Assembly: GCF_900184265.1 (NCBI RefSeq)
Contig: NZ_FXXA01000002.1
Location: 310,001 to 374,000, forward strand
DNA from: Eggerthella timonensis
GTDB taxonomy: Bacteria > Actinomycetota > Coriobacteriia > Coriobacteriales > Eggerthellaceae
Length of the DNA: 64,000 nt
Reading direction: 5' to 3'
Of this stretch, positions 1-64,000 are shown piece after piece; position 1 is the stretch's first letter; every line of letters begins with the position of its first letter. The translations under genes were made by a program, and so were the position numbers. Under the pieces are notes generated by a model. That model worked only from the letters and a program-made list of their open reading frames with translations. It did no database searches and was not told where the DNA came from.

Positions 1-1358
1 GTCGCAACTGCAGCCACCAGCACGATGCCCGCAGCGGGAGCGTTCCCGGCGATGAGCGTGGCGGACAGCGCGAAGTATGCCAGCAGCGCTCCCAAGTGCG
101 GCTTCAGCGCACCTGCCAGCGTCACGAGCGCGAGCAACCCCCAAAACAGCGGGTTGTCGAACCCGCTCGTCTGCGGCAGATTCGCAAACGCCACGAACGC
201 GACCGCCCCGCTGCCCAACGCGCCCACCGCGTGCGCGGCGACGGTGCGTTGCAGCGGCGTGATGCGCTCGCGCAGCGGCACGCGCGGAACCGGCGGCTCT
301 TTTTCCGCCGCGGCTTCTTCTTCCTCGTCGTCGGCATGGCCCACGATGATGGAAAGCTCGCGCACGCCGCGCTTCGGATCGCCCAGAAACGGTTCGAGCT
401 CCTCCGCAAAATCGGCGACGGTCGCATAACGCTCTTCCCGATCGGGATCGAGCGCAAAGAAGATCACGTCGTCGACGGCGGGATCGAGCTCGTCCCAGCA
501 CAATGACGGCAGCACGAGCTCGGCGTCCTCGATGGCGGCTTCCGCACGCTCAAGATCGGGCGCCAGAAACGGGTTCTCGCCCGCCAGCATCTCGTAGGTG
601 AGCGACGCGAGCGCCCACTCGTCGCAGCGCACGTCGAGGTTCTCCTGACGCATCTGCTCGAGCGGCATGTAGCCGATGGTACCGCCGCCTGCAGCGCCGT
701 ACCCTGACGCGTCGGCCAGCGTGGCCAGGCCGAAGTCGGTCACCTTCACCTGTCCCTGATGGTTGATCAGCACGTTGTCCGGCTTGATGTCGAGGTGGAG
801 CACCTGGTTCGCGTGCGCAACCTCCAGCGCGTGCGACACCGACGCGAACACAGCCGCCGCAACGTCCAGCGTGAGGCGGTCGGCATGGCGGTGCAGCAGC
901 TCGGTGAGCGTCATGCCCTCGACGTATTCCATGATGAGGTACGCAGTGGAATCCTGCACCTCGAAATCGTACACCGCGACGATGCTCGCGTCCGACAGCA
1001 TCGCAGCGGTGCGCGCCTCGTCCAACCCGGGTACATGCGCGAGCGAGTGCACGAGCGGCTCGTCGCCGATCAGGTCGAACACCGAGGTCGCTCCGCCGTC
1101 GCTTCCGTCGGCAGCATCGTCTTCGCCGAACAAGGGGTCGTCTTCCCACGGAAGCGGTTCGATCGGCTGCTGCCGTACGGCGTTCGCCCCGGGAAGCGCC
1201 GCGCGCGCGGCATCCATCTCGTCCAACTCGATGCACTTGATGGCCACCCTGCGCTGGATGCGCGTGTCCCACGCCACCCGCACGGTGCCGAAGCCGCCGG
1301 CCTTCGCTTCGCCGACGGGTCGATAGCGATTCAATATGAGCTGTTGATCACGTGCCAT
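1..1358 (-). CDS. Serine/threonine protein kinase, partial (C-terminus beyond left edge)
   Basis: A Hanks-type protein kinase that phosphorylates Ser/Thr on target proteins, probably membrane-anchored. The glycine loop GGFGTV is at residues 21-26, the ATP lysine in VAIK at about 41, the catalytic loop HLDIKPDN at 188-195 and DFG at 208-210. An acidic insertion at about 67-90 splits the N-lobe. The usual APE motif is degenerate (MPLEQM). Hydrophobic segments follow from about residue 390 and the frame stays open at the window edge. The ATG at 1358 is chosen because TATAAT lies 6 nt upstream with no Shine-Dalgarno, suggesting a leaderless mRNA. The FHA and PP2C genes at the other end of the window could belong to the same signalling network (inference). 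Confidence 0.92.
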   Translation of the reverse strand, partial: MARDQQLILNRYRPVGEAKAGGFGTVRVAWDTRIQRRVAIKCIELDEMDAARAALPGANAVRQQPIEPLPWEDDPLFGEDDAADGSDGGATSVFDLIGDEPLVHSLAHVPGLDEARTAAMLSDASIVAVYDFEVQDSTAYLIMEYVEGMTLTELLHRHADRLTLDVAAAVFASVSHALEVAHANQVLHLDIKPDNVLINHQGQVKVTDFGLATLADASGYGAAGGGTIGYMPLEQMRQENLDVRCDEWALASLTYEMLAGENPFLAPDLERAEAAIEDAELVLPSLCWDELDPAVDDVIFFALDPDREERYATVADFAEELEPFLGDPKRGVRELSIIVGHADDEEEEAAAEKEPPVPRVPLRERITPLQRTVAAHAVGALGSGAVAFVAFANLPQTSGFDNPLFWGLLALVTLAGALKPHLGALLAYFALSATLIAGNAPAAGIVLVAAVA

Positions 1359-1674
1359 GCGCCTATTATAGGGCAGACGACCGAAGATGCCCACGCGGGC
1401 TACCGCAGCACATGACCCGTGCAGAAAACCTCGTCCCTATCTGATGCAAAATCGGGTTTTTGGCAGCGTATCCCCGTATCGGCCGCCATTGAGAACGTTC
1501 GGGAGAGGCGCACGCCGAAGAAACCGCAGGTCGCGGTTCGTCCTATCTCCGAATCAGCCGAACAAAGCTGCCAAAAACCCGATTCTGCAACGTATCGCGC
1601 TGGAAATCTTGCACAAGCCGGCGCATCGCGGTCGCATATCGCCGTGCAAGCTGCGCCCCTCGACGGCCGCGAGC
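1359..1674. other. Intergenic region with a long inverted-repeat element
   Basis: No gene is supported here. The stretch holds one long inverted-repeat element (1445-1589) and otherwise only shadow frames. The kinase promoter (-10 TATAAT) sits at its left border, immediately upstream of 1358. Confidence 0.7.
1445..1589. repeat. Long inverted-repeat element, family with GACCTG core (copy 1)
   Basis: The arms at 1445-1467 and 1567-1589 are complementary over 23 bp with one mismatch; the arm core is ATCGGGTTTTTGGCAGC. The 99-nt interior carries GAAACCGCAGGTCG at 1520-1533. Its reverse complement, CGACCTGCGGTTTC, matches the core motif in the elements near 13.6, 13.9, 42.2, 54.3, 55.6 and 60.2 kb. 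It is noncoding and lies between the kinase promoter and the 3' end of the YigZ-like gene. Confidence 0.7.
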
Positions 1675-2310
1675 TCAGAACGCGGCCTCCAAGGGGTCGC
1701 TGACGCGCACGCGCTCCCGGCCGCGCTCGAGTTCGGTGATCTTCAACAGCAGCGCCTCCTGCGTGCCGTCGAGCATGCGAAGACGCAGAGTGACCGCATC
1801 GTCGTATACGGTGTCGAGCACCTTCGCGCCGCAGTCGGCCGCGATGCGCGCGAGCTGGTCGTACTTCCCGTACGCCGCACGCACTTCGATGTCCACGCAC
1901 CGCGACACGACCACAAGCTCGGCAGCCTCGATGCCTGCCTGCGCGGCCTGCGTGTACGCGCGCACGAGGCCGCCCGTGCCCAGCAGCACACCGCCGAAGT
2001 AGCGCGTGACCACCACGATCACATCGGTCAGCCCCGCATGTTGAACCGCCTCGAGCGTGGGCAGTCCCGCCGTCTTCTGCGGCTCGCCGTCATCGGAATA
2101 GCGCACGCGCCCTTGCGCGCCCGCGCCCCCCGCGCGCAGCACGTAGGCGTACACGTTGTGACGCGCCATGCGGTTGGCCGCACGGATCTCCTCAAGAAAG
2201 GCCAGCGCTTCGTCCTCGGTTTCCACATGGGCAAGGCTCGCGATGAAGCGGCTCTTCTTCTCTTCGATCTCGGCGGTCGCCCGCCCCGCTATGGTGGTGT
2301 AGGAAGTCAT
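1675..2310 (-). CDS. yigZ: YigZ/IMPACT family protein (UPF0029)
   Basis: A 211-residue protein with the family's hallmark segment VVVTRYFGGVLLGTGGLVRAY around residues 98-118 and the N-terminal KKSRFIA pattern, so it is a full-length YigZ/IMPACT protein. Relatives are linked to translation regulation and stress, but the bacterial role is not settled. The start at 2310 is supported by the hexamer TACACT 6 nt upstream and the lack of a Shine-Dalgarno, again a leaderless layout. It is transcribed alone, with a gap of about 100 nt to the flavoprotein gene at 2410, which is also on the minus strand. Confidence 0.93.
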   Translation of the reverse strand: MTSYTTIAGRATAEIEEKKSRFIASLAHVETEDEALAFLEEIRAANRMARHNVYAYVLRAGGAGAQGRVRYSDDGEPQKTAGLPTLEAVQHAGLTDVIVVVTRYFGGVLLGTGGLVRAYTQAAQAGIEAAELVVVSRCVDIEVRAAYGKYDQLARIAADCGAKVLDTVYDDAVTLRLRMLDGTQEALLLKITELERGRERVRVSDPLEAAF

Positions 2311-2409
2311 AGGGAAAGTGTAGCAGAAGAGCCCGGGCAGGGAGGGAGGCGCCCGGGCTCTCGGAACGGTTCGCGGCTGGCGACGGATCGCTCCGCCGCA
2401 TGCAGTGCG

Positions 2410-3990
2410 TTACTTGCCGGCGATGAACGCGTGCGCGGTGTTCGCGGCCGTGCGGGCGCTGTTCACGCCGTGGCAGGTCATGGAGCCGTTGATGTCGATG
2501 CCGTACATGTTGTTGTACAGCATGCCGCCGTCGGCGCCCACGGCGAACAGGTTCTCGAACGCCTGGTCGCGGCCGGGCTTCTTCACGCGGAACTGGCGGT
2601 CGGTCTTCACGCCGCCGGAGTACAGGCCCTCGAGCGCACCGCGGATGAGCCCGCAGTAGAACGGCGGCGTGGCGATGGGCATGAGGTACTCGGGGTCCTT
2701 GCCGTAGTCGACGTCGACGCCTCCTTCGACGTTGGCGTTGTACTGCTTGACCTGGCTCAGGAACAGCTCCTTGTCGACCTCCATGATGTCGGCCAGCTCT
2801 TCCAGCGTGTCGGCTTTGTAGGCGTCGTCGCCCTTGGCGATCATCTCGTCCCACAGCTGCGCGCATTCCTCGTCGCCGTCGAGCATGTACTCGTAGATAT
2901 CCTTGTCCATGATGCTCCAGCAGGTGCCGCCGGCCAGACGCACGGGCACGTGCTGCAGCTCGAAGTTGTGGGTGTACGTGGAGCACGCCTCGTCGGAGAA
3001 GCGCTCGCCGTTGATGTCCACCCACAGGCTCGGTCCGCCCCAGCACAGCTTGTCCCAGATGGGGCCCCACGGGCCGGCCGACCCGATGATGTTCGTGCAG
3101 CCGAACGCCGGCGCGCCGTGCTCGATGCCGCCGGCCTTGATCATCATGGTCACGCCGTCGCCGTAGTGGCCCGGCGTGCCGATGATGCGGATGTCCTCAA
3201 GGTCCACGCCCAGCTTGCCCATGCGCGCGGCGTCCTCGCCGAAGCCGCCCGTGCTGATGATGACGGCCTTCGCGTTGATCTTGAGCGTGTCGCCGTACGT
3301 GTCGGTGGCGTACGCGCCGGCCACGTTGCCGTTCTCGTCCAGCACGAGGTCGCGGGCGCGCGTGTTCAGGCGCAGGTTCACGCCGTATTCGGCCAGCTTC
3401 TTCTTCATGTACGGGAAGTAGCCGATGCCGGCCGCGCCGCCCTTGTACACGTAGTCGAAGCTGAACTCGGCGCGGTAGCGGCCCTGCTTGTACATCTCCA
3501 GGTACGCCGGGTCGAGGTCCTCGATGGCCTCGTACTGCACGCCGTTGTCGATGAGCCACTGCACGTTCTCGGCGGCGTGGCTGATCATGTCGCGGATGAA
3601 CATCTGGTTCACCGTGTAGGACTGGGCGTCGGCCTCGTAGCGCACCATCTCGCCCAGCGTCGCCTCGCCCGAGTTGGGATGCAGGCCGTAGGCGTTCGTG
3701 CACTCGACGCCCGTGCCGTTGCCGCCGAGCGCGGACTGACCCTCGATCAGCAGCACCTTGTCGCCGTTCTCGCCCGCCTGCACTGCGGCCGCCGTGCCGG
3801 AGAAGCCGCCGCCGACAACCAGGATGTCGCACGAGATTTCCTCGGTGACCTGGCTCGCCCAGTCGGTGTCCTCGTCGTCTTTCGAACCCTTCTTGTCGGC
3901 CGCATAGGCGACGCCCGTCGCGCTCATGGCCAGAGCCGCGCCCGCCATGCCGGCGCCCAGCAGGAAGTTCCTTCTGCTCAATTCAGTCAT
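2410..3990 (-). CDS. Tat-exported FAD-dependent fumarate-reductase-like oxidoreductase
   Basis: A 526-residue flavoprotein of the flavocytochrome c/fumarate reductase/urocanate reductase family. A twin-arginine signal (SRRNFLLGAG) at the N-terminus predicts export. The FAD Rossmann motif VVGGGFSGTAAAVQAG starts near residue 57, and the C-terminal GVDINGSMTCHGVN-type segment closes the FAD domain. It has no haem-binding CxxCH, so electrons must come from a separate donor. The natural acceptor cannot be read from sequence. A small palindrome (GTGAG-ACA-CTCAC, 3991-4003) directly abuts the start codon and overlaps the ribosome site, a possible operator. The lipoprotein and membrane LuxR genes upstream on the same strand are its likely functional neighbours. 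Confidence 0.9.
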   Translation of the reverse strand: MTELSRRNFLLGAGMAGAALAMSATGVAYAADKKGSKDDEDTDWASQVTEEISCDILVVGGGFSGTAAAVQAGENGDKVLLIEGQSALGGNGTGVECTNAYGLHPNSGEATLGEMVRYEADAQSYTVNQMFIRDMISHAAENVQWLIDNGVQYEAIEDLDPAYLEMYKQGRYRAEFSFDYVYKGGAAGIGYFPYMKKKLAEYGVNLRLNTRARDLVLDENGNVAGAYATDTYGDTLKINAKAVIISTGGFGEDAARMGKLGVDLEDIRIIGTPGHYGDGVTMMIKAGGIEHGAPAFGCTNIIGSAGPWGPIWDKLCWGGPSLWVDINGERFSDEACSTYTHNFELQHVPVRLAGGTCWSIMDKDIYEYMLDGDEECAQLWDEMIAKGDDAYKADTLEELADIMEVDKELFLSQVKQYNANVEGGVDVDYGKDPEYLMPIATPPFYCGLIRGALEGLYSGGVKTDRQFRVKKPGRDQAFENLFAVGADGGMLYNNMYGIDINGSMTCHGVNSARTAANTAHAFIAGK

Positions 3991-4088
3991 GTGAGTGTCT
4001 CACTTTCGTGTCGATGAATGAAAACGTGGGAGAGCCATCTGCGAAACCACCTGCGAAACCGTCCGCAGAATCGTCCACTCGTTTTGGT

Positions 4089-4553
4089 CTAGCGCTTCTT
4101 GAAATCGCCGTCGGCGTACGTGACCGTCTTGCCGTCGACCACCGCTTCAAGGCTCTCGATGGTGTAGGTGTTGTCCTTCACGTTTTCATGCGTGGCGGCG
4201 ATCTCGGCACCGGCGAATTCGGTTACCCGCACCTGCATCGTCAGGCTCTCGATGTCGAACCCGGTGATCTCGCGCAGATCGTCCACGTAGTCGGCGAACT
4301 TGGCATCATCGCTGGAAACCGTGATGGGGCTATCGGCCGCCGACACGTCCCAATCCACCAGGGTCATCTCGTTCGTCGCCGTCTTCACAAGCGTCTTCGT
4401 CGTGGCATCGGCGCTGCTGGCCCCCGAGCTGCCGGAGCCGTCCGAGCCGCCTCCGCACGCCGCGAGCGCGCCCAGCGACAGAACCGCGACCACGGCCAAC
4501 GCGAGCATCATCGACACGCGCCTCGTCTTGCTCCCTCTTGTGCGCATCTCCAT
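4089..4553 (-). CDS. Small lipoprotein of unknown function
   Basis: A 154-residue predicted lipoprotein. The basic N-terminus and hydrophobic helix end in a lipobox (GALAAC, Cys at about residue 33), followed by a Gly/Ser-rich linker and a folded domain of about 110 residues rich in Thr, Val and Asp. I do not recognise the domain. The start at 4553 follows the purine-rich stretch GGAAGGGGAGAGGG; a second ATG two codons in (4547) is equally possible. It sits between a membrane LuxR regulator and a flavin reductase, all on the minus strand, and may be a surface component of that unit (inference). The open frame extends further upstream but runs into the hairpin at 4756-4814. Confidence 0.75.
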   Translation of the reverse strand: MEMRTRGSKTRRVSMMLALAVVAVLSLGALAACGGGSDGSGSSGASSADATTKTLVKTATNEMTLVDWDVSAADSPITVSSDDAKFADYVDDLREITGFDIESLTMQVRVTEFAGAEIAATHENVKDNTYTIESLEAVVDGKTVTYADGDFKKR

Positions 4554-4755
4554 CCCTCTCCCCTTCCTATTCGATTCGCCGCTGCAAACCAGCCCCTTGC
4601 CGGCCGGCGGCTCGAGAACGATTGAACGCGAAGCGGATGGGGATTTCTTCATCAGGAGCGGGCGTTTTGCGAAAATCACCCGTTTGTGATGAGAGGAAGC
4701 GAGGACTGCGGAGGGCCCGCCGTGGGGGCTGGCCCGCAACCCACAGATCGCCCAA

Positions 4756-4814
4756 ACATCTTCGCTCGGGAAACACGCCTCACACGCTGTGGCGTGTTTC
4801 CCGAGCGAAGATGT
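4756..4814. repeat. 24-bp perfect stem-loop
   Basis: The arms 4756-4779 and 4791-4814 are perfectly complementary over 24 bp with an 11-nt loop. No T-run follows on either strand, so it is not a standard terminator. It lies between the LuxR and lipoprotein genes (both minus) and could attenuate read-through or stabilise RNA ends. It lacks the long interior of the other inverted-repeat elements. The rest of the 4554-4851 gap holds nothing else I can support. Confidence 0.75.
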
Positions 4815-4851
4815 GCCCCGAAACCTCAAACGGGCGGCTTTAGCGCACCTG

Positions 4852-6333
4852 TTAAGGCTGCTGGGGGAATACCAGGTCGAGCAGTTCTTGGCGGTTGTGA
4901 ACGTTCACCTTGGTGTAGATGTGGCGGATGTGGCTCTTCACCGTGTTCTCCGACACGTGCAAATGCTCGGAGATGTAGGGGCCGTTGCGCCCGGCAACCA
5001 GCAGCGACAGCACGTCGGTCTCGCGCGAGGTGAGGAAGAACGCAGACGACAGCTCGGCGATGCGCTGCGACGGCAAACCGGGCGTTGCGCCGTCATCGCC
5101 CGGAGCGCGCAGCGACGCGTCATCGGGTCGGTTAAAGTCGATCTCGTACTTGCTGAGGTTGCCCCACACGCTGCCTCTCCCGCCCGACAGCCCCACCGTC
5201 AGCAGCAACAACGCGCTGCCGAACACGATGTACGACACGATGGTGGCGCCGTCCTTATCCACGAACTGCCCCAGCACCGTGCCCAGCAGGATGCCCAGCT
5301 GATCGACCGCGTAGACCACGCAGATCATGCGCAGCAGCGACGTGCCCGACTTGTAGCTGAGCATGACGATGATCGTCCAGATGAGCAGATCGAAGCACGC
5401 GTACCCCGTGAAGAACAGACAATCGGACACGAGCGCGCCCGGTGCGCCCATCACCGCAAGCGTACCGCTGGCGATGAGCCCCACCGACATGGCCACCAGC
5501 GCCGCGCGCAGGATGAGGTAGGGCCGCCATGAGTAGAACAGGTACCCCACCAGCACCGCAAGGCTAGTGAACGCGCGCAGCGCCACCGTGATGTACTCGA
5601 CGTAGGCGCCCTGCATACCCGGCGTGAACATAGCCTGGTAGTTCGCGAAGCCGAACGACGCGCTGATGGCCAGCACCATGAGCAGGAAGTAGCGGTCGCA
5701 GCCGAACAGCCGCCCCGCGCGTCGCATGCCGTCGGCGCACTTCTCGCGCACGCGGGCGATAGCTTCGAGCGTCGCGCGATTCTGCCCGCGCACGAGGTAG
5801 ACGGCATAGCACAGCGCCGAGAACAGCGGCAACAGCACGGCGAACGCCACCGATGCGGTCGGGCGCAAAAACATCACCAGCAAAATGGCAACGATGTTCA
5901 GGGGCAATGCCGCCGCAAGATGCACGAGCGCGTTCGTGGTCCCCTGGCACGTGGCGATGCCGCCGGCCAACACGGCCCCGACGCTCTGGTACAGCCCCAC
6001 GAGAATGCCGCCCGCCACGAGCAGCGCGGGATCGGTGTGGATGCCGAGGTAAATCAGCAGCGAGCCCAGGCTGCCGCACAGAAAGGAGCAGCCGGCGAAC
6101 ACCTTGGGGTCGAGCACCCGCGAGCGCATCGAGGCGCTTGCCGCCAGCACGGCCAGCAGCAGCGCGCTGGCGGCGAACGACACGATGAACGGAAGCACGT
6201 CGATGGGCTTGCCCGCCGCCGAGAACAGCGCCGGGCTGAATGGGACGACGTCGAACCACGACCAGAAGAACGACGACACGAGCAGCGCCACCGGAGAGAT
6301 ATTGCCCGTGAATCTGTCGAGTATCTCGCTCAT
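4852..6333 (-). CDS. Membrane-bound LuxR-family transcriptional regulator (multi-TM)
   Basis: A 493-residue protein with about 12 hydrophobic helices in the first 400 residues, arranged like an MFS fold, then a C-terminal LuxR HTH (LTSRETDVLSLL...SENTVKSHIRHIYTKVNVH). This architecture is abundant in Eggerthella-type genomes, often next to reductases; the membrane part is presumed to sense a small molecule. The start at 6333 is preferred over 6408 because TATACT lies 7 nt upstream and conservation of hydrophobicity begins there. No Shine-Dalgarno is present. It is upstream of a lipoprotein and a flavin reductase on the same strand, so these are candidate targets (inference). Confidence 0.88.
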   Translation of the reverse strand: MSEILDRFTGNISPVALLVSSFFWSWFDVVPFSPALFSAAGKPIDVLPFIVSFAASALLLAVLAASASMRSRVLDPKVFAGCSFLCGSLGSLLIYLGIHTDPALLVAGGILVGLYQSVGAVLAGGIATCQGTTNALVHLAAALPLNIVAILLVMFLRPTASVAFAVLLPLFSALCYAVYLVRGQNRATLEAIARVREKCADGMRRAGRLFGCDRYFLLMVLAISASFGFANYQAMFTPGMQGAYVEYITVALRAFTSLAVLVGYLFYSWRPYLILRAALVAMSVGLIASGTLAVMGAPGALVSDCLFFTGYACFDLLIWTIIVMLSYKSGTSLLRMICVVYAVDQLGILLGTVLGQFVDKDGATIVSYIVFGSALLLLTVGLSGGRGSVWGNLSKYEIDFNRPDDASLRAPGDDGATPGLPSQRIAELSSAFFLTSRETDVLSLLVAGRNGPYISEHLHVSENTVKSHIRHIYTKVNVHNRQELLDLVFPQQP

Positions 6334-6402
6334 GGGTGCGAGTATAGCAAACGGAGCGGGGAAAAATCGCGACGCGAACGCACGCACGTGCACGTTGAGG
6401 CA

Positions 6403-6429
6403 AAACAAAAAACCCGCCGAAGCGGGTTT
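6403..6429 (-). terminator. Intrinsic terminator of tRNA-Leu
   Basis: On the minus strand, AAACCCGC-TTCG-GCGGGTTT forms an 8-bp stem with a stable UUCG tetraloop, followed by TTTGTTTT. It lies 12 nt beyond the encoded CCA of tRNA-Leu. Confidence 0.88.
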
Positions 6430-6440
6430 CTCAATTCAAA

Positions 6441-6527
6441 TGGTGCGGGTGAAAGGACTTGAACCTTCATGGGGTTGCCCCCATACGGACCTGAACCGTA
6501 CGCGTCTGCCAATTCCGCCACACCCGC
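6441..6527 (-). tRNA. tRNA-Leu(CAG)
   Basis: An 87-nt tRNA with a long variable arm. The acceptor stem GCGGGTG pairs with CACCCGC, the anticodon stem ACGG/CCGT closes the loop TTCAGGT (anticodon CAG), the T arm is GGTTCAAGTCC, and CCA is encoded at the 3' end. It reads CUG codons, which are very frequent in this GC-rich genome. Confidence 0.96.
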
Positions 6528-6702
6528 ATGCCTTACAGCCTTGGCCGAAAGCAAGAATAGATGATACAGGACGTTTCCGCTCGATGCAAGGAAAAAAACT
6601 AAGCTCGCCGCATTTTATTTCCCGTCCGCCTTTTCGCCAGAGCAGGCGCGCTTCGTTTCCGCGCGTCGCGCAGATGCCCTTTCGTTCGGCTACAATGGGA
6701 AC

Positions 6703-7407
6703 ATGGAAGAAGCGACGCGCATACTCGTCATCGAAGACGACATCGACATCAACGAGCTGACGGCTACGTATCTCAGGAAGGCGGGGTACGCCTGCGTCCA
6801 GGCGTATTCCGGAAGCGAGGCCCGGCTGTTGCTGAACGCGCGCGTCGCAACCGGGGACGCGCCGTTCGACCTGGTCGTCACCGACCTCATGCTGCCCGGT
6901 GCATCGGGGGAGGATCTCATACGCGAGATTCGCCAGCAAAGCGACGCTCCCATCATCGTGGTGTCGGCGCGCACTGGCACCGACGACAAGGTGCAGCTTT
7001 TGAAACTGGGCGCAGACGACTACCTGGGAAAGCCCTTCGACCTCGACGAGCTGCATGCGCGCATCGTCGTCCAGCTGCGCCACGCCGCCCGCGGAACCGC
7101 ACAGGCCACGGCCACGTTGCGCTTCAAGGACTGGGTCCTCGACACCGACGCCCGCACCCTCACCGCCGCAGGCATGCCCGTTAAGCTTACTCGCCTGGAG
7201 TACGGGATCGTCGAAACGCTCGTACGCCGTCCCAAAAAGGTGTTCACCAAACAAGAGCTGCTTCGGTCGGCGTGGAACGACGAGTGCTTCGTCGAGGAAA
7301 AGGCCGCCACCGTGCACATCAGCAACATCCGCAGCAAGCTGAGGGCCTCCGGCACCGACGACTACGTGGAAACCGTCTGGGGCATCGGGTTCAAGCTCGC
7401 CGATTGA
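6703..7407 (+). CDS. OmpR-family response regulator
   Basis: A 234-residue two-component regulator. The receiver domain spans about residues 5-120 with acidic pocket EDD near 12-14, phospho-acceptor Asp in VVTDLMLPG near 66 and Lys in GKPFDLDEL near 110. The winged-helix DNA-binding domain follows at about 140-234 (...YVETVWGIGFKLAD). TACAAT lies 6 nt upstream of the ATG, so the mRNA is probably leaderless. It precedes an ABC ATPase, permease and histidine kinase on the same strand, the layout of bacitracin/lantibiotic resistance modules. A perfect 11-bp direct repeat in the gap after this gene is the probable binding site controlling the transporter. Confidence 0.93.
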   Translation: MEEATRILVIEDDIDINELTATYLRKAGYACVQAYSGSEARLLLNARVATGDAPFDLVVTDLMLPGASGEDLIREIRQQSDAPIIVVSARTGTDDKVQLLKLGADDYLGKPFDLDELHARIVVQLRHAARGTAQATATLRFKDWVLDTDARTLTAAGMPVKLTRLEYGIVETLVRRPKKVFTKQELLRSAWNDECFVEEKAATVHISNIRSKLRASGTDDYVETVWGIGFKLAD

Positions 7408-7428
7408 GCATGCGCGAACCCGCCCCGC

Positions 7429-7450
7429 TTAACCATTTCTTAACCATTTC
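7429..7450 (+). promoter_or_regulatory. Tandem 11-bp direct repeat, probable response-regulator site
   Basis: TTAACCATTTC occurs twice head-to-tail with an 11-bp period, about one helical turn, as expected for an OmpR-type dimer. It lies about 80 nt upstream of the ABC ATPase start, just upstream of a possible -35 (TTGCTG, 7459). Being immediately downstream of the regulator gene, it suggests control of the transporter and kinase genes. Confidence 0.65.
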
Positions 7451-7528
7451 AAGGCGACTTGCTGAACACCTTTTCCGTATCGTGGAACGCATCGGAGAAC
7501 AACGAGACGATACCGAAAGGAGCGCAAC

Positions 7529-8440
7529 GTGAACGTAGTGGAAACCCACGGGCTGATGAAAACCTTCGGCAGCAAAACCGCCGTCGATCATTTCGATATG
7601 CACGTCAACCAAGGCGATATCTACGGATTTGTCGGGCGCAACGGAGCAGGCAAAACAACGGTGATGAGGGTGCTGGCAGGCCTTGCAGCACCCAGTGGAG
7701 GCGACGTCAGCGTATTCGACATGGCCCCGCAGGAAGCGGGGGCGTCTCGACGCATCGGCGTGCTCATCGAGTCTCCCGGTCTGTACGGCACCATGAGCGC
7801 CTACGACAACATGATGCTCAAGGCGCTCAACCTGGGCCTGGTGAACCCGAAGGAGCGCGTGCTCGACCTGCTTGCGTTCACCGGGTTGGGCAACGTCGGA
7901 TCGAAGAAGACGAAGCACTTCTCCATGGGCATGAAGCAGCGCCTGGGCTTGGCGCTGGCTTTGCTGGGCGACCCCGACCTCCTGTTGCTCGACGAACCGC
8001 TCAACGGCCTCGACCCCGAAGGCGCACGCGAGATCCGCCAGCTCATCATGCAACTGAACGCCGACCGCGGCATCACCGTAGTGGTGAGCTCCCATGTTCT
8101 CGAACAGCTGGGAAAGATGGCGACCCGCTACGGCATCATCTGCGAAGGTCGCATGGTGCGCGAGATGACGGCCGCCGACGTCGAGCAGGAGTGCAGCGAT
8201 TTCCTGCAGCTGAACGCCGCGAACCCGACGCTGGCGCTGGCCGCCCTGCAAGAACGATTCCCCAACCTGCGCTTCCAGTCGATGCCCGACGCATCCATCC
8301 GCGTGTTCGGCAGCATGGACGCCGGCGCCGTCGGTGCCGTGCTGAACGAGCGGAGCATCGCCGTGCAGGGCCTGTACGCCCACAAGCGCGATCTGGAAGA
8401 ATTCTTCGTGGAAATGATGGGGGCTGAGCATCGTGGTTAA
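7529..8440 (+). CDS. ABC transporter ATP-binding protein, BcrA/lantibiotic-immunity type
   Basis: A 303-residue ATPase that would power the permease at 8433. Walker A is GRNGAGKTT near residues 36-44, the signature is FSMGMKQRLGLALALLG near 131-147 and Walker B is LLLLDEPLNGLDPEGA, followed by the H-loop SSHVLEQL. A C-terminal extension of about 80 residues is typical of BcrA/NatA-like proteins exporting or excluding peptide antibiotics. GAAAGGAG precedes the ATG. It overlaps the permease start by 8 nt, indicating translational coupling. No lantibiotic precursor or modification gene lies nearby, so the role is more likely self-protection or efflux of a foreign peptide. Confidence 0.92.
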   Translation: MNVVETHGLMKTFGSKTAVDHFDMHVNQGDIYGFVGRNGAGKTTVMRVLAGLAAPSGGDVSVFDMAPQEAGASRRIGVLIESPGLYGTMSAYDNMMLKALNLGLVNPKERVLDLLAFTGLGNVGSKKTKHFSMGMKQRLGLALALLGDPDLLLLDEPLNGLDPEGAREIRQLIMQLNADRGITVVVSSHVLEQLGKMATRYGIICEGRMVREMTAADVEQECSDFLQLNAANPTLALAALQERFPNLRFQSMPDASIRVFGSMDAGAVGAVLNERSIAVQGLYAHKRDLEEFFVEMMGAEHRG

Positions 8441-9299
8441 CATACTGAGAATGGATCTGTACCGGCTGATCCGCGGGAAATCGCTCTGGGTGTTCCTCGC
8501 TATCATCATAGGCATGGCCATCATCACGACCGGCTTGCTGCACTACACGACAAGCCCCGAGTTCCTGGAAGCGCTGGCAAACGGCACCGCCACGATGGGG
8601 GTGAGCGTCGGCCTCGGCGATCCCACGATGATTTCCGACGATTACTCCAGCGAGCTGACGGCCATGCAAGCGCTGTCCACCGGCGCGACGCAGTTGGCGT
8701 TCGTCGGCAACATCTTCATCAACGGCGGAGCTCTGGCCACCATGTTCGTCATCTTCATCTCCATATTCCTCGCATCCGAGTTCGAGAGCGGATTCAGCAA
8801 GAACGTGTTCACCGTGCAATCGAACCGGTTCGTGTTCCTCGGTGCGCGCATCATCGAGATCATCCTGCTCGCAGCCCTGTTCTCAACGACGGCCACGGTG
8901 GCGACGCTTGCAGCTGCGGCCGTTGTCGGGTTCGCCCTCGAAGCAGCTCCCGTGACCGACCTGCTCCTTTGGTTCGGGCTGTTGACGCTTACCCTTGCGG
9001 CATTCGGCATGGTGACCGGGCTGTTCGTATGGCTCACGCGCAAGATGGTGGTGGGCATCGTGGCTGGCTGCTGCTTCGCAGCAGGTCTGGTAGCCACTAT
9101 CGTCCAAGGCGTGCTGCTGCTGTTCCCGAATTTCGCCGACCTTGTCAACTACACGCTGTACACCTGCATGCATTCGTTGGGCCAGGGCCTCAATCTGGAC
9201 GGCGGCTTGAGCGCAGCGCACATCGCTGGCGTGGGAATCGTATTCATCGCGATTTCGACGGCGCTTTCGGCCGTCGCGCTCAAGAAGAAGGACATCTAG
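8433..9299 (+). CDS. ABC transporter permease (bacitracin/lantibiotic-type)
   Basis: A 288-residue membrane protein starting with GTG inside the end of the ATPase gene. It has six hydrophobic helices: one near residue 12-32, then a long external loop to about 88, then five further segments at about 92-115, 140-165, 175-200, 205-230 and 262-282. This fits the ABC-2/BcrB-LanE group. It partners the preceding ATPase. The next gene, a histidine kinase, starts 3 nt after its stop, so all three are one transcription unit. Confidence 0.87.
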   Translation: MVNILRMDLYRLIRGKSLWVFLAIIIGMAIITTGLLHYTTSPEFLEALANGTATMGVSVGLGDPTMISDDYSSELTAMQALSTGATQLAFVGNIFINGGALATMFVIFISIFLASEFESGFSKNVFTVQSNRFVFLGARIIEIILLAALFSTTATVATLAAAAVVGFALEAAPVTDLLLWFGLLTLTLAAFGMVTGLFVWLTRKMVVGIVAGCCFAAGLVATIVQGVLLLFPNFADLVNYTLYTCMHSLGQGLNLDGGLSAAHIAGVGIVFIAISTALSAVALKKKDI

Positions 9300-9302
9300 G
9301 CT

Positions 9303-10241
9303 ATGGCGGCCGCAGTCGCGCTGCTCGCGCTCGTCGTTGTCGTGCTGGCGATCCAGCTGGCGCGTTCGGAAATGGAGCTGCGCGCCATCGCGCGGTTCCT
9401 GGTGAATCGCGACACGTTGAGCAATACACGCGTTACCACGTCGGTGCACACGCGCGGGTTCACGCGACTGGGGCAGGCCATCAACCGTCAGATCGACCGG
9501 CACCAGGGCGAACGGATTGCGGCAGAGGAAAACAAGCGCGATGTGCGCCGCGGCCTCACGTACCTTTCGCACGACATCCGCACGCCCTTGGCCGGCGCGC
9601 AGGGCTACGCGCAGCTGCTGGCCTTAGAGGAAGACCCGGAGCTGCGCGCCCGCTACCTCGACGTCATCGCCCGCAGGCTTGACGACGTGAGCGGGCTGCT
9701 CGACCAGCTGTACGCATACGCCCAGGTGCAGGATCCGGACTACCGCGTGGAGCGCGAGCCCGTCAACGTCAGCCAGGTGCTCGCGGAATCCCTCGCCTCG
9801 CTGTACGCCCCGTTCAAAGAACGGGGCTGGGAGCCCTCCATCGAGCTTGCGGACGAACCGCTCGTTGCGCTCTCGCATGCAGACTCGCTCGGGCGCATCT
9901 TCCGCAACCTGGCCGTGAACGCATTGCGGTACGGCCGCGAAGCTCCCCGCATCGAGCAGGAGGGCGCCACCATCACGTTTTCCAACCGCGTGGCCGACCC
10001 TTCCAGCGTGGAGGCGGAGCGTCTGTTCGAGCGCTTCTACCAAGGCGACGCAGCACGCAGCGGGGAAGGAAGCGGCCTGGGGCTGGCCATCGTCGCCCAG
10101 CTGTCCCGCACGCTCGGCATCAAACCGGCCGCGCACCTCGAAAACGACCTGTTATCCATCTCGCTGGAATTCCCCCGCAGGTCATCGACGCCAGGCGGCG
10201 ATACGAAGGCTACGGCGCAGGGCGGTTCAGCGCCTTCCTGA
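9303..10241 (+). CDS. Sensor histidine kinase (intramembrane-sensing type)
   Basis: A 312-residue kinase with a single clear N-terminal membrane helix (residues about 3-20) and essentially no extracellular domain. The H-box SHDIRTPLAGAQGY lies near residues 89-102, followed by N-box NLAVNALRYG and G-box GEGSGLGLAIV. Kinases this small usually take their signal from a partner transporter, fitting the ABC pair immediately upstream. The cognate regulator is probably the one at 6703. The 3' end overlaps the convergent CPBP gene by 32 nt. Confidence 0.9.
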   Translation: MAAAVALLALVVVVLAIQLARSEMELRAIARFLVNRDTLSNTRVTTSVHTRGFTRLGQAINRQIDRHQGERIAAEENKRDVRRGLTYLSHDIRTPLAGAQGYAQLLALEEDPELRARYLDVIARRLDDVSGLLDQLYAYAQVQDPDYRVEREPVNVSQVLAESLASLYAPFKERGWEPSIELADEPLVALSHADSLGRIFRNLAVNALRYGREAPRIEQEGATITFSNRVADPSSVEAERLFERFYQGDAARSGEGSGLGLAIVAQLSRTLGIKPAAHLENDLLSISLEFPRRSSTPGGDTKATAQGGSAPS

Positions 10242-11031
10242 TGGCAACGCACGAAGGAGGAAGCAGCAGCACGACGGTGGCGGCCAGCACGACGAGGTCG
10301 AACAAGCTGCCGGTGACGTAGGTTTGCTGCATACCGCCGGACAACAGCTGGGGACCGGTATAGAGCAGGTTGAACGCCGCGTGCAGAACGGCGAGCGTCC
10401 ACAGGTTGCGCGTCCTGTAATACATCGCAGCCATGAACAGGCCGAACAGGGCCGCTTGCAGGGGCTTGAGCACCACCTGCGCGACGGCGGCGAGATCGAC
10501 GGCGGCCGAGACCTCGCCCAACGACACATGCAGCACGCCGAACAGCGCAGCCGACACGAGCGCTGCGCGCAATGCGCCGCGACGACCCCCTCCCAATGCC
10601 GGCACGAGCGCATCGAGCGCCAACACGCGAAACAGCCCTTCCTCAAACACACCGGTAACCAGGCACAACGCCATCACCTGCACCACGTGGATCGGCGCGA
10701 CGTCCAACGCCGCATCCTGCGACAGCGCGAAGAAGGACGCGATGCCGCCTGCCAACCCGACGGCCAGCACGTACGCCGCCCACGAGCCCAGTCCACCCGC
10801 AACGCCAAAGCGGGGCGCGCGCAGCACGCGCGGGTTCGACACGCCGACCGCGACGAGCGCGACCGCGGCCAGCATCGCCCCCTGCACGATCGAGTCGCCC
10901 AGCGTGTCGCCCGGCACCAGCGAGAAGCATGCCGCCGACGCGACGAGGGCCGCGACGAACACGGCAGCGCGATGGCTCCGCGCGCGCCCCTCGCCCGCCT
11001 CAAGCTTCGTCATGGAATTCGTGCGCGTCAC
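10210..11031 (-). CDS. CPBP-family intramembrane metalloprotease-like protein
   Basis: A 273-residue protein with about eight hydrophobic helices and the CPBP/Abi signature: EEGLFR near residues 145-150, FGVLH near 180, and HAAFN near 237-241. These residues form the putative zinc-glutamate site of CAAX-processing/bacteriocin-processing proteases. Members often act in bacteriocin immunity, which fits the adjacent antibiotic-type ABC module, although it lies on the opposite strand. The GTG at 11031 follows GATGAGGCGG; an ATG at 11013 is an alternative start. The 3' ends of this gene and the histidine kinase overlap. Confidence 0.85.
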   Translation of the reverse strand: MTRTNSMTKLEAGEGRARSHRAAVFVAALVASAACFSLVPGDTLGDSIVQGAMLAAVALVAVGVSNPRVLRAPRFGVAGGLGSWAAYVLAVGLAGGIASFFALSQDAALDVAPIHVVQVMALCLVTGVFEEGLFRVLALDALVPALGGGRRGALRAALVSAALFGVLHVSLGEVSAAVDLAAVAQVVLKPLQAALFGLFMAAMYYRTRNLWTLAVLHAAFNLLYTGPQLLSGGMQQTYVTGSLFDLVVLAATVVLLLPPSCVAIRKALNRPAP

Positions 11032-11090
11032 GCCGCCTCATCGCCCTTCGTCATCGAGTGCATCGTATGCAGGCAGTATACTGGAACGCC

Positions 11091-11855
11091 ATGAGCACAC
11101 CGTCGAGCATATTAGCAGCCGCGCCGTCCGCTATGCCGCGTCGGGGAGTTTCGTCGTTCACGCTTAAAGTCGTTGCCATCGTCGGCATGACGTTCAACCA
11201 CTTCTGTTACATTTTCTTCCCCTACCTGCCCACCGAAGCGCTGTGCGTGTTGTTCGGCTTCGGCGGGCTCACCTTCCCTATCATGGCGTTTCTGCTGGTG
11301 GAAGGCTATCATCACACCTCGAACATCAAGCGCTACGCGTCGCGGCTGTTCGTGTTCGCGCTCGTCTCGCAGGTGCCGTACGGGCTGTTCCTGGCTCCTA
11401 CCACGCTGAACGTGCTGTTCACCCTGCTCATCGGACTGGGCGTCCTCTACCTCTACGACCACATGGAACATCGCGCGGGATTCTGGCTGGCCGCAGCCGC
11501 CCTCACGGCGATCAGCGCGCTTTGCGACTGGGGGATCCTCGGGCCGCTCATGATTCTCATGATGCGCGCGATCGACGACCGCCGCCAGCGCGTGATCCTG
11601 CCGCTGCTCGTGCCCATTCTGGGAAACGGCCTGCCCGCGCTGTCCGATTTCCTGGCATCATTCGACGCGACGCTGTTGCCGTTCGTGCTGTATCCGCTGG
11701 TGGGATGCACCGCCACCATCCCCCTGCTGCTCGCCTACAACGGCTCGCGCGGCCGCCCCATGAAGTGGCTGTTTTACGCGTACTACCCCGCGCACATCCT
11801 CGTGCTGGGCTTGGCGAAGGGGTTGCTGCTGGGCGATTGGGGACTGGGGTTCTAA
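11091..11855 (+). CDS. TraX-family membrane protein
   Basis: A 254-residue polytopic protein with about eight helices and the TraX pattern: KVVAIVGMTFNH at about 25-36, GRLTFPIMAF-like GGLTFPIMAFLLVEGYHHT, and a C-terminal YAYYPAHILVLGL. Conjugative TraX acetylates pilin; chromosomal homologues are probably acyltransferases acting on envelope components. There are no conjugation genes nearby. TATACT lies 8 nt before the ATG at 11091, supporting this start over longer upstream frames and suggesting a leaderless mRNA. A GC-rich hairpin after the stop (about 11862-11899) may serve as a terminator towards the convergent LCP gene. Confidence 0.9.
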   Translation: MSTPSSILAAAPSAMPRRGVSSFTLKVVAIVGMTFNHFCYIFFPYLPTEALCVLFGFGGLTFPIMAFLLVEGYHHTSNIKRYASRLFVFALVSQVPYGLFLAPTTLNVLFTLLIGLGVLYLYDHMEHRAGFWLAAAALTAISALCDWGILGPLMILMMRAIDDRRQRVILPLLVPILGNGLPALSDFLASFDATLLPFVLYPLVGCTATIPLLLAYNGSRGRPMKWLFYAYYPAHILVLGLAKGLLLGDWGLGF

Positions 11856-11915
11856 CCCTTTCGGCGCGAGGCCTGCGGAAGAAGGCGCGCGCCTCGTCGC
11901 ACCTAAAAGGAAGCG

Positions 11916-13388
11916 CTACTTCCAGTCGCTTCCCAGCACTACGAGGAAATCGCTTTCGAACAGGTAGGATCCGTCGTTCGCCATCGCCTTGCCCACGCCG
12001 AGGGCTTCCGCGATCTCCTTCGCCTGCGACGCCTTGCTGTCATCGTCGTAGATGACGAGCGTTTTGGCATAGTCGAAGCTGTCGGCGTTACCCGACTCCA
12101 CCGTGTAGCCCAGCTCCTCGATGCGCGCGGAGGCTTCGGTGCCCGCTCCGGTGATGCCGTTGCCGTTGCGCACGGCCACGTTGCCCGAATGCTTCGGCTT
12201 CTTCTGCGTGCCGTCCTCGTTCGTGCTCGAATGCGTCTCGCCGCTGCCGGTGGTGGCCAGCACCGTGTTCGACTGCTCGTCGACGATGTCTTCGTCGGTT
12301 GGCGGAAGGCCCTGGTCGACGCGGGTCATCATCTTCTTCCACTCTTCGACGTTGTTGATTTCGTACCACACATCGTTGATGTATTCGGAGGTCGTGGGCT
12401 CCATGGCCGAGTAGATGTCGGTGGACGGATCGAGCCCCTGCATCGTCTGCGCGAGACCGATGATGTCGGTGATCTCGAGGTCGGTGGTCACGTACTGGGA
12501 CAGCGCTTGCACGGTGGACGCCATCGTGGCCACGTCGGCCGCGAGGATCTTCTTCGCGATGGCCGACAGCACGAGGCGCTGGTTCGCGGCGCGGTACGAG
12601 TCGCCGTCGCCGTACTCGTCGTAGGCGTGGCGCGAGCGGCACAGGATGAGCGCCTGGTCGCCGCTCAGGGTTTGCAGGCCCGCATCCAGGTGGCCGCCGG
12701 CATCGGCGTCGTCGATCTCCATCGGCACATCCACCTCGACGCCGCCGAGCGCGTCCACGATGTCCTTGAAACCGTCGAAGTTGATTTCCGCATAATGCGA
12801 GATGGGAACGCCGGCCAGCTTCGACACGGTGTTCACCGTGAGCGCCGCCCCGCCGATGGCGTGCGCGGCGTTCAGCTTGTTCTGGCCGTACTCGCCCATG
12901 TCGACGAGCGTGTCGCGGTGGATGGACACCATGGTGGCCTTCTTGTTCACCGGGTCGATGCGCGTGAGGATGATGCTGTCGCTGCGGAACTGGTCGCCCG
13001 CGAACTCCTGGGACGCTTCGCGGTCGTTCGAGCCGTCCGTGCCCATGAGCAGGATGTAGAACGGCTCGTTGGCCAGGTCGGTTTCCACGAGCGCGTCGCG
13101 CAATTCGGCGCTGACGCCGTCATGCAGGTTGCCCGAGAGGATGTTGTAGTACGCGAACGCGGCTCCGGCTCCGCCCAGTACCAGCACGCCAACCACGGCA
13201 AGCGCGATGGCGAGGGTGCGGCGGCGTTTGCGGGAGCGCGTGCGCTCGTAGTCGCCGCGCGACACGCGGCGCGGCGTGGGCGTGGGCTCGCCCTGAACGC
13301 TCGGACGACGGCCCGGCTCGGCCTGACGAGAACGGGATCGGAAAGAGGGACGCGCAGAGCGCGTCTGTGGGCTGCGTTTATTGTCCAT
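11916..13388 (-). CDS. LytR-CpsA-Psr (LCP) family cell-wall ligase with LytR_C domain
   Basis: A 490-residue membrane protein that would attach glycopolymers to peptidoglycan. A basic, disordered cytoplasmic tail of about 60 residues is followed by one helix (LAIALAVVGVLVLGGAGAAF). The extracellular LCP domain has SIILTRIDP, MVSIHRDTLV and LILCRSRHAYDEYGDGDSYRAANQ, which carry the conserved Arg/Asp residues. A C-terminal LytR_C domain follows (VAVRNGNGITGAGTEASARIEELGY). The ATG at 13388 is chosen because CAGAAT lies 6 nt upstream and the longer frame runs into a repeat. It is isolated from the next gene by about 700 nt of repeats. Confidence 0.93.
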   Translation of the reverse strand: MDNKRSPQTRSARPSFRSRSRQAEPGRRPSVQGEPTPTPRRVSRGDYERTRSRKRRRTLAIALAVVGVLVLGGAGAAFAYYNILSGNLHDGVSAELRDALVETDLANEPFYILLMGTDGSNDREASQEFAGDQFRSDSIILTRIDPVNKKATMVSIHRDTLVDMGEYGQNKLNAAHAIGGAALTVNTVSKLAGVPISHYAEINFDGFKDIVDALGGVEVDVPMEIDDADAGGHLDAGLQTLSGDQALILCRSRHAYDEYGDGDSYRAANQRLVLSAIAKKILAADVATMASTVQALSQYVTTDLEITDIIGLAQTMQGLDPSTDIYSAMEPTTSEYINDVWYEINNVEEWKKMMTRVDQGLPPTDEDIVDEQSNTVLATTGSGETHSSTNEDGTQKKPKHSGNVAVRNGNGITGAGTEASARIEELGYTVESGNADSFDYAKTLVIYDDDSKASQAKEIAEALGVGKAMANDGSYLFESDFLVVLGSDWK

Positions 13389-13523
13389 GGCGTCATTCTG
13401 GCGGCAGCGCTCCACAGGCGCAACCGCCTCCACTCGTTTCCTAGGAAAAGCCCACAGGGCCAGAAGGTGCGAGAACCGCGCGAGACACGCCCCGGCGCCG
13501 ATTCCGAGGCGGCAGCCGGCGGC

Positions 13524-13647
13524 CATAGCACAAAATCGCAGATATGAACGATTTTTCGCCAGTTGAGAAACTGCCGACCTGGGGTTTCTCAGAATTGCGT
13601 GCGAAAATGCTCCCGAAAATCGTTCATATCTGCGATTTTGTGCTATG
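13524..13647. repeat. Long inverted-repeat element with 32-bp perfect arms (copy 2)
   Basis: The arms 13524-13555 and 13616-13647 are perfectly complementary over 32 bp (AGCACAAAATCGCAGATATG is part of the left arm). The 60-nt interior holds a second small hairpin (GAGAAAC/GTTTCTC) and the shared core GACCTGGGGTTTCT at 13576-13589. The interior is noncoding. Confidence 0.85.
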
Positions 13648-13687
13648 CGTTTGCCCGGGACGACGCGTGCGAATTCGACCGCGCCCT

Positions 13688-13807
13688 GTCATCCTGAGCG
13701 GAGCGCCGCAGCCGCGGTGTCGAGGGATCCCGTGCGGCGCCAGCCGTGACGTTTCCCGCTGGAGCCGCACGGGATCCCTCGACTCGCTTGCGCTCGCTCA
13801 GGATGAC
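13688..13807. repeat. Interrupted palindrome with CATCCTGAGCG ends
   Basis: The outer arms GTCATCCTGAGCG (13688-13700) and its complement (13795-13807) enclose 19-bp inner arms at 13720-13738 and 13764-13782. This resembles the CATCCTGAGCG/GAAGGATC extragenic repeats found in many genomes. A fragmentary relative occurs near 25541-25585. Confidence 0.8.
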
Positions 13808-13867
13808 AAGCCGGCCGCCGTGCTCGTCCAGACGACCCGCCGCGACACGCAAAATGCCGAGTTCTAA

Positions 13868-14011
13868 GCAATTTTTTCGTTTTGCGAACGCTTCAGCCCC
13901 TTTTAAAGCCTCGAACGCATTCGCCCATCTTCACGACCTGGGGTTTTCGCAAATAGGCCTCTCGCAAATGTCGTTTTCGAGGGGCTGGGGTTCGCAAAAC
14001 GAAAAAATTGC
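13868..14011. repeat. Long inverted-repeat element with 21-bp arms (copy 3)
   Basis: The arms 13868-13888 and 13991-14011 are perfectly complementary (GCAATTTTTTCGTTTTGCG is part of the arm). A second nested pair CAGCCCC/GGGGCTG lies just inside. The shared core GACCTGGGGTTTTC is at 13935-13948. Noncoding. Confidence 0.82.
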
Positions 14012-14086
14012 ATGCTTCGAGCCGATTCGCATGCCGGGACTTCATCCGGCACGCGAATTCGCATCGTAGCATGCACGGACTTCGCG

Positions 14087-16306
14087 TTACGCCCGCACAC
14101 CCAGCTTCTTGGTCATCGCATCGTTCGCATCCTGTTCGACCGCATCGTCGAGCGGCTCGAGGCGGATGGCCGGCTGGCCCGTCCGCGCGGCGAGACGGTC
14201 GAGGGCACGCGCGAGCAAATCGTCTGCGACTTCGGGGTTCTTCGCCAGCAGCGGCCCATGCAGATACGTGCCCACGACGTTCTTGTAGCGCACGCCGTCC
14301 TGCTTGTCGGCGTCGTTGTTGCCGTGGCCGGTCGCAGACGCCACGGAACCGAACGGCTCGACGCCGGCACCGAGGTGCGTGCGGCCCGCGTGGTTCTCGT
14401 AGCCGACGACCGGACGCTTCGCCAGCGGCGACGTTAGCACGATGTTGTCGATGAGACGGTCGCCGGAACCGCCCGACGCGCGCTCGGTGGTCATGTCGAC
14501 GATGCCGAGGCCCTTCACCACCTCGTCGCCCAGCAGCCATTCGTGGCCGAGGATCTGGTAGCCGCCGCAGATGGCCAGCAGCACGCCGCCATCCTCCACG
14601 TAGGCGCGCAACTGGTCGCGCATGCCCATGAGCTCGTCCGACGCGAGCCGCTGCTCGCGATCGGGACCGCCGCCCAGCATGACGAGGTCGACGCCGGAAA
14701 GATCGACGGCCTCGCCGTGGTTGACGCGCTTGACCTCCACGGGGATGCCGCGCCAACGAAGGCGCTGCTCGAGGATGCGCACGTTTCCGCCGTCGCCGTA
14801 CAGGTTGAGCAGGTCGGGGAAGAGGTGCGCAATCGTAAGGGAAGGAGCGCTCGCAGGTGCGGCCTGACGCTCGGCGCCCGACGACGAACGGGCAGGGGCG
14901 TCCGCGGGCGCGGATGCGGGTTGATCGCTCCCTGCATCGCCCGCCGCACCACGGGAGGCCGCGTCCCCCTCAGCGCGAGCGGTCAACACCGCGTGAACAG
15001 GGGGCAAGGCGGTGTAGTTCGCGATCAGGTAGGCGTTCTCCTCGGTCGGCAGGTTCGCGATGCGCTCCAGCAAGTCGTCCGCATCCGCAACCACTTGGGC
15101 GTCGATGCCGGCGTACTTCAAACGCACCTGCATGTCGTTCGCGCGGATGCCGCCCGCGAACACGGTGAGGTCGGCCGGATCGTCCGCCAGCTCTTCGAAG
15201 TCGATATCCCACAGCCACGACACGTCGCGGCCGTCGCCCTCTTTGTCGTTCACGAAGAAGGCCACTACTTTATTACGGGGATCCTGCGCGACGATCTTGA
15301 GGTTCTGATTGAACCCGGTGGGGTTCTTCGCGAGGTTCAGCAGCACGCGCCGGCCCGCGATGCCGAACGTCTGCAGGCGCCCATTCTGCGGGTCGAAAGC
15401 GTCGATGGCTTTCTGCAGCGAAGGCAGCGGGCATCCGGCGAGGTCGGCCGCAGCCGCCGTTGCCAGCAGGTTGTACACCATGTACGCGCCCGTGTACGGC
15501 GCGTTGATCGACCCCGCAGCCTCCTCATCGCTTCCCTTCCGCACGGAAAACGACAGCCCGTCGAGCCCCAGCTGCACGTCCTCGGCGGCATAATCGAGCG
15601 CGGGACGCGCGAACCCGCAGGTGGGACATGAGAACGCGCCCAGTTGCCCGTACTGGCGATACGCGTACTCCAACATGGAGGAGCAACGCTGGCACATCTG
15701 CGCATCAGCCACCGAGTTCTGCGGCAGCCCCAGATCTTCGTTCACGCCGAACGCGATCGAGCGATTCGCCGCGCGCTCGGCGATGCGGGCGCACAGCGGG
15801 TCGTCGGCGTTGTACACCAGCACGGTGTTCGGCGACTTCTCCAGCGCGCCCACGATGCTGTCCTGGATACGGTCGATCTCGCCCACGCGGTCCAGCTGAT
15901 CGCGGAACAGGTTGAGCAGCACCACGTACGTAGCCTGCAGCTGGGGCAGGATCTTCGCCAACCACAGCTCGTCGCACTCGAACACGCCCCAATCCGACGG
16001 GCCCGCGTGCAACAGAGACGTGGCCACGCCCGAGTCGAGGTTCGCGCCGGTGCGGTTGCACACCACGCGGTTGCCGGCCAGCTCGAGCGCGTCGGCCAGC
16101 AGGTTCGTCACCGTGGTCTTGCCGTTCGTGCCCACCACGCACACCGAGCCGCGTTCCAACTTCGGCGCGAGGTCGGCAATGAGGCGCGGATCGAGGTACA
16201 GCGCGATTTTGCCCGGAAAGTTCGCGGCGGGACGGCGGAACACGTTCTTGAGGCCCCACGTAGAAACGGCGCTGACGGCGCGAGCGCCGGCGAACTGCAA
16301 ACCCAT
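14087..16306 (-). CDS. MurT-GatD fusion: lipid II isoglutaminyl synthase
   Basis: A single 739-residue chain that should amidate the D-Glu of lipid II using glutamine. Residues 1-445 are a MurT-type Mur ligase: P-loop GTNGKTT (59-65), a four-Cys zinc ribbon (C205, C208, C227, C230) and the C-terminal MurT domain (NLAKNPTGFNQNL). An Ala/Pro/Ser linker covers about 446-488. Residues 489-739 are a GatD-type amidotransferase with nucleophile C580 (LLAICGGYQILG) and His683 (GTYLHGPLL). In well-studied species MurT and GatD are separate, adjacent proteins. The fusion frame is continuous with no slippery site at the junction. A -10 TATACT (complement of 16336-16341) lies about 30 nt upstream of the start. 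Confidence 0.93.
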   Translation of the reverse strand: MGLQFAGARAVSAVSTWGLKNVFRRPAANFPGKIALYLDPRLIADLAPKLERGSVCVVGTNGKTTVTNLLADALELAGNRVVCNRTGANLDSGVATSLLHAGPSDWGVFECDELWLAKILPQLQATYVVLLNLFRDQLDRVGEIDRIQDSIVGALEKSPNTVLVYNADDPLCARIAERAANRSIAFGVNEDLGLPQNSVADAQMCQRCSSMLEYAYRQYGQLGAFSCPTCGFARPALDYAAEDVQLGLDGLSFSVRKGSDEEAAGSINAPYTGAYMVYNLLATAAAADLAGCPLPSLQKAIDAFDPQNGRLQTFGIAGRRVLLNLAKNPTGFNQNLKIVAQDPRNKVVAFFVNDKEGDGRDVSWLWDIDFEELADDPADLTVFAGGIRANDMQVRLKYAGIDAQVVADADDLLERIANLPTEENAYLIANYTALPPVHAVLTARAEGDAASRGAAGDAGSDQPASAPADAPARSSSGAERQAAPASAPSLTIAHLFPDLLNLYGDGGNVRILEQRLRWRGIPVEVKRVNHGEAVDLSGVDLVMLGGGPDREQRLASDELMGMRDQLRAYVEDGGVLLAICGGYQILGHEWLLGDEVVKGLGIVDMTTERASGGSGDRLIDNIVLTSPLAKRPVVGYENHAGRTHLGAGVEPFGSVASATGHGNNDADKQDGVRYKNVVGTYLHGPLLAKNPEVADDLLARALDRLAARTGQPAIRLEPLDDAVEQDANDAMTKKLGVRA

Positions 16307-16546
16307 AGGTCATTCCTTTCGATCACGTTGCGTTCAGTATAGTGGTTCGACCGTTCAACGCGCGTCGCCCCGGTACGCACCGACACCTGCCCTCCATACA
16401 AATTTCAGGACGTTCAACGAGAGGTAGAGACACGGAATTGTTTACCCAACGGTTATTTGATAGACGCATACTGGTAGGGTATGTTGGATAGAGCGACCGC
16501 ATATGCGGCGCGCGATTGAAGGCCACGCGCCTTTTGAGGACGGAGT

Positions 16547-17896
16547 ATGACCGAGCGCAGTTTCGACGACTTGTTCCCAACGCATGAAAGCGGTGGCCAC
16601 GAGCCTCGCCGCTCCGATTCCGTGTGCCCCGACGAAGCCCGCCGCCGACCCGTTCCGACGAATCCTCGCCCCCGGACGTCGAAGACGGCGCGCGACGCCG
16701 CCTCCCCCTACCAAGACTTCGATTACTATCGTCGCGCGCAAGCGCGGCCGAAACGCTCGGGGCGCCGCGCTCTCGGCATCATGGTCATTCTGCTCGTGCT
16801 GGTCGCTTTCGGCGTCGGGACGTACTTCGTCGTGCAAAGCCTGCCCGCTTCCATCACGTTGAACGGATCGAGCATCGACGTAGGCGGCGGCAAAACGCTG
16901 AGCGACGCGCTGCACGCCAGCGGCATCAAGCCGAAACCGGGCGACCTCGTGGCCGTGGACGGCTCGGTGCTGGAGGAGGGCAAGGGCGAACCGTTCCACG
17001 CCACCATCAACGGCGAAAACACCGATGACATCAACGCGAAGCTGACCAGCGGCGATGTAGTTGAATTGGGCGACGGCAGCCCCATCGAGGAGCCGTCGGA
17101 AACGGTCGAGGCCGCCATCCCCTTCGCCCACGAGGAAGAAGGACGCGGACCCATCCACCTGATCGAGGGCGAAGGCGCCGACGGCATGAAGCGCACGAAG
17201 ACCGGATCGATCTCCGGGGCCGTCGTCGAAGAGGTGACGCAGGAGCCCGTCAACGCGCTGCGGCGCAACGTATCGCCCGACGTGGGCGATGACAAGGTGG
17301 TGGCCCTCACGTTCGACGACGGACCTTGGCCCGAGTCCACCGCCGCCGTGCTCGACGTGCTGGCCGAGAACGGGGCCAAGGCCACGTTCTTCACCGTGGG
17401 CAACCGCATCGACGGCGAGGGCGTCGACCTCGTGAAGCGCGCCGCCGCCGAAGGCCATCAGATATGCACGCACTCGTACGACCACGCCGCCGGTGACGGC
17501 AAAAGCGTCAACCTCGGCTACATGAAGCCGGAAGACCAGGTGGCAGAGGTGCAGAAGGGCTACGAGGCCATAGAGGCCGCCACCGGCACCGAAGCCGGCC
17601 ATGTGTTCCGCGCGCCGGGCGGCAACTACGGCGAGGACGTCATGCGCAACGTCGGCCCCCTGGTCAGCGCAGAGATCGGCTGGAACATCGATTCGCAAGA
17701 CTGGCGCAAGCCCGGCGTGAGCGCGATCGTCGACCAGATCAAGAGCGCGTGGCCGGGAGCCATCATCCTCATGCACGACGGCGGGGGCGATCGCTCGCAA
17801 ACGGTCGAAGCGCTCAAAGAAGCGCTTCCCTATCTCAACTCGCAAGGCTATCGCTTCGTCACTATGGACGAGCTGCTCAGCTATCCGCTGTCGTAG
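16547..17896 (+). CDS. Membrane-anchored polysaccharide deacetylase (CE4)
   Basis: A 449-residue protein. A basic cytoplasmic tail of about 80 residues leads to one helix (IMVILLVLVAFGVGTYFVV), a Lys/Gly-rich beta domain (about 105-190) and a CE4 NodB domain at about 245-445. Catalytic motifs are TFDDGP, HTHSYDH-like CTHSYDH, RAPGGNYG and the late LMHDGGG. All metal and base residues appear present, so it should be active on peptidoglycan or another envelope glycan outside the cell. The ATG at 16547 follows GAGGACGGAGT. It is divergent from MurT-GatD, with both promoters in the 240-nt gap, consistent with shared envelope work. Confidence 0.92.
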   Translation: MTERSFDDLFPTHESGGHEPRRSDSVCPDEARRRPVPTNPRPRTSKTARDAASPYQDFDYYRRAQARPKRSGRRALGIMVILLVLVAFGVGTYFVVQSLPASITLNGSSIDVGGGKTLSDALHASGIKPKPGDLVAVDGSVLEEGKGEPFHATINGENTDDINAKLTSGDVVELGDGSPIEEPSETVEAAIPFAHEEEGRGPIHLIEGEGADGMKRTKTGSISGAVVEEVTQEPVNALRRNVSPDVGDDKVVALTFDDGPWPESTAAVLDVLAENGAKATFFTVGNRIDGEGVDLVKRAAAEGHQICTHSYDHAAGDGKSVNLGYMKPEDQVAEVQKGYEAIEAATGTEAGHVFRAPGGNYGEDVMRNVGPLVSAEIGWNIDSQDWRKPGVSAIVDQIKSAWPGAIILMHDGGGDRSQTVEALKEALPYLNSQGYRFVTMDELLSYPLS

Positions 17897-18082
17897 GAAC
17901 CGGCCGCGGAGCCGCTCGCCGGAGGAACGCGCCCATCGAGCCGTTTGCTGAGAAACGTCACGCCTTTGGCGACAAACATTGCCGAAATCACCTGTCTCAC
18001 CCTCGCTTACATTGCTATAGTGAAGCGCGTTGGTCGTGCATAAGCGCGGCCATTTCCAAACGAGGGGTTCGGGCGGTGCTTC

Positions 18083-19357
18083 ATGGACGTTAATCAAATC
18101 GTAGCCATCGCAGTGTTCGTCATCGTCATGATCACCATCATGACCGAGAAGCTGCATCGTTCGCTCGCCGCCATCACCGGCGCGATGATCGTGCTCGCGT
18201 TGCACGTCATGCCGTTCGATGCGGCGATGGAGCACATCGACTTCAATACGCTGGGCGTGCTGCTGGGCATGATGCTGTTCGTGTCGGTGGTGAAGCTGTC
18301 GGGCGTGTTCGAGTTTTTGGCCATCAAATGCGCACGGCTCGCCAAAGGCGACCCATGGAAGATCATGCTGCTGTTCGTGCTGCTCACAGCCGTGCTTTCG
18401 GCGTTCCTCGACAACGTGACCACCGTGCTGCTCATCGGCCCAATGACGCTGACCGTGTGCAAGCTGCTCGACATCAATCCCATCCCCTTCTTCATGACTG
18501 AGATCCTCGCATCGAACATCGGCGGCACCGCAACGCTCATCGGCGACCCGCCCAACATCATGATCGGCTCGGCTGCAGGGTACTCGTTCTTCGACTTCAT
18601 CCTGTACGACGCGCCTGCCGTGGTGGTCATATTGGCCGCCGTGCTCGGCGTGTTCTACGTGATGTACGGCCGCAAGATGCACGTCGACGACGAGCATCGC
18701 CAGCGCATCATGGAGTTGGACGAACATCAGCAGATCAAGAACATGCGCCTGCTCAAGCAAAGCGTAGTCATGACCCTGGTCGTGGTGGTCGGGTTCATGG
18801 CGCACGGCGCGCTCGGCTTGGAATCGTGCATCATCGCGCTGGGCGCGGCGGGCGTCATCATGTTGATCTCGGGCGAAAGCATCGAAGAAGCGCTGTCGAA
18901 CGTGGAGTGGACGACGCTGTCGTTCTTCGCCGGCCTGTTCGTCATCGTGGGCGCGCTGGCGGAAACCGGCGTTATCGGCATGCTGGCGAACGGGTTGATC
19001 GACGCAACCGGCGGCAACGTGTTCATCACTATGCTGGTGCTGCTCATCGGCTCGGCCGTGATCTCCAGCTTCCTGGACAACATCCCGTTCGTGGCCACGA
19101 TGATCCCCATCCTGCTGGCCATGGAGTCCACCGGCATGGACGTCACGCCGCTGTGGTGGGCCGTGTCGCTGGGCGCGTGCCTGGGCGGCAACGGCACGCT
19201 CATCGGCGCCAGCGCCAACGTGGTGCTGTCCGACATCAGCAAGAAGCACGGCTACGAGATCACGTTCGCGAAGTTCTTCAAGACCGGCTTCCCCATCATG
19301 CTGCTCACCATCCTGATCGCCGGCGTGTACCTGGTCATACGCTTCCCACCGGCGTAG
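18083..19357 (+). CDS. IT-superfamily permease (ArsB/NhaD/P-protein type)
   Basis: A 424-residue integral membrane transporter with about 11 helices and two inverted signature loops: NIGGTATLIGDPPNIMIG near residues 149-166 and CLGGNGTLIGASANVVLS near 371-388. These are typical of the ArsB/NhaD/P-protein branch of ion transporters. The substrate (arsenite, Na+/H+ or a dicarboxylate) cannot be decided from sequence. There is no ars regulator nearby. A -10 TATAGT at 18016-18021 gives a leader of about 60 nt, and GAGGGG lies upstream of the ATG. The hairpin at 19371-19401 after the stop overlaps the tRNA-Thr promoter. Confidence 0.88.
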   Translation: MDVNQIVAIAVFVIVMITIMTEKLHRSLAAITGAMIVLALHVMPFDAAMEHIDFNTLGVLLGMMLFVSVVKLSGVFEFLAIKCARLAKGDPWKIMLLFVLLTAVLSAFLDNVTTVLLIGPMTLTVCKLLDINPIPFFMTEILASNIGGTATLIGDPPNIMIGSAAGYSFFDFILYDAPAVVVILAAVLGVFYVMYGRKMHVDDEHRQRIMELDEHQQIKNMRLLKQSVVMTLVVVVGFMAHGALGLESCIIALGAAGVIMLISGESIEEALSNVEWTTLSFFAGLFVIVGALAETGVIGMLANGLIDATGGNVFITMLVLLIGSAVISSFLDNIPFVATMIPILLAMESTGMDVTPLWWAVSLGACLGGNGTLIGASANVVLSDISKKHGYEITFAKFFKTGFPIMLLTILIAGVYLVIRFPPA

Positions 19358-19379
19358 TCCGAAAATTCGACGGAACCCC

Positions 19380-19408
19380 TTGCGGGAGCGCAGGGGTTCC
19401 GATATACT
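19380..19408 (+). promoter_or_regulatory. tRNA-Thr promoter inside a terminator-like hairpin
   Basis: TTGCGG (19380-19385), a 17-nt spacer and TATACT (19403-19408) form a good sigma-70 promoter ending about 30 nt before tRNA-Thr. The -35 lies in the loop of a 10-bp stem CGGAACCCCT/AGGGGTTCCG (19371-19401). That stem probably also terminates or attenuates the permease transcript. Confidence 0.75.
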
Positions 19409-19438
19409 GCATTCTCGCGCTTCGTAATGAAGCCGTAT

Positions 19439-19514
19439 GCCAACGTGGCTCAGCTGGTAGAGCAACGCACTCGTAATGCGTAGGTCAGCGGTTCGAATCC
19501 GCTCGTTGGCTCCA
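19439..19514 (+). tRNA. tRNA-Thr(CGT)
   Basis: A 76-nt tRNA with encoded CCA. The acceptor stem GCCAACG pairs with CGTTGGC, the anticodon loop CTCGTAA carries CGT, the D arm is GGCTCAGCTGGTAGAGC and the T arm GGTTCGAATCC. It reads ACG codons. A small accessory gene pair follows. Confidence 0.96.
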
Positions 19515-19524
19515 CGAACAAGAT

Positions 19525-19558
19525 CAGGCCGCCCGGGAAACCCGGCGGCCTGTTTCTC
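19525..19558 (+). terminator. Terminator of tRNA-Thr
   Basis: CAGGCCGCC...GGCGGCCTG forms a GC-rich stem of about 12 bp with one bulge, followed by TTTCTCAT. It lies 10 nt after the tRNA. Confidence 0.8.
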
Positions 19559-19627
19559 ATCATCCCCTTATATGCCAGCGCTTGAGCGCGACATGCGCGC
19601 CGAGACGCTAAACCATGCAACGGTTGC

Positions 19628-20086
19628 TCATTCTTCGGGATGCACCCCCCTAGCTAGTTCCTCTATCGTTGGCTTGTGGTCGAAGTAGCTGGTGATTGCG
19701 TCTTCCAGCGAATCGAAAACCTTCGAGATCTCATGATCGTCATCTACTGCAATAAATAGCCGGTACCCGCCGCCAAGCACTGGGGAAATAGCACCGATTG
19801 CGCAGTCCCCGGGATGCTCGTCCAGCTCGCTTTGCACGCGTTCCAATTGGATATTCTCTTCTTCGTCGCGTATCCCCACGAACCCTTCCCTTTCGAGAAC
19901 GTGGCCGACGAAGAGCATTTCGAAGAAGGATGCGTCCCCATCTAGCATTGCGTCTCCCAGTTCGTCCATGAGCGTCGCACGGCAGATATCACAAGCCCTA
20001 TCAGGCTTTCCTGCAGGATCGGAGCATCGGGATTCATTACGCTCGACCGCAAGCGGGCACACGTGATCATTTGGGAATATGCTCAT
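19628..20086 (-). CDS. Uncharacterised acidic protein beside an XRE regulator
   Basis: A 152-residue acidic protein, not recognised. It has an N-terminal cluster of four Cys (residues 10, 21, 32 and 35) that could bind metal, and no membrane helix or signal peptide. The base composition is clearly lower in GC than its neighbours. It is divergent from the XRE-type regulator at 20197, shares a 110-nt control region containing a palindrome, and lies just downstream of tRNA-Thr. Together these point to a small acquired module. The ATG at 20086 follows AGCAGGAAGTACCC. A toxin/antitoxin or immunity role is possible but unsupported by any motif. Confidence 0.7.
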   Translation of the reverse strand: MSIFPNDHVCPLAVERNESRCSDPAGKPDRACDICRATLMDELGDAMLDGDASFFEMLFVGHVLEREGFVGIRDEEENIQLERVQSELDEHPGDCAIGAISPVLGGGYRLFIAVDDDHEISKVFDSLEDAITSYFDHKPTIEELARGVHPEE

Positions 20087-20145
20087 GGGTACTTCCTGCT
20101 ATCTTCGCTATCGTTCGAACGTCGCTCAAGCAACCGTCTGATTAG

Positions 20146-20163
20146 GTAGACATATACGTCTAC
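20146..20163. promoter_or_regulatory. Palindromic operator candidate between divergent genes
   Basis: GTAGAC-ATATAC-GTCTAC is a perfect 6-6-6 palindrome overlapping -10-like TACTAT and TATATG sequences on the two strands. It sits about 35 nt before the XRE start and 60 nt before the divergent gene, the expected place for XRE autoregulation. Confidence 0.6.
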
Positions 20164-20196
20164 TATAGGACGATTGTAGCGCATATCGTTTCAAGG

Positions 20197-20415
20197 ATGG
20201 AAGAGGACTACCTACAGAAGCTCGGTATGCGAATACGACAATTCCGCTTGGAGCAGGAATTGACGCAGGATAAGCTCGCCCTCATGATAGGCAGCTCAAA
20301 AGGGAAAGCGTATATATCACGCATAGAGCTTGGCAAGTCCAACATCAGCATCAGTGTGCTTCACCGCATCGCCATGGCTCTCGACGTCAAAGTTCGCGAC
20401 CTCATAGATTTCTAG
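20197..20415 (+). CDS. XRE-family HTH transcriptional regulator
   Basis: A 72-residue single-domain Cro/C1-type repressor. The helix-turn-helix runs through residues about 10-65 (MRIRQFRLEQELTQDKLAL, then SYISRIE-like AYISRIELGKSNISISVLHRIAMAL), ending in VKVRDLIDF. AAGG precedes the ATG, and TATCGT lies 7 nt upstream. Composition is AT-rich relative to the region. It faces the uncharacterised gene at 19628 and probably controls both through the palindrome at 20146-20163. Confidence 0.9.
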   Translation: MEEDYLQKLGMRIRQFRLEQELTQDKLALMIGSSKGKAYISRIELGKSNISISVLHRIAMALDVKVRDLIDF

Positions 20416-20677
20416 GGCAAGAAGCCTACGGCACGCAAGCTGCAGGCCTCGGCAACCTTAGCTGCCGTATAATGATCCCCATTAAACAACCGAGGGGAAT
20501 ATCGGCCCTGCACCCACAAAACGCGCCGCCAGGATTTTGTGACACTTGGGCCGCTTCGCGCGCAGACTCCGCAGCCTTTACCGGGTCTTCACCATCCCCT
20601 TGCGCCTCCTTTACGCTTCCGCGACCGCGCGTGGGGCGATGCTACCATCGCCTGAAACCCGACCGAAGGAGCGCACC

Positions 20678-21520
20678 GTGAAGCCGTACTACGAGGGCTG
20701 GTACATGAAACAGCAGCGAGGGGACGACGTGCTTGCCGTCATTCCGGGCCGCGCGCAGGACTCGGCGTTCGTCCAAGTGGTCACGAACCGCGGGTCGCGT
20801 TTCGTTTCGTATCCGCTGGAGGCGTTCCATCACGAGGGCAACCGCATGCGCGTGGGATCCAGCTTGTTCACCCCGCACGGCATGGATCTGCGCATCTGCG
20901 AACCCGACTTCGAACTGACGGGCGTCGTGCGCTACCGAAACCTGTTGCCGCTGCGCTCCGACATCATGGGTCCGTTCGCGCATCTCCCGATGGAGACGAA
21001 GCACACGGTGTTCAGCATGCGCCACCTGGTTTCGGGATCGGTCTGCCTGAACGGCGCCACGATGGATATGCACGACGGAGTGGGCTACATGGAGGGAGAT
21101 CGGGGCCATACGTTTCCCAGCAGCTACTTCTGGGTACAGTGCCTCGACCTGCAGCGCGACGCCTCGCTCATGCTGGCCATCGCCGAGATACCGCTGGGCC
21201 CGATCCGCTTCACCGGCTGCATCGGCGTGGTCACGCTGGGCGCGACCGAGCACCGCTTCGCCACGTATCGCGGCGTGCACATCGTTGAGCACGCGCCTAC
21301 GGTCGCGGAGGTGCGGCAAGGCGATATGAGCTTGCGGGTGGAAGTGCTCGACGATCGCGGGCATGCGCTGCAAGCGCCCGCTCAAGGCCTGATGGACCGC
21401 ACCATCAACGAAAGCCCTGCCGTGCCGGCGCGCTTCCGGTTCGTCAAGCGCGGCGAGGCGCTTTTGGAAGGGGAAAGCTGTCAAACAAGCTACGAGTTCG
21501 TTCCCCCGGTTCCGGCATAG
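20678..21520 (+). CDS. Tocopherol cyclase-like domain protein
   Basis: A 280-residue protein with the hallmarks of the tocopherol-cyclase-like family: N-terminal KPYYEGWYMKQQ, GYMEGDRGHTFPSSYFWVQC near residues 132-151, and a predicted beta-rich remainder. Bacterial members are uncharacterised; the plant relatives cyclise chromanols, and no quinone-pathway gene lies nearby. The start is the GTG at 20678, preceded by GAAGGAG at the right spacing; the frame is open further upstream but lacks a ribosome site. Its stop (21518-21520) lies 3 bp from where the convergent EAL gene would end if its G-tract were one base shorter. Confidence 0.82.
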   Translation: MKPYYEGWYMKQQRGDDVLAVIPGRAQDSAFVQVVTNRGSRFVSYPLEAFHHEGNRMRVGSSLFTPHGMDLRICEPDFELTGVVRYRNLLPLRSDIMGPFAHLPMETKHTVFSMRHLVSGSVCLNGATMDMHDGVGYMEGDRGHTFPSSYFWVQCLDLQRDASLMLAIAEIPLGPIRFTGCIGVVTLGATEHRFATYRGVHIVEHAPTVAEVRQGDMSLRVEVLDDRGHALQAPAQGLMDRTINESPAVPARFRFVKRGEALLEGESCQTSYEFVPPVPA

Positions 21521-23333
21521 GAATTAGAAGCCCCCCCCCCGTGGCGAATTTCTCGCGAAACTCGGCGAGCGGCAACGGTTTCGAATACACGTACCCCTGT
21601 CCCACATCGCAGCCCAGCTCGTGCAGCATCGCAACCTGCTCCCGCGTCTCCACGCCTTCGCACACCGTCGTCAGCCCCAGGTCGTTGGCCATATCGACCA
21701 CCCCTTTGAGCACTGCGCGCGTGCGTCCCGTCTCCGCGTCCTCGTACAGGAAACCTCGGTCGATTTTCAGCACGTCGATGGGCAGCTTCCGCAGCAGGTT
21801 GAGCGACGAGTAGCCGGTGCCGAAGTCATCCATCGCCAGGCGGAAGCCGCATCGCTTGAGCGAGATCAGCTTGTCGATGACCGCTTCTTCGTTCACGACG
21901 AACGCGCTCTCGGTAACCTCGATCTCGATGCACGCGCGCGGCACGTGAGCGCCGTCCACGATGCGCACGAGCCGCTCCTCGAAGCCCTCGCGCAGCACGG
22001 TGACGCGCGAGAAATTCACCGACACGACGAGCGCCTCGTCGCCGTCGGGCGGCATGAGCGGATAGCATTGGCACACACGGGTAAGCATGAAGAAATCCAG
22101 CTGCACGATGAAGCCGTTCTTCTCGAACACGGGGATGAACCGGTCGGGCGACAGGAAGCCCATGTCTTCGGACTGCCAGCGGCACAGCGCCTCGGCACCG
22201 ACGAGCGAGCCGTCGGCAAGGTTGTTCTTCGGCTGCAGGTACAGCAAAAACTCATGCTGGGCCAGCGCGTAATCCATGCGCTGCTCGATGCGGTTCTTCT
22301 GCTCCACGCCAGCGCGGAACGCATCGTCGTAATACGCCACCTTGCCGGATTCGTCCGCGCCCTTCAACACCGCGATGGCGTTGCTGACGGCTGCGGGGAT
22401 GGTGCCGGTCGCCTCGGTCATCGCGCAGACGCCGCACCCGAACGACAGCATGTTCGCGAAGTGCAAATCGGGGCTTTCGCGCAGCTTCTCCTCGACGACC
22501 TCGCACAGCCGCTCCACGCGGTTGGGCTCGGCGCGCACCAGCACAACGAAATGGTCGGCGTTCGTATGCGCGGCCAACTCGTTTCGCCCGCACACGCTGT
22601 CGAGCAGGCGCGCCAGCGTGACGATAAGCTGGTTGCCCGCTTCGTAGCCGTACGATTCGTTCACGTAGCGGAAATTCGACACGTTCGTGTACACCACGAG
22701 GTACGCGCCGTCCTCGGCGTTGGCCACCAGCTCGCCCGCCTGCTCTTCGAACGCCAGCAAATTCTTGCGGTTCGTCAGCGGGTCGACGAAGTACGCCGCC
22801 CGGAGCTTGGCGATGCGATCGTTGCGCATGAACAGCATGATGGTGGCCGCCAACAGGAACAGCACCGCGCAGACGATGCCCATGAGCAGGAATTCGTGCT
22901 CGGCGCGCGTCTGCGCAGACATCACCATCTTGTCAGCCAACTCGAAATGGGTCTCGCTGAGAGCCAGGAGCGTTTCCTTCGATCCCTCGCCCCGATCAAG
23001 TCGATCGAACTCCTCGAGGATCAGGCCCCATTGGCGTTCGACGTCGTCGATGCTCTGCATGAACGCCCTGGTTTCCGAATCCTTGAAGGGACGGGATTCC
23101 TCGTCGCGCTTGAGTTCCGCGAGCAACGCCGAAACGCGCTCTACGGTCTTCTCGGCGTGCTCGCCTTCAAGCTCCATCTTCACGACGCGCTGCGTGCCGC
23201 CGCGAACCACGCCCGAGTCGTTGATGATGCCGGCATAGCTGCGCACCTGTATCAGGAACGCGATGAGCATGATCGCGCCGAACACCCACAGCGCAACGAC
23301 GATCAGCCCTTTTGCCGACATCTTTCGTTTCAC
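21444..23333 (-). CDS. GGDEF(degenerate)-EAL c-di-GMP phosphodiesterase
   Basis: A 629-residue membrane protein. Two helices (residues about 9-28 and 147-169) bracket a periplasmic helical sensor. A GGDEF domain with degenerate active site (TNADHFVVL instead of GGDEF) covers about 180-335. The EAL domain follows at about 350-595, with its catalytic set intact: EAL, NFSR, EVTES, DDFGTG, KIDRGF and EGVET. It should hydrolyse c-di-GMP. The start overlaps the stop of the adjacent cyclase gene by 4 nt, so a synthase and a hydrolase are co-translated. The last about 28 residues come from beyond a ten-base G-tract and are read antisense to the neighbouring gene, so the true C-terminus is doubtful. 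Confidence 0.9.
   Translation of the reverse strand: MKRKMSAKGLIVVALWVFGAIMLIAFLIQVRSYAGIINDSGVVRGGTQRVVKMELEGEHAEKTVERVSALLAELKRDEESRPFKDSETRAFMQSIDDVERQWGLILEEFDRLDRGEGSKETLLALSETHFELADKMVMSAQTRAEHEFLLMGIVCAVLFLLAATIMLFMRNDRIAKLRAAYFVDPLTNRKNLLAFEEQAGELVANAEDGAYLVVYTNVSNFRYVNESYGYEAGNQLIVTLARLLDSVCGRNELAAHTNADHFVVLVRAEPNRVERLCEVVEEKLRESPDLHFANMLSFGCGVCAMTEATGTIPAAVSNAIAVLKGADESGKVAYYDDAFRAGVEQKNRIEQRMDYALAQHEFLLYLQPKNNLADGSLVGAEALCRWQSEDMGFLSPDRFIPVFEKNGFIVQLDFFMLTRVCQCYPLMPPDGDEALVVSVNFSRVTVLREGFEERLVRIVDGAHVPRACIEIEVTESAFVVNEEAVIDKLISLKRCGFRLAMDDFGTGYSSLNLLRKLPIDVLKIDRGFLYEDAETGRTRAVLKGVVDMANDLGLTTVCEGVETREQVAMLHELGCDVGQGYVYSKPLPLAEFREKFATGGGLLIPMPEPGERTRSLFDSFPLPKAPRRA
21531..21540 (-). 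repeat. Ten-base G-tract at the 3' end of the EAL gene
   Basis: Ten consecutive G on the coding strand. With nine G the frame ends at TAA two codons later, exactly between the convergent genes. With ten it runs on for 78 nt into the neighbour. With eleven it ends at TAG after about 45 nt. It may be a sequencing artefact or a phase-variable tract. Confidence 0.8.
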
Positions 23334-24691
23334 GAGCGATCACCCACATCGGCGCCGTGGCCGCGGCCCCGAGAAGCGCTATGGTACCAACGCTTTTGCT
23401 CGTACATCAGCCGATCTGCGCGGATCACCAAATCGCCCGGCGCCTCCTGGTCCTCGCTCCACGACGAGCCAACCGAGATGGTCAGCGCCCCATCAGCGTC
23501 GGTCATCTCGGCCAGCTTGCGCACGCGCTCTTCGAACTCCTCTTGCGTCGCGTCCACGCAAAACGCCACGAATTCGTCCCCGCCTATTCGGTACGTGTCG
23601 CCGGGAAACAGATCGCGCACCAGCTGACCGGCGCGCCGGATCATCGCGTCGCCGAAGGAATGGCCGCGCGTGTCGTTTTCTAGCTTGAGATCGTTGATAT
23701 CGGCGAATACCACGCCGAACGTTTTCGGCCGCTGTTCGGCCAGACCCACCAAGCGCTCGATGTAGCTGTTTCGGTTTCCCACCCCGGTGAGCCCGTCGGT
23801 ATGCGACAGCTCGCCCAACCGGTCGAGCAGCTGGCGTTTCTCCAAATCGTTCTGCACGAAGTAGGTGAGCGACCGCAGCAGCCCCGTCTCTTCGGTGTTG
23901 CGATGCGGGTTGTCGATGCCCAGCATGCCGCTGATGACGCCGCCGCCCTCGTAAAGCGGCACGACCAGCAGATCGGTGATGCCTTGCGGGGCGAGGGTTG
24001 CGTATTCAACCGAATCGCGGTCGACCGTGTGCTCCAGATCGACGATGCGCACCATGCCCACTTCGTCGAAGAGCTCGGTCCAACGCTCGAATTCGGAAAG
24101 CGGCACGTTTTGGAGGAAGTCGATCTGGGGCTCCACCCCGTCGGCACACCACTCCACCGTGTTGGACATCATCGTGGCGTTCAGCGACGACTCGAGCAGA
24201 TACGCGCGATCGGCATCGTAGAACTCGCCGATGATACGCAGCAGATCGTCCAGCCCGCGTTCCCCGTTCGCATCGCTCGAAAGCGTTTTGGCGCACCGCA
24301 CGAGGGTCTCCTCGACGGCGAGACGCGCCTCGAGGCCGCGGCGCTCCTCGACCTCGAGCGTGGAATCGTTCGCGATTTGGAGCCGCACGAGACGGTCGCC
24401 AACCTCGACGAGCTTATCGCGGCAGAGAAAATGGCGGTCGAGCCGCTCGTCGTAGCGGCCGTAGCTCAGCTCGCCCTCGGACGAGAGCTTCTGCATCGTG
24501 CAGAACGGGCAGGGCTCGCTTCGACCGTACAGCACGCGATAGCACAGCTGCCCGTGGTAATCGCCTTCGGGACGATAGAGCGCGAGCGCGGTGCGGTTAA
24601 GGTACACGAGCTCGTGCGAGCGGGAATCGCACGCGTAGATAGCGCTTTGGCTTTCCTCGCAAATGAGTGCCGCTATATCACGATCGTCCAT
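23330..24691 (-). CDS. PAS/GAF-sensor diguanylate cyclase
   Basis: A 453-residue cytoplasmic protein. An N-terminal PAS-like domain (about 8-110) has a CPFC pair (EPCPFCTMQ) that could sense redox or metal. A GAF-like domain covers about 125-285 and a GGDEF domain about 295-445 with the intact motif RIGGDEFVAF, so it should make c-di-GMP. There are no membrane helices. The ATG at 24691 is preferred over 24790 because the extra 33 residues are Arg/Cys-rich and unlike a domain. It overlaps the downstream phosphodiesterase start by 4 nt, forming a bifunctional c-di-GMP operon. Confidence 0.92.
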   Translation of the reverse strand: MDDRDIAALICEESQSAIYACDSRSHELVYLNRTALALYRPEGDYHGQLCYRVLYGRSEPCPFCTMQKLSSEGELSYGRYDERLDRHFLCRDKLVEVGDRLVRLQIANDSTLEVEERRGLEARLAVEETLVRCAKTLSSDANGERGLDDLLRIIGEFYDADRAYLLESSLNATMMSNTVEWCADGVEPQIDFLQNVPLSEFERWTELFDEVGMVRIVDLEHTVDRDSVEYATLAPQGITDLLVVPLYEGGGVISGMLGIDNPHRNTEETGLLRSLTYFVQNDLEKRQLLDRLGELSHTDGLTGVGNRNSYIERLVGLAEQRPKTFGVVFADINDLKLENDTRGHSFGDAMIRRAGQLVRDLFPGDTYRIGGDEFVAFCVDATQEEFEERVRKLAEMTDADGALTISVGSSWSEDQEAPGDLVIRADRLMYEQKRWYHSASRGRGHGADVGDRS

Positions 24692-24990
24692 CGCGCCCTC
24701 GCATCTGTCCGTCTCTCTCCCGCGGTTCCCGACGCGTCCAGGGACGCATCTGCAACCCGGTCTCGCAAGAGAACACACTTGCATAAGCATACCAATGATG
24801 GAAGGGTTCTACAATGCGCTCATCAGGGTAAATAGAACTAGTATTGTCTTGACTTTGCCGAGATTTTGTGTCCGCAAAGTAGGTGACGGCCTGGTGCCAG
24901 TCGGCTGCTTGAGCGCTGCGCAGGAGCCGTTGCCCGCGTGCGGCTGGTATACTGAAACCATCGAGCGGCCTTCGCGAGAGAGGATGCACC
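24692..24990. other. Intergenic region between divergent genes
   Basis: No gene is seen. It carries divergent promoters: TATACT at about 24948-24953 serves the stress-protein gene on the plus strand, and TATGCT on the minus strand (about 24790) may serve the cyclase. A short hairpin CTTTGC/GCAAAG lies near 24855-24880. Confidence 0.55.
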
Positions 24991-25476
24991 ATGCTGTACG
25001 ACAACATCATGATTCCCTACGACGGATCGGCTTCGGCCCGGGCGGCGCTTTCCGAAGCGGTGCGGTTCGCGAAAGACGATCCCGGCCTGACGCTGCGCAT
25101 CGTGCAGATCATCGACACCGACCAACTTGCCATCGACAAGCTGGAAGCCGAAGGGCGCGACGAGCTAACCGCGGCATCGTCGGCGATGCTCAAGAAAACG
25201 TACGAGGAAGTTACCGAAGAGGCCAGCAAGGACCTGCATCGCGAAATCGACCCGCTGCTGAGCGGCTTGATGAACAAGGTGTACATCGAGCTGCTGCAAG
25301 AGACGCAACCAGGCGGGCAGATCGTGACGTACGCCATCGACAACCTGTGCGATCTCATCGTCATGGGCTCGCGCGGGCTGGGCGCGCTGCGCGGCATCCT
25401 GGGCAGCGTCAGCAGCTACGTGCTGCGCAACGCCGACGTGCCGGTGCTCATCGTCAAAGAGGGCACGAACGAGTAG
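24991..25476 (+). CDS. Universal stress protein family
   Basis: A 161-residue single UspA domain. It begins with the strand MIPYDGSASARAAL and ends with GSRGLGALRGILGSVSSYVLRNADVPVLIVK. This resembles the ATP-binding G-2x-G-9x-G(S) signature but with one residue fewer in the spacer, so nucleotide binding is plausible, not certain. An insert of about 30 residues in the middle (SGLMNKVYIELLQETQPG) lengthens it slightly. It stands alone. AGAGAGGATG precedes the ATG. Confidence 0.9.
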   Translation: MLYDNIMIPYDGSASARAALSEAVRFAKDDPGLTLRIVQIIDTDQLAIDKLEAEGRDELTAASSAMLKKTYEEVTEEASKDLHREIDPLLSGLMNKVYIELLQETQPGGQIVTYAIDNLCDLIVMGSRGLGALRGILGSVSSYVLRNADVPVLIVKEGTNE

Positions 25477-25700
25477 CGACGGGTTGGCCCTCCTCCCCCC
25501 CCAGCCTGGGCACCTGCGGGAACGCCGCCGCAAACCCGCGTCATCCTGAGCGGAGGCGGCGAAGCCGTCGGGGCCGAAGGATCACGCGCGACCACAGCGG
25601 ATAGCGCACCCCGCTCGAATGCGTTGATGGTTTCTTGATATTCTCGTGCTATGCTTCGCCGCATGTGCGACGATGAGCGAGCATGCAGAGGAGCGAAGCG

Positions 25701-26414
25701 GTGAGCGAACAAGAGACAGCGGCGATCGAGCGGGGCGGCGAGACCACGTTGCTCGTGGTCGACGACGAACCGGAAATCGTCGCGCTGCTGGACGAGTATT
25801 TCACGGGCCTGGGCTACCGCGTGCTCACTGCCGGCGATGGTGCGTCGGCGCTCAAGCGCGCCGAGCAGAACCCCGACCTCATCGTGCTCGACGTGGGCAT
25901 GCCGCTCTTGGACGGCTACGCCGTATGCCGCCGTCTGCGCGAGCACCTCACCTGCCCCATCCTATTCCTCACCGCGCGCGTCGAGGACGTCGATGCGCTG
26001 GAGGGTTTCGAGGCCGGCGCCGACGACTACGTGCTGAAACCGTTCTCGCTGGCCGTGCTGGGCGCGCGCGTGAAGGCGCACCTCGCCCGCGACAACCGTC
26101 AGCACGTGCGCGCCGAGGTGCGCTTCGACGGCGACATCGCCATCGACTACCGTTCCCGCATCGTGACGGTGGCCGGACAGGCTGTGGATCTGACGCGCCG
26201 CGAGTTCGATATCGTCGCATTCCTGTCGAAGCATCCCGGCCAGGTGTTCGAACGCGACCGCATCCACGAGCGCGTGGGCGGCTGGGAGAACGAAAGCGAT
26301 TCCCAAGTGGTGACCGAGCACATCCGACGCATCCGCAAGAAGCTGGCCGCAGCAGGAGCCGCGCCCGACCCGGTGGAAACCGTGTGGGGCATGGGATACC
26401 GGTGGCGCGCATGA
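25701..26414 (+). CDS. OmpR-family response regulator
   Basis: A 237-residue regulator. The receiver has the acidic pair DDE, phospho-acceptor Asp in IVLDVGMPLLDGY and Lys in LKPFSLAVL; the C-terminal winged helix ends YPVETVWGMGYRWRA-like (DPVETVWGMGYRWRA). The GTG at 25701 is chosen because GAGGAG stands 8 nt before it; an ATG at 25683 is in frame but lacks a ribosome site. The stop overlaps the start of the histidine kinase (ATGA), so the pair is co-translated. A fragment of the CATCCTGAGCG-type repeat lies just upstream (about 25541-25585). Confidence 0.93.
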   Translation: MSEQETAAIERGGETTLLVVDDEPEIVALLDEYFTGLGYRVLTAGDGASALKRAEQNPDLIVLDVGMPLLDGYAVCRRLREHLTCPILFLTARVEDVDALEGFEAGADDYVLKPFSLAVLGARVKAHLARDNRQHVRAEVRFDGDIAIDYRSRIVTVAGQAVDLTRREFDIVAFLSKHPGQVFERDRIHERVGGWENESDSQVVTEHIRRIRKKLAAAGAAPDPVETVWGMGYRWRA

Positions 26415-28027
26415 GCTCCCGCCTCGACTCGCTGCGGGAGCGTTGGCGCAACGCGTCGCTCAAAACCTCGTTCATGGTGTACATGCTGGGGTTCCTGCTG
26501 CTCGCGCTGGTGATGTCCACCGTGACGGCCGGCGTGTTCAGCGCGCTGCAGCATGCGGCGACCGAGGACGCGTACGAGGTGTCGGGGCTGTATCTCTTCG
26601 ATGCCCAGGACGAGATGCTCGTTCCCGCGCGCGCCGTGGAGATCGACGAGAACGGCAGCAGCGTGTTCGTCCAAACCGTGCGCGGCGACGTGACCGAGAT
26701 GCCTCTTGCCGACCTGTCCTCGCTCGTCGAGATAACCGATGCGAGCGACTACCAATATGCGCCGGGGACCACGTACCTGTACGGATCGGCCAGCGACGAG
26801 GGCGACTCCTTCAGCATCGAGACGCCCGGAACGTCCGATCTGCCGGAACTCCCCGAAAACGTCGAGCTCACGCCCGACGAGCTGCCCGCCTACGACGCGT
26901 TGGCACGCGAGCGGTTCGATGCCTGGCTTGCCGCCAACCCCGACAGCCCCTATGCGTCGTTCTTCAGCGGCGGCGACCAGGATGGCGACACTGTCGGTCT
27001 GCTCACGTCGGCGGTGGGCTACTATCTGAACACGCCCCCGTCAGACGAAGCGCAAGCGCTGTCGGCCGCCTTCGGAATGCTGACCTTCCTCATGTTCCCC
27101 CTGTGGTTCGGCCTGTGCATCTTCGCCGCCGCGCGGCGCTTCTTCGGCCAGCGTCTCGAACCCGGGTTCTCCGTGCTCGACGGGGCGGCGAAGAACATCG
27201 CCGAGCAGAACCTCGAGTTCTCGGTGTCGTACGATCGCGACGACGAGCTGGGACATCTCGCCACATCGTTCGAGGCCATGCGCGCCTCGCTGGCCGAATC
27301 GCAGCGCGCGCTATGGCGCACGGCCGAGGAGCGCAAGCGCCTGAACGCCGCGTTCGCGCACGATTTGCGCACGCCGCTCACCATCCTCAAGGGCAAGATC
27401 GAACTGCTCGAAGGGCGCGTGCAAGCGGGCGACGTGCCCGCCGATCGGTTAGCGGCATCCGTCGCCTCGTTGGCTGCGCAGGTGGAGCGCCTCGAACGCT
27501 ACGTGCAGGCCATGAGCGGCCTGCAAAAGCTGGAAGACCGCGCCGTGGTCGCGCACATGGTCGCGTTCGACAACGTGGCCGGCATGGTTAACGATGCCGG
27601 CACAGGGCTTGCAGCCTGCGCCGACCGCACGTTCGCCCTATCGGTCAGCCCGCGGTGCGACCGCGAGCGGCCAAGGCTGTGCGTGGATCAGGCCATCGTC
27701 GGCGAGGTGGCCGACAACCTGCTGAACAACGCGATGCGGTATGCGTCCTCGCAGGTGGATGCGCGCATCGATGTGCAGGACGGAGCGCTCGTGCTCATCG
27801 TGGAGGACGACGGCCCGGGCTTCACGCCCACAGCGCTCGAGCGAGGATGCGCTCCCTTCTTCAGCGAGGTTCCCTCGGCCGAGCACTTCGGGTTGGGTCT
27901 GAACATCGCGTCGCTCATGTGCGAAAAGCACGGCGGCAGCCTCGCGCTGCAAAACCGCGAAACGGGAGGGGCGCGGGTGGTCGCGCGATTCTCTTTGGAT
28001 TTGTGCGCAGACGTAGACAGCCGGTAG
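26411..28027 (+). CDS. Sensor histidine kinase with extracytoplasmic sensor domain
   Basis: A 538-residue kinase. Two helices (about 20-42 and 218-240) enclose an acidic external sensor of about 175 residues. A HAMP-like segment follows, then H-box FAHDLRTPLTILKGKIELL near residue 317, N-box DNLLNNAMRY and G-box FGLGLNIASLM. The external part is rich in Asp/Glu/Ser/Pro and is not a domain I can name. It partners the regulator at 25701. The VTT-family membrane gene begins 58 nt later and may be in the same transcript, suggesting an envelope-stress role (inference). Confidence 0.92.
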   Translation: MSSRLDSLRERWRNASLKTSFMVYMLGFLLLALVMSTVTAGVFSALQHAATEDAYEVSGLYLFDAQDEMLVPARAVEIDENGSSVFVQTVRGDVTEMPLADLSSLVEITDASDYQYAPGTTYLYGSASDEGDSFSIETPGTSDLPELPENVELTPDELPAYDALARERFDAWLAANPDSPYASFFSGGDQDGDTVGLLTSAVGYYLNTPPSDEAQALSAAFGMLTFLMFPLWFGLCIFAAARRFFGQRLEPGFSVLDGAAKNIAEQNLEFSVSYDRDDELGHLATSFEAMRASLAESQRALWRTAEERKRLNAAFAHDLRTPLTILKGKIELLEGRVQAGDVPADRLAASVASLAAQVERLERYVQAMSGLQKLEDRAVVAHMVAFDNVAGMVNDAGTGLAACADRTFALSVSPRCDRERPRLCVDQAIVGEVADNLLNNAMRYASSQVDARIDVQDGALVLIVEDDGPGFTPTALERGCAPFFSEVPSAEHFGLGLNIASLMCEKHGGSLALQNRETGGARVVARFSLDLCADVDSR

Positions 28028-28084
28028 ATATTTGCTTCGTACCATCGGAAGCGTACCGAACGCACCCGAGAAACGGAGCATCCC

Positions 28085-28864
28085 ATGGAAGACGTCGCCT
28101 CCCTGCGCGCCCAGCACGCGCCCCTCGCCGAGGCTGCCGAGATACACCGTACCCCCGACGAGGACCGGCGCTCGCTCGTCAGGAAACGCGCCGCCGTGAT
28201 CGTCGGGCTGCTGGCGGTGACGGCGGGGCTGGTCGCGCTCTGCGTCACCTACGGCCCCGAGCTGCTTTCGTTCGTGGCCGATGCCCCGCGCTTCCGCGCG
28301 TGGGTAGACGAGGCGGGATGGATGAGCCGCATCGTCTTCGTGCTGGCGAACATGGCGCAAGTCGTGTTCGCGTTCTTGCCCGGCGAACCGCTTGAGCTGG
28401 GCGCAGGGTACGCGTTCGGCTTCTGGGAAGGCACGCTGTGGTGCCTCGTGGCCAGCGCGCTGGGGACGGCGGCGGTCATGGCGCTCGTGCGCACGTTCGG
28501 CATGCGCATCGTCGGCCTGTTCTTCTCGCCCGACAAGATCACCTCGATGCGCTGGCTGCGCGACGCGAGGCGCTTCGAGCTGCTGCTGTTCCTGTGCTTC
28601 CTCATCCCCGGCACGCCGAAAGACCTGCTCACCTATGTGGCGGGGCTGGGTTCGAGCTCTATCGGGCGCATCGTCGCCCTCACCACGGTGGGACGCATTC
28701 CCTCCATCGTCTCGTCCACGCTGGCCGCAGGCGCCTTCGGCGACGGCAATTACGCGGGCGCAGCGCTCGTGGCGGCGCTCACCGTGGTACTGGCGGCGGC
28801 AGGCGTGGTGGCGTACCGGAAGCTGGCGAAGCGCAGCGCCGAGGGAGAGGCTGCGACAGCGTAG
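28085..28864 (+). CDS. TVP38/TMEM64 (VTT/DedA superfamily) membrane protein
   Basis: A 259-residue protein with about six hydrophobic segments and the VTT signature: LPGEPLELGAGYAFGFWEGTL near 100-120, GTAAVMALVRTFG and FLCFLIPGTPKDLLTYVAGL near 175-195. VTT proteins are lipid scramblases or flippases in the membrane. It follows a two-component system on the same strand. An ATG at 28085 after GAAACGGAGCATCCC fixes the start. Confidence 0.92.
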   Translation: MEDVASLRAQHAPLAEAAEIHRTPDEDRRSLVRKRAAVIVGLLAVTAGLVALCVTYGPELLSFVADAPRFRAWVDEAGWMSRIVFVLANMAQVVFAFLPGEPLELGAGYAFGFWEGTLWCLVASALGTAAVMALVRTFGMRIVGLFFSPDKITSMRWLRDARRFELLLFLCFLIPGTPKDLLTYVAGLGSSSIGRIVALTTVGRIPSIVSSTLAAGAFGDGNYAGAALVAALTVVLAAAGVVAYRKLAKRSAEGEAATA

Positions 28865-28979
28865 GCGCAGCTGTCACGCTGTCGTGTCTCGAGGGTTGGG
28901 CGCTCGCATCCTGTTCCGCATCGATTCCGCGTATGATGGGAGCCGACGAAGCGCGGCAACCGTATCGGAGGGAGGCATC

Positions 28980-30287
28980 GTGAGCATCGGCTACGCATCG
29001 AAGACGCTGGCGGTGCCCGCCGCGCGTATGCAATCGGTGGTGCAGCGGCTTGCCACGCCCGAACGCTTGACCCAAGTCATCGACGGCAACTTGCGCGCCC
29101 TCGATGCCGCGCTCGACTACCAGGCGAAAAACGGGATCCACCTGTTCCGCGTCAGCTCGGACGTGATCCCCTTCGGCTCGAGCCCCGTGAACGCGCTCGA
29201 CTGGGTGCGCGACTTCGAGCCGCAGCTGGCTGCGCTCGGACGCAAGGCGCGGCGCCACCGCATCCGACTGAGCATGCACCCGGGGCAATACACGGTGTTG
29301 AACTCGCCCGACGCCGACGTGGTGGAGCGCGCGAAACTCGATCTGGCGTACCATGCGGCGTTTCTCGACGCGCTCGAGATGGACGCAACCGCCAAGATCG
29401 TCCTACATGTAGGAGGCGCGTACGGCGACAAGCTGCGCTCGCTCGAACGGTTCGCCAGCGCATACGGCACGCTCCCCTCCGCCGTGCGCCGACGACTCGT
29501 CATCGAGAACGACGATCGGCTCTTCACCGCACAAGACGTGCTCTCGCTCAGCCGCACCACCGGGGCACCCATGGTGTTCGACATCCTCCACCACGAGCTG
29601 CACCACGAGCCCGACGCGCCGGACTGGCGCACGCTGCTGGACGCGGCGGCCGCAACCTGGAAGCCCGAGGACGGCGTGCAGAAAATGCACTATGCCCAGC
29701 AAGCCCCCGGTCGCAGGCTGGGCAGCCACACCGACTCCATCGAGCTGGAACCCTTCCTCGCGTTCTACCGAGAACTCGAAGCGCACCGAACCGACGCGGG
29801 AAGCGCGGGGGACGAAAGCGGCGCATGTTTCGGCATGCCCGACATCATGCTCGAAGTGAAGGACAAGAACCTCTCGGCCCTCAAGTGCATCCTGAGCACA
29901 AGCGAACGCGGCCGTTTCGCCGAACTCGAACGGGAGTGGGCACGCTACAAATACGCGGTGCTCGAGCACGACCAGACCGCTTACCTGGCCTTGCGCACAC
30001 TGCTCAAGGACAAGCGCACGTGGCCGGCCATCCCGTTCTATGAAACGGTCGAACGTGCGCTCGCAAAGCCGGTGGAGCCCGGATCGTTTCGCAACGCCGC
30101 CCAGCACGTGTGGGGTTACCTGTCGGGCCACGCCACCCCGCGCGAGCGAGCGTCGTTCGAGCGCCTCATGGCGCAAGGCAACCAGCGCGCGGCGAAACGC
30201 AAGCTGCACGCGCTCGCCGAGAAGTACGACCAGGCCTATCTGCTGGAGTCCTACTATTTCATCGAATCCCCTTCTCTTTCGATTTAA
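28980..30287 (+). CDS. uvsE: UV damage endonuclease UvsE fused to a DUF1722-like domain
   Basis: A 435-residue protein. Residues 1 to about 290 form a UVDE TIM barrel: N-terminal GYAS, LFRVSSDVIPFGS, the metal-site loop LSMHPGQYTVLNSP, HVGGAYGDK, RLVIENDDR, and FDILHHELHH. It nicks DNA 5' of UV lesions. Residues of about 300-435 resemble DUF1722 (the YbgA domain): KYAVLEHDQTAYLALRTLL and AQHVWGYLSGHATPRERASF. Classic UvsE is about 300 residues, so the tail is an extra module. DUF1722 is often linked to photolyases, which supports a repair role. The start is GTG at 28980 after GGAGGGAGG. Confidence 0.88.
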   Translation: MSIGYASKTLAVPAARMQSVVQRLATPERLTQVIDGNLRALDAALDYQAKNGIHLFRVSSDVIPFGSSPVNALDWVRDFEPQLAALGRKARRHRIRLSMHPGQYTVLNSPDADVVERAKLDLAYHAAFLDALEMDATAKIVLHVGGAYGDKLRSLERFASAYGTLPSAVRRRLVIENDDRLFTAQDVLSLSRTTGAPMVFDILHHELHHEPDAPDWRTLLDAAAATWKPEDGVQKMHYAQQAPGRRLGSHTDSIELEPFLAFYRELEAHRTDAGSAGDESGACFGMPDIMLEVKDKNLSALKCILSTSERGRFAELEREWARYKYAVLEHDQTAYLALRTLLKDKRTWPAIPFYETVERALAKPVEPGSFRNAAQHVWGYLSGHATPRERASFERLMAQGNQRAAKRKLHALAEKYDQAYLLESYYFIESPSLSI

Positions 30288-30297
30288 CGTGTATTTA

Positions 30298-30314
30298 TTG
30301 AGAACTATTCTCAA
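30298..30314. promoter_or_regulatory. Iron-box-like palindrome upstream of the encapsulin operon
   Basis: TTGAGAA-CTA-TTCTCAA is a perfect 7-3-7 inverted repeat in an AT-rich patch, about 96 nt upstream of the encapsulated-ferritin start. Its size and TGAGAA/TTCTCA halves resemble binding sites of Fur-family repressors. The first half also reads as a -35 (TTGAGA). Confidence 0.65.
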
Positions 30315-30409
30315 TAATAACCCTATCGTAATACATCAACCCTGATAATCGGAGTATCATATCGAGCAGGAGAAGAGCGTTACACCGTTATACGAAAGAG
30401 AGGGACCTT

Positions 30410-30781
30410 ATGCCCAGTTTCCCCAACCCGTTCGCCGGCAACGTCGATCGCAAGATGACGAATGCCGAGCTCATGCAGGCGCTTCGCATCGACATCGCCG
30501 GCGAGCTTGAAGCCATCTTCCTGTACGACGCCCACTACCAGGCCACCGACGATCCCGCCGCCAAGGCCGTGCTCGCCGACATCCGCGACGAGGAGAAGGC
30601 TCACATGGGCGAGCTCATCACGCTGATGCGCCACCTCGATCCCACGGAGACGGAGTTCTTCCTGGAGGGCGAAGGCGAAGTGCAGGAGAAGCTGGCCGAG
30701 CTCGGCATCAAGACCGACGGCGAGATCGCCCCGGCGCCGGCCGAGCCCGCCCCCGCTCCCACCGTCGGCGACCTGTCCTAA
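30410..30781 (+). CDS. Encapsulated ferritin-like protein (EncFtn)
   Basis: A 123-residue cargo protein that oxidises Fe(II) inside an encapsulin shell. Two helices carry the ferroxidase ligands (ELEAIFLYDAHYQ at about 33-45 and DEEKAHMGEL at about 62-71), the EncFtn arrangement that becomes active as an annular dimer. After an acidic part, a Pro/Ala-rich linker (APAPAEPAPAP) leads to the C-terminal TVGDLS, which resembles encapsulin cargo-loading peptides. GAGAGGGACC precedes the ATG. The shell gene follows after 108 nt, and an iron-box-like palindrome lies upstream. Confidence 0.93.
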   Translation: MPSFPNPFAGNVDRKMTNAELMQALRIDIAGELEAIFLYDAHYQATDDPAAKAVLADIRDEEKAHMGELITLMRHLDPTETEFFLEGEGEVQEKLAELGIKTDGEIAPAPAEPAPAPTVGDLS

Positions 30782-30800
30782 CCGTTTCCGCTGATGGAGG

Positions 30801-30826
30801 ACGAATGTTTCACGTGAAACATTCGT
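30801..30826. promoter_or_regulatory. parS centromere site
   Basis: A 26-bp perfect palindrome whose centre, TGTTTCACGTGAAACA (30806-30821), matches the universal chromosomal parS consensus bound by ParB/Spo0J. It lies between EncFtn and the encapsulin gene. A second identical 16-mer is at 39820-39835. Such sites cluster near oriC. Confidence 0.92.
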
Positions 30827-30889
30827 TCGTGCGCCATGGTTCGCACGAACTGCCCCCCATCGCAGCGCCCCGTTTGAAAGGAGTCCCCC

Positions 30890-31702
30890 ATGGACTACCT
30901 CGCTCGTGAATCAGCCGACCTCTCGGTCGAGCTGTGGAACCGCATCGACGACACCGTTATCGGAACGGCTCGCAACCAGCTGACCTGCCGCCGCTTCCTC
31001 AAGGTGTTCGGCCCGCTCGGCGCCGGCGTGACCACGGTGGCCGTCGACGGCGTGAACAAGGAAGAGGTGCTCGAGGACGGCATCGGCCGCATCGTCGGCC
31101 GCACGCAGCTTGAGCTGCCGCTGTTCTACGAAGACTTCACCCTGCTCAGCCGCGACATGGAGTACGCCGCCCAAACCGGCTACCCGCTCGACCTCTCGGT
31201 GGCCATCGCCGCCGCGAAGAAGGCATCGCGTCGCGAAGACGACCTCATCCTCAACGGCAACAAGGCCCTCGGCGCCGACGGCCTGCTCACCGTGAAGGGT
31301 TCGGCGAAGATCAAGAAGGGCGACTGGGCCCAGGGCGAGAACAGCTTCTCCGACGTCACCGCCGGCGTGGCGCAGCTGGCCAAAACCGGCTACCTCGGCC
31401 GCTACGCCCTCGTGGTATCGCCCGACCTGTTCCTCGACTTGCAGCGCCTGCAGCCGAACACCGGCCTGCTGGAAATCGACCGCATCAAGAAGCTCATCGG
31501 CGACAACGTGTACATGACCAGCGTCATGGGTCCCGGCAAGGCCGTGCTCGTGTGCGCCGAGCCCGAGTACCTCGACCTCGCCGTCGGCCTGGACCTGTCG
31601 GTAGGCTACCTGGAGCTCGCGGACTTCAACCACACGTTCCGCATCATGGAGACGGCCGCCCTGCGTATCAAGGACCCCGCATCCATCGTGGTGTTCGCGT
31701 AA
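30890..31702 (+). CDS. Encapsulin shell protein (family 1)
   Basis: A 270-residue HK97-fold protein of the usual length for a T=1 encapsulin. It starts MDYLARESADLSVELWNRID and contains the E-loop segment (EEVLEDGIGRIVGRTQLELPLFYEDFTLL), the A-domain region YALVVSPDLFLDLQRL and the C-terminal SVGYLELADFNHTFRIMETAALRI. It assembles a nanocompartment that stores iron with the EncFtn cargo. GAAAGGAG precedes the ATG. The 108-nt gap to EncFtn contains the parS site, so ParB spreading could affect expression (inference). A strong terminator follows. Confidence 0.95.
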   Translation: MDYLARESADLSVELWNRIDDTVIGTARNQLTCRRFLKVFGPLGAGVTTVAVDGVNKEEVLEDGIGRIVGRTQLELPLFYEDFTLLSRDMEYAAQTGYPLDLSVAIAAAKKASRREDDLILNGNKALGADGLLTVKGSAKIKKGDWAQGENSFSDVTAGVAQLAKTGYLGRYALVVSPDLFLDLQRLQPNTGLLEIDRIKKLIGDNVYMTSVMGPGKAVLVCAEPEYLDLAVGLDLSVGYLELADFNHTFRIMETAALRIKDPASIVVFA

Positions 31703-31728
31703 CGCGAAGCACGCACGCCGCGCATTTC

Positions 31729-31768
31729 ACGGACGGTTCGCACCGAGCGCGAACCGTCCGTTTTTGTT
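31729..31768 (+). terminator. Intrinsic terminator of the encapsulin operon
   Basis: ACGGACGGTTCGC pairs with GCGAACCGTCCGT (13 bp, 7-nt loop) and is followed by TTTTTGTTG, 27 nt after the encapsulin stop. Confidence 0.93.
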
Positions 31769-31798
31769 GTAACGTTAACTCAATTCATCGTTCTGCAT

Positions 31799-31839
31799 CT
31801 AATAGAGTTAATAATATAGTACAATTTTAACTCTATTAG
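31799..31839. promoter_or_regulatory. Inverted-repeat operator over the fic promoter
   Basis: The 13-bp arms CTAATAGAGTTAA (31799-31811) and TTAACTCTATTAG (31827-31839) are perfect complements around a 15-nt spacer containing TATAGT. Extra half-sites GTTAACTC (about 31774) and GAGTTAAA (about 31857) flank it. It is a likely autoregulatory site for the winged-helix part of the Fic protein. Confidence 0.75.
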
Positions 31840-31875
31840 AGCATATTGATCGATATGAGTTAAAGAAGGAAACAC

Positions 31876-33087
31876 ATGACGTATCGCGATTTAAGGAAAA
31901 TCTTCCACGGCTATCCCGAATCGTACGCCACCGAATACGAAGCCAGATTCAATTCCGATCAGTCGCATAAAATCGGCTTCGACGTATCCGGAAGCCCTGC
32001 GTTCTTCGTCATGACTCCGGAAATCTACCAGGCAGCAATCACTGCTGCAAAAATCGATAAAGACATCTACCGGCTCATTCTCTCTTTGCCTGGAAAAGCG
32101 ATACAAAGCTACCGAGAATCGAACCTTATTGACGAGATCGTTATCACCAACGAAATCGAAGGCGTACGATCCACACGGCGCGAAATCGGAGATGTCCTCG
32201 AACGATTGGAAGAAAACGACAAGCGCGGACGATTCCACGGTCTTGTTCAAAAGTACCAAATGCTCAGTCGCGAGGAAGACATACCCATACGCATCTGCGA
32301 AGACGTCAGGAGCATATACGATGACTTGGTCTTGGACGAAGTCACGCGCGACAATCCAGATCACGTTCCCGACGGAAACCTCTTTAGAAGAGGCCCTGTA
32401 TCGGTATGCGATGCCACCGGAATCCCCATCCACAAGGGAATGGAGCCCGAATCGAAAATCACGCTTTGCCTCGAAAAAGCGCTGAACATCCTAAACAATA
32501 CGGATATCGAGCCCATCGCTCGCGTATCGCTGTTCCACTTCCTTTTCGGCTATATCCACCCCTTTTACGACGGAAACGGCAGGACAAACAGATTTATCAG
32601 CAGCTACGTCTTGTCGAAAGAGTACGAGCCGTTAATCGGATTCCGACTTTCCTATGCCGTAAAACAGGATATCGAGAAATACTATAAGGGCTACACTGTC
32701 TGCGAGCACCCTTTGAACAAGGGCGATCTGACTCCGTTCGTAATAGCGTTTTCGGAAATAATCGTTTCTGCCATGGAAAGCATGCGCAACTCTCTCAGGG
32801 AGCTTCGAAACATGCTCGAGCAGGGCGAGAAGATGGCTGAGATCGTGTTTGCGAGTGATGAGAAGGCCATCGAAATCGCCAGCGTTCTTGTGACCGCCGC
32901 GCTGTTCGCATTCAACGGCATCACCATGGCAGAGCTCACCTTCACGTTCGACGCGTCAAGGCAGACAATGTACAAGAGACTCGCACCCTTCAAGGAACGC
33001 GGCGTGCTCATCGCGCAAAAGGAAGGGCGAAAAACGTACTACCGAATGGACATGGATGCTCTCAAGCAGCTCGCCGATCAGCAGTAA
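31876..33087 (+). CDS. Fic-family protein (AMP-transferase) with C-terminal HTH
   Basis: A 403-residue Fic protein, probably a cytoplasmic adenylyltransferase. The Fic core HPFYDGNGRTNR lies at about 229-240 and is fully canonical. An N-terminal inhibitory-helix motif TNEIEG (class II pattern S/TxxxEG) is at about 91-96, so activity should be self-restrained. A winged-helix-like region at the C-terminus (ITMAELTFTFDASRQTMYKRLAPFKERGVL) suggests DNA binding. GC content is clearly lower than the surroundings and the upstream region is AT-rich, signs of horizontal transfer. GAAGGAAACAC precedes the ATG. Its 3' end nearly abuts the convergent AarF gene. Confidence 0.93.
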   Translation: MTYRDLRKIFHGYPESYATEYEARFNSDQSHKIGFDVSGSPAFFVMTPEIYQAAITAAKIDKDIYRLILSLPGKAIQSYRESNLIDEIVITNEIEGVRSTRREIGDVLERLEENDKRGRFHGLVQKYQMLSREEDIPIRICEDVRSIYDDLVLDEVTRDNPDHVPDGNLFRRGPVSVCDATGIPIHKGMEPESKITLCLEKALNILNNTDIEPIARVSLFHFLFGYIHPFYDGNGRTNRFISSYVLSKEYEPLIGFRLSYAVKQDIEKYYKGYTVCEHPLNKGDLTPFVIAFSEIIVSAMESMRNSLRELRNMLEQGEKMAEIVFASDEKAIEIASVLVTAALFAFNGITMAELTFTFDASRQTMYKRLAPFKERGVLIAQKEGRKTYYRMDMDALKQLADQQ

Positions 33088-33104
33088 CAGGTCGGCAGCT
33101 TTTC

Positions 33105-34829
33105 CTACACCTTCTCCTCATTCTTTTGCCGATGGCGGATGAGGAGGTTGCGCCAGACCACGTAGGCTCCCAGCGCGAAGGCGCCCAGGTAGCCCAGCAC
33201 GCCGAGCAGGGGGACGCCCAGCAGTTGGGGATGCATGTTCGTGGTGGCCAGCAGGCTGGAGCCGATGAACAGGCCGGCGGAGATGAGCGCCATGGCCACG
33301 GTGCCGCTGACGGAGTAGAGCGCGGCGATGGCGTCGTTGGGGATGCCGAGGTCGGCCCCGACGCGGATCTGACCGCGATTCACCATGTCGAGGGTATGGG
33401 ACGTTTGGGTGGGCAGGTGCACCGCGGCTTCGGCCGACGATAGGGCGCTCGAGGCAAGTTCGCGCGCTTTCGTCTCGACCGACGCCCACGTGCGCGCACG
33501 TTTTTTCACGTGCTCGCTGATGATGCCGATAACGCTCGTGTCGGGCGCGATGTCCACGAGCACGCCTTCGATGGTGACCATGCCGCGCGCCAGCAGCGTG
33601 AACGACGGCGGTAGGGCCAGGTTCTGCGACCGCAGCACGCCGAACACGTCCATGAGCGCCGATCCCACGTTGATGTCGGCCAGGTTCACCGTGGTGTACG
33701 ACACCAGCAGGTTGCCCAGCTGGCTGAGCAGCCGACCATGATCGACCGACCCTTCTGCGCGTGCGGCGCCCAGCAGCGCCTCCATGAGCGCGTAGGCGTC
33801 GTTCTCGGCCACCGCGCGGAACATGCGCCCGATGAGCGCGCGCTCGAGCGCCGACAGTTCGCCCACCATGCCGAGGTCGATCCACACGATGTCGTCGCCG
33901 CGCACGAGGATGTTGCCGGGGTGCGGGTCGGCGTGGAAGAAGCCGTTGTCCACGATCTGCGTCACGTAGCTTTCGGCGAGGCGTTGGCCCAGCTTCGCCG
34001 GGTCGATCCCCCGCTGCCGCAGGGCGCGAACGTCGTTGATCATGGGGCCCTCGACGAAGTCCATGACCAGCACGTCGTCCGAGCTCATGTGCGGATACGG
34101 TCGCGGGCTTTCCACACCGGGCTGGTCGCTGAGGAACTGGCGAAACCGCACGAGGTTGTGTTGCTCGATGCAGAAATCGAGTTCCTGATGCGTGGTGCGC
34201 TCGAGCTCGGCGACCAGGTCGTCGAGGGACAGCTTGATGCCGTCGGTCGCGCGCGTCAGGCCCACGAGCGCGACGGCTTGGCGGATGAGCGCCAGGTCCT
34301 GCGTCATCTGCTCGACCACGTTCGGTCGGCGCACCTTGATGGCCACGTACGACCCCGGGGACGGGGCGTCGGGCGGCAGCGGCGCGGCAGGGGTGCCGCC
34401 GCCCGCTCCCGCATCGCCCACCGCGTGCGGCGCGAGGCGCGCCTTGTGCACCTGCGCGATGGAGGCCGATCCCAACGGCCGCTCTTCGATGCACGAGAAC
34501 GTCTCTTGCCACGGATGGCCAAGCGACGCTTCGATGGTGCTGATCACGGTTGAGAACGGCATGGGCGGCACGTCGGCGCGCAGGCGCTTGAACGCGTCGG
34601 CGTACGCGGGGGGAATCACGTCGCTGCGATTCGCTGCGATCTGCCCCATCTTCACGAACGTGGGGCCGAGGTCCTCCAGCAAGCTGGTCGCCTCCTGCGG
34701 CGTGAGCCCCGACAGCACGCGATGATGCCGCAGGATGCGCTCGATCTCGCGCAGACGCTTTCCCGAGCCGGAGCCCTTGTCGCGCCGCGCTTCCACGGCC
34801 ACCTGCGCCACCTCTTTCAGCGTGGGCAT
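33105..34829 (-). CDS. AarF/ABC1/UbiB-family atypical kinase
   Basis: A 574-residue ABC1/UbiB kinase-like protein. The signature FVKMGQIAANRSDV (KxGQ) is near residue 51, the Ala-rich loop appears as LGSASIAQVHKA near 106, and the kinase core has YVAIKVRRP, NGFFHADPHPGNIL and WIDLGMVGEL. A Pro/Gly/Ala insertion (about 120-145) interrupts the N-lobe. Two C-terminal helices (about 515-560) anchor it to the membrane. Homologues support isoprenoid-quinone biology, relevant to this anaerobe's menaquinone-linked reductases. The ATG at 34829 follows GGAGGTGCGGG. Confidence 0.9.
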   Translation of the reverse strand: MPTLKEVAQVAVEARRDKGSGSGKRLREIERILRHHRVLSGLTPQEATSLLEDLGPTFVKMGQIAANRSDVIPPAYADAFKRLRADVPPMPFSTVISTIEASLGHPWQETFSCIEERPLGSASIAQVHKARLAPHAVGDAGAGGGTPAAPLPPDAPSPGSYVAIKVRRPNVVEQMTQDLALIRQAVALVGLTRATDGIKLSLDDLVAELERTTHQELDFCIEQHNLVRFRQFLSDQPGVESPRPYPHMSSDDVLVMDFVEGPMINDVRALRQRGIDPAKLGQRLAESYVTQIVDNGFFHADPHPGNILVRGDDIVWIDLGMVGELSALERALIGRMFRAVAENDAYALMEALLGAARAEGSVDHGRLLSQLGNLLVSYTTVNLADINVGSALMDVFGVLRSQNLALPPSFTLLARGMVTIEGVLVDIAPDTSVIGIISEHVKKRARTWASVETKARELASSALSSAEAAVHLPTQTSHTLDMVNRGQIRVGADLGIPNDAIAALYSVSGTVAMALISAGLFIGSSLLATTNMHPQLLGVPLLGVLGYLGAFALGAYVVWRNLLIRHRQKNEEKV

Positions 34830-35332
34830 CCCGCACCTCCTCGATCGCCTGCTCAACCGCCGTCTTCGACAGCCCAGCGTAGCATGGCGCATCTGCGGGA
34901 ACGCCCCCGTCGCCCAACGGTCACCGAGCGGATGGCGAACCGGCACGGCGGGGCATTGCGAGCCGAATCGACCGCACGGCAACCGATCGCTCCGAGGTGC
35001 CGAATGTGGCAAAAATATCGAGTTAAGTAAATATTAGACGAGACTCACTTCGAAAAGGGAGGCCCTGCGTAAAAGCCGACCAGGCATTATGCGAAGATAC
35101 GCGGACCGTGTGTTCGCTTTCCGGAGCATCTGATTTACCCACCCCCAAATTCCTGCCAAATTTCGCACTGCCGGCGACCAGATGCAGCACATAGCGAGAC
35201 CGCCCGGCTTGCGCAAGCCGGGGCGGCACCATGAAGGGGACGCGGCGCGGAGGGAGGGGAAGCGCTCGCGTCTCAACGAGTTGGTTGAGCGGTCGGCGCC
35301 GCGCCCTCACAGGACGCGGCGCCGCAAGCGTT
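34830..35332. other. Intergenic region with stem-loops, no gene
   Basis: This 503-nt gap has an AT-rich pocket at about 35020-35040 (possible promoter), a 12-bp GC-rich stem-loop at about 35200-35226 and another hairpin at about 35298-35326 (GGCGCCGCG/CGCGGCGC) just beyond the flavoprotein stop. Neither hairpin has a T-run. No ORF with a ribosome site is supported. Confidence 0.6.
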
Positions 35333-36979
35333 TTATGCGTCGATTGTCTCGACCGCGTACTGACCGGCCAGACGGCCGCCGCAGTACGCGCACATGAGCG
35401 AGTAGCCCTCGTAGTCGCAGTACGGCGCGCTCATCAGCGTGCCGTTGTCGGCGCCGGCCACGTACAGGCCAGGAATGGCCACGCCCTCGCCGTCGATGGC
35501 CTGCAGGCGGTCGTTCGTGCGGATGCCGCCGATGGTCACCCACGCGCTGGGCTCGTACTGGAAGGCGTAGAACGGTCCCGTGGTCACCGGCTGCAGGAAG
35601 CAGGCCGGCTTGTAGAACTGCTCGTCCTTGCCATCGGCGCAGTAGCCGTTGTACTCGTCGAGCGTCTCTACCAGCTCAGGCGCCTCGATGGCCTCGGCGA
35701 GCGCCTCGATGCTGTCGGCCTTGAAGGCCCAGCCGGCGTTCACGGCCTCGTCGATGCTGCCCTGGACGTTCTCCAGCGGCTTGCCCTTCAGCGTCATCAT
35801 GCCGGTGCGCCAGTTCTCCTCGTCGGCGCCGCACAGCGTCCACGCGTCGGTGCCCGCGTTCAGGCCGTCGACGTACGCCTGGTCGACCACCGCGTAGTAC
35901 TTGCCGCCCACGAGCGAGATGGCCCCGCCCAGCGCCAGCGGCAAGTTCGCGAACTTGCCCTCGTTCGAGAAGCGGCGTCCCTGGTTGTTCACGAGCAGCG
36001 TGCCGTAGATGCCGATGGTGAACGCGGCGCTCTTGCGGTCGTACAGGCCGTCGGCTTTCTGGTTCGAGCCGGTGAACTCGTTGCCCGCGATGCCCCACTG
36101 CGTGGACAGCTGGCCGCCCGCAGCCTGCACCATGTCGATGCCCTCGCCCACGGACAGCACGTTGCCCAGCGGGTTCACGAAGGTGCCAAACTTCTCGCGC
36201 ATCATGTCGACGTTGCCCAGGAAGCCGCCGGTGGCCACGATGACCGCCTTCGCCTTCACGTCGATCACGCCGTCGCCCTCGCACTGCACGCCCGTGCAGG
36301 TGCCATCCTCCATGATGAGACGCTTGCCCGCCGTGTTGAACAGGAACTCGCCGCCTTTGCTTTCAACGAACTCCTGCAGCGGTTTCATGCGCTCCTCGCC
36401 GCGCACCTGCGCGTCGGTGTCGCCCTGGAAGTTCGCGCGCACGGAGGCGTGGCCCGCGCCGTAGTTGTCGGGACGCATGCCCGTTGGCACGCCGAAGTCG
36501 TCGGTGAACTGGTCCACCGTCTCGCCCGAGATGGCGACGGCCGCCTTGATTGCCGCAGCGTTCGTGGACCAGTGGGCGTACTCCATGATATGGTTGAACG
36601 CCTCTTCCACCGTGAACTCGACGCCGGCTTCCTGCTGCAGCTTCGAGCCCACCATAAAAGGGCCGCCCGCCAGCGAGCCGTTCGCCACGCCCACGTTGCC
36701 GCCCTTCTCGATGACGACGACGCTCTTGCCGGCGCGCACGGCCTCGACCGCAGCCCACAGGCCCGCGCCGCCCGCGCCCACGATGGCGATGTCGCACTCC
36801 TTCGTCTGGTCGGCCGTCTGCATCGTGGAAGCCGCGTCGTCGGCGTTCTTCGCATCGGCGTTCGCGCTGCTCGCCGCTTGCGGGGCGCACCCGGCAAGCG
36901 CAGCCGCGCCGCCAAGGGCCGCTACGCCGCCCAGCGTCAGGAAGCTTCGACGAGAAAGGCCGCTCTTCATTGCGTTCAT
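35333..36979 (-). CDS. Tat-exported FAD-dependent reductase, predicted lipoprotein
   Basis: A 548-residue flavin enzyme of the fumarate/urocanate reductase family. The N-terminus has a twin-arginine motif (SRRSFLTLGG) and directly after it a lipobox (ALAGC), so it is likely exported folded and lipid-anchored. The FAD motif is IAIVGAGGAGLWAAVEA; the substrate region includes VIVATGGFLGN; the C-terminal FAD segment includes AIPGLYVAGADNG. No haem motif is present. Start 36979 is set by AGGAGGG 7 nt upstream. It is divergent from the membrane LuxR regulator at 37168, which probably controls it. The electron acceptor substrate is unknown. Confidence 0.92.
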   Translation of the reverse strand: MNAMKSGLSRRSFLTLGGVAALGGAAALAGCAPQAASSANADAKNADDAASTMQTADQTKECDIAIVGAGGAGLWAAVEAVRAGKSVVVIEKGGNVGVANGSLAGGPFMVGSKLQQEAGVEFTVEEAFNHIMEYAHWSTNAAAIKAAVAISGETVDQFTDDFGVPTGMRPDNYGAGHASVRANFQGDTDAQVRGEERMKPLQEFVESKGGEFLFNTAGKRLIMEDGTCTGVQCEGDGVIDVKAKAVIVATGGFLGNVDMMREKFGTFVNPLGNVLSVGEGIDMVQAAGGQLSTQWGIAGNEFTGSNQKADGLYDRKSAAFTIGIYGTLLVNNQGRRFSNEGKFANLPLALGGAISLVGGKYYAVVDQAYVDGLNAGTDAWTLCGADEENWRTGMMTLKGKPLENVQGSIDEAVNAGWAFKADSIEALAEAIEAPELVETLDEYNGYCADGKDEQFYKPACFLQPVTTGPFYAFQYEPSAWVTIGGIRTNDRLQAIDGEGVAIPGLYVAGADNGTLMSAPYCDYEGYSLMCAYCGGRLAGQYAVETIDA

Positions 36980-37101
36980 GTGAATCCCTCCTAGAGATCT
37001 ACGATGCACCTGCCCGGAGGCCCGGTGCCGCGCCCTCCCGAGGCGCTGGAGCAAGCATGCCCTGCATCAGGCGGTTTGTCGCGGGTGAACTGCGCAGCGC
37101 A

Positions 37102-37144
37102 GGGGTGAATCCGCGTTCACCCCTGCGTTCACCCCTGGTACAAT
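37102..37144 (+). promoter_or_regulatory. Promoter with three TTCACCCC operator repeats
   Basis: GGGGTGAA (37102-37109), TTCACCCC (37116-37123) and TTCACCCC (37128-37135) form an inverted plus direct repeat set. The middle copy supplies a -35 (TTCACC) 17 nt from the -10 TACAAT (37139-37144). It sits between the divergent flavin reductase and LuxR genes, so it is a likely LuxR-type operator for both. Confidence 0.7.
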
Positions 37145-37167
37145 GGCACGACGAACAGGAGGTTTCG

Positions 37168-38625
37168 ATGAAGTCAAGCGATGTGGTGCGCGCGTTGGCA
37201 CCCGCAGACCAAGCCGGTGACGACGAACCGTTGTCCGCGCTGATGTATCCGCTGCGGTTCTTGGGGATGGGTTTGCTCATCGCCTGGCTGTGCTGCACGC
37301 ACGTTGCGACCATCTTTCCGGGTGGCGTGTTCGACCCTGCGCTGCGTACGGCGTTCGATACCGGTATGCGCATCGGCGACATCGGCACATTCCTCGTGTT
37401 CGCCTTACTCGCGCCTCGTATCGGCCGGCTGAGCCGACGCAAAGCATTCTCGTGGACGGCAGTCGCGCTCACGGCGATCGGCACCGCTGCCGTGGGCCTC
37501 GTGCTCATCCCCGGTCAGGCCGGCGAAGCGTTCATCATCCCCGTGAGCATCGTCACCGCCGTAGGCGGAGCAGTGTTATTCTGCCTGTGGGCCGAAGCGT
37601 ACAGCCAGATGGGAGCCACGCGTACGCTCATGTACGGCGCGCTGTCCTGTATTGCAGCCGCCGCAGCGTCGTTTGTGATCGGCACGATGGAGGCGCCGTT
37701 CGGCGTCATCGCAACCGCGGCCCTACCCCTCGCGTCGCTCGCGTGCGCGCAGCTGAGCTTCCGCCTGCTGCCCGCCGAGCGCTCCGTACCGAAAGGCGTG
37801 CGATACCCTATCCCCTGGAAGCTCATCGTCATCATGGCCATTGCCGGCCTGCTGTCCAGCTTCTCGGGAGCTTTCCTCTCGGCAACGGAGTACGTCGGAG
37901 CCATCCACCGCGTTGCGGCTACCGGCATTGTCGGCATCGTCATCCTCGTAATGGCCATCGCCAAGCGCGATCGTTTCGACGCGCGTTTTCTGGCGAAGGT
38001 AGGGCTGCCGGTTTCCATCGTCGCGTTCGCCATCGTCCCCTTCGTCGCACCCATGCAAGGATACGTCGTGTCCGTGCTCATGCGATTCGCCTACGTGTGG
38101 TTCACGTTCTTTGTGCTGCTTATGCTGGCGAACATCTGCTATCGCTTCGAGGTTCCCAGCCTACGGCTGTTCGCCATCGCACGCGCGTCGAGCGAGACCG
38201 CGTTATTCGCGGGCATCATGGTGCGCCGCGCTCTGTGGCAGACTGATCTGCTGACCGATCCGATGACGCTCGTGGGGTTTGCGCTCGCCGGCATCGTGTT
38301 GGTGCTGGTATGCGTGGTCATCTGGATGAGCGAGAAGTCCGTGAACGGCGACTGGGGAGCGTCGGGGCTGTCGCTGGCCGACCGGCTGCACGTGCCGGGG
38401 CCGCGCGAGCGGTTCATGACGCGCTGCGACGACCTGGCCGTGCGCTACGAGCTGACCGCGCGCGAGGCCGAAATCATGGGCCTGATAGCGCAGCGGAAGA
38501 GCCGGGCCGAGATCGAGCAGGAACTGTTTTTGTCGCAGAACACGGTGAAGACGCACGTGCGACACCTGTACGCGAAGCTGGGCGCGCACTCCAAAGCCGA
38601 CGTCATCGCGCTGTTCGAGGAGTAA
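37168..38625 (+). CDS. Membrane-bound LuxR-family transcriptional regulator (multi-TM)
   Basis: A 485-residue protein with about 12 helices (residues about 30-400) and a C-terminal LuxR HTH (LTAREAEIMGLIAQRKS...SQNTVKTHVRHLYAKLGAHS). It has the same architecture as the genes at 4852 and 58293. The ATG at 37168 follows AGGAGG at 5-nt spacing; the open frame extends upstream into the divergent promoter and is rejected. Divergence from the exported flavin reductase and shared TTCACCCC repeats imply it senses a substrate and switches on that reductase (inference from context). Confidence 0.9.
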   Translation: MKSSDVVRALAPADQAGDDEPLSALMYPLRFLGMGLLIAWLCCTHVATIFPGGVFDPALRTAFDTGMRIGDIGTFLVFALLAPRIGRLSRRKAFSWTAVALTAIGTAAVGLVLIPGQAGEAFIIPVSIVTAVGGAVLFCLWAEAYSQMGATRTLMYGALSCIAAAAASFVIGTMEAPFGVIATAALPLASLACAQLSFRLLPAERSVPKGVRYPIPWKLIVIMAIAGLLSSFSGAFLSATEYVGAIHRVAATGIVGIVILVMAIAKRDRFDARFLAKVGLPVSIVAFAIVPFVAPMQGYVVSVLMRFAYVWFTFFVLLMLANICYRFEVPSLRLFAIARASSETALFAGIMVRRALWQTDLLTDPMTLVGFALAGIVLVLVCVVIWMSEKSVNGDWGASGLSLADRLHVPGPRERFMTRCDDLAVRYELTAREAEIMGLIAQRKSRAEIEQELFLSQNTVKTHVRHLYAKLGAHSKADVIALFEE

Positions 38626-38676
38626 GCGGGCTTTCGCAGAGGCGGAGCGGACGCGCGCATGCTATGATGCTGCGCT

Positions 38677-39633
38677 ATGGCTCACATCGTGAAACATACC
38701 TCGCACCCGCTCTGGATGTACAAAGCGTTCCTCCTGGTGGCAGCCGCCATCTGGGGTCTGGGAACCGTCGTCATCAAGTCGACCGTCGACGAGTTCCCAC
38801 CTGCATGGCTCGTAGGCGTGCGCTTCACCGCGGCCGGCATCCTCTTGGGCATCATCATGCTCCCACGGTTTCGTCGCGTTCTCGACCTCGATCACCTGAA
38901 GAAGGGCGCCGTCCTGGGCGTGTTCCTGTTCCTGTCGTACTGGGCGAACTCGACGGGCCTCACCGACACCACCGCCTCGAACAGCTCGTTCCTCACGTCA
39001 CTGTACTGCGTGATCATCCCGTTCTTGGGGTGGGCGCTGCGCGGGCCGCGCCCGACGCGCTTCAACATCGCCGCCGCGCTTGTATGCGTGGCCGGCGTGG
39101 GCTGCGTGTCGTTCGCGGGGATGTCGGGATTCTCGCTGCGCTTCGGCGACTTCATCACGCTGCTGTCGGCGCTCTTCCTCAGCCTGCACGTGCTGTACAC
39201 CGCGAAGTACGCGCGCGGGCGCGACATGACGCTGCTCACCGTCGTGCAGTTCCTCGTGGCCGGCGTGCTGGGATTCGCAGCCGGGCTCGCGTTCGAGCCG
39301 ATGCCCGCGTTCGCCAGCCTGGGACTCGATACCTGGATGAGCCTGGGGTACCTGGCCGTGTTCGCCTCATGCATCGCGCTGCTTTTGCAGAACTTCGCGG
39401 TCGCCCACGTCGACCCCGCGCCTGCGTCCCTGTTCCTGGCCACCGAGTCGGTGTTCGGCGTGACGTTCTCGGTGCTGTTTTTAGGCGAGATCCTCACCGG
39501 CCCGCTGTTCGCCGGCTTCGCCCTCATCTTCGTCGGTATCGTGATCAGCGAATACCTTCCCTTGCGCGCCGAGAAGAAGCGCCAGGGAGCGGAAGGCCTC
39601 CTGATCGAAGACGATCCCGAACGAGAAACGTAG
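38677..39633 (+). CDS. EamA/DMT-superfamily transporter
   Basis: A 318-residue drug/metabolite transporter with ten hydrophobic helices in two EamA repeats. The first repeat opens LVAAAIWGLGTVVIKSTVDEFPPAWLVGVRF and the second covers about residues 158-295, ending in a basic/acidic tail. Substrate unknown. TATGAT lies 8 nt before the ATG with no Shine-Dalgarno, suggesting a leaderless mRNA. It stands alone between the LuxR gene and the parS region. Confidence 0.9.
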   Translation: MAHIVKHTSHPLWMYKAFLLVAAAIWGLGTVVIKSTVDEFPPAWLVGVRFTAAGILLGIIMLPRFRRVLDLDHLKKGAVLGVFLFLSYWANSTGLTDTTASNSSFLTSLYCVIIPFLGWALRGPRPTRFNIAAALVCVAGVGCVSFAGMSGFSLRFGDFITLLSALFLSLHVLYTAKYARGRDMTLLTVVQFLVAGVLGFAAGLAFEPMPAFASLGLDTWMSLGYLAVFASCIALLLQNFAVAHVDPAPASLFLATESVFGVTFSVLFLGEILTGPLFAGFALIFVGIVISEYLPLRAEKKRQGAEGLLIEDDPERET

Positions 39634-39749
39634 CCCTCCCCGTCGCTGCGGCCGATCCGGCTGCCGGGCGCGCCACGGCGCCCCCTTCGCGGTACCCCCC
39701 TTCGCCGAGCCCTTCTCGTAGAGCCCCCTTCGCAGTGCCCCCTTCGCCG

Positions 39750-39829
39750 AGCCCTCCCCGCCAACCCTCCTCCCTCGGATGTTTCACGTAGCCCTCCCCG
39801 CCAACCCTCCTCCCTCGGATGTTTCACGT
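39750..39829. repeat. Perfect 40-bp tandem duplication ending in parS sequence
   Basis: Units 39750-39789 and 39790-39829 are identical. Each ends in GGATGTTTCACGT, the left half of parS. Only the second unit continues into the right half, so the first copy is a truncated parS. Confidence 0.92.
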
Positions 39830-39840
39830 GAAACATCCGA
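39815..39840. promoter_or_regulatory. parS centromere site (second copy)
   Basis: A 26-bp perfect palindrome centred on TGTTTCACGTGAAACA (39820-39835), identical to the site at 30806. The flanking bases differ from those of the first copy, so it is not part of a longer shared repeat. Confidence 0.92.
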
Positions 39841-39871
39841 CGTTGCGCGATGCCGCCGTCAAACGACGGTG

Positions 39872-40000
39872 AAAACCCGCTGGATTTCGCGGCAAAGCAC
39901 GTATAAACCGCGCTGGATCCGGAGGCAACCCGCGTGGAATCCGCGTGGGAAACCCGTTGGATGCGCGTAAGATCGAGAAAGCTCTGCGCTGGATGTGCGC
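39872..40000. repeat. Cluster of five degenerate CGCTGGAT repeats
   Basis: AAACCCGCTGGATTTCGCGG-like units begin near 39872, 39905, 39927, 39950 and 39981, spaced 22-33 nt, each with a GCTGGAT, GTTGGAT or CGTGGAAT core followed by a GC-rich stretch. They sit directly beside parS. Function unknown. Confidence 0.5.
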
Positions 40001-40115
40001 CATCTGCGCATAAGACGGGGTCGTTATACTGGGAAGCACGAACCCGCCAGGCGGGGAGGATCGCACCCTCTTTACATCCATTTCCGATTCTAGACAACGG
40101 AAGGGGGTGTCCTCT

Positions 40116-40277
40116 ATGAATGGTATATTGCTGGATCTTATCGGGGTAGTCTTGCAGGTTCTCGGCTTGATGGTGGCTTTCGGCAGCCTGATGGTCGGGG
40201 CGGCTGCGCTCGCGCTTCAAGCGCTGTCGAAAGATACGCCCCGGTCGTCCCAAGAGGACGAACCGGGACCACAATAA
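40116..40277 (+). CDS. Small hydrophobic peptide, candidate type I toxin
   Basis: A 53-residue peptide: a single long hydrophobic stretch (about residues 4-41, with LMVAFGSLMVGAAALALQAL) and a short charged polar tail (SKDTPRSSQEDEPGPQ). The LMxxFGxLM pattern, membrane helix and tail resemble the small holin-like type I toxins of Gram-positive bacteria, but I cannot confirm homology. AAGGGGGTG precedes the ATG, and TATACT at 40025-40030 gives a leader of about 80 nt that can fold. A 3' stem-loop follows, and a strong promoter on the opposite strand points back into the gene. An ordinary small membrane protein is the alternative. Confidence 0.6.
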   Translation: MNGILLDLIGVVLQVLGLMVAFGSLMVGAAALALQALSKDTPRSSQEDEPGPQ

Positions 40278-40303
40278 CATCCGAACCGCCGAAGCGAGTC
40301 CGA

Positions 40304-40335
40304 GAGCCGTGGGGAGCACCACCTCCCTGCGGCTC
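40304..40335 (+). terminator. 3' stem-loop of the small peptide gene
   Basis: GAGCCGTGGGGAG pairs with CTCCCTGCGGCTC over 13 bp, with two G-U pairs only when transcribed from the plus strand and a 6-nt loop CACCAC. It is followed by GCCTGTATTATATA. It would also form the 5' end region of the antisense RNA. Confidence 0.6.
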
Positions 40336-40341
40336 GCCTGT

Positions 40342-40370
40342 ATTATATACGCTGCACCAACCGGCTTCAA
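40342..40370 (-). promoter_or_regulatory. Antisense promoter facing the small peptide gene
   Basis: On the minus strand, TTGAAG (complement of 40365-40370), a 17-nt spacer and TATAAT (complement of 40342-40347) form a near-consensus promoter. No minus-strand gene lies downstream before the convergent EamA gene, so the product should be a noncoding RNA antisense to the 3' end of the 53-residue gene. Confidence 0.7.
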
Positions 40371-40432
40371 CCGATTACCGTGATGAAACAACTCACCCTA
40401 TCGTCTCACGCTGGTTTCCTTTAGAATGGGCA

Positions 40433-41965
40433 ATGCGCTCAACAGGAACGATGCAAGCTCACCACATCCAGCCAGGACGCCACATGAAACACGCTGCACC
40501 CACTGACCCGACGCCCGGGCACGCCAACCTTCCCGACCAACCCGCCCGTCGACGCCTTTCCGCACCGAAAATCATCGGCATCGCGATCGGCTCCCTCGTC
40601 GGCTTGCTGCTGATCGCCTACGTTGCCGGCGGCATCTACTTCTCCGGGCGCTTCATGCCCAACACCACGCTGGGCAAGCACGACGTGTCGCTGCAAACGG
40701 CCGCCGAGGTGCAAGCTACGCTCGACGACGCCCTGAGCGACTACGCCGTGACGGTGACGGGGCAGGGCTTCTCGCTGAAGCTCTCCGCGCAAGACGCCGG
40801 CGTCTCGTTCGACAGCGAAGCCATCACGGCAGCCGCGCTCGGCAACACGAACCCCTGGCTGTGGCCGCTCGAGGTCGCGCGCTCGCACGACGAGACCGAC
40901 AGCCTCACGGCATCTTCCAAAGGCGGCAGTCTCGGAGCTGTCGTACGCGCTGCCGTCGACGAGTTCAACGCCACGGCCACGCCGCCGACCGACGCCGTCG
41001 TCGCCTTCGACGAGCAGAAGGACGCCTTCGCCGTGCAACCCGAGTCGACCGGCACCGCGCTCGACGCGGACGCGGTGACCAAAGCCATCGGCGGGGCCAT
41101 CGCCTCGGTGCAGCCCACCGTGAAGCTGACGGCGGACGAACTCCAGCAGCCGGCCGTGCCCGCCACGGATCCCAAGTTGCAAGCGGCTGCCGAAGCGGCG
41201 AACCAGCTGATCAAAGCCAACATGCAGCTCATGATGGGAGGCGACGTGGCCGCCGAGGTCAACCCCGCCCTCGTCTCTACGTGGATCAGCTTCGACGAGA
41301 ACCTCGCGCCCTCGCTCGACGAGGAAGCGCTCGTCGCTTGGGCGAAGGAGCTGGAAGCAGCCTGCGACACCGTGGGAACCGAGCGCACCTACACGCGCCC
41401 CGACGGCAAAGTGATCACGGTCGCCGGCGGCCCGTACGGCTGGCTGACCGACGGCGACGCGCTCGTCAGCCTTGTGAAGGAAGGCGTGGCGAACGGCACC
41501 GTGGGCGCCGTCGACATCCCCTGCCAAACTACCGGCACGGCTTACAACGGCGCAGGCGCGCAGGATTGGTCGGCGCGCTACTGCGACATCGACCTGTCGG
41601 AGCAGTACGTGCGCTTCTACGACGAAACCGGCGCGCTCATCTGGGAAGCACCGTGCGTCAGCGGCACGCCGAACGGTGCGCACAACACCCCGACGGGCGT
41701 CTTCTGGCTCAATCAGAAGGCCAGCCCCTCGGTGCTCAAGGGCACGAACCTCGACGGCTCGAAGTACGAGTCCACGGTACGCTACTGGATGCCTTTCGTC
41801 GGCAACGTCATCGGCCTGCACGATGCCGACTGGCAGGCCGCGTTCGGCGGCACGCTGTACCAGCAGGGTCGCGGCAGCCACGGCTGCGTGAACCTCCCCG
41901 TCGGCTCGGCGGCCGACCTCTTCAACATCATCCAGTCCGGCGACGTCGTAGTCTGCCACTGGTAG
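40433..41965 (+). CDS. L,D-transpeptidase (YkuD) with peptidoglycan-binding domain
   Basis: A 510-residue protein that would form 3-3 peptidoglycan cross-links or attach proteins. One helix (about 45-65) anchors it; an extracellular PG_binding_4-like helical region follows, then the YkuD domain with the catalytic motif RGSHGCVNLP near the C-terminus and the upstream His in GLHDADW. The start is uncertain: TAGAAT lies 5 nt before the ATG at 40433 (leaderless), but ATGs at 40451 and 40484 follow AGGAACG and AGGACGCC and are in frame. The extra residues would be a cytoplasmic tail either way. Confidence 0.9.
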   Translation: MRSTGTMQAHHIQPGRHMKHAAPTDPTPGHANLPDQPARRRLSAPKIIGIAIGSLVGLLLIAYVAGGIYFSGRFMPNTTLGKHDVSLQTAAEVQATLDDALSDYAVTVTGQGFSLKLSAQDAGVSFDSEAITAAALGNTNPWLWPLEVARSHDETDSLTASSKGGSLGAVVRAAVDEFNATATPPTDAVVAFDEQKDAFAVQPESTGTALDADAVTKAIGGAIASVQPTVKLTADELQQPAVPATDPKLQAAAEAANQLIKANMQLMMGGDVAAEVNPALVSTWISFDENLAPSLDEEALVAWAKELEAACDTVGTERTYTRPDGKVITVAGGPYGWLTDGDALVSLVKEGVANGTVGAVDIPCQTTGTAYNGAGAQDWSARYCDIDLSEQYVRFYDETGALIWEAPCVSGTPNGAHNTPTGVFWLNQKASPSVLKGTNLDGSKYESTVRYWMPFVGNVIGLHDADWQAAFGGTLYQQGRGSHGCVNLPVGSAADLFNIIQSGDVVVCHW

Positions 41966-41980
41966 AAAGCCCCGGCCAGC

Positions 41981-42012
41981 CGACGAGGGAGGGATGCTCC
42001 CTCGTCGTTCTG
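41981..42012 (+). terminator. Stem-loop terminator after the L,D-transpeptidase
   Basis: CGACGAGGGAG pairs with CTCCCTCGTCG (11 bp, 5-nt loop), 15 nt after the stop, followed by TTCTG. The T-run is short. Confidence 0.7.
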
Positions 42013-42142
42013 ACTGGATGGAAGTCGGAATCAAAGGGCCCAACTCGGTGGCGATCGAAAGCGCCACAGTACTACCACGGCCGTCGCCGCCCGCGATCCG
42101 GAAAGCTCTCTCGCGCGCTGAATGTCGGAAACGACGGCACTT

Positions 42143-42307
42143 CTGCAAGTTTTTCGACTTTGTGGCACGCCCGGCGAAGCTTGACCAGGGGTTTTCCTTT
42201 TGCCGCTTCGACATATTTCGTTACCCCCTGTTGCCGTACCCCCAAAACACCTGATGAGAACCATCGACCCGATGAACCGGCTTGCCACAAAGTCGAAAAA
42301 CTTGCAG
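42143..42307. repeat. 165-bp inverted-repeat element, TTTTTCGACTTTGTGGCA family (copy A)
   Basis: The 25-bp arms at 42143-42167 and 42283-42307 are perfect complements containing GTTTTTCGACTTTGTGGCA. The core GACCAGGGGTTTTC is at 42183-42196, and AAAACACCTGATG lies near the right arm. Noncoding. Sister copies are at 54256, 55530 and 60169. Confidence 0.88.
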
Positions 42308-42340
42308 AACCGGCCCGAAAACCGGCGCGGCCGATCGCCC

Positions 42341-42396
42341 CGGAACAAAAACACAGCCCCAGCCTACCGGAGGAGGGGGTTCCGGTAGGCTGGGGC
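42341..42396 (-). terminator. Intrinsic terminator of the Fe-S/NapGH-like operon
   Basis: A 16-bp perfect stem (42356-42371 with 42381-42396) with a 9-nt loop, followed on the minus strand by TGTGTTTTTGTTCC. It lies 40 nt after the polyferredoxin stop. Confidence 0.92.
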
Positions 42397-42436
42397 CGGG
42401 GCACAGCGCTCCTGAGCGAAGAGGATGACGGAGCGC

Positions 42437-43654
42437 TTACCTTTCGAAAATGTCTGATCCTTGCATGCGAAGGCGCATGGTGTCCACCATCTGCTGGGCG
42501 GTGCCCAACTCCACCGGCCGCGGCGTCATGACGTAGTGGTGCACGCGCCCGTCCAGCAGGTACTCCGCGCGAACGTCGTCGAGCAGCTGAATGGCATCTT
42601 CGGGACACACGTCGCGACAGCTTCCGCACTTCACGCAGTCGCTCGGTACGTGGTCGACGCCCATAGTGCCGTCATCGCAGTCGAACTTGCGGATGGCCCC
42701 CGTCGGACAGAACGTCGCGCACATGCGGCACGACGAGCACGCGCGCCCGTCGATCACCACGCAGCCCCACAACCGGGTCGCGACGCTCGGCCGCACGGGG
42801 GCTCCAAGCTGCGCCAGATTCCCAAGCAGCGCCTCGCGGCGGTCGGGAACGAAATGGGGCAGCGTGCCGTCCTTCATGACGCGCGGAAGCGCAACGGAGC
42901 CCGCAGCCGCAGGATCGACCGCAGCCGCAGGACCGGGCGCAGCCGCAGCCGCAGGATCGACCGGCACCGCCCCCACGCGCTCGCTGCCCCGACGTTCGGC
43001 GAAGTACGCTGCGACCGCGGCCGCCGCCTCGTCGGCTGCGACCCCCTCGGCGCACGCGCTTGCGGGCACGCCCTCCACCACCTCGACCTGCGCGTCGCTG
43101 CCCCAAGCTTCAAGCAGGGAGTTCGACGTATCCGCCACCAGGCGCGCCGTCGCCGCGCCATGCCGCTGCTCGCAGCGCGAGCAGTCGCCGCACGCCAACC
43201 GCACGCGCTGCACGCCGGCAGCCGCCAGCCCGGTGACCAGCGACTCCTCCACACGCCCCAAGCACACCACCTGCGCAGCGCGTCCTTCGTCGAGCAAGGC
43301 GCCGGCCGCCCGGCACAGCTGCACGCACGCCACCACCGCCTCATCGCCAACCCGAGCGCTCAGGCACGCCTGCATCAGCTGCGCGTCGCTGGGATTGCGC
43401 GCCTCCAGTGCGCACGTGGGACACACGGTCGCGCACGTGCCGCAGCCCACGCACTTCGACGCGTCGACCGCCAACTCCCCGTCAACCAGCGCGAAGCAGC
43501 CCGACGTGCAGGCGTCGGCGCACTTCAAACACGCGACGTTGCGATTGCGCACCTTCGCGCACCGCTCCTGATGCACGATGATCGCCTCGCTCGCAACGCC
43601 GTCGAACACGCCGACGACGCTCCGCGCTCCCCGGGAGCGCCCGCTCTCGCTCAC
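42437..43654 (-). CDS. Multi-cluster 4Fe-4S polyferredoxin
   Basis: A 405-residue cytoplasmic electron carrier. N-terminal Cys motifs include CLKCADACTSGC and CVGCGTCATVCPTC; a central part has CGDCSRC; C-terminal clusters are CSSCRMCATFCP and CVKCGSCRDVCP. Between them an Ala/Pro stretch (about 230-255) comes from a short DNA repeat (CCGCAGCCGCAGGATCGAC) and is probably a flexible linker. No signal peptide. It overlaps the NapH-like gene stop by 4 nt and ends the operon. It probably passes electrons between cytoplasmic donors and the membrane NapGH-like module. Confidence 0.88.
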   Translation of the reverse strand: MSESGRSRGARSVVGVFDGVASEAIIVHQERCAKVRNRNVACLKCADACTSGCFALVDGELAVDASKCVGCGTCATVCPTCALEARNPSDAQLMQACLSARVGDEAVVACVQLCRAAGALLDEGRAAQVVCLGRVEESLVTGLAAAGVQRVRLACGDCSRCEQRHGAATARLVADTSNSLLEAWGSDAQVEVVEGVPASACAEGVAADEAAAAVAAYFAERRGSERVGAVPVDPAAAAAPGPAAAVDPAAAGSVALPRVMKDGTLPHFVPDRREALLGNLAQLGAPVRPSVATRLWGCVVIDGRACSSCRMCATFCPTGAIRKFDCDDGTMGVDHVPSDCVKCGSCRDVCPEDAIQLLDDVRAEYLLDGRVHHYVMTPRPVELGTAQQMVDTMRLRMQGSDIFER

Positions 43655-44610
43655 GGCTCCACCCGTTCCTCATCGACTTCCGCCAACGTCACCGTGCCAA
43701 CCGCCGCCCCCTCGCTTCGCTTCACCACGAACGGCATGCTGACCGCCTTCGCCGGACATGCGTCCACGCAGGCGCGGCATCGGGTGCAGTCAGCCAACGT
43801 GCGCTCGCCGAAATCGGGATGCCGCAGGTTGATGTCGGCCTCGCACGCCATGGCGCACGCGCTGCACGCGACGCCGCTCGCCGTCTCCAGGCATTTCGAC
43901 TCGTCGATCACCGGTCGCCACGTCTTGCTGAAACGCGACGCGAGGTTCATGAGGCCCGCCATAGGGCAGAACCGCGTGCACCACTTGCGCAAAAACACGA
44001 TCTCCACCACCAGCAGCAGCGGGATGAGCACCACCGACCACGTCATGTCGCCCGCAGCGAACAGGCGCCACACCACCAGCACGGTGGCGAACGTCAACCC
44101 GATGGGACACACGAGGCAGAACACCGGGAAGCCGAAGACGGCGGTGGACAGCAGCGCGCCGCCCAGCACGCAGTGGCGCGAGTCCAGCTTCGTGCGCTTC
44201 TCCTTGCACGACGGGCAACTGGCACAGTCGTGCCCGCTCGAACAACCCAGCTCGCTCTTCGCGATGCCCAGCATCTCCGAGCGTTTCTCCTGCTCGATCG
44301 CCTTGCGCTTCTTCGGCGAGCGGAAGAACCCGCGCACCCGGTCGAGCAGCGGCACGGGACATATCCACCCGCAGAATGCACGTCCCGCCACCAACACGAG
44401 CGCGGCCATGATGACGATCGACACCACCGCGCGCGGCACGACCGTCTTCGTGGCGATCATGGTGGCCAGCGCCCCCAGTGGGCACAGCGCCGAGAACGTC
44501 TCCCAGCCGAAGCCCGAAAGCGTACCCATGCTCACGCCGGCGATCAGGCCTATCGACAGCACGGCGAATACCGCAGCCGCCACGATGGTGCGAAGCTTCT
44601 TCGAGTTCAT
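43651..44610 (-). CDS. NapH-like membrane ferredoxin
   Basis: A 319-residue protein with about five helices and NapH hallmarks: two CxxxCP motifs next to the membrane (CGWICPVPLLDRVRG and CTRFCPMAGL) and two 4Fe-4S clusters at the C-terminus (CSACAMACE and CTRCRACVDACP). A Cys-rich loop CSSGHDCASCPSC is an extra feature. Such proteins oxidise menaquinol and hand electrons to a NapG partner. The start at 44610 (MNSKKLRT) is chosen over an upstream frame of Ser/Arg. It follows the NapG-like gene by 10 nt and overlaps the polyferredoxin gene. Confidence 0.9.
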   Translation of the reverse strand: MNSKKLRTIVAAAVFAVLSIGLIAGVSMGTLSGFGWETFSALCPLGALATMIATKTVVPRAVVSIVIMAALVLVAGRAFCGWICPVPLLDRVRGFFRSPKKRKAIEQEKRSEMLGIAKSELGCSSGHDCASCPSCKEKRTKLDSRHCVLGGALLSTAVFGFPVFCLVCPIGLTFATVLVVWRLFAAGDMTWSVVLIPLLLVVEIVFLRKWCTRFCPMAGLMNLASRFSKTWRPVIDESKCLETASGVACSACAMACEADINLRHPDFGERTLADCTRCRACVDACPAKAVSMPFVVKRSEGAAVGTVTLAEVDEERVEP

Positions 44611-44620
44611 GGCACGCCCC

Positions 44621-45286
44621 CTATTCCGCCGACTCGATCGGCTTGACGACGATGGCGCGCTCTTGCGCACCCGACACGATCGATCCGGCTTTCAGCGACA
44701 CGCACACGCTCTCGCACGCGCCGCACCCGTTGCACTTGTCGGCCAGTACGGACACGTGCGGATTGGCACCGGCCCCCGTCAGCTCGATGGCCTCGTACGG
44801 GCACGCATCGTAGCAGTAGCGGCAACCCGTATCGCGAAACGCAAGGCACTGCGACTCGTCGATCACGGCCAAGCCCAGCAGCGTGTTCTCCGCCGTCGCC
44901 CCCGCCGGCAACCGCAAGGCCTCGGTGGGGCACACCTTCACGCACAAAGGCTCGCCGCCGTTTTCGTCGGCGCAGTAATCGCAGAAGCTCGCATCGAAGT
45001 CCAAGGCGGGCGAGCGCATGCCCAAGAGCCCGTCCTCGATGTGCGCGGGCACGATCACGCCGCGCGGGCACGCTTCATAGCATTTCTCGCAGCGGATGCA
45101 CGCCGATACGAGGCGCGCCTCGTCCTGCCCTCCCGGCGGACGACACAGCGGGTTGTGCCCCGCATAGCGCAGCGCGCCCAAACCCAACAACGCCGCCGTG
45201 CTGCCCGCGCCGATGAACAACGTGCGCCGCGAGACGCTCATCGGGCCCTTTGCCCGTTTCCTCGAACCCTCGTCCTCTTCGCTCAT
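44621..45286 (-). CDS. NapG-like Tat-exported ferredoxin
   Basis: A 221-residue protein with four 4Fe-4S clusters (CIRCEKCYEACP, CDYC...CVKVCP, CRYCYDACP, CNGCGACESVC). A twin-arginine signal (SVSRRTLFIGAG) near residues 16-27 predicts export to the outer face of the membrane, where it would take electrons from the NapH-like protein. The start at 45286 is set by GAGGAGGAGAC; an ATG at 45241 is weaker. It lies upstream of NapH-like and downstream, after a 425-nt gap, of the Moco reductase genes, which may use it as donor. Confidence 0.9.
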   Translation of the reverse strand: MSEEDEGSRKRAKGPMSVSRRTLFIGAGSTAALLGLGALRYAGHNPLCRPPGGQDEARLVSACIRCEKCYEACPRGVIVPAHIEDGLLGMRSPALDFDASFCDYCADENGGEPLCVKVCPTEALRLPAGATAENTLLGLAVIDESQCLAFRDTGCRYCYDACPYEAIELTGAGANPHVSVLADKCNGCGACESVCVSLKAGSIVSGAQERAIVVKPIESAE

Positions 45287-45710
45287 GTCTCCTCCTCGAA
45301 CCACCAGTCCTGGAACCGGTCCTTATCAGTCAGCGAGGTTTGCTGTGGCGCCTCATATCGAGGCGTCGCACGGCCGGGCGCGCTTCGCACGTGGCGAACA
45401 AGCCTGTTGCTTATTCAGTGTCCGACCATGCGCCCGAGCGGGCACGTTCTGCGCATTCATCGCGCAGAGCGAAGCGCCGAGATGGGGCGCCACAACAAAC
45501 CGCAGCGTCGGCGGCGCCCGCCGTTCGTCAGAACGGCGGATCGCCGAGACGGGGCTTCCCTGCCTTGCGAGAAGCGGGGCTGTGCCATTCGAGAAGCCCC
45601 GTCCATCACGCCCGTTCAAAAGCATCGGCCGCGTTGGAAGACGCAACCGAGCGGAACGCTCGGACCAAAGTCGACCAGAACCTCGGCCCGAGCGCGCCCT
45701 TCCGCCGTTC
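45287..45710. other. Intergenic gap in the respiratory cluster with palindromes
   Basis: No gene. It holds the inverted-repeat element 45338-45500, a tetraloop hairpin CGCCGTTC-GTCA-GAACGGCG (45529-45548), and a longer GACGGGGCTTC/GAAGCCCCGTC repeat (about 45550-45605). These probably separate or attenuate the Moco operon from the NapG/NapH-like operon. Confidence 0.65.
45338..45500. repeat. 163-bp inverted-repeat element (distinct arms)
   Basis: The arms at about 45338-45356 and 45482-45500 share GTTTGNTGTGGCGCC with two mismatches over about 18 bp. The length matches the TTTTTCGACTTTGTGGCA-family elements although the arms differ. No clear GACCTGGGG core was found. Confidence 0.6.
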
Positions 45711-46610
45711 CTAATACAGAGCGAAGATGCTGATGGCCACCACGTACAGGATCACGCGCCAGCACAATCCGCCCACCACGACGCACGCCAAGGCGGCGCC
45801 CGCGTACGCGGCCAGCTTCTTGCCGGTTTCGACCTTCTTCGCCAGCCACGTCAGCACGAGCGGCACCACAAGGCCGACCGCCACCACGCCCAGCCAGAAC
45901 GTCAGCGCCTGGCTGCCGGCGAAGATGCCGCCCACGATGGACGCACGGTCCACCATGGCCACGTCGGGCAACGTCGGATCGAAGTAGTACTGGATGTCGG
46001 CCGAGTACAGCCCGGCCGAGCCGTTGATGACGAACGCGTACGCGAACACGGCGATCAGCTGCAGCGCACCGCCCACCAGCGCCATCTTCACGCCGAGGTC
46101 CTTCGCGCTGTCGTCGTTCGTCAGGCCGGCGATCACGAGCGCCGTCAAGCCGCCCATGAACACGGTATTCGCCAGGTAGTACAGGGGAAGCAACGGCGTG
46201 TTCCACGACGGCAGCGACGCCATGAGGTAGCTCATGCCCGTCACCACCGGCAACGCCAGGCCCACGACGATGGCCAGGACGCCGCACCACTTCGGCGCCA
46301 TGCCGTCCTCGGCGCGGCGCATCATGAGGAAGTACAGCACCAGCACCACCGCGAACACGATGCAACCGATGAACTCCAACGTGATGCCCGACGTGATGTG
46401 ACCGAAGCCGTTGAAGATGCGCTCCCAATGCTGGAGGTGCATGAACACCGACAGTCCGCCCACCACAAGCGCCACAAGCGCGGTGATCAGCGATGCCAAC
46501 TGCATCTTCTTGCCCTTGCCCATGACGTTCAGCAGGCCTTGCGCGCCCAGCGCTCCGCCGGCGACGCACAGGAAGAAGGTGAAGAGAATGAGGGGCCATT
46601 CAGGATGCAT
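45711..46610 (-). CDS. DmsC-type membrane anchor of molybdoenzyme
   Basis: A 299-residue protein with eight helices and the DmsC-family opening (HPEWPLILFTFFLCVAGGALG). Helices contain His in FMHLQHWERIF, a candidate menaquinol site. It anchors the catalytic and Fe-S subunits to the membrane and passes quinol electrons to them. It begins 3 nt after the Fe-S subunit stop, in the order catalytic, Fe-S, anchor, as in dms operons. An approximately 425-nt repeat-rich gap follows. Confidence 0.9.
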   Translation of the reverse strand: MHPEWPLILFTFFLCVAGGALGAQGLLNVMGKGKKMQLASLITALVALVVGGLSVFMHLQHWERIFNGFGHITSGITLEFIGCIVFAVVLVLYFLMMRRAEDGMAPKWCGVLAIVVGLALPVVTGMSYLMASLPSWNTPLLPLYYLANTVFMGGLTALVIAGLTNDDSAKDLGVKMALVGGALQLIAVFAYAFVINGSAGLYSADIQYYFDPTLPDVAMVDRASIVGGIFAGSQALTFWLGVVAVGLVVPLVLTWLAKKVETGKKLAAYAGAALACVVVGGLCWRVILYVVAISIFALY

Positions 46611-46613
46611 AGT

Positions 46614-47273
46614 CTACTCCCTCCACTTTCGGCCCTCGCGCATGAGGTACATGAGCTTCGGCTCGTTGCCCGCATCCGCAAGATGATGGATATCGTTTTC
46701 GGTGTACGGCTCGACGTAATCCTTCAGCTTCACGCGCGTCTGGGTCATCTCCTCGTACTGGCAGCCGGGGCTGTCGGGGTGCGCCGGTCCCTCGAAGTTG
46801 TCGACGCCCTGATCGAGGTCGCCGAAGAACCGCGCGCGGGCGCCGCACTGGGCCACGCACTGGGGAAGCTCGCCCTGCGAGATGCGCTGCTCGCACAGCG
46901 TGCACTTCTCCACGACGCGCTCCTCCTGGTTGAGGTAGCGCACGCCGTACGGGCACGCCATCGCGCAGAACTGGCAGCCGATGCACTTCGACTTGTCGAT
47001 TTGCACCGTGCCGTCGTCGCGGATGTGGGACGCTTCCGTGGGGCACACCTTCACGCATTCGGGGTTCTCGCAGTGCTGGCACTGGACGGGAAGGAAGTAC
47101 ATCTCGACGTCCGGGAACGTGCCCGAGCCGCCCTCGATGGGATGCGGGCCGACGCGCAGCGTCTTGATCCAGAACGATCCCACGTCGACGCCGTTGATGG
47201 CCTTGCACGCAACCGTGCACGCAAGGCAGCCGGTGCAACGGTTCAAGTCGGTAATGATCGCGTAGTTTGCCAT
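46614..47273 (-). CDS. DmsB-like four-cluster ferredoxin subunit
   Basis: A 219-residue electron-transfer subunit with four 4Fe-4S clusters (CTGCLACTVAC, CQHCENPECVKVCP, CIGCQFCAMACP, CTLCEQR...CVAQC). It lacks a signal peptide, so it would be exported with the Tat-tagged catalytic subunit. It carries electrons between the DmsC-type anchor and the Moco subunit. GGAGGTTCACC precedes the ATG. The gap to the catalytic gene is 18 nt. Confidence 0.94.
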   Translation of the reverse strand: MANYAIITDLNRCTGCLACTVACKAINGVDVGSFWIKTLRVGPHPIEGGSGTFPDVEMYFLPVQCQHCENPECVKVCPTEASHIRDDGTVQIDKSKCIGCQFCAMACPYGVRYLNQEERVVEKCTLCEQRISQGELPQCVAQCGARARFFGDLDQGVDNFEGPAHPDSPGCQYEEMTQTRVKLKDYVEPYTENDIHHLADAGNEPKLMYLMREGRKWRE

Positions 47274-47291
47274 GTGGTGAACCTCCTTCCT

Positions 47292-50200
47292 TTACTTCGA
47301 TTTCGAATAAGCGCCCAGCGCGTCGCCGCCCACGCTGCCCACGGCAAGCTTGCCGCCGGAGAGCAGGTCGGGGCTTTGGACGCTCGGCTGGCAGCCGACC
47401 GCCGCCATGTTGGCGAACGTGAGCTCCACCTTGGAATCCTCGAGGCGCGGGTCGTTCGACAGCCATTCCTTGAGGCGCGGGTCGTTGGCGTTCGTGATGA
47501 CCGGATTGCCCTGCGGGTCGCACGGAACCGGGTTGCCGTGCGGCGAGTTCTCGGCCGTCGCGGGGTACACGAGCACCGGCACGCCGCGCAGCTGGGACGC
47601 GCCGCAAATCCAGCACTGCGCGTACTTGTCCATCGTGCAGTTGATGTTCACCAGCTCGAAGCCGTGCGAAGCGGTGTCGATCTCGGGATACCACCAAGCA
47701 TGGTTCGCGTTGACCGTGCCCTCCTTGATGCCGTAGTACAAGTCCACGACCTCGCGGATGGCGCCCCACGGGCTGCGAATCCAAATCCACTGCCCCTGCT
47801 CCAAGCCGAGGCGCGCCGCATCGTTGGGATTCATCTCCAAACGAGGGCTGGGCCACAGCTCGCGGCACCACGGCAGCTGGCGATGCTCGGAGTGGAAGTA
47901 CACCGGCTGGCGTGAGCCCGTCGTCATGATGAACGCGCTGTCGGGATGCGCCGTGAGGGCTTCCTTGTACTCCTCGACGAGATGATCGCCCTGGTAGTTG
48001 TCGTTGATGTAGGCGTCCGTCGTCTTGATCTGGTCGACCAGCGCAGCGTCGAAGTACTCGGGGTTCGACACGCGCGAGTTCTTCGGCTCCACCCAGTGGG
48101 GGAACTTGTCGATGTCGGGGATGTTCGGATCCACCACGTTTGTGCTGGCGAAGGTTGCGGCACCATCGGGAATGTACGTTTCGGCGATGGTGGACCACAC
48201 CTCCACCTTGGCGGTGGGAGTCATGAAGCCGCACTTCTCGTCGATGGCCGCGTACAGGTTGTAGCCGCCCTGCTGGCGACGGTAGCCCATCTCCCAGCGA
48301 CGGTACGTGCCCCAGCGCTCGGGGTGCCACTTGCGGCAGTCGAACCAGCCTTCTTCCTGGAATTTCGCCGCGTACTGCGGGAAGTCGGGGCCGTCGGGGA
48401 ATTCCTCGGTCTTCCACCAGTCGGTAGCGTCTTTGAGCACGCGGTACTCCTGCTCCTCGTACGTCACGTTGCCGCCCATCTGCACGAAGTCGCGGTAGTC
48501 CAGGTTGTTCCACTCGTCGTATTCCGGGTCGCGGTTGTTCCACACCACGCCCATGGCCTTGTACAGGCAGATCACGGCAACCGGATCGTAGATGCAATCG
48601 CCCATCGGCTCGACGCAACGCTGTCCGGCGCCGAAGATGCCTCCTGCTCCCTGCGACACGCGGCCCGTGTTCACCTCGAGCCAATGCAGCACGGGAATGA
48701 CGATGTCGGCGCACCCGTTGTTCGGGCACGACCACAAGTTGAAGTCCAGCCAGAAGTCCAAACGGGTAAGCGCCTCCCACGCCTCCAGCAGGTTGGATTC
48801 GTTCATGAAGTCGCCCGACATGCACACCCCGCCGTGGATCTGGTACGGCGTGTCGATGCCGTTGATGGAGTCCCAGATGGCTGCGGAGTCGGCCCAGCGG
48901 TTCCAGTAGCGCAAAAGCGGGAAGCGCTCGGCCGAGATCTGCTTCTCGTTGCTGTCGAACGACGTCTTGAGCGCAGGCCACGAGCGGCTCGGCTTGTAGG
49001 CGCCGCCCTTGCGCTCGGCGATCCAACGGGCCTCCTCGGCGGTGGGCACCTTGTTGCCGTAGCGCTCGGCCAGGGGAGATTTCTCGTCGATGAGGTACTG
49101 CACGAAGTTCTGGATCAGCGGTATCTGGTCCTCGATCGACAGGTCGCGCGGCGTGTTGCCCAGCTCCATGGTGCCCACGTCCAGGCCCCAGTCCTTCGGC
49201 TCATGGTCGGTGACCAGCATGTTGGCGCGACCGCAGCAACCGTCCACCTGGGCCTTCGACGAGCCGCGGTTGCCGGCGGGCTCGTCCGAGTTGCCGGTGA
49301 TGCACGCGATCAGCTGCAAGGCGCGGGTGTTCTGCACCGCGTGGCCCGTCTGGTCGGGAGCCAGCTGGTAGTGGATGCCGCCGTTGCCGTGCAGGGGGTT
49401 CAGGCGCGTCGTGTAGATGCGCACGCCCTCCTCGATCTTGTCGACGGGCACCTCGGTGACCTCGGACACGTACTCCAGCGTGTACTGCTCGAGGCTGTCG
49501 GAGAACGCCTCCCACACCGTTCCGGCCGAAATGGTGGAGCCGTCCTTCAGCTTGACCTCGACGCCGCCGGGGAACAGCGCCGGGTTCTTGGGCAGGCCGG
49601 CCGGGTTCGAGCGCTTCCCGCCCTCGTTTCCCTCGTCCCAGTACGCGTCGTACTGCGCATCGGCCGGATCGGCGAACTTGGACGGGTCGGGCAGCCACGC
49701 GTCGGCGATGATGGGCTTGTACGGATGCTCGATCCACGTGCCCGTCGTCGGGATCTTATGCTTCTCGCCTTCCCACTGGCATGCCTCGGAATCCCAGTAC
49801 GTGGGCTTGCCGTTGTTCTCGTCCCAGCAGATGAAGCGCTGGTAGCGGCCTTCGTAATCCCAATACTGGTTGATCCACTCCGGGTCGCAATCGGCCTCGG
49901 TCAGGATGCGGCTCTCCATGTCGACGCCGCCGTTCATCTCCATGAACCAACCTTTTTCGGTGCGGCCGCCCTCCTCGGCGTTCCACAGGAACGGGGCGTT
50001 CGTCCAGCGGCGCACGAACGCGTCGTCATAGGCCTCGTTGTCGAGGATCCACTTGAGCCAGCCCAGCGACAGGCACAGGTCGGTGCCCACGCGCAACGGG
50101 AGCCATACGTCGGCTTCCTTCCCCAGCGGCGTCATGCGCGGGTCCACGAGGATATGCTTGTAGGCGCGCTGGCTGCAATCGACCACCGTGCGGTTCGTGG

Positions 50201-50873
50201 AGTCGTAGTTGGAGTACTCCGACGCCGTGCCCCACTGCACGTACACGAGCGGGCCTTGCTCGACTTCCATCCACGGCGAACCGATCTCGTCGGTCAGGAT
50301 GCCGCCGAAGTGACGCGGGCCCTTGCAGATCTCGTAGGCCAGATGCGCGTTGGGCGTGGGGAAGATGGACTTCAGCGTGCCGTACGGCGGCTGCGCCCAC
50401 ACGCGCGAGGTGCCGCCCATGGCGAAGTTCGCCTCCCCGCCGTACTTCTCGACGATCTCCTTGAACTTGGCACCTGCCTCGTCGAAGGCCTCGGCAAGCG
50501 TGATGCGCACCCAGCCGGGATCGTCCTCTCCCTTGGGGTTCGTGCGCTTCATGCAGTAGCGCAGCCGGTCGGGGTGGTACAGAGCCAGCATGGACGACTG
50601 CGACTTCGCGCAGCAGTGACCGCGGCTGTGAGCGTTGGATTCGTCGCCCTCGACCTTGATGACCTTGTTGTCCTGAACCGTGACCCACACGCCGCACTCC
50701 ACCTTGCCGCACGCGCGGCAGCAGGAGCGGATGCGCTTGATCTCGCCCGCTGAGGCGTCTTCGCCTTCGGCCAACGCCGTCGAAGGCGTTGCCGCAAAGC
50801 CCACCGTGGTTGCCGCGGCAGCCATGGCAGAGGCCTTCAAAAAGCTCCGACGAGTCAGTGATAGGTTCGCCAT
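47292..50873 (-). CDS. Tat-exported molybdopterin oxidoreductase, catechol-dehydroxylase-like
   Basis: A 1193-residue DMSO-reductase-superfamily catalytic subunit, longer than DmsA (about 800). A Tat signal (LTRRSFLKAS) is followed by a 4Fe-4S site: C51/C52, C55, C60 and C87/C88 in CCRACGKVECGV and RGHCCAKSQSS. The pattern CCRxCGKxECGV, KSQSS and YHPDRL with MKRTNPKGE matches, from memory, the gut catechol dehydroxylases (such as Dadh) more closely than DMSO reductase. The natural substrate is unknown. The ATG at 50873 follows GGAGGGGCAC. It is followed by Fe-S and anchor subunits. A promoter-like TACAAT (complement of 51024-51029) lies about 150 nt upstream. Confidence 0.9.
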   Translation of the reverse strand: MANLSLTRRSFLKASAMAAAATTVGFAATPSTALAEGEDASAGEIKRIRSCCRACGKVECGVWVTVQDNKVIKVEGDESNAHSRGHCCAKSQSSMLALYHPDRLRYCMKRTNPKGEDDPGWVRITLAEAFDEAGAKFKEIVEKYGGEANFAMGGTSRVWAQPPYGTLKSIFPTPNAHLAYEICKGPRHFGGILTDEIGSPWMEVEQGPLVYVQWGTASEYSNYDSTNRTVVDCSQRAYKHILVDPRMTPLGKEADVWLPLRVGTDLCLSLGWLKWILDNEAYDDAFVRRWTNAPFLWNAEEGGRTEKGWFMEMNGGVDMESRILTEADCDPEWINQYWDYEGRYQRFICWDENNGKPTYWDSEACQWEGEKHKIPTTGTWIEHPYKPIIADAWLPDPSKFADPADAQYDAYWDEGNEGGKRSNPAGLPKNPALFPGGVEVKLKDGSTISAGTVWEAFSDSLEQYTLEYVSEVTEVPVDKIEEGVRIYTTRLNPLHGNGGIHYQLAPDQTGHAVQNTRALQLIACITGNSDEPAGNRGSSKAQVDGCCGRANMLVTDHEPKDWGLDVGTMELGNTPRDLSIEDQIPLIQNFVQYLIDEKSPLAERYGNKVPTAEEARWIAERKGGAYKPSRSWPALKTSFDSNEKQISAERFPLLRYWNRWADSAAIWDSINGIDTPYQIHGGVCMSGDFMNESNLLEAWEALTRLDFWLDFNLWSCPNNGCADIVIPVLHWLEVNTGRVSQGAGGIFGAGQRCVEPMGDCIYDPVAVICLYKAMGVVWNNRDPEYDEWNNLDYRDFVQMGGNVTYEEQEYRVLKDATDWWKTEEFPDGPDFPQYAAKFQEEGWFDCRKWHPERWGTYRRWEMGYRRQQGGYNLYAAIDEKCGFMTPTAKVEVWSTIAETYIPDGAATFASTNVVDPNIPDIDKFPHWVEPKNSRVSNPEYFDAALVDQIKTTDAYINDNYQGDHLVEEYKEALTAHPDSAFIMTTGSRQPVYFHSEHRQLPWCRELWPSPRLEMNPNDAARLGLEQGQWIWIRSPWGAIREVVDLYYGIKEGTVNANHAWWYPEIDTASHGFELVNINCTMDKYAQCWICGASQLRGVPVLVYPATAENSPHGNPVPCDPQGNPVITNANDPRLKEWLSNDPRLEDSKVELTFANMAAVGCQPSVQSPDLLSGGKLAVGSVGGDALGAYSKSK

Positions 50874-51166
50874 GTGCCCCTCCTCTCTTCCTTTTCTCGC
50901 TTCGTTCGTCTTGCGCGGAACATGCGGCGCGGAAGCGTTCCGCCCGCCGCAGGATGCGCGGCTCCCCGCCGCTTTTCCCGCTGCGAAAACGCGCTGCACC
51001 GCACCGCTCATCCGCTGCAAAAGATTGTAGGAAAGGGACAAAAGCCCAAATCATAAGGGGTGGATGGATGAAACGCGTCGATATCATCCCCAAAGGATTA
51101 TTTTGCTTTTCGGGCGCAACCTATACTGAATGGCAGCGAAGAGACCTGTGATCGAAGGAGAGAACC

Positions 51167-51991
51167 ATGGCACAACCGCGTCCGTCATTGACGTTGATCC
51201 TAGACCTCGACGAGCGCCTCGACAGCGAGGACGTGCGCCTGGAAATCAGCCGCTGCTACGCTCATGTCGGGCCGACCCTCGTGCGCACCCATCCCGCCCG
51301 CGAGGAAGCGCCCGAGAACATCATGCGCTTCCTCGTGAAGCTGGGAGCGCGGCGCTACCTGCGCTCCGACGACGAAGGAGCCGACGAGCTGTGGACCGAC
51401 GTGATGGAGCGCTGGTTCTACAACGAGCTGTACAAGGTGAGCAACAACATGCTCATCTACAACCGCCGCCAGCGCGAAGAGGGCAACCCCGAGCTCGTGT
51501 TCGATTGGATCGACGTGGAGCTACAGAACGGCGAGCTGCACGCGCTGCTGCACTGCGACAACGCGAGCGGCATCCAAGCCGAAACGAGCGCGCTGCTGAC
51601 GCAGCTGCGCGCGCTTTACAACGACGGAGCGCTGGGCGAAGGCGTGGTGCGCGCGTACCTGCCCGCCCCCGAATCGTACGAACAGCAGAAGGCCGTCGGG
51701 CTTGCCGCCCGCGCAGCGCGCGATGCCGAGCGAGCGGCCGCGCAGGAAGCGGCCGAGGAAGCGGCGCGCGCGGCGGCAGCGGCGGCCGAAGCTGCGGCGG
51801 AGGAGGCGTTTTTGGAGTCGCCGCAGCTCGCCGGCGAGGCGGCAGCGGAAACGCCCGCCGAGGCCCCTGGCGACGTCGAGCCGTTTGCGCTCGACGAGCC
51901 CGACTTCACGCCCGACTACCGCATGTGGCTGGTGGAATACGCCGACGGCAGCACGCGCGCGTTCGATTCGCACGCCGGAACCCTCGCGTAA
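51167..51991 (+). CDS. Uncharacterised protein with Ala-rich coiled coil
   Basis: A 274-residue protein I do not recognise. Residues 1-180 look folded, with no signal or membrane helix. Residues about 185-215 are an Ala/Glu heptad-like stretch (AAQEAAEEAARAAAAAAEAAAEEA), likely a helix. A short C-terminal module (DYRMWLVEYADGSTRAF) ends it. GAAGGAGAGAACC precedes the ATG, and TATACT at 51122-51127 marks a promoter. The UvrD-like ATPase begins 18 nt later, so the two are probably co-expressed; a role in DNA processing is only a guess. Confidence 0.72.
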   Translation: MAQPRPSLTLILDLDERLDSEDVRLEISRCYAHVGPTLVRTHPAREEAPENIMRFLVKLGARRYLRSDDEGADELWTDVMERWFYNELYKVSNNMLIYNRRQREEGNPELVFDWIDVELQNGELHALLHCDNASGIQAETSALLTQLRALYNDGALGEGVVRAYLPAPESYEQQKAVGLAARAARDAERAAAQEAAEEAARAAAAAAEAAAEEAFLESPQLAGEAAAETPAEAPGDVEPFALDEPDFTPDYRMWLVEYADGSTRAFDSHAGTLA

Positions 51992-52009
51992 CCGGGAAGG
52001 AGCCTCATC

Positions 52010-53944
52010 ATGATCGACACCATCGCGTCCTTCGAGGGCCGCATCGCCAAGGTGCAGGGCCCTGCGCGCAGCGGCAAGACCGAAGCGCTCGTCAGGCGAT
52101 GCGCGCGCCTCGTCGGCAGCGGGGTCGCTCCCGCATCCATCCTCGTGGAGGTTTCGAGCGCGGCGGCCACCCAGGCCTTACGTGCCCGTCTGCGCGGGGC
52201 GCTCGGCCCCGACGAGCGGCACGCCGCCGACGAGATGCACGTGCGCACGCCGCTGGAGACGTGCGTCGCGGTGCTCGACGCGCCCGCCGGCCGTGCCGCC
52301 ACCGGCCGCGTGCCGCGCCTGCTGAACGGCGCGGAGTACAACTTCTTCCTGGAAGATATGAAAACGCTCGGCCAGCCCATCCGCCGGCTGCGCAAGATGC
52401 TCGAGTTCTTCTATCGCCAGATGAGCGACCTCGCGCCGCGCGATTCCTGGCTGATGGGCGGCGAGGAAGAAGCGGTGTTGGCCCACCTTGAGCGCGTGCT
52501 GGCCTCGCGCGGGGCCATGCTGGCGCAGGAGGCGCCCTATCGGTGCGCGTCGTTTTTGCAAAGCGACGCCGGCGAGGGTGCGCGCGGCGGCTACGCCTTC
52601 GTGCTGTGCGACGACTTCCAGAACATGAGCCGCGCCGAACAGACCTGCCTCTGCCTGCTGGCCGACCGGCAGCTGGTCGTATGCGGCAACCCCAACCAGC
52701 AGCACGCGACAAACGACGCGTTCCCCTGCGTCGAAGGCTTCGTGCAGTTCGACGAGCGGCGGCGTGGCGTGGAGGCGTTCGCGCTGACAGGCGCGTTCGG
52801 CAACCCCTCCATCACCGCGCTCGTCGACAGCCTGTGCGACCACGGCGACATGGACCCCTCCTTCAAAGCTGGAAGCGCTTCCGGCGAGGGAGCGATGAGC
52901 GACGTCATGGCCGTCAAGTGGTCCACGCCGGAAGACGAGCTCGACGGCATCACGAAGTTTCTGCGCGTCATGCTCGACGGCGAAGAAGACCTCCACGAGG
53001 GCCGCACCTGCGTGCTCGCCCCCACCAAGTGCTGGGCGCTTATGGCACAGCGCGTGCTCAAGCAGCGCGGTTTCGACGTGGCGTTGACGGGCGCGTTCTG
53101 CAACCTGGGCGGCGACCCGCGCGAAATCGCACGGTCCCGCGCGCTCGTAGCGTACACGAAGCTCAACCTGCTGGCCGATCCCTTCGACATGACCGCCTGG
53201 CGCAGCTGGTGCGGCTTCGGCAACTACCTAACGAACAGCGACGCATGGAACGGCTTGCTGACGTTCGCCGACAAGCGCGGCCTCACCCTGCACGATGCGC
53301 TTGCCCTGACGGCGGAACTCGACGAGGAGCCGTTCGCACGAGCGGGCGCACTGGCCGAGCGCTGGCGGGAAGGTCAGGCGCTCATCGCGGCGCACGGCGC
53401 CCGCAAGGGCTTCGACTTGCTGCGCGCCATCGAGGCAGACGGGCTGCCGGAGTTCGAGCAGACGGCGCGCACCCTCGTCGGAGACGAGGACGCGGCCGCG
53501 GTCTTCGCCCTGCAACGCCGCAACGTCGCCGATCCCGCATTGCCCGACGATCCGCACGTTCTGCACGTGTCCCCCTACGGCTCGCTGACCGGCCTCGAGT
53601 ACGACAACGTGTTCGCCATCGCCGCGGTCGACGGGCTCATGCCGCAACGCGACGCGTTCGAGCTGATCAGCACCGAAGAGGAGCGTGAGCGCATCATGAA
53701 CGAGGAGCGCCGTTCGTTTTGCAACAGCGTCTCGAAGGCGAACAAGCGCCTCGTCGTCTCCTATTTCAGCAAAGCGCCGCTCGAGCTGGCCGAGCGCTCC
53801 AAGATGCAGGTGGTGCGCGTGCGGGCCGAAGGCAGCGATCGCGTCGCCGCCGTGCGCCCCACTTCGTTTCTCGCCGAGGCCGGAAACGACGCCCCCTCCA
53901 CCACCGGCGGCCAAACCCTGCTCGCACAGCATGGCCTGAACTAG
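52010..53944 (+). CDS. UvrD/Rep-like superfamily 1 ATPase
   Basis: A 644-residue protein with SF1 helicase features. Walker A is GPARSGKTEAL near 18-28, a Walker-B-like VLCDDFQNMSRAEQ lies near 200-213 and a Q-loop-like VVCGNPNQQ near 223. The C-terminal half includes a UvrD_C-type SLTGLEYDNVFAIAAVDGL and EERRSFCNSVSKANKRLVVSY. Several motifs are degenerate or missing, so it may be an ATPase without full helicase activity. GAAGGAG precedes the ATG. It is coupled to the coiled-coil protein at 51167. A perfect 11-bp hairpin follows. Confidence 0.82.
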   Translation: MIDTIASFEGRIAKVQGPARSGKTEALVRRCARLVGSGVAPASILVEVSSAAATQALRARLRGALGPDERHAADEMHVRTPLETCVAVLDAPAGRAATGRVPRLLNGAEYNFFLEDMKTLGQPIRRLRKMLEFFYRQMSDLAPRDSWLMGGEEEAVLAHLERVLASRGAMLAQEAPYRCASFLQSDAGEGARGGYAFVLCDDFQNMSRAEQTCLCLLADRQLVVCGNPNQQHATNDAFPCVEGFVQFDERRRGVEAFALTGAFGNPSITALVDSLCDHGDMDPSFKAGSASGEGAMSDVMAVKWSTPEDELDGITKFLRVMLDGEEDLHEGRTCVLAPTKCWALMAQRVLKQRGFDVALTGAFCNLGGDPREIARSRALVAYTKLNLLADPFDMTAWRSWCGFGNYLTNSDAWNGLLTFADKRGLTLHDALALTAELDEEPFARAGALAERWREGQALIAAHGARKGFDLLRAIEADGLPEFEQTARTLVGDEDAAAVFALQRRNVADPALPDDPHVLHVSPYGSLTGLEYDNVFAIAAVDGLMPQRDAFELISTEEERERIMNEERRSFCNSVSKANKRLVVSYFSKAPLELAERSKMQVVRVRAEGSDRVAAVRPTSFLAEAGNDAPSTTGGQTLLAQHGLN

Positions 53945-53950
53945 CAAGCG

Positions 53951-53982
53951 GCGGGCGGGGCTTCACGAGGGGCCCCGCCCGC
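53951..53982 (+). terminator. GC-rich stem-loop after the UvrD-like gene
   Basis: GCGGGCGGGGC pairs perfectly with GCCCCGCCCGC (11 bp, 10-nt loop), 6 nt beyond the stop. No T-run, so termination is likely but not certain. Confidence 0.6.
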
Positions 53983-54481
53983 ACGTCAACGAGCGTTCCG
54001 CCCTCGGCTGCGTCACCCACCGTCGCGGCGCACGCGCCGCAGCGCACGCCGCAGCAGCAGCCGTCGCAGCGCACGCCACCGCGTCACCCGCCGTCGCAGC
54101 GCGCACAGCCGCAGCAGCCGCCGTCGCAGCGCGCTGCAGAAGCCGCCCCCGGCATCATGGCCGCACCCGCCGACTGCACAACGGCCGCAGTCGCCTGCCG
54201 CGCCACGGCCGCAGTCGCCGGCTGCACAACAGGCCGAAGCGCGATTTCGACCTCGTTCTGCAAATTTTTCGACTTTGTGGCAACCACGAGCAAGCACGCG
54301 CCTTCGCCCACCTGGCCTTTTCCAAACCCCACGCCATCGGTCAGGCCGCAGCGCTCTTCAGCTCGAAGCAAAACCCCAGGAAACCGCCTTCGCGCCTTGC
54401 CACAAAGTCGAAAAATTTGCAGAAGCACGCTCAAAACCTGCACGGGCCCGCGCCGATTTGGGGGGGGTCGAGGCGCGTCGC
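53983..54481. other. Noncoding: GC-rich low-complexity repeats and an inverted-repeat element
   Basis: About 54010-54235 consists of degenerate CCGTCGCAGCGC / GCCGCAGCAGC repeats with no translated product supported; the inverted-repeat element copy B follows at 54256-54424. Similar CGTCGCAGCGC repeats recur next to copy D near 60.4 kb. Confidence 0.7.
54256..54424. repeat. 169-bp inverted-repeat element, TTTTTCGACTTTGTGGCA family (copy B)
   Basis: Perfect 28-bp arms at 54256-54283 and 54397-54424 contain ATTTTTCGACTTTGTGGCA. The core CACCTGGCCTTTTC is at 54309-54322, with AAAACCCCAGG near the right arm. It lies 58 nt beyond the 3' end of the DUF559-like gene. Confidence 0.9.
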
Positions 54482-55432
54482 CTACCGCTCCGCTTCCGCA
54501 CCGACGCGCCGCACATCCCGCAGCAGCTCCTTGCGCAACCGGTAGCGCCTCATCATCCAAGCGGCCTCGTTCGCAGGAAGGCGCTTCCCAATCAGCTTGG
54601 CCACCGCGCGAGCCGCTTCATCGAACTGCCTCGCGTCGAAGAACTGGTCGGGCGTGATCGACACCACCGTGATCCCCTGCGAAAGCAAGGCACTGCGCCG
54701 GGCCGAATCGCGCGCTTCGGCGGCGCTCCCGCTGTGATGCGCTTCGCTGTCGTACTCGACGGCCACGCGGTGCCTCCTCCAATATAGATCGCATTCGAAG
54801 TGATCGCGCTGGACCAAACCCTTCACTCTCACCTCGATACGAGGATTGAGCTCCGGGAGGCCCAAGCCGTACCCGCCGATCATCCGAGACAGGCACAACG
54901 CCATAGCCAGATTCGTCTCCATGGGGGAAGCCGACGAGTCCGCAACGAACCGCAATGCGCGCAGCGCCGCACTCGCCCCGGCGCTGCCGCGCGACTTTTC
55001 GACGAACCGTTTCAACGCACGGGCGCTCGTCAAGGGAGAGCGTTTTCGAAAGCCCTGGTCGCTATCGTCGTACGCATACCTCGAGCAAAGCAGATAACCG
55101 TACCGGACAAGCTCGACCAGCGACAGCTCCGTCGCCATCTCGACAAAGGATCGCTCGGGCGAGCTCATGAACACGCCTTCGCGCACCTTGACGAAGGAGC
55201 CGACGGGAAATCCTGTGCTCCACACGTGGCATACGGGGTTCCCCGACCGCACGCGGTCGTTCGCCTGGGCGACCACGACATGCAGCGGCGTTCCGAACAT
55301 CTCCAAGCCGTCGCACATGCCGGTCGCGCGAACGCCGCATGCCGGATGGGCCCGCGAGGGCGCAGAACCTGACGGCGCGTCGCCGACGCGCCAATACTCG
55401 TAGGCAGAGGAATATCCGATGAAGGTGCTCAT
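54482..55432 (-). CDS. DUF559-like PD-(D/E)XK nuclease-fold protein
   Basis: A 316-residue protein. The C-terminal half (about 175-300) matches the DUF559/Vsr-like endonuclease pattern: a leading Glu in SPMETNLAMAL, then FECDLYWRRHRVAVEYDSEAHH (Asp, then Glu-x-Asp and His), and GITVVSITPDQF. The N-terminal half (about 1-170) begins GYSSAYEYWRV and contains a Cys/His-poor mixed domain often paired with such nucleases in actinobacteria; I cannot name it. TATGCT lies 6 nt before the ATG, a leaderless layout. It is bracketed by two copies of the same inverted-repeat element (54256-54424 and 55530-55696). Confidence 0.75.
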   Translation of the reverse strand: MSTFIGYSSAYEYWRVGDAPSGSAPSRAHPACGVRATGMCDGLEMFGTPLHVVVAQANDRVRSGNPVCHVWSTGFPVGSFVKVREGVFMSSPERSFVEMATELSLVELVRYGYLLCSRYAYDDSDQGFRKRSPLTSARALKRFVEKSRGSAGASAALRALRFVADSSASPMETNLAMALCLSRMIGGYGLGLPELNPRIEVRVKGLVQRDHFECDLYWRRHRVAVEYDSEAHHSGSAAEARDSARRSALLSQGITVVSITPDQFFDARQFDEAARAVAKLIGKRLPANEAAWMMRRYRLRKELLRDVRRVGAEAER

Positions 55433-55529
55433 ACTTGCAGCATACCGAGCGCAAGCCCTCTTGGCTAGGGCGCGTTTGCCGGAGACGCACCGTTTTCGAA
55501 AAAGCCGAATGCAGAATTTGAAGCCGCAT

Positions 55530-55696
55530 GTGCACGTTTTTCGACTTTATGGCAGCTCGAACGATCGCCGACCAGGCGTTTTTCACGAAGAAGCTCACCG
55601 CGACTCCATCCGAGCACCGACGGAAATCGCGAAACCCCTGATGGGCAACGACTCGCGCTCGATCCGAACTTGCCACAAAGTCGAAAAAGTTGCACA
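55530..55696. repeat. 167-bp inverted-repeat element, TTTTTCGACTTTGTGGCA family (copy C)
   Basis: The arms 55530-55554 and about 55671-55696 share TTTTTCGACTTT-TGGCA with three mismatches, so this copy is more diverged than A and B. The core GACCAGGCGTTTTT is at 55570-55583, with GAAACCCCTGATGGG near the right arm. It lies 97 nt upstream of the DUF559-like gene start. Confidence 0.85.
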
Positions 55697-55778
55697 ACCC
55701 GGCGAAAAACGCGATTTCGCAGGTTCGGTGGCACAGAAAGCACCGGGGCCGCGAGGAATTCGCAGGCCCGACCGCCCG

Positions 55779-55814
55779 GAAAGCAATCGGACCCGCGGAT
55801 GATCCACGGGTCCG
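55779..55814 (-). terminator. Terminator of the TorD operon
   Basis: CGGACCCG...CGGGTCCG forms a stem of about 11 bp with one mismatch and a 5-nt loop, followed on the minus strand by ATTGCTTTCC, 28 nt after the chaperone stop. Confidence 0.7.
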
Positions 55815-55842
55815 GCAGGGGGAGGTACGCAAACCGAAAACG

Positions 55843-56523
55843 TCAGGCGGCTGCCTCAACGCTGTCCAAGAGCTCCGCGAGGAGCGAGGCGTCCTCTTCG
55901 ACGAAGCCCATGGCAAGCTGGGCCAAGCCTTGGTAGAACAGCGTCCGCGAGAACAGACGCATGTCGTTGGTCAGCAACGGCAGCCAGTTCAGCAGATGAT
56001 CGTGAAGGAAGGCGCGCTGCGTCCTCAGCTGCTCGACGGCCTCGTCCTCGCTTCCCGCGACCAACGAAGCGGCGACGCGCAGGCTCATACGCTGCATGAA
56101 CTCGAACTCCAGCGCCACATGGTCTTCGCCCTCGTTCCACGCGCCTCGCTTGAGGTTGTTCTCGCGCAGCGTTTGCAGCACCTCGGCGCGCGCCTCCTGC
56201 ATCATCAAACGGCGTTCGGAGGTATACACGCTCTCATAGGGATACGCCGCCGAGTACGCGTTCACGCCGTGGCCGATGAACGTGCGCACGAAGTCGATGG
56301 CCAGCTCGGTGACGCTGTCGTCCCATGCGGTTTTCAGATAGTCGTACAGCAGGTGATACCCCTCGTCCACCTTCGCGTTGCCGGTGGCGGTGGGAAAGCG
56401 CATCGACTGCAGCTCCTCCAGCGCCTCCCGATCCACCTCTTCGCGAAACAGGCGCGCGAGCAGCCCGTACGTTTGAGCGCGCATGCGCATGAGCGCTACC
56501 AGATCGACCGATTCCTCAGACAT
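55843..56523 (-). CDS. TorD/DmsD-family molybdoenzyme chaperone
   Basis: A 226-residue all-helical protein with the TorD-family signature (YPYESVYTSERRLMMQEARAEV near 120-141 and EDHVALEFEFMQRM near 157-170). It should bind the Tat signal of a molybdoenzyme and aid cofactor insertion. The likely client is the large Moco subunit at 47292-50873, about 5 kb away. The start overlaps the stop of the preceding gene by 8 nt, so the two are co-translated. A terminator follows. Confidence 0.92.
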   Translation of the reverse strand: MSEESVDLVALMRMRAQTYGLLARLFREEVDREALEELQSMRFPTATGNAKVDEGYHLLYDYLKTAWDDSVTELAIDFVRTFIGHGVNAYSAAYPYESVYTSERRLMMQEARAEVLQTLRENNLKRGAWNEGEDHVALEFEFMQRMSLRVAASLVAGSEDEAVEQLRTQRAFLHDHLLNWLPLLTNDMRLFSRTLFYQGLAQLAMGFVEEDASLLAELLDSVEAAA

Positions 56524-57349
56524 GGCCCTCTCCCTTCTTCGTCTTCATGTTGGCGGCCGCGTCAAGTGCGGGAAGCATGGAGCGCCCCAGATCGGTCAGG
56601 CGCCAAGCGTGCTCGCCCCATTCGAGCGCATCGGTTCGCTCCAGCATGTCGATGAAGTGGCCGCCAAAACGCCGCGGACTCCTCACCTCGTCGAACGTGT
56701 CCACCAACTCCTCGATCTCGGGCTTCGTGCGCGGATGTTCGTCGACGGCGCGCATCACCGCGCGGTACACTTCGATGTAGCGGCTATCGCGGTCGAGCAC
56801 GATATCGCGAAACGAGGATCCTTGGGTGAGCTCCTCGTACAGCGTGCTCCCCTCGTCCGTGGTGCGCCATACGGGATCGACGCGATCCTTGATCTCCAGG
56901 TACGCTACGCCCGCTTCCGCATCTTCAAGCGCATCGGCAACAGCGGGCAACTCGAGCGTCAGCGCGCCGGCGCGCTCCAGCATGCGGCACAGCGTCATCG
57001 GCGCGTACACCGAGCGGTTATGCGCCTGCGCCTCTTCCACGCGCTGGGCAACACGGCTCGCCGCGCACCCGCCGCGGCACAGGCCCATGATGTCCAGCAG
57101 CACGGGACGGCGCGCCGGGTTGTGGTCGAGCAGCTCCAGCACGGCGGCCTTCGCGCTGCCTTGACGCTTCGGCGTGTACACGGCTTCGCGCTGCATGCTT
57201 TGAGGCATGTTGCGCATGGTGGGGTAATCGACGGTGTCAAGCGGGTTGTCGTCGTCCATATCCTCCTGGTCGATCTCCAAGTCGTCGGCCATCAGGGGAT
57301 CGAACTCGTCGTCCAAGCCCAGAACGTCGTCGAACGATAGGGTGGGCAT
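56516..57349 (-). CDS. Uncharacterised protein co-transcribed with TorD chaperone
   Basis: A 277-residue acidic protein, family not recognised. It begins with a disordered Asp-rich stretch (MDDDNPLDTVDYP region), has a CRGGCAASRVAQRVEEAQ segment near residues 93-110, then two winged-helix-like parts (SVYAPMTLCRMLERAGALTL and HAWRLTDLGRSM). This layout suggests a DNA-binding or adaptor protein. The ATG at 57349 follows AGGAGGAACCGG; the frame is open further upstream but without a ribosome site. It overlaps the TorD start, so it may act in molybdoenzyme maturation or its control (inference). Confidence 0.78.
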   Translation of the reverse strand: MPTLSFDDVLGLDDEFDPLMADDLEIDQEDMDDDNPLDTVDYPTMRNMPQSMQREAVYTPKRQGSAKAAVLELLDHNPARRPVLLDIMGLCRGGCAASRVAQRVEEAQAHNRSVYAPMTLCRMLERAGALTLELPAVADALEDAEAGVAYLEIKDRVDPVWRTTDEGSTLYEELTQGSSFRDIVLDRDSRYIEVYRAVMRAVDEHPRTKPEIEELVDTFDEVRSPRRFGGHFIDMLERTDALEWGEHAWRLTDLGRSMLPALDAAANMKTKKGEGHV

Positions 57350-57475
57350 CCGGTTCCTCCTTCTCTCTTCGCTGCGTTCGAGTATAGGCGCTGCGCGCGA
57401 CCGCCCATCATCCTGCAAGGCGTAAATGCACGGTGGATTTGCGCGCGCATCATACGCTGATCCGCAGAAATCACC

Positions 57476-57505
57476 TTGACGCTCGTTTCGGCGCCTCCCT
57501 ATAAT
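57476..57505 (+). promoter_or_regulatory. Strong sigma-70 promoter of the secreted-protein gene
   Basis: TTGACG (57476-57481), an 18-nt spacer and TATAAT (57500-57505), giving a leader of about 40 nt before the ATG at 57551. It is the best consensus promoter seen in the window. Confidence 0.9.
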
Positions 57506-57550
57506 CGGGGCGCGTTGCGAGAAGCGGGGCTTCTTGGGAAAGGAAGCTCT

Positions 57551-58012
57551 ATGGCCAACGTAGCTTGGGGCAAGAGGATTCTTGCCGTTGCGGTTTCGAG
57601 CTGCCTGTGCGCTTTGATCGCGGTTCCCGCCTACGCGTTCTACTACGTCCATGGCGAAGAGAACGTGGCTGCGACCAGCAAGGGCGTCATCGAGGTCACG
57701 TGCACGGTAGACGAGACCGCGCAGGGCGGAGGCGTGAAAACCTCGCTCATTATCGTTCCCGCAGACAGTACCGCTGCTGCTTGCCTGGATGAGAGCGTGG
57801 TTTCCAGCAACAGTCAGAACGGCCTTGTGGCCATTCACGACTACAGCGTCTCCAGCTTGGCGGACGAGCTGTCCGGCAAGCAGTACACGTGCACGGTGTA
57901 CAAGGCAGGCAGCCAGAAACCGGGCACGCACACCGCGTTCGACGGAAGCGGCACCGAGGGCGAGAACACGCCGCTCGAGCGCTTCGACAGCGTGGTGTTC
58001 ACGGTGGCGTAA
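57551..58012 (+). CDS. Secreted small protein of unknown function
   Basis: A 153-residue protein with a classic Sec signal (GKRILAVAVSSCLCALIAVPAYA, cleavage likely after AYA). The mature part is about 125 residues, rich in Val, Thr, Ser and Asp, with two Cys (CTVDET and YTCTVYK) that could pair. The family is not recognised; beta-rich, surface-binding proteins look similar. AAAGGAAG precedes the ATG, and a strong promoter lies upstream. The third membrane LuxR gene follows after 280 nt. No partner gene gives a function. Confidence 0.75.
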   Translation: MANVAWGKRILAVAVSSCLCALIAVPAYAFYYVHGEENVAATSKGVIEVTCTVDETAQGGGVKTSLIIVPADSTAAACLDESVVSSNSQNGLVAIHDYSVSSLADELSGKQYTCTVYKAGSQKPGTHTAFDGSGTEGENTPLERFDSVVFTVA

Positions 58013-58292
58013 GCGCCGCGCAGGGGACCCGAACGACCAGCCGGGCCCCCTGCAAGGCGTCCGGACCGATTCTCCGCGAACCGCAGGCCTAAGCTCCTCG
58101 ACTCGTCGGCCAAGGCCCATCAGAAGCTTCGACCACGCCGCTCAAACATCATCCGCAGAGGATTATTTTTTCGTTATCCCAGTTCAGAAGCACGCGATCA
58201 CACGACGAAACCATGATCTCATCGCTCACCTCGCTAGAAAAAGCACGGCTCCCACGGTATGATGATGCGCAGGGATTCAAGGAGGGGGCTTC

Positions 58293-59990
58293 ATGGGGAT
58301 TCGCGTTCCTCGCATCACCATCAACGCCGATTTCGGCGACGATGCCGCGTTCGGCGATCTGAGCCTGCTGTCGGTCGGCTACGGGCTTCACCAGGCATGG
58401 GTATACGCCGCCATGTTCGGAACGTCCTCCATCTTCGGCACGCAAACCTACATCACCGGCATGTACGGAAGCCACGCATCGTTGCCGTTCCTCATCTCCA
58501 TCGTCGTGTTCGGGCTGTGCCTGTTGTTCGCGGGAATCACCGACCAACGGCTCCTGCGAACCTACATTTCGAAGAAAACGCTCGTGGCGGGCTCGCTGCT
58601 CATGTCCGCCGGCACCTTGCTGCTGCTCTCGCCTCCCGCGATCAACGGGCCGGTGCTGGAAGCGATATCGGGCATTTCGACGGGCATCGGCTCCGCCATC
58701 CTGATCCTGTTTTGGGGCGTCGCGTTCGCGCGATGCGACAGCGCGTCCATCGTGCTGAACTCGTCCATAGCCATTTCCATCGGCATCGGGGTGTACGCGA
58801 TCGGCTTGCATTACGGACCGTTCCCCCTTGCGGGAATTCTCACGGGCATCATCCCGTTGCTCGAGCTTGCCATCCTGTGGAACAAAACGCCGGCACCGTA
58901 CTCCGAGCGCAACGAGGTGCCCATCTTCAAGCCGCTGCCCGTCAATCACGCCAAGTTCTTCCTGCGCTTCGGCATCCCGGTGTTCGTGTTCGGCGTGGCG
59001 CTCGGCACGCTGCGGCAAACGTCCATCCAGTACATCGTGCCCGCCTCGAACGTGGGCGACCAAATCGCCATGTTGCTGGCGGCCGGTTTCGCCTCCGTGG
59101 TCATCCTCGTCACCATCGTCGCGCTCGGGGGAGGCGACAAATGGAGCCGCTACTTCCGTCCGCTCATCCCCTTCATCGCCATCACGCTGTTCTTCCTGCC
59201 GCTTTCGGAAATGAGCGATGGCACATTCGCCACCATGTTTCTCATGATGGGCTACCTGTGCTTCGAGGCGCTCATGTGGATCTTCTTCGGCGAGCTGGCG
59301 CAACGCTTCCGCTTGTCGCCCATCTACGTGTTCGGCTTGGGGCGCGGCATGCTGGCACTGGCGGGGTTGGCTGGCTCGCTGTTCCCCATCGTGGCGGCAA
59401 ACTGGGTGCATCTGCTGCCCTTCGGCGAGCAGGGCGTGATCGTCGTCGTGCTGCTTATTATGGTAGTGGCGTACGCGCTGCTGCCCCGCGAACGCGAGAT
59501 CGAGGCCATCGTCGCCCCGTGCCCGCTCGTGAAAGCCGTGTCGCTCGAGCTGAACGACCGTGTGCGCCCGCTGGGAGCTTCGAATACGAGCGCCGACGAC
59601 GGCACCTCGTCTACCGAACCCGAAAACGCACCGGCAACCGCCCCCGCCCCCTCCATCAAGACCCCGACGGGGCCAGCGACGCCGACGCGCACCCCCTCGT
59701 TGCTCGAGCTCAGCAGCGCGCCCCGAGCCGAGGAAAGCGAAGAGCGCAGGGGAGGAGGCCGCTTTCGCGCGAAATGCGAGACGGTGGCCAACACCTACCT
59801 GCTGTCCCGCCGAGAGACCGAGATCATGTTCTTCCTGGCGAAGGGTCACAACGCCGCATATCTCCAGGAAAAGCTCTACATCTCGGAAGGCACCGCGAAA
59901 ACCCACATCCGCCACGTCTACAAGAAGACGAACGTCCACAGCCAGCAGGAGCTCATGCGCCTCGTCGAACTCGCCGACCCCGCCGAATAA
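58293..59990 (+). CDS. Membrane-bound LuxR-family transcriptional regulator (multi-TM)
   Basis: A 565-residue protein, third of this type in the window. About 12 helices cover residues 20-400; a disordered Thr/Pro/Ala-rich linker runs about 430-480; the LuxR HTH ends the protein (LSRRETEIMFFLAKGHNAAYLQEKLYISEGTAKTHIRHVYKKTNVHS). GAGGGGG precedes the ATG, and TATGAT (about 58259-58264) is a likely -10. Its target is unclear: nearby candidates are the secreted protein at 57551 and the Moco cluster, neither adjacent enough to be sure. Confidence 0.9.
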   Translation: MGIRVPRITINADFGDDAAFGDLSLLSVGYGLHQAWVYAAMFGTSSIFGTQTYITGMYGSHASLPFLISIVVFGLCLLFAGITDQRLLRTYISKKTLVAGSLLMSAGTLLLLSPPAINGPVLEAISGISTGIGSAILILFWGVAFARCDSASIVLNSSIAISIGIGVYAIGLHYGPFPLAGILTGIIPLLELAILWNKTPAPYSERNEVPIFKPLPVNHAKFFLRFGIPVFVFGVALGTLRQTSIQYIVPASNVGDQIAMLLAAGFASVVILVTIVALGGGDKWSRYFRPLIPFIAITLFFLPLSEMSDGTFATMFLMMGYLCFEALMWIFFGELAQRFRLSPIYVFGLGRGMLALAGLAGSLFPIVAANWVHLLPFGEQGVIVVVLLIMVVAYALLPREREIEAIVAPCPLVKAVSLELNDRVRPLGASNTSADDGTSSTEPENAPATAPAPSIKTPTGPATPTRTPSLLELSSAPRAEESEERRGGGRFRAKCETVANTYLLSRRETEIMFFLAKGHNAAYLQEKLYISEGTAKTHIRHVYKKTNVHSQQELMRLVELADPAE

Positions 59991-60168
59991 CAGGCTGAGG
60001 CGCCCGTGCGTGCCGGGCCGCACGAGCGGGCGCGTCGCGACGCATCGCGCGTCCAGCGGGCGCAGGGCGTGCAGAGCGGGGCACCTGCGCGGGCGCAGCG
60101 GGTGCAGCGCGACGCACCTCCCGCCCCTCCCCGTCACGTGCCTGCGAAAACAGGTTTCGAAGCCTTTT

Positions 60169-60332
60169 CTGCATCTTTTTCGACCTTGTGGCAACGACCT
60201 CGCCGCGGCGGAAGCCCCCGACCAGGCCCGATAGCGCGACCCGCAGGAACGTGCATCGACAGGACGAACGAGCGAGTTTTCTGACCTGGGGAAACTTCTT
60301 CGCTCTTTGCCACAAAGTCGAAAAAGTTGCAG
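60169..60332. repeat. 164-bp inverted-repeat element, TTTTTCGACTTTGTGGCA family (copy D)
   Basis: The arms 60169-60194 and 60307-60332 match over 26 bp with two mismatches and contain CTTTTTCGAC. GACCAGGCCCG begins at 60220 and GACCTGGGGAAACT at 60283-60296. Noncoding. Confidence 0.85.
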
Positions 60333-60399
60333 CATCGGCCCGAAAACCAGCTTCGAGCGGCAATCGGCCGCATGCGCCCGTGGATCGGAACCCGAGCGC

Positions 60400-60522
60400 C
60401 CCCATTGCAGCGCATCGATCGGGAAAGCGCTCCCCATTGCAGCGCATCGATCGGGAAAGCGTCCCCATGGCAGCGCATCGCGACCGGAAAAGCCCCGTCG
60501 CAGCGCGTCGACCGGGAAAGCG
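60400..60522. repeat. Four tandem 30-32-nt repeats
   Basis: Units of the form CCCCATTGCAGCGCATCGAT plus CGGGAAAGCG start at 60400, 60432, 60463 and 60493, the last two diverged. No translated product is supported; function unknown. Confidence 0.8.
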
Positions 60523-60741
60523 CGCGCCCGCAGCCGCGCTGCTGCCAATAATGACGATTGCGTAAAGGATGGGGCGCGGGCAGGGGGTTTATGGCAAGAT
60601 GGAACATTGCATAGTCATATGCAGGGACACACGAACTAAGCTGGTTGCGTTTGGGCGCGCGACCGCGCGCGGCACCGCTGCACCGCGCGCGAGGATCGGC
60701 CGAGGCCGGCGATGGCGCCACGCACCATTAAAGGAGATGCA

Positions 60742-61989
60742 ATGGGCTTTCTTTCGAAATTCGAAGGCAGGATGGAAGACACGTTCGAGGGCGCTGCCGA
60801 CAAGATGTTCGACGCTCCCATCTCGCCGGTTCAGATAGCGAAAAAGGCCGAGAAGCAGATGCGCCGCGAGAAGATGGTTGGCGCGGGAAAGCAGTACGCC
60901 CCCACGCTGTACACCGTGCTGGTCAACCCCGACGACGATCGCCGCCTCATGGGCTACTACCCCACGCTGGCGGGCGAGACGGAAACGTACCTGGCCGCGA
61001 AAGCGTCCGAGCAGGGACTCGTCATGGACGGCCAGCCGCTCGTGCGCTTCATCGTGGACGAGGATCTCAAGCACGGCAAGTTCGACATCATCGCCGAAGC
61101 CGTGGCCGCGCCCATCATCGCGCAACTGCGCGCCGAGGAGATGCATCGCTACGGCCTGGCCGCTGCTCCTGCACCGCACCCCTACGCCGCACCGCGTCCG
61201 CAGGCCCCCCTGCCGCAGCAGCAATACGGCGGCTACGACCAGGGTTACGGCGCCCCGGCTCCCATGGCCCCTGCGCCCGACCCGTACGGCGGCTACGACC
61301 AGTACAACCAGTACGATCAGTACGAGCCCATGGGCGTGGACGCATACGACCAGCCTCAGCAGCTCCCCTACGTGCCGGAAGACGAGATCGACCGCTCCAT
61401 CGACTACGGTGAGTACACGTTCGACAGCCGCGACTTCGACGAGCAGCGCGACGGCATCCAGCCGCTCGACCGTCCCGAAGCCGTGGATCCGTTCGCCCTC
61501 GGCGCTGCCGCGGCGGGCGCGGGCGTCGTCGGAGGCGCCGTCGCCGGTGCGGGCATGGGCGCCGCGATGCAGCAGCCCCGCCAAGCTCCCCACCCCCAGC
61601 CTCAAGCGCAGCCTCAGCCTCAGACACAGCCGCGCATGGCGGCCGAAACCGTCGTGTTCGCCGGCGGCCCGCAGGCAGCCACCCCCATGCCCGCGCAAGC
61701 CGCGGTGCGCGCGCGCCTCATCGACACCACGAACAACCGCGCCTACGACCTCGCGTCGGCGCGCCTGCTCATCGGCCGCGAGTCGAAGAACGACATCGCC
61801 GTGCACGACGTGAACGCCTCGCGCACGCATGCCGAACTGCGCTTCGAACCGCAGGGCATCTGGACCATTACCGACCTCGGATCGACGAACGGCACTCTGG
61901 TCAACGGCCGCGAGATAGCCACCCAGCCGCTCTCCGAGGGCGACCGCATCACCATCGGCATGACGAACTTCACGTTCACCCAAGCCTGA
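60742..61989 (+). CDS. fhaA: FhaA: DUF3662 and FHA domain protein
   Basis: A 415-residue regulator of cell-wall synthesis. An N-terminal DUF3662 (about 1-130, MGFLSKFEGRMEDTFEGAADKMF) is followed by a long disordered Pro/Gln/Tyr-rich linker (GGYDQ repeats) and a C-terminal FHA domain (about 320-415, with LLIGRESKNDIAVHD, SRTHAEL and DLGSTNGTLVNGR). The FHA domain binds phosphothreonine produced by Ser/Thr kinases. AAAGGAG precedes the ATG at 60742. Its neighbours fhaB, pstP and an FtsW/RodA gene are the same as in other actinobacteria. Confidence 0.94.
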   Translation: MGFLSKFEGRMEDTFEGAADKMFDAPISPVQIAKKAEKQMRREKMVGAGKQYAPTLYTVLVNPDDDRRLMGYYPTLAGETETYLAAKASEQGLVMDGQPLVRFIVDEDLKHGKFDIIAEAVAAPIIAQLRAEEMHRYGLAAAPAPHPYAAPRPQAPLPQQQYGGYDQGYGAPAPMAPAPDPYGGYDQYNQYDQYEPMGVDAYDQPQQLPYVPEDEIDRSIDYGEYTFDSRDFDEQRDGIQPLDRPEAVDPFALGAAAAGAGVVGGAVAGAGMGAAMQQPRQAPHPQPQAQPQPQTQPRMAAETVVFAGGPQAATPMPAQAAVRARLIDTTNNRAYDLASARLLIGRESKNDIAVHDVNASRTHAELRFEPQGIWTITDLGSTNGTLVNGREIATQPLSEGDRITIGMTNFTFTQA

Positions 61990-62010
61990 GCGGAAACGGA
62001 AGGATAACCC

Positions 62011-62424
62011 GTGATCGACGTCGTACTTCTCATCGTACGCCTCCTGTTCGTCGCGCTGCTGTACCTGTTCCTGTTCGCCATCATGAAGACGGGCATCGGA
62101 CTCGTTCGCGGGCAGCGCAAGAAAGAGCGCACCTGGAACCTTTCGGTGGAACGGGGGCCGAAGGAGCTACGCGGCGTGTCCATCGTCGTTCGCGGGCCCG
62201 TCATCGTGGGCCGCAGCCCCGGCGCCGACATCGTCGTGGGCGCGGGATACGTGTCGGGTCGCCATGCGCGCTTCCAGCTGATGGGGCAGAACCTGTTCGT
62301 TGAGGACCTCGGGTCCACGAACGGCACCGGCGTGAACGGCCAGCCCATCACCGAGCCCACCGCCCTGCGCAACAACGACGTCGTGAACGTCGGCGACGTG
62401 GCCATTCGCGTGAGGTTCGCCTAA
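62011..62424 (+). CDS. fhaB: FhaB: membrane-anchored FHA protein
   Basis: A 137-residue protein with one N-terminal helix (LLIVRLLFVALLYLFLFAIM) and a single FHA domain at about 48-137 (VIVGRSPGADIVVG, SGRHARF and DLGSTNGTGVNG). It reads phosphothreonine on partner proteins at the membrane, probably linking kinase signals to the elongation/division machinery. It starts 21 nt after fhaA and overlaps the pstP start by 1 nt. Confidence 0.94.
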   Translation: MIDVVLLIVRLLFVALLYLFLFAIMKTGIGLVRGQRKKERTWNLSVERGPKELRGVSIVVRGPVIVGRSPGADIVVGAGYVSGRHARFQLMGQNLFVEDLGSTNGTGVNGQPITEPTALRNNDVVNVGDVAIRVRFA

Positions 62425-63641
62425 TGGCTGCGGATCGGTCGTACAAATCCACCCCGCGCACCCGCAAGGGAGCGCTCACCTCGTTCGGCAGCCGCACCGA
62501 CATCGGCTGCCTGCGCGATCACAACGAGGACAGCCTCGTGGTCACGCCGCCCCTGTTCGCCGTCGCCGACGGCATGGGAGGCCACGCCGCGGGCGAGGTC
62601 GCGTCGGAAATCGCCGTGCGCGTGCTGTCGGAGCAGGCTCCCGAGCATCCCGACGGCCCCGCACTCGGACGCGCCGTCGAGGAAGCGAACCGCGCCGTCA
62701 TCCAAGCCGCCCACGAGGGGCGCGGACGCCAGGGCATGGGAACCACCATGACCGCCGCCATGCTGGAAGGCGAGCGCCTGGTCATCGCCCAGGTGGGCGA
62801 CTCGCGCGCGTACTTGCTGCATCAGGGAAAGCTCCAGCAGCTCACGCGCGACCACAGCCTGATGGCCGACATGATCGAGGCGGGCCAGCTCACGCCCGAA
62901 GAGGCGCGCACGCATCCGCAGCGCTCGGTGATCACCCGCGCGCTCGGCAGCGACGCCCACCTGCAACCCGATATCTACGAGATCAACGTCGAAACCGGCG
63001 ACCGCCTGCTCATCTGCTCGGACGGCCTGTCGGGCATGGTGTTCGACGACGAGATCGAGAACACCCTGCGCCGCGTGCAGGACCCGCAGCGCTGCGCCTC
63101 GCAGCTGGTGAACGAGGCCATCGCCGCCGGCGGCCACGACAACGTCACCGTCATCGTGGCCGACGTGACCGGGTACGCCGAAGTGCGCCGCAAGAAACTC
63201 GCTCGCAAGACGAAGCTGTCTATCGCACTCGTGCTCGTGCTGTTCGCGGCCATCATCGCCGGGGCAGCCTGGGGCACGCAAACCTACCTGAACACCACCG
63301 CCTACCTGGCCAACGACAACGGCAAGGTGGCCATTTACCGGGGTCTTCCCGGAACGCTTTTGGGCCTGTCGTTCTCGCAACTCGAACGCACCACCGACGT
63401 GCCCGTCGACGACCTGCAACCGGGCGTCGCGAACCGCCTGAACGAGGGCATCCGCGTGGACGACGTGGAAGCGGCCGAGGCGCTGGTGAAAGAGTACGAG
63501 GACGAGCTGGCGGAACGCGCGAAAGCCGACAAGCAGGACGAGGATGCCGAGCAAGACAGTGCCGCCGGCCAAACCGACGGCGGCGCCGACAACGCCAACC
63601 CGCCCGCGCCTGCGAACCAGTCTGACGGCGGTGCTGCATGA
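62424..63641 (+). CDS. pstP: PstP: PP2C-family Ser/Thr phosphatase
   Basis: A 405-residue membrane phosphatase. The PP2C domain (about 15-250) has the metal-binding motifs RDHNEDS, VADGMGGHAAGE, QVGDSRAY, DHSLMADMIEAG and SDGLSGMV, with GGHDNVTVI near the end. One helix follows (about 262-285), then an external Asp/Glu-rich tail without PASTA repeats. It reverses kinase phosphorylation of FHA partners and cell-wall enzymes. Its ATG overlaps the fhaB stop, and its stop overlaps the next start (ATGA), so translation is coupled through the operon. Confidence 0.95.
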   Translation: MAADRSYKSTPRTRKGALTSFGSRTDIGCLRDHNEDSLVVTPPLFAVADGMGGHAAGEVASEIAVRVLSEQAPEHPDGPALGRAVEEANRAVIQAAHEGRGRQGMGTTMTAAMLEGERLVIAQVGDSRAYLLHQGKLQQLTRDHSLMADMIEAGQLTPEEARTHPQRSVITRALGSDAHLQPDIYEINVETGDRLLICSDGLSGMVFDDEIENTLRRVQDPQRCASQLVNEAIAAGGHDNVTVIVADVTGYAEVRRKKLARKTKLSIALVLVLFAAIIAGAAWGTQTYLNTTAYLANDNGKVAIYRGLPGTLLGLSFSQLERTTDVPVDDLQPGVANRLNEGIRVDDVEAAEALVKEYEDELAERAKADKQDEDAEQDSAAGQTDGGADNANPPAPANQSDGGAA

Positions 63642-64000
63642 CGCGTCGCAACGTAGAGCTGATCCTGCTGTTGGTGGCGGCGCCCGTGGTGGCGCTGCTG
63701 TTCGCGATGATCGCCATCAACCAAGGGCAAGCGCTGAACCTGACCACCTTGGGCGTTCCTGCGGCCATCTTCGTGGCGTTCGTCATCGCGCACCTCGCCG
63801 TGCGCAAATTCGCGACGAACGCCGACCCTGCCCTGCTGCCCATCTCGTTCGCGCTGTCGGGCATCGGCATCGCATTCGTCACCAGCCTGGCACCCGATCT
63901 GGCCGTCGGCCAGGTGATGTGGCTGTTCGTGGGCGTGGCCTGCATGGTGCTCGTGCTCGTGTTCGTACGCAACCTCGACAAGGTGGCGAACTACAAGTAC
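63638..64000 (+). CDS. FtsW/RodA/SpoVE-family glycosyltransferase, partial (runs off right edge)
   Basis: The first 121 residues contain four membrane helices (ELILLLVAAPVVALLFAMIAI near 7-27 and later ones). The gene order after pstP is that of the actinobacterial rodA gene, which polymerises peptidoglycan glycan strands. The helical pattern fits a SEDS protein with an extended N-terminus. Overlap ATGA with the phosphatase stop. The catalytic part lies beyond the window, so the exact SEDS type (RodA or FtsW) is not decided. Confidence 0.8.
   Translation, partial: MTRRNVELILLLVAAPVVALLFAMIAINQGQALNLTTLGVPAAIFVAFVIAHLAVRKFATNADPALLPISFALSGIGIAFVTSLAPDLAVGQVMWLFVGVACMVLVLVFVRNLDKVANYKY

Follow-up and report, generated by a model that had tools for sequence, protein, structure and literature searches.

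A predicted type I toxin-antitoxin family of Eggerthellaceae with a toxin promoter resembling those of DNA-uptake and recombination genes

Eggerthella is a common genus of the human gut. A 64-kb window of DNA from this genus (bases 310001-374000 of contig C2, genome G000) contains a gene for a 53-residue membrane peptide that faces a convergent promoter. We propose, with a probability of about 0.8, that this is a chromosomal type I toxin-antitoxin (TA) locus, the toxin promoter of which belongs, most likely, to a competence/recombination-like regulon. The parts of the proposal supported by the sequence are the family of related loci, the conservation of the reading frame, the antisense promoter, the pairing in the leader and the shared toxin promoter. 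The first-pass annotation of the region had described one candidate type I locus. This interpretation is supported at the sequence level, and the observation is confirmed to be larger than stated: the single locus is a member of a multi-copy family with a shared promoter.

The features of the window locus are listed in Table 1. The open reading frame with its Shine-Dalgarno sequence, the 3′ stem-loop and the convergent minus-strand promoter are present as annotated. The latter is the sole promoter-like match within 2.5 kb (0.2 expected), and the same arrangement is found at 58 loci. The leader, which had been called structured, is indeed so: the fold of 351 nt gave a z-score of -3.8, and the unpaired probability of the Shine-Dalgarno sequence is 0.01 versus 0.35 in shuffled sequences. 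Relatives keep both the frame of the peptide and the antisense promoter, a point that the first-pass annotation had asked to be checked. The likeness to the layout of txpA/RatA and bsrG/SR4 holds at the DNA level, with a convergent order of promoters and hairpins at all intact loci. From the hexamers, from which all transcription start sites given here derive, the toxin mRNA is expected to start near position 40037. Both predicted terminators have weak U tracts, and hairpins similar to the one taken as the antisense 3′ end occur at the same position in the other two toxin classes described below.

Table 1. Features of the window locus (window coordinates) and, in the last line, further phased arrays on contig C2
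Feature	Position	Strand	Details and evidence
parS palindrome TGTTTCACGTGAAACA	39820-39835	strandless	
Degenerate 11-bp phased repeat array (GCG[CT]xGGA[AT]xC type), upstream of toxin promoter	39836-40020	+	AT autocorrelation
Toxin promoter of the shared class	39979-40031	+	GCGCCAT block 39997-40003, -10 TATACT 40025-40030; R2 match of 50.0 bits, the window copy itself being among the training sequences; alignment A4
5′ leader pairing over the Shine-Dalgarno sequence (GCACCC with GGGTGT; GAGGA with TCCTC)	40055-40115	+	Shared fold and compensating changes
Toxin-like membrane peptide gene, class A, 53 aa	40116-40277	+	Shine-Dalgarno GGAAGGGGGTG; dN/dS; hydropathy
3′ stem-loop of toxin mRNA; its complement is the antisense RNA 5′ hairpin	40305-40336	+	Alignment A3, pair counts
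Antisense promoter	40342-40370	-	-35 TTGAAG 40370-40365, 17 bp, -10 TATAAT 40347-40342
Predicted antisense antitoxin RNA, ~107 nt	40229-40336	-	Inferred start near 40335; conserved block, model R1
GC-rich hairpin with weak U tail inside the last toxin codons, taken as antisense 3′ end	40239-40267	-	
11-bp arrays without the full R2 core, contig C2 of G000	2371100 (L141/L190), 2003400 (L129/L191), 1728200 (L137), 2763000 (L125)		

A protein search revealed that the peptide recurs across the genus, with several copies in the genome G001. The intact copies of this type, designated class A, have the common C-terminal pattern KDxPRSxxxDEPG. When the predicted antisense RNA was used as a DNA query, it gave 7-11 matches per Eggerthella genome and also matched loci in another genus (G010). 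In all, each Eggerthella genome has 6-11 related loci, a threshold-dependent count and not a census. Only part of the matching loci encode the peptide of the window type. The others have the same antisense promoter and the same first 60 nt, followed by different 3′ parts which encode two further small membrane peptides on the opposite strand. There are thus three main toxin classes of 36-53 aa: class A with 53 aa, class B with 41 aa (for example MTVLEFIALVALLLEFASRVIEFVLVIKDALLTHRGKERHQ) and class C with 36 aa (for example MTVLALIAAILEFASSLLGFLTAIMERLPIRKDKEP). R1, a covariance model of the conserved 70-nt antisense block, gave matches in eight Eggerthellaceae genera at E 0.001, one or two of the genera having weak matches only, and none outside Eggerthellaceae among 249 genomes of 100 genera sampled evenly across the order. 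Members of the family are also found in Eggerthella sinensis and in two Gordonibacter genomes. No match to the family was obtained in phage, plasmid or viral-contig collections. Apart from two tRNAs in the window, Rfam scans of the window and of eight family loci gave no match.

Several loci (L016, L017, L021, L024, L051, L066 and L068) are remnants in which the antisense promoter and RNA are kept and the 5′ half of the toxin gene is lost; they may possibly be orphan antitoxins. The impression that antisense genes outlive their toxins is biased, because the remnants were found by a search with the antisense sequence. The toxin leaders of L059 and L091, which represent two genera and two toxin classes, contain the same insertion of about 110 bp (AACAGCA...GCTGTTT...CGTATGGTGCGC.TTGCCGGAAG), which looks like a small mobile repeat.

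Judged by their sequences, the peptides are under selection, with dN/dS values outside the antisense overlap of 0.40, 0.45 and 0.41 in classes A, B and C, respectively. Type I toxins are generally shorter than 60 aa and have a putative membrane helix; the 53-, 41- and 36-aa peptides are of this kind. Each peptide has one strongly hydrophobic stretch, with maximal 19-residue hydropathy values of 2.49 (A), 2.19 (B) and 2.28 (C). The net charge of the class A peptide is -3; many membrane type I toxins have cationic tails. Formal membership in the Pfam family Hol_Tox (PF16935, Putative Holin-like Toxin) was rejected, since the window peptide scored 15.3 bits against a cut-off of 23.3; there is at most a resemblance. 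Ten other family members gave no Hol_Tox match at all.

The Shine-Dalgarno sequence is hidden to a different extent in the three classes. Its mean unpaired probability is 0.04 in class A leaders versus 0.31 in shuffled leaders. The hiding is weaker in class C (0.15 versus 0.30), and in class B the sequence is not hidden beyond chance when compared with shuffles (0.30 versus 0.32). The stem over the Shine-Dalgarno sequence is kept in all ten class A leaders examined, and its pairs change in a compensating manner, from GCACCC/GGGTGT to CACCTC/GAGGTG in L004 and L117 and to CACCCC/GGGGTG in Gordonibacter. A sequestering leader that would block translation as in bsrG was therefore found in class A only, with a weak form in class C. 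Leaders of classes A and B also contain a conserved ATTCTAGA box in the leader loop, just before the Shine-Dalgarno arm (about 40087-40094 in the window).

The promoter and the RNA block of the predicted antisense gene are conserved across 58 loci, which are not fully independent as some class C flanks are related. A -10 element with at least four of six matches is present in 55 of them (10.8 expected after shuffling), and in 46 a TTG lies 16-18 bp upstream of it; shuffling predicts both elements at about 0.7 loci. The promoter spacers and the outer flanks are mostly locus-specific. Ten of the twelve loci without TTG at this distance come from the Gordonibacter genus group, and all ten have the -10 element. 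At nine of the ten (L082, L083, L088, L089, L101, L109, L110, L111 and L113) the -35 position has a conserved ATAAGTGGCA-type motif instead of TTG, followed by a TGCTATAAT-like -10 element. The antisense RNA is expected to start near the conserved CAGGCGAGCC block. The stem of its 5′ hairpin hardly varies between loci; the loop is variable. The original, Eggerthella-heavy alignment contained no two-sided changes in the stem pairs; compensatory changes were found in other genera, with AGCCGCACGGAG/CTCCGCACGGCT in G106 and G147 and GGATCG/CGATCC in L088. This pattern of conservation indicates that the antisense gene is under selection. At 56 of the 58 loci the hairpin is stabler on the mRNA strand, because C-A mismatches of the antisense strand become G-U pairs there; therefore it probably also forms the 3′ end of the toxin mRNA.

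Antisense RNAs are known to use YUNR loops for recognition. This motif occurs in 42 of the 58 hairpin loops, where shuffling of the loops predicts 16, and, when each distinct loop is counted once, in 19 of 31 (8.3 expected). The loops are nearly all distinct within Eggerthella genomes, which is not so in G089, G094 and G095. We suggest that the loop may serve as a specificity code between paralogues.

The toxin promoters of all three classes have a -10 element TATACT or TATCAT preceded by a GCRCGCCAT block, and they lie behind 200-300 bp of degenerate repeats phased at 11 bp. Over 29 loci, the AT autocorrelation has its peaks at lags of 11, 22 and 33; within the 64-kb window, no other place has as strong an 11-bp signal as the locus described here. 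The repeat-pair pattern occurs 39 times in G000, as against 2 occurrences for the reversed control, and recA, com-like and TA genes are located beside these places. To test the association without the repeat-pair prior, a sequence-only model, R2, was trained on 19 toxin promoters. R2 gave 12 matches above 25 bits in G000 and then none above 17; in G001 it gave 19 matches above 26 bits and then none above 18.2. Ten of the G001 matches are type I loci. The other nine are a HicA locus, a DUF4160 gene, a PIN-like locus (assigned by eye, without a Pfam match), rpsF-ssb, recA, a Gp49/HigB locus with its HTH partner, the Tad pilus gene cpaB, comEA-comEC and comM. The set in G000 is nearly the same; it lacks the Gp49 locus and additionally contains a DUF4160 remnant and a pair of a BrnT-like gene, recognized by eye, and an RHH gene, recognized by Pfam. 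In G006, R1 had no match at the threshold used, yet R2 had seven, including recA, RelB, two Gp49 loci and an AbiEi locus. Further R2 matches are a PemK locus in G089 and recA and comEA in G108. Since the training set contained type I loci only, there is no circularity in linking the promoter to uptake, recombination and TA genes.

Two more groups of genes were seen beside such sequences. R2-type promoters precede large secreted adhesin-like proteins at L217 (G006) and L222 (G108), from two other genera. Arrays without the full R2 core (Table 1, last line) lie upstream of genes for a Y-family polymerase, a comF-like and a sigma-factor-like protein and of one further gene.

The toxin promoter is thus held in common with DNA-uptake genes, as in competence-regulated TA systems: R2 reaches comEA, comM, ssb, recA and cpaB. 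On the basis of this gene content, we lean towards a competence/recombination regulon of Eggerthellaceae, in which the array and the GCRCGCCAT-N(21)-TATACT promoter would drive comEA-comEC, comM, the Tad pilus, recA, ssb and dispersed TA modules. The modules that such a regulon would contain, namely the new type I family, several type II families and, in another genus, a type IV-like AbiE locus, fit this proposal. The recA gene has a LexA-like box (CAAACATATGTTCG) at a separate second promoter. None of the 58 TA loci has such a box, and LexA control of the toxins was rejected on this ground.

The locus had also been described as lying next to parS near the origin. The palindrome does adjoin it; dnaA is located at 540.8 kb of contig C2 and the locus at 350.1 kb, a separation of 191 kb, so the locus is not at the origin. 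The proximity to parS is itself weakly informative, because 125 exact copies are present in G000, two of them in the window (one at 30806-30821, the other beside the locus). With one mismatch allowed, there are 113-157 copies per genome of the genus and none for the reversed control. The copy number in G000 is far above the usual chromosome level, and a dense cluster of them lies around dnaA, at 529-543 kb of C2. The distance between parS and the antisense start is nearly fixed (512-523 bp) only at Eggerthella class A loci. As parS is absent at this offset in classes B and C, and is not generally found at other R2 promoters, and as the copies are so numerous, a role as functional partner was rejected. 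We regard the link as mostly incidental or as hitch-hiking with the element.

Three other explanations have to be weighed. The loci are multi-copy and dispersed and include truncated remnants, as would be expected of a non-coding mobile or REP-like element, the frame and the promoter-like motifs of which would be by-products of its spread. We consider this very improbable, since three divergent peptide classes keep the start, the Shine-Dalgarno sequence and the frame with a dN/dS of about 0.4, the -35/-10 pair is kept while the spacer and flanks vary, and the leader contains compensatory changes. It is also improbable that the peptide acts in regulation and not as a toxin, for instance as a small membrane protein that modulates the DNA-uptake machinery, with the convergent RNA only tuning its expression. 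The promoter class in common with comEA, comM and cpaB would suit such a protein, as would the net negative tail of a peptide whose toxicity is a prediction. However, many divergent paralogues per genome, decayed copies and an antisense gene at every copy are typical of TA systems, and so are the hidden Shine-Dalgarno sequence of class A and a promoter class that also includes type II TA modules.

The third explanation concerns the inducing signal and would leave the TA mechanism unchanged. The shared promoter might be a LexA-independent DNA-damage promoter, with a PafBC-like role, instead of a competence promoter. Its ties to recA, ssb and, through the phased array, the Y-family polymerase gene would be in line with this, and TA genes are often stress-induced. 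Nevertheless, the presence of comEA-comEC, comM and cpaB (Tad pilus) in the promoter class speaks for DNA uptake, and the LexA-like box of recA is separate and found at none of the 58 TA loci. We regard a DNA-damage promoter as rather unlikely.

For the type I TA locus that we propose, transcription, RNA pairing and decay, membrane toxicity and the inducing signal are inferred parts of the following model. The plus-strand mRNA would encode the 53-aa membrane peptide, with a leader that hides the ribosome-binding site and a strong stem-loop at the end. A constitutive-looking sigma-70 promoter just beyond it would drive the convergent RNA of about 107 nt over the 3′ stem-loop, the stop codon and the last codons. 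This RNA would pair with the toxin mRNA, the variable YUNR-type loop being the likely first contact, and pairing would lead to decay of the mRNA, as RatA does with txpA mRNA. The opposing RNA gene thus probably silences the toxin-like gene. As the toxin promoter class is common with recA, ssb, com, pilus and TA genes, the toxin mRNA would rise upon induction of this regulon, most likely one for competence/recombination, and titrate the antisense RNA.

This family of tiny membrane peptides with opposing RNA genes is apparently undescribed so far. In the open-access literature we found no type I TA system for Coriobacteriia, no description of this family or regulon, and no work on competence in Eggerthella itself, the genus being only mentioned in a review. 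Among the databases, Rfam gave no match for the family and Pfam one weak, sub-threshold match. How cis-antisense RNAs escape cross-talk could be studied with the paralogues that this family readily supplies. When and why chromosomal TA modules are switched on is an old question, to which the shared promoter suggests an answer open to direct testing: here, apparently, together with DNA uptake. The findings also hint that Eggerthella has a competence programme and a regulator not described so far; if this is true, entry into the DNA-uptake state would arm growth-arrest toxins.

The closest layout is that of the Bacillus subtilis type I systems txpA/RatA and bsrG/SR4 (review PMC6562991). As in these systems, the predicted toxin is shorter than 60 aa with a putative membrane helix, and the predicted convergent RNAs would overlap at the 3′ end of the toxin gene (PMC6562991); the Shine-Dalgarno sequence sequestered in class A leaders resembles bsrG. 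Unlike them, the Eggerthellaceae family lies below the Hol_Tox score, combines three toxin classes with one antisense 5′ domain, and has, behind an array phased at 11 bp, a toxin promoter of the class also found at com and recA genes. The LexA-controlled type I systems tisB/IstR-1 and dinQ/AgrB of E. coli (PMC8309996) are similar in that the toxin has a stress-type promoter, of a class to which that of recA also belongs, and the antitoxin RNA one that seems constitutive. In contrast to tisB and dinQ, the Eggerthellaceae loci have no LexA-like box (0 of 58), the predicted antisense RNA overlaps the 3′ end and not the 5′ region, and the com and pilus genes in the promoter class suggest competence and not SOS. 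In its placement under a promoter class of DNA-uptake genes, the family resembles toxTA (HI0660/HI0659), the competence-regulated type II TA module of Haemophilus influenzae (PMC6957337). CRP and Sxy control toxTA, a single type II operon; in Eggerthellaceae, one promoter class serves type I families, several type II loci and, in another genus, a type IV-like AbiE locus.
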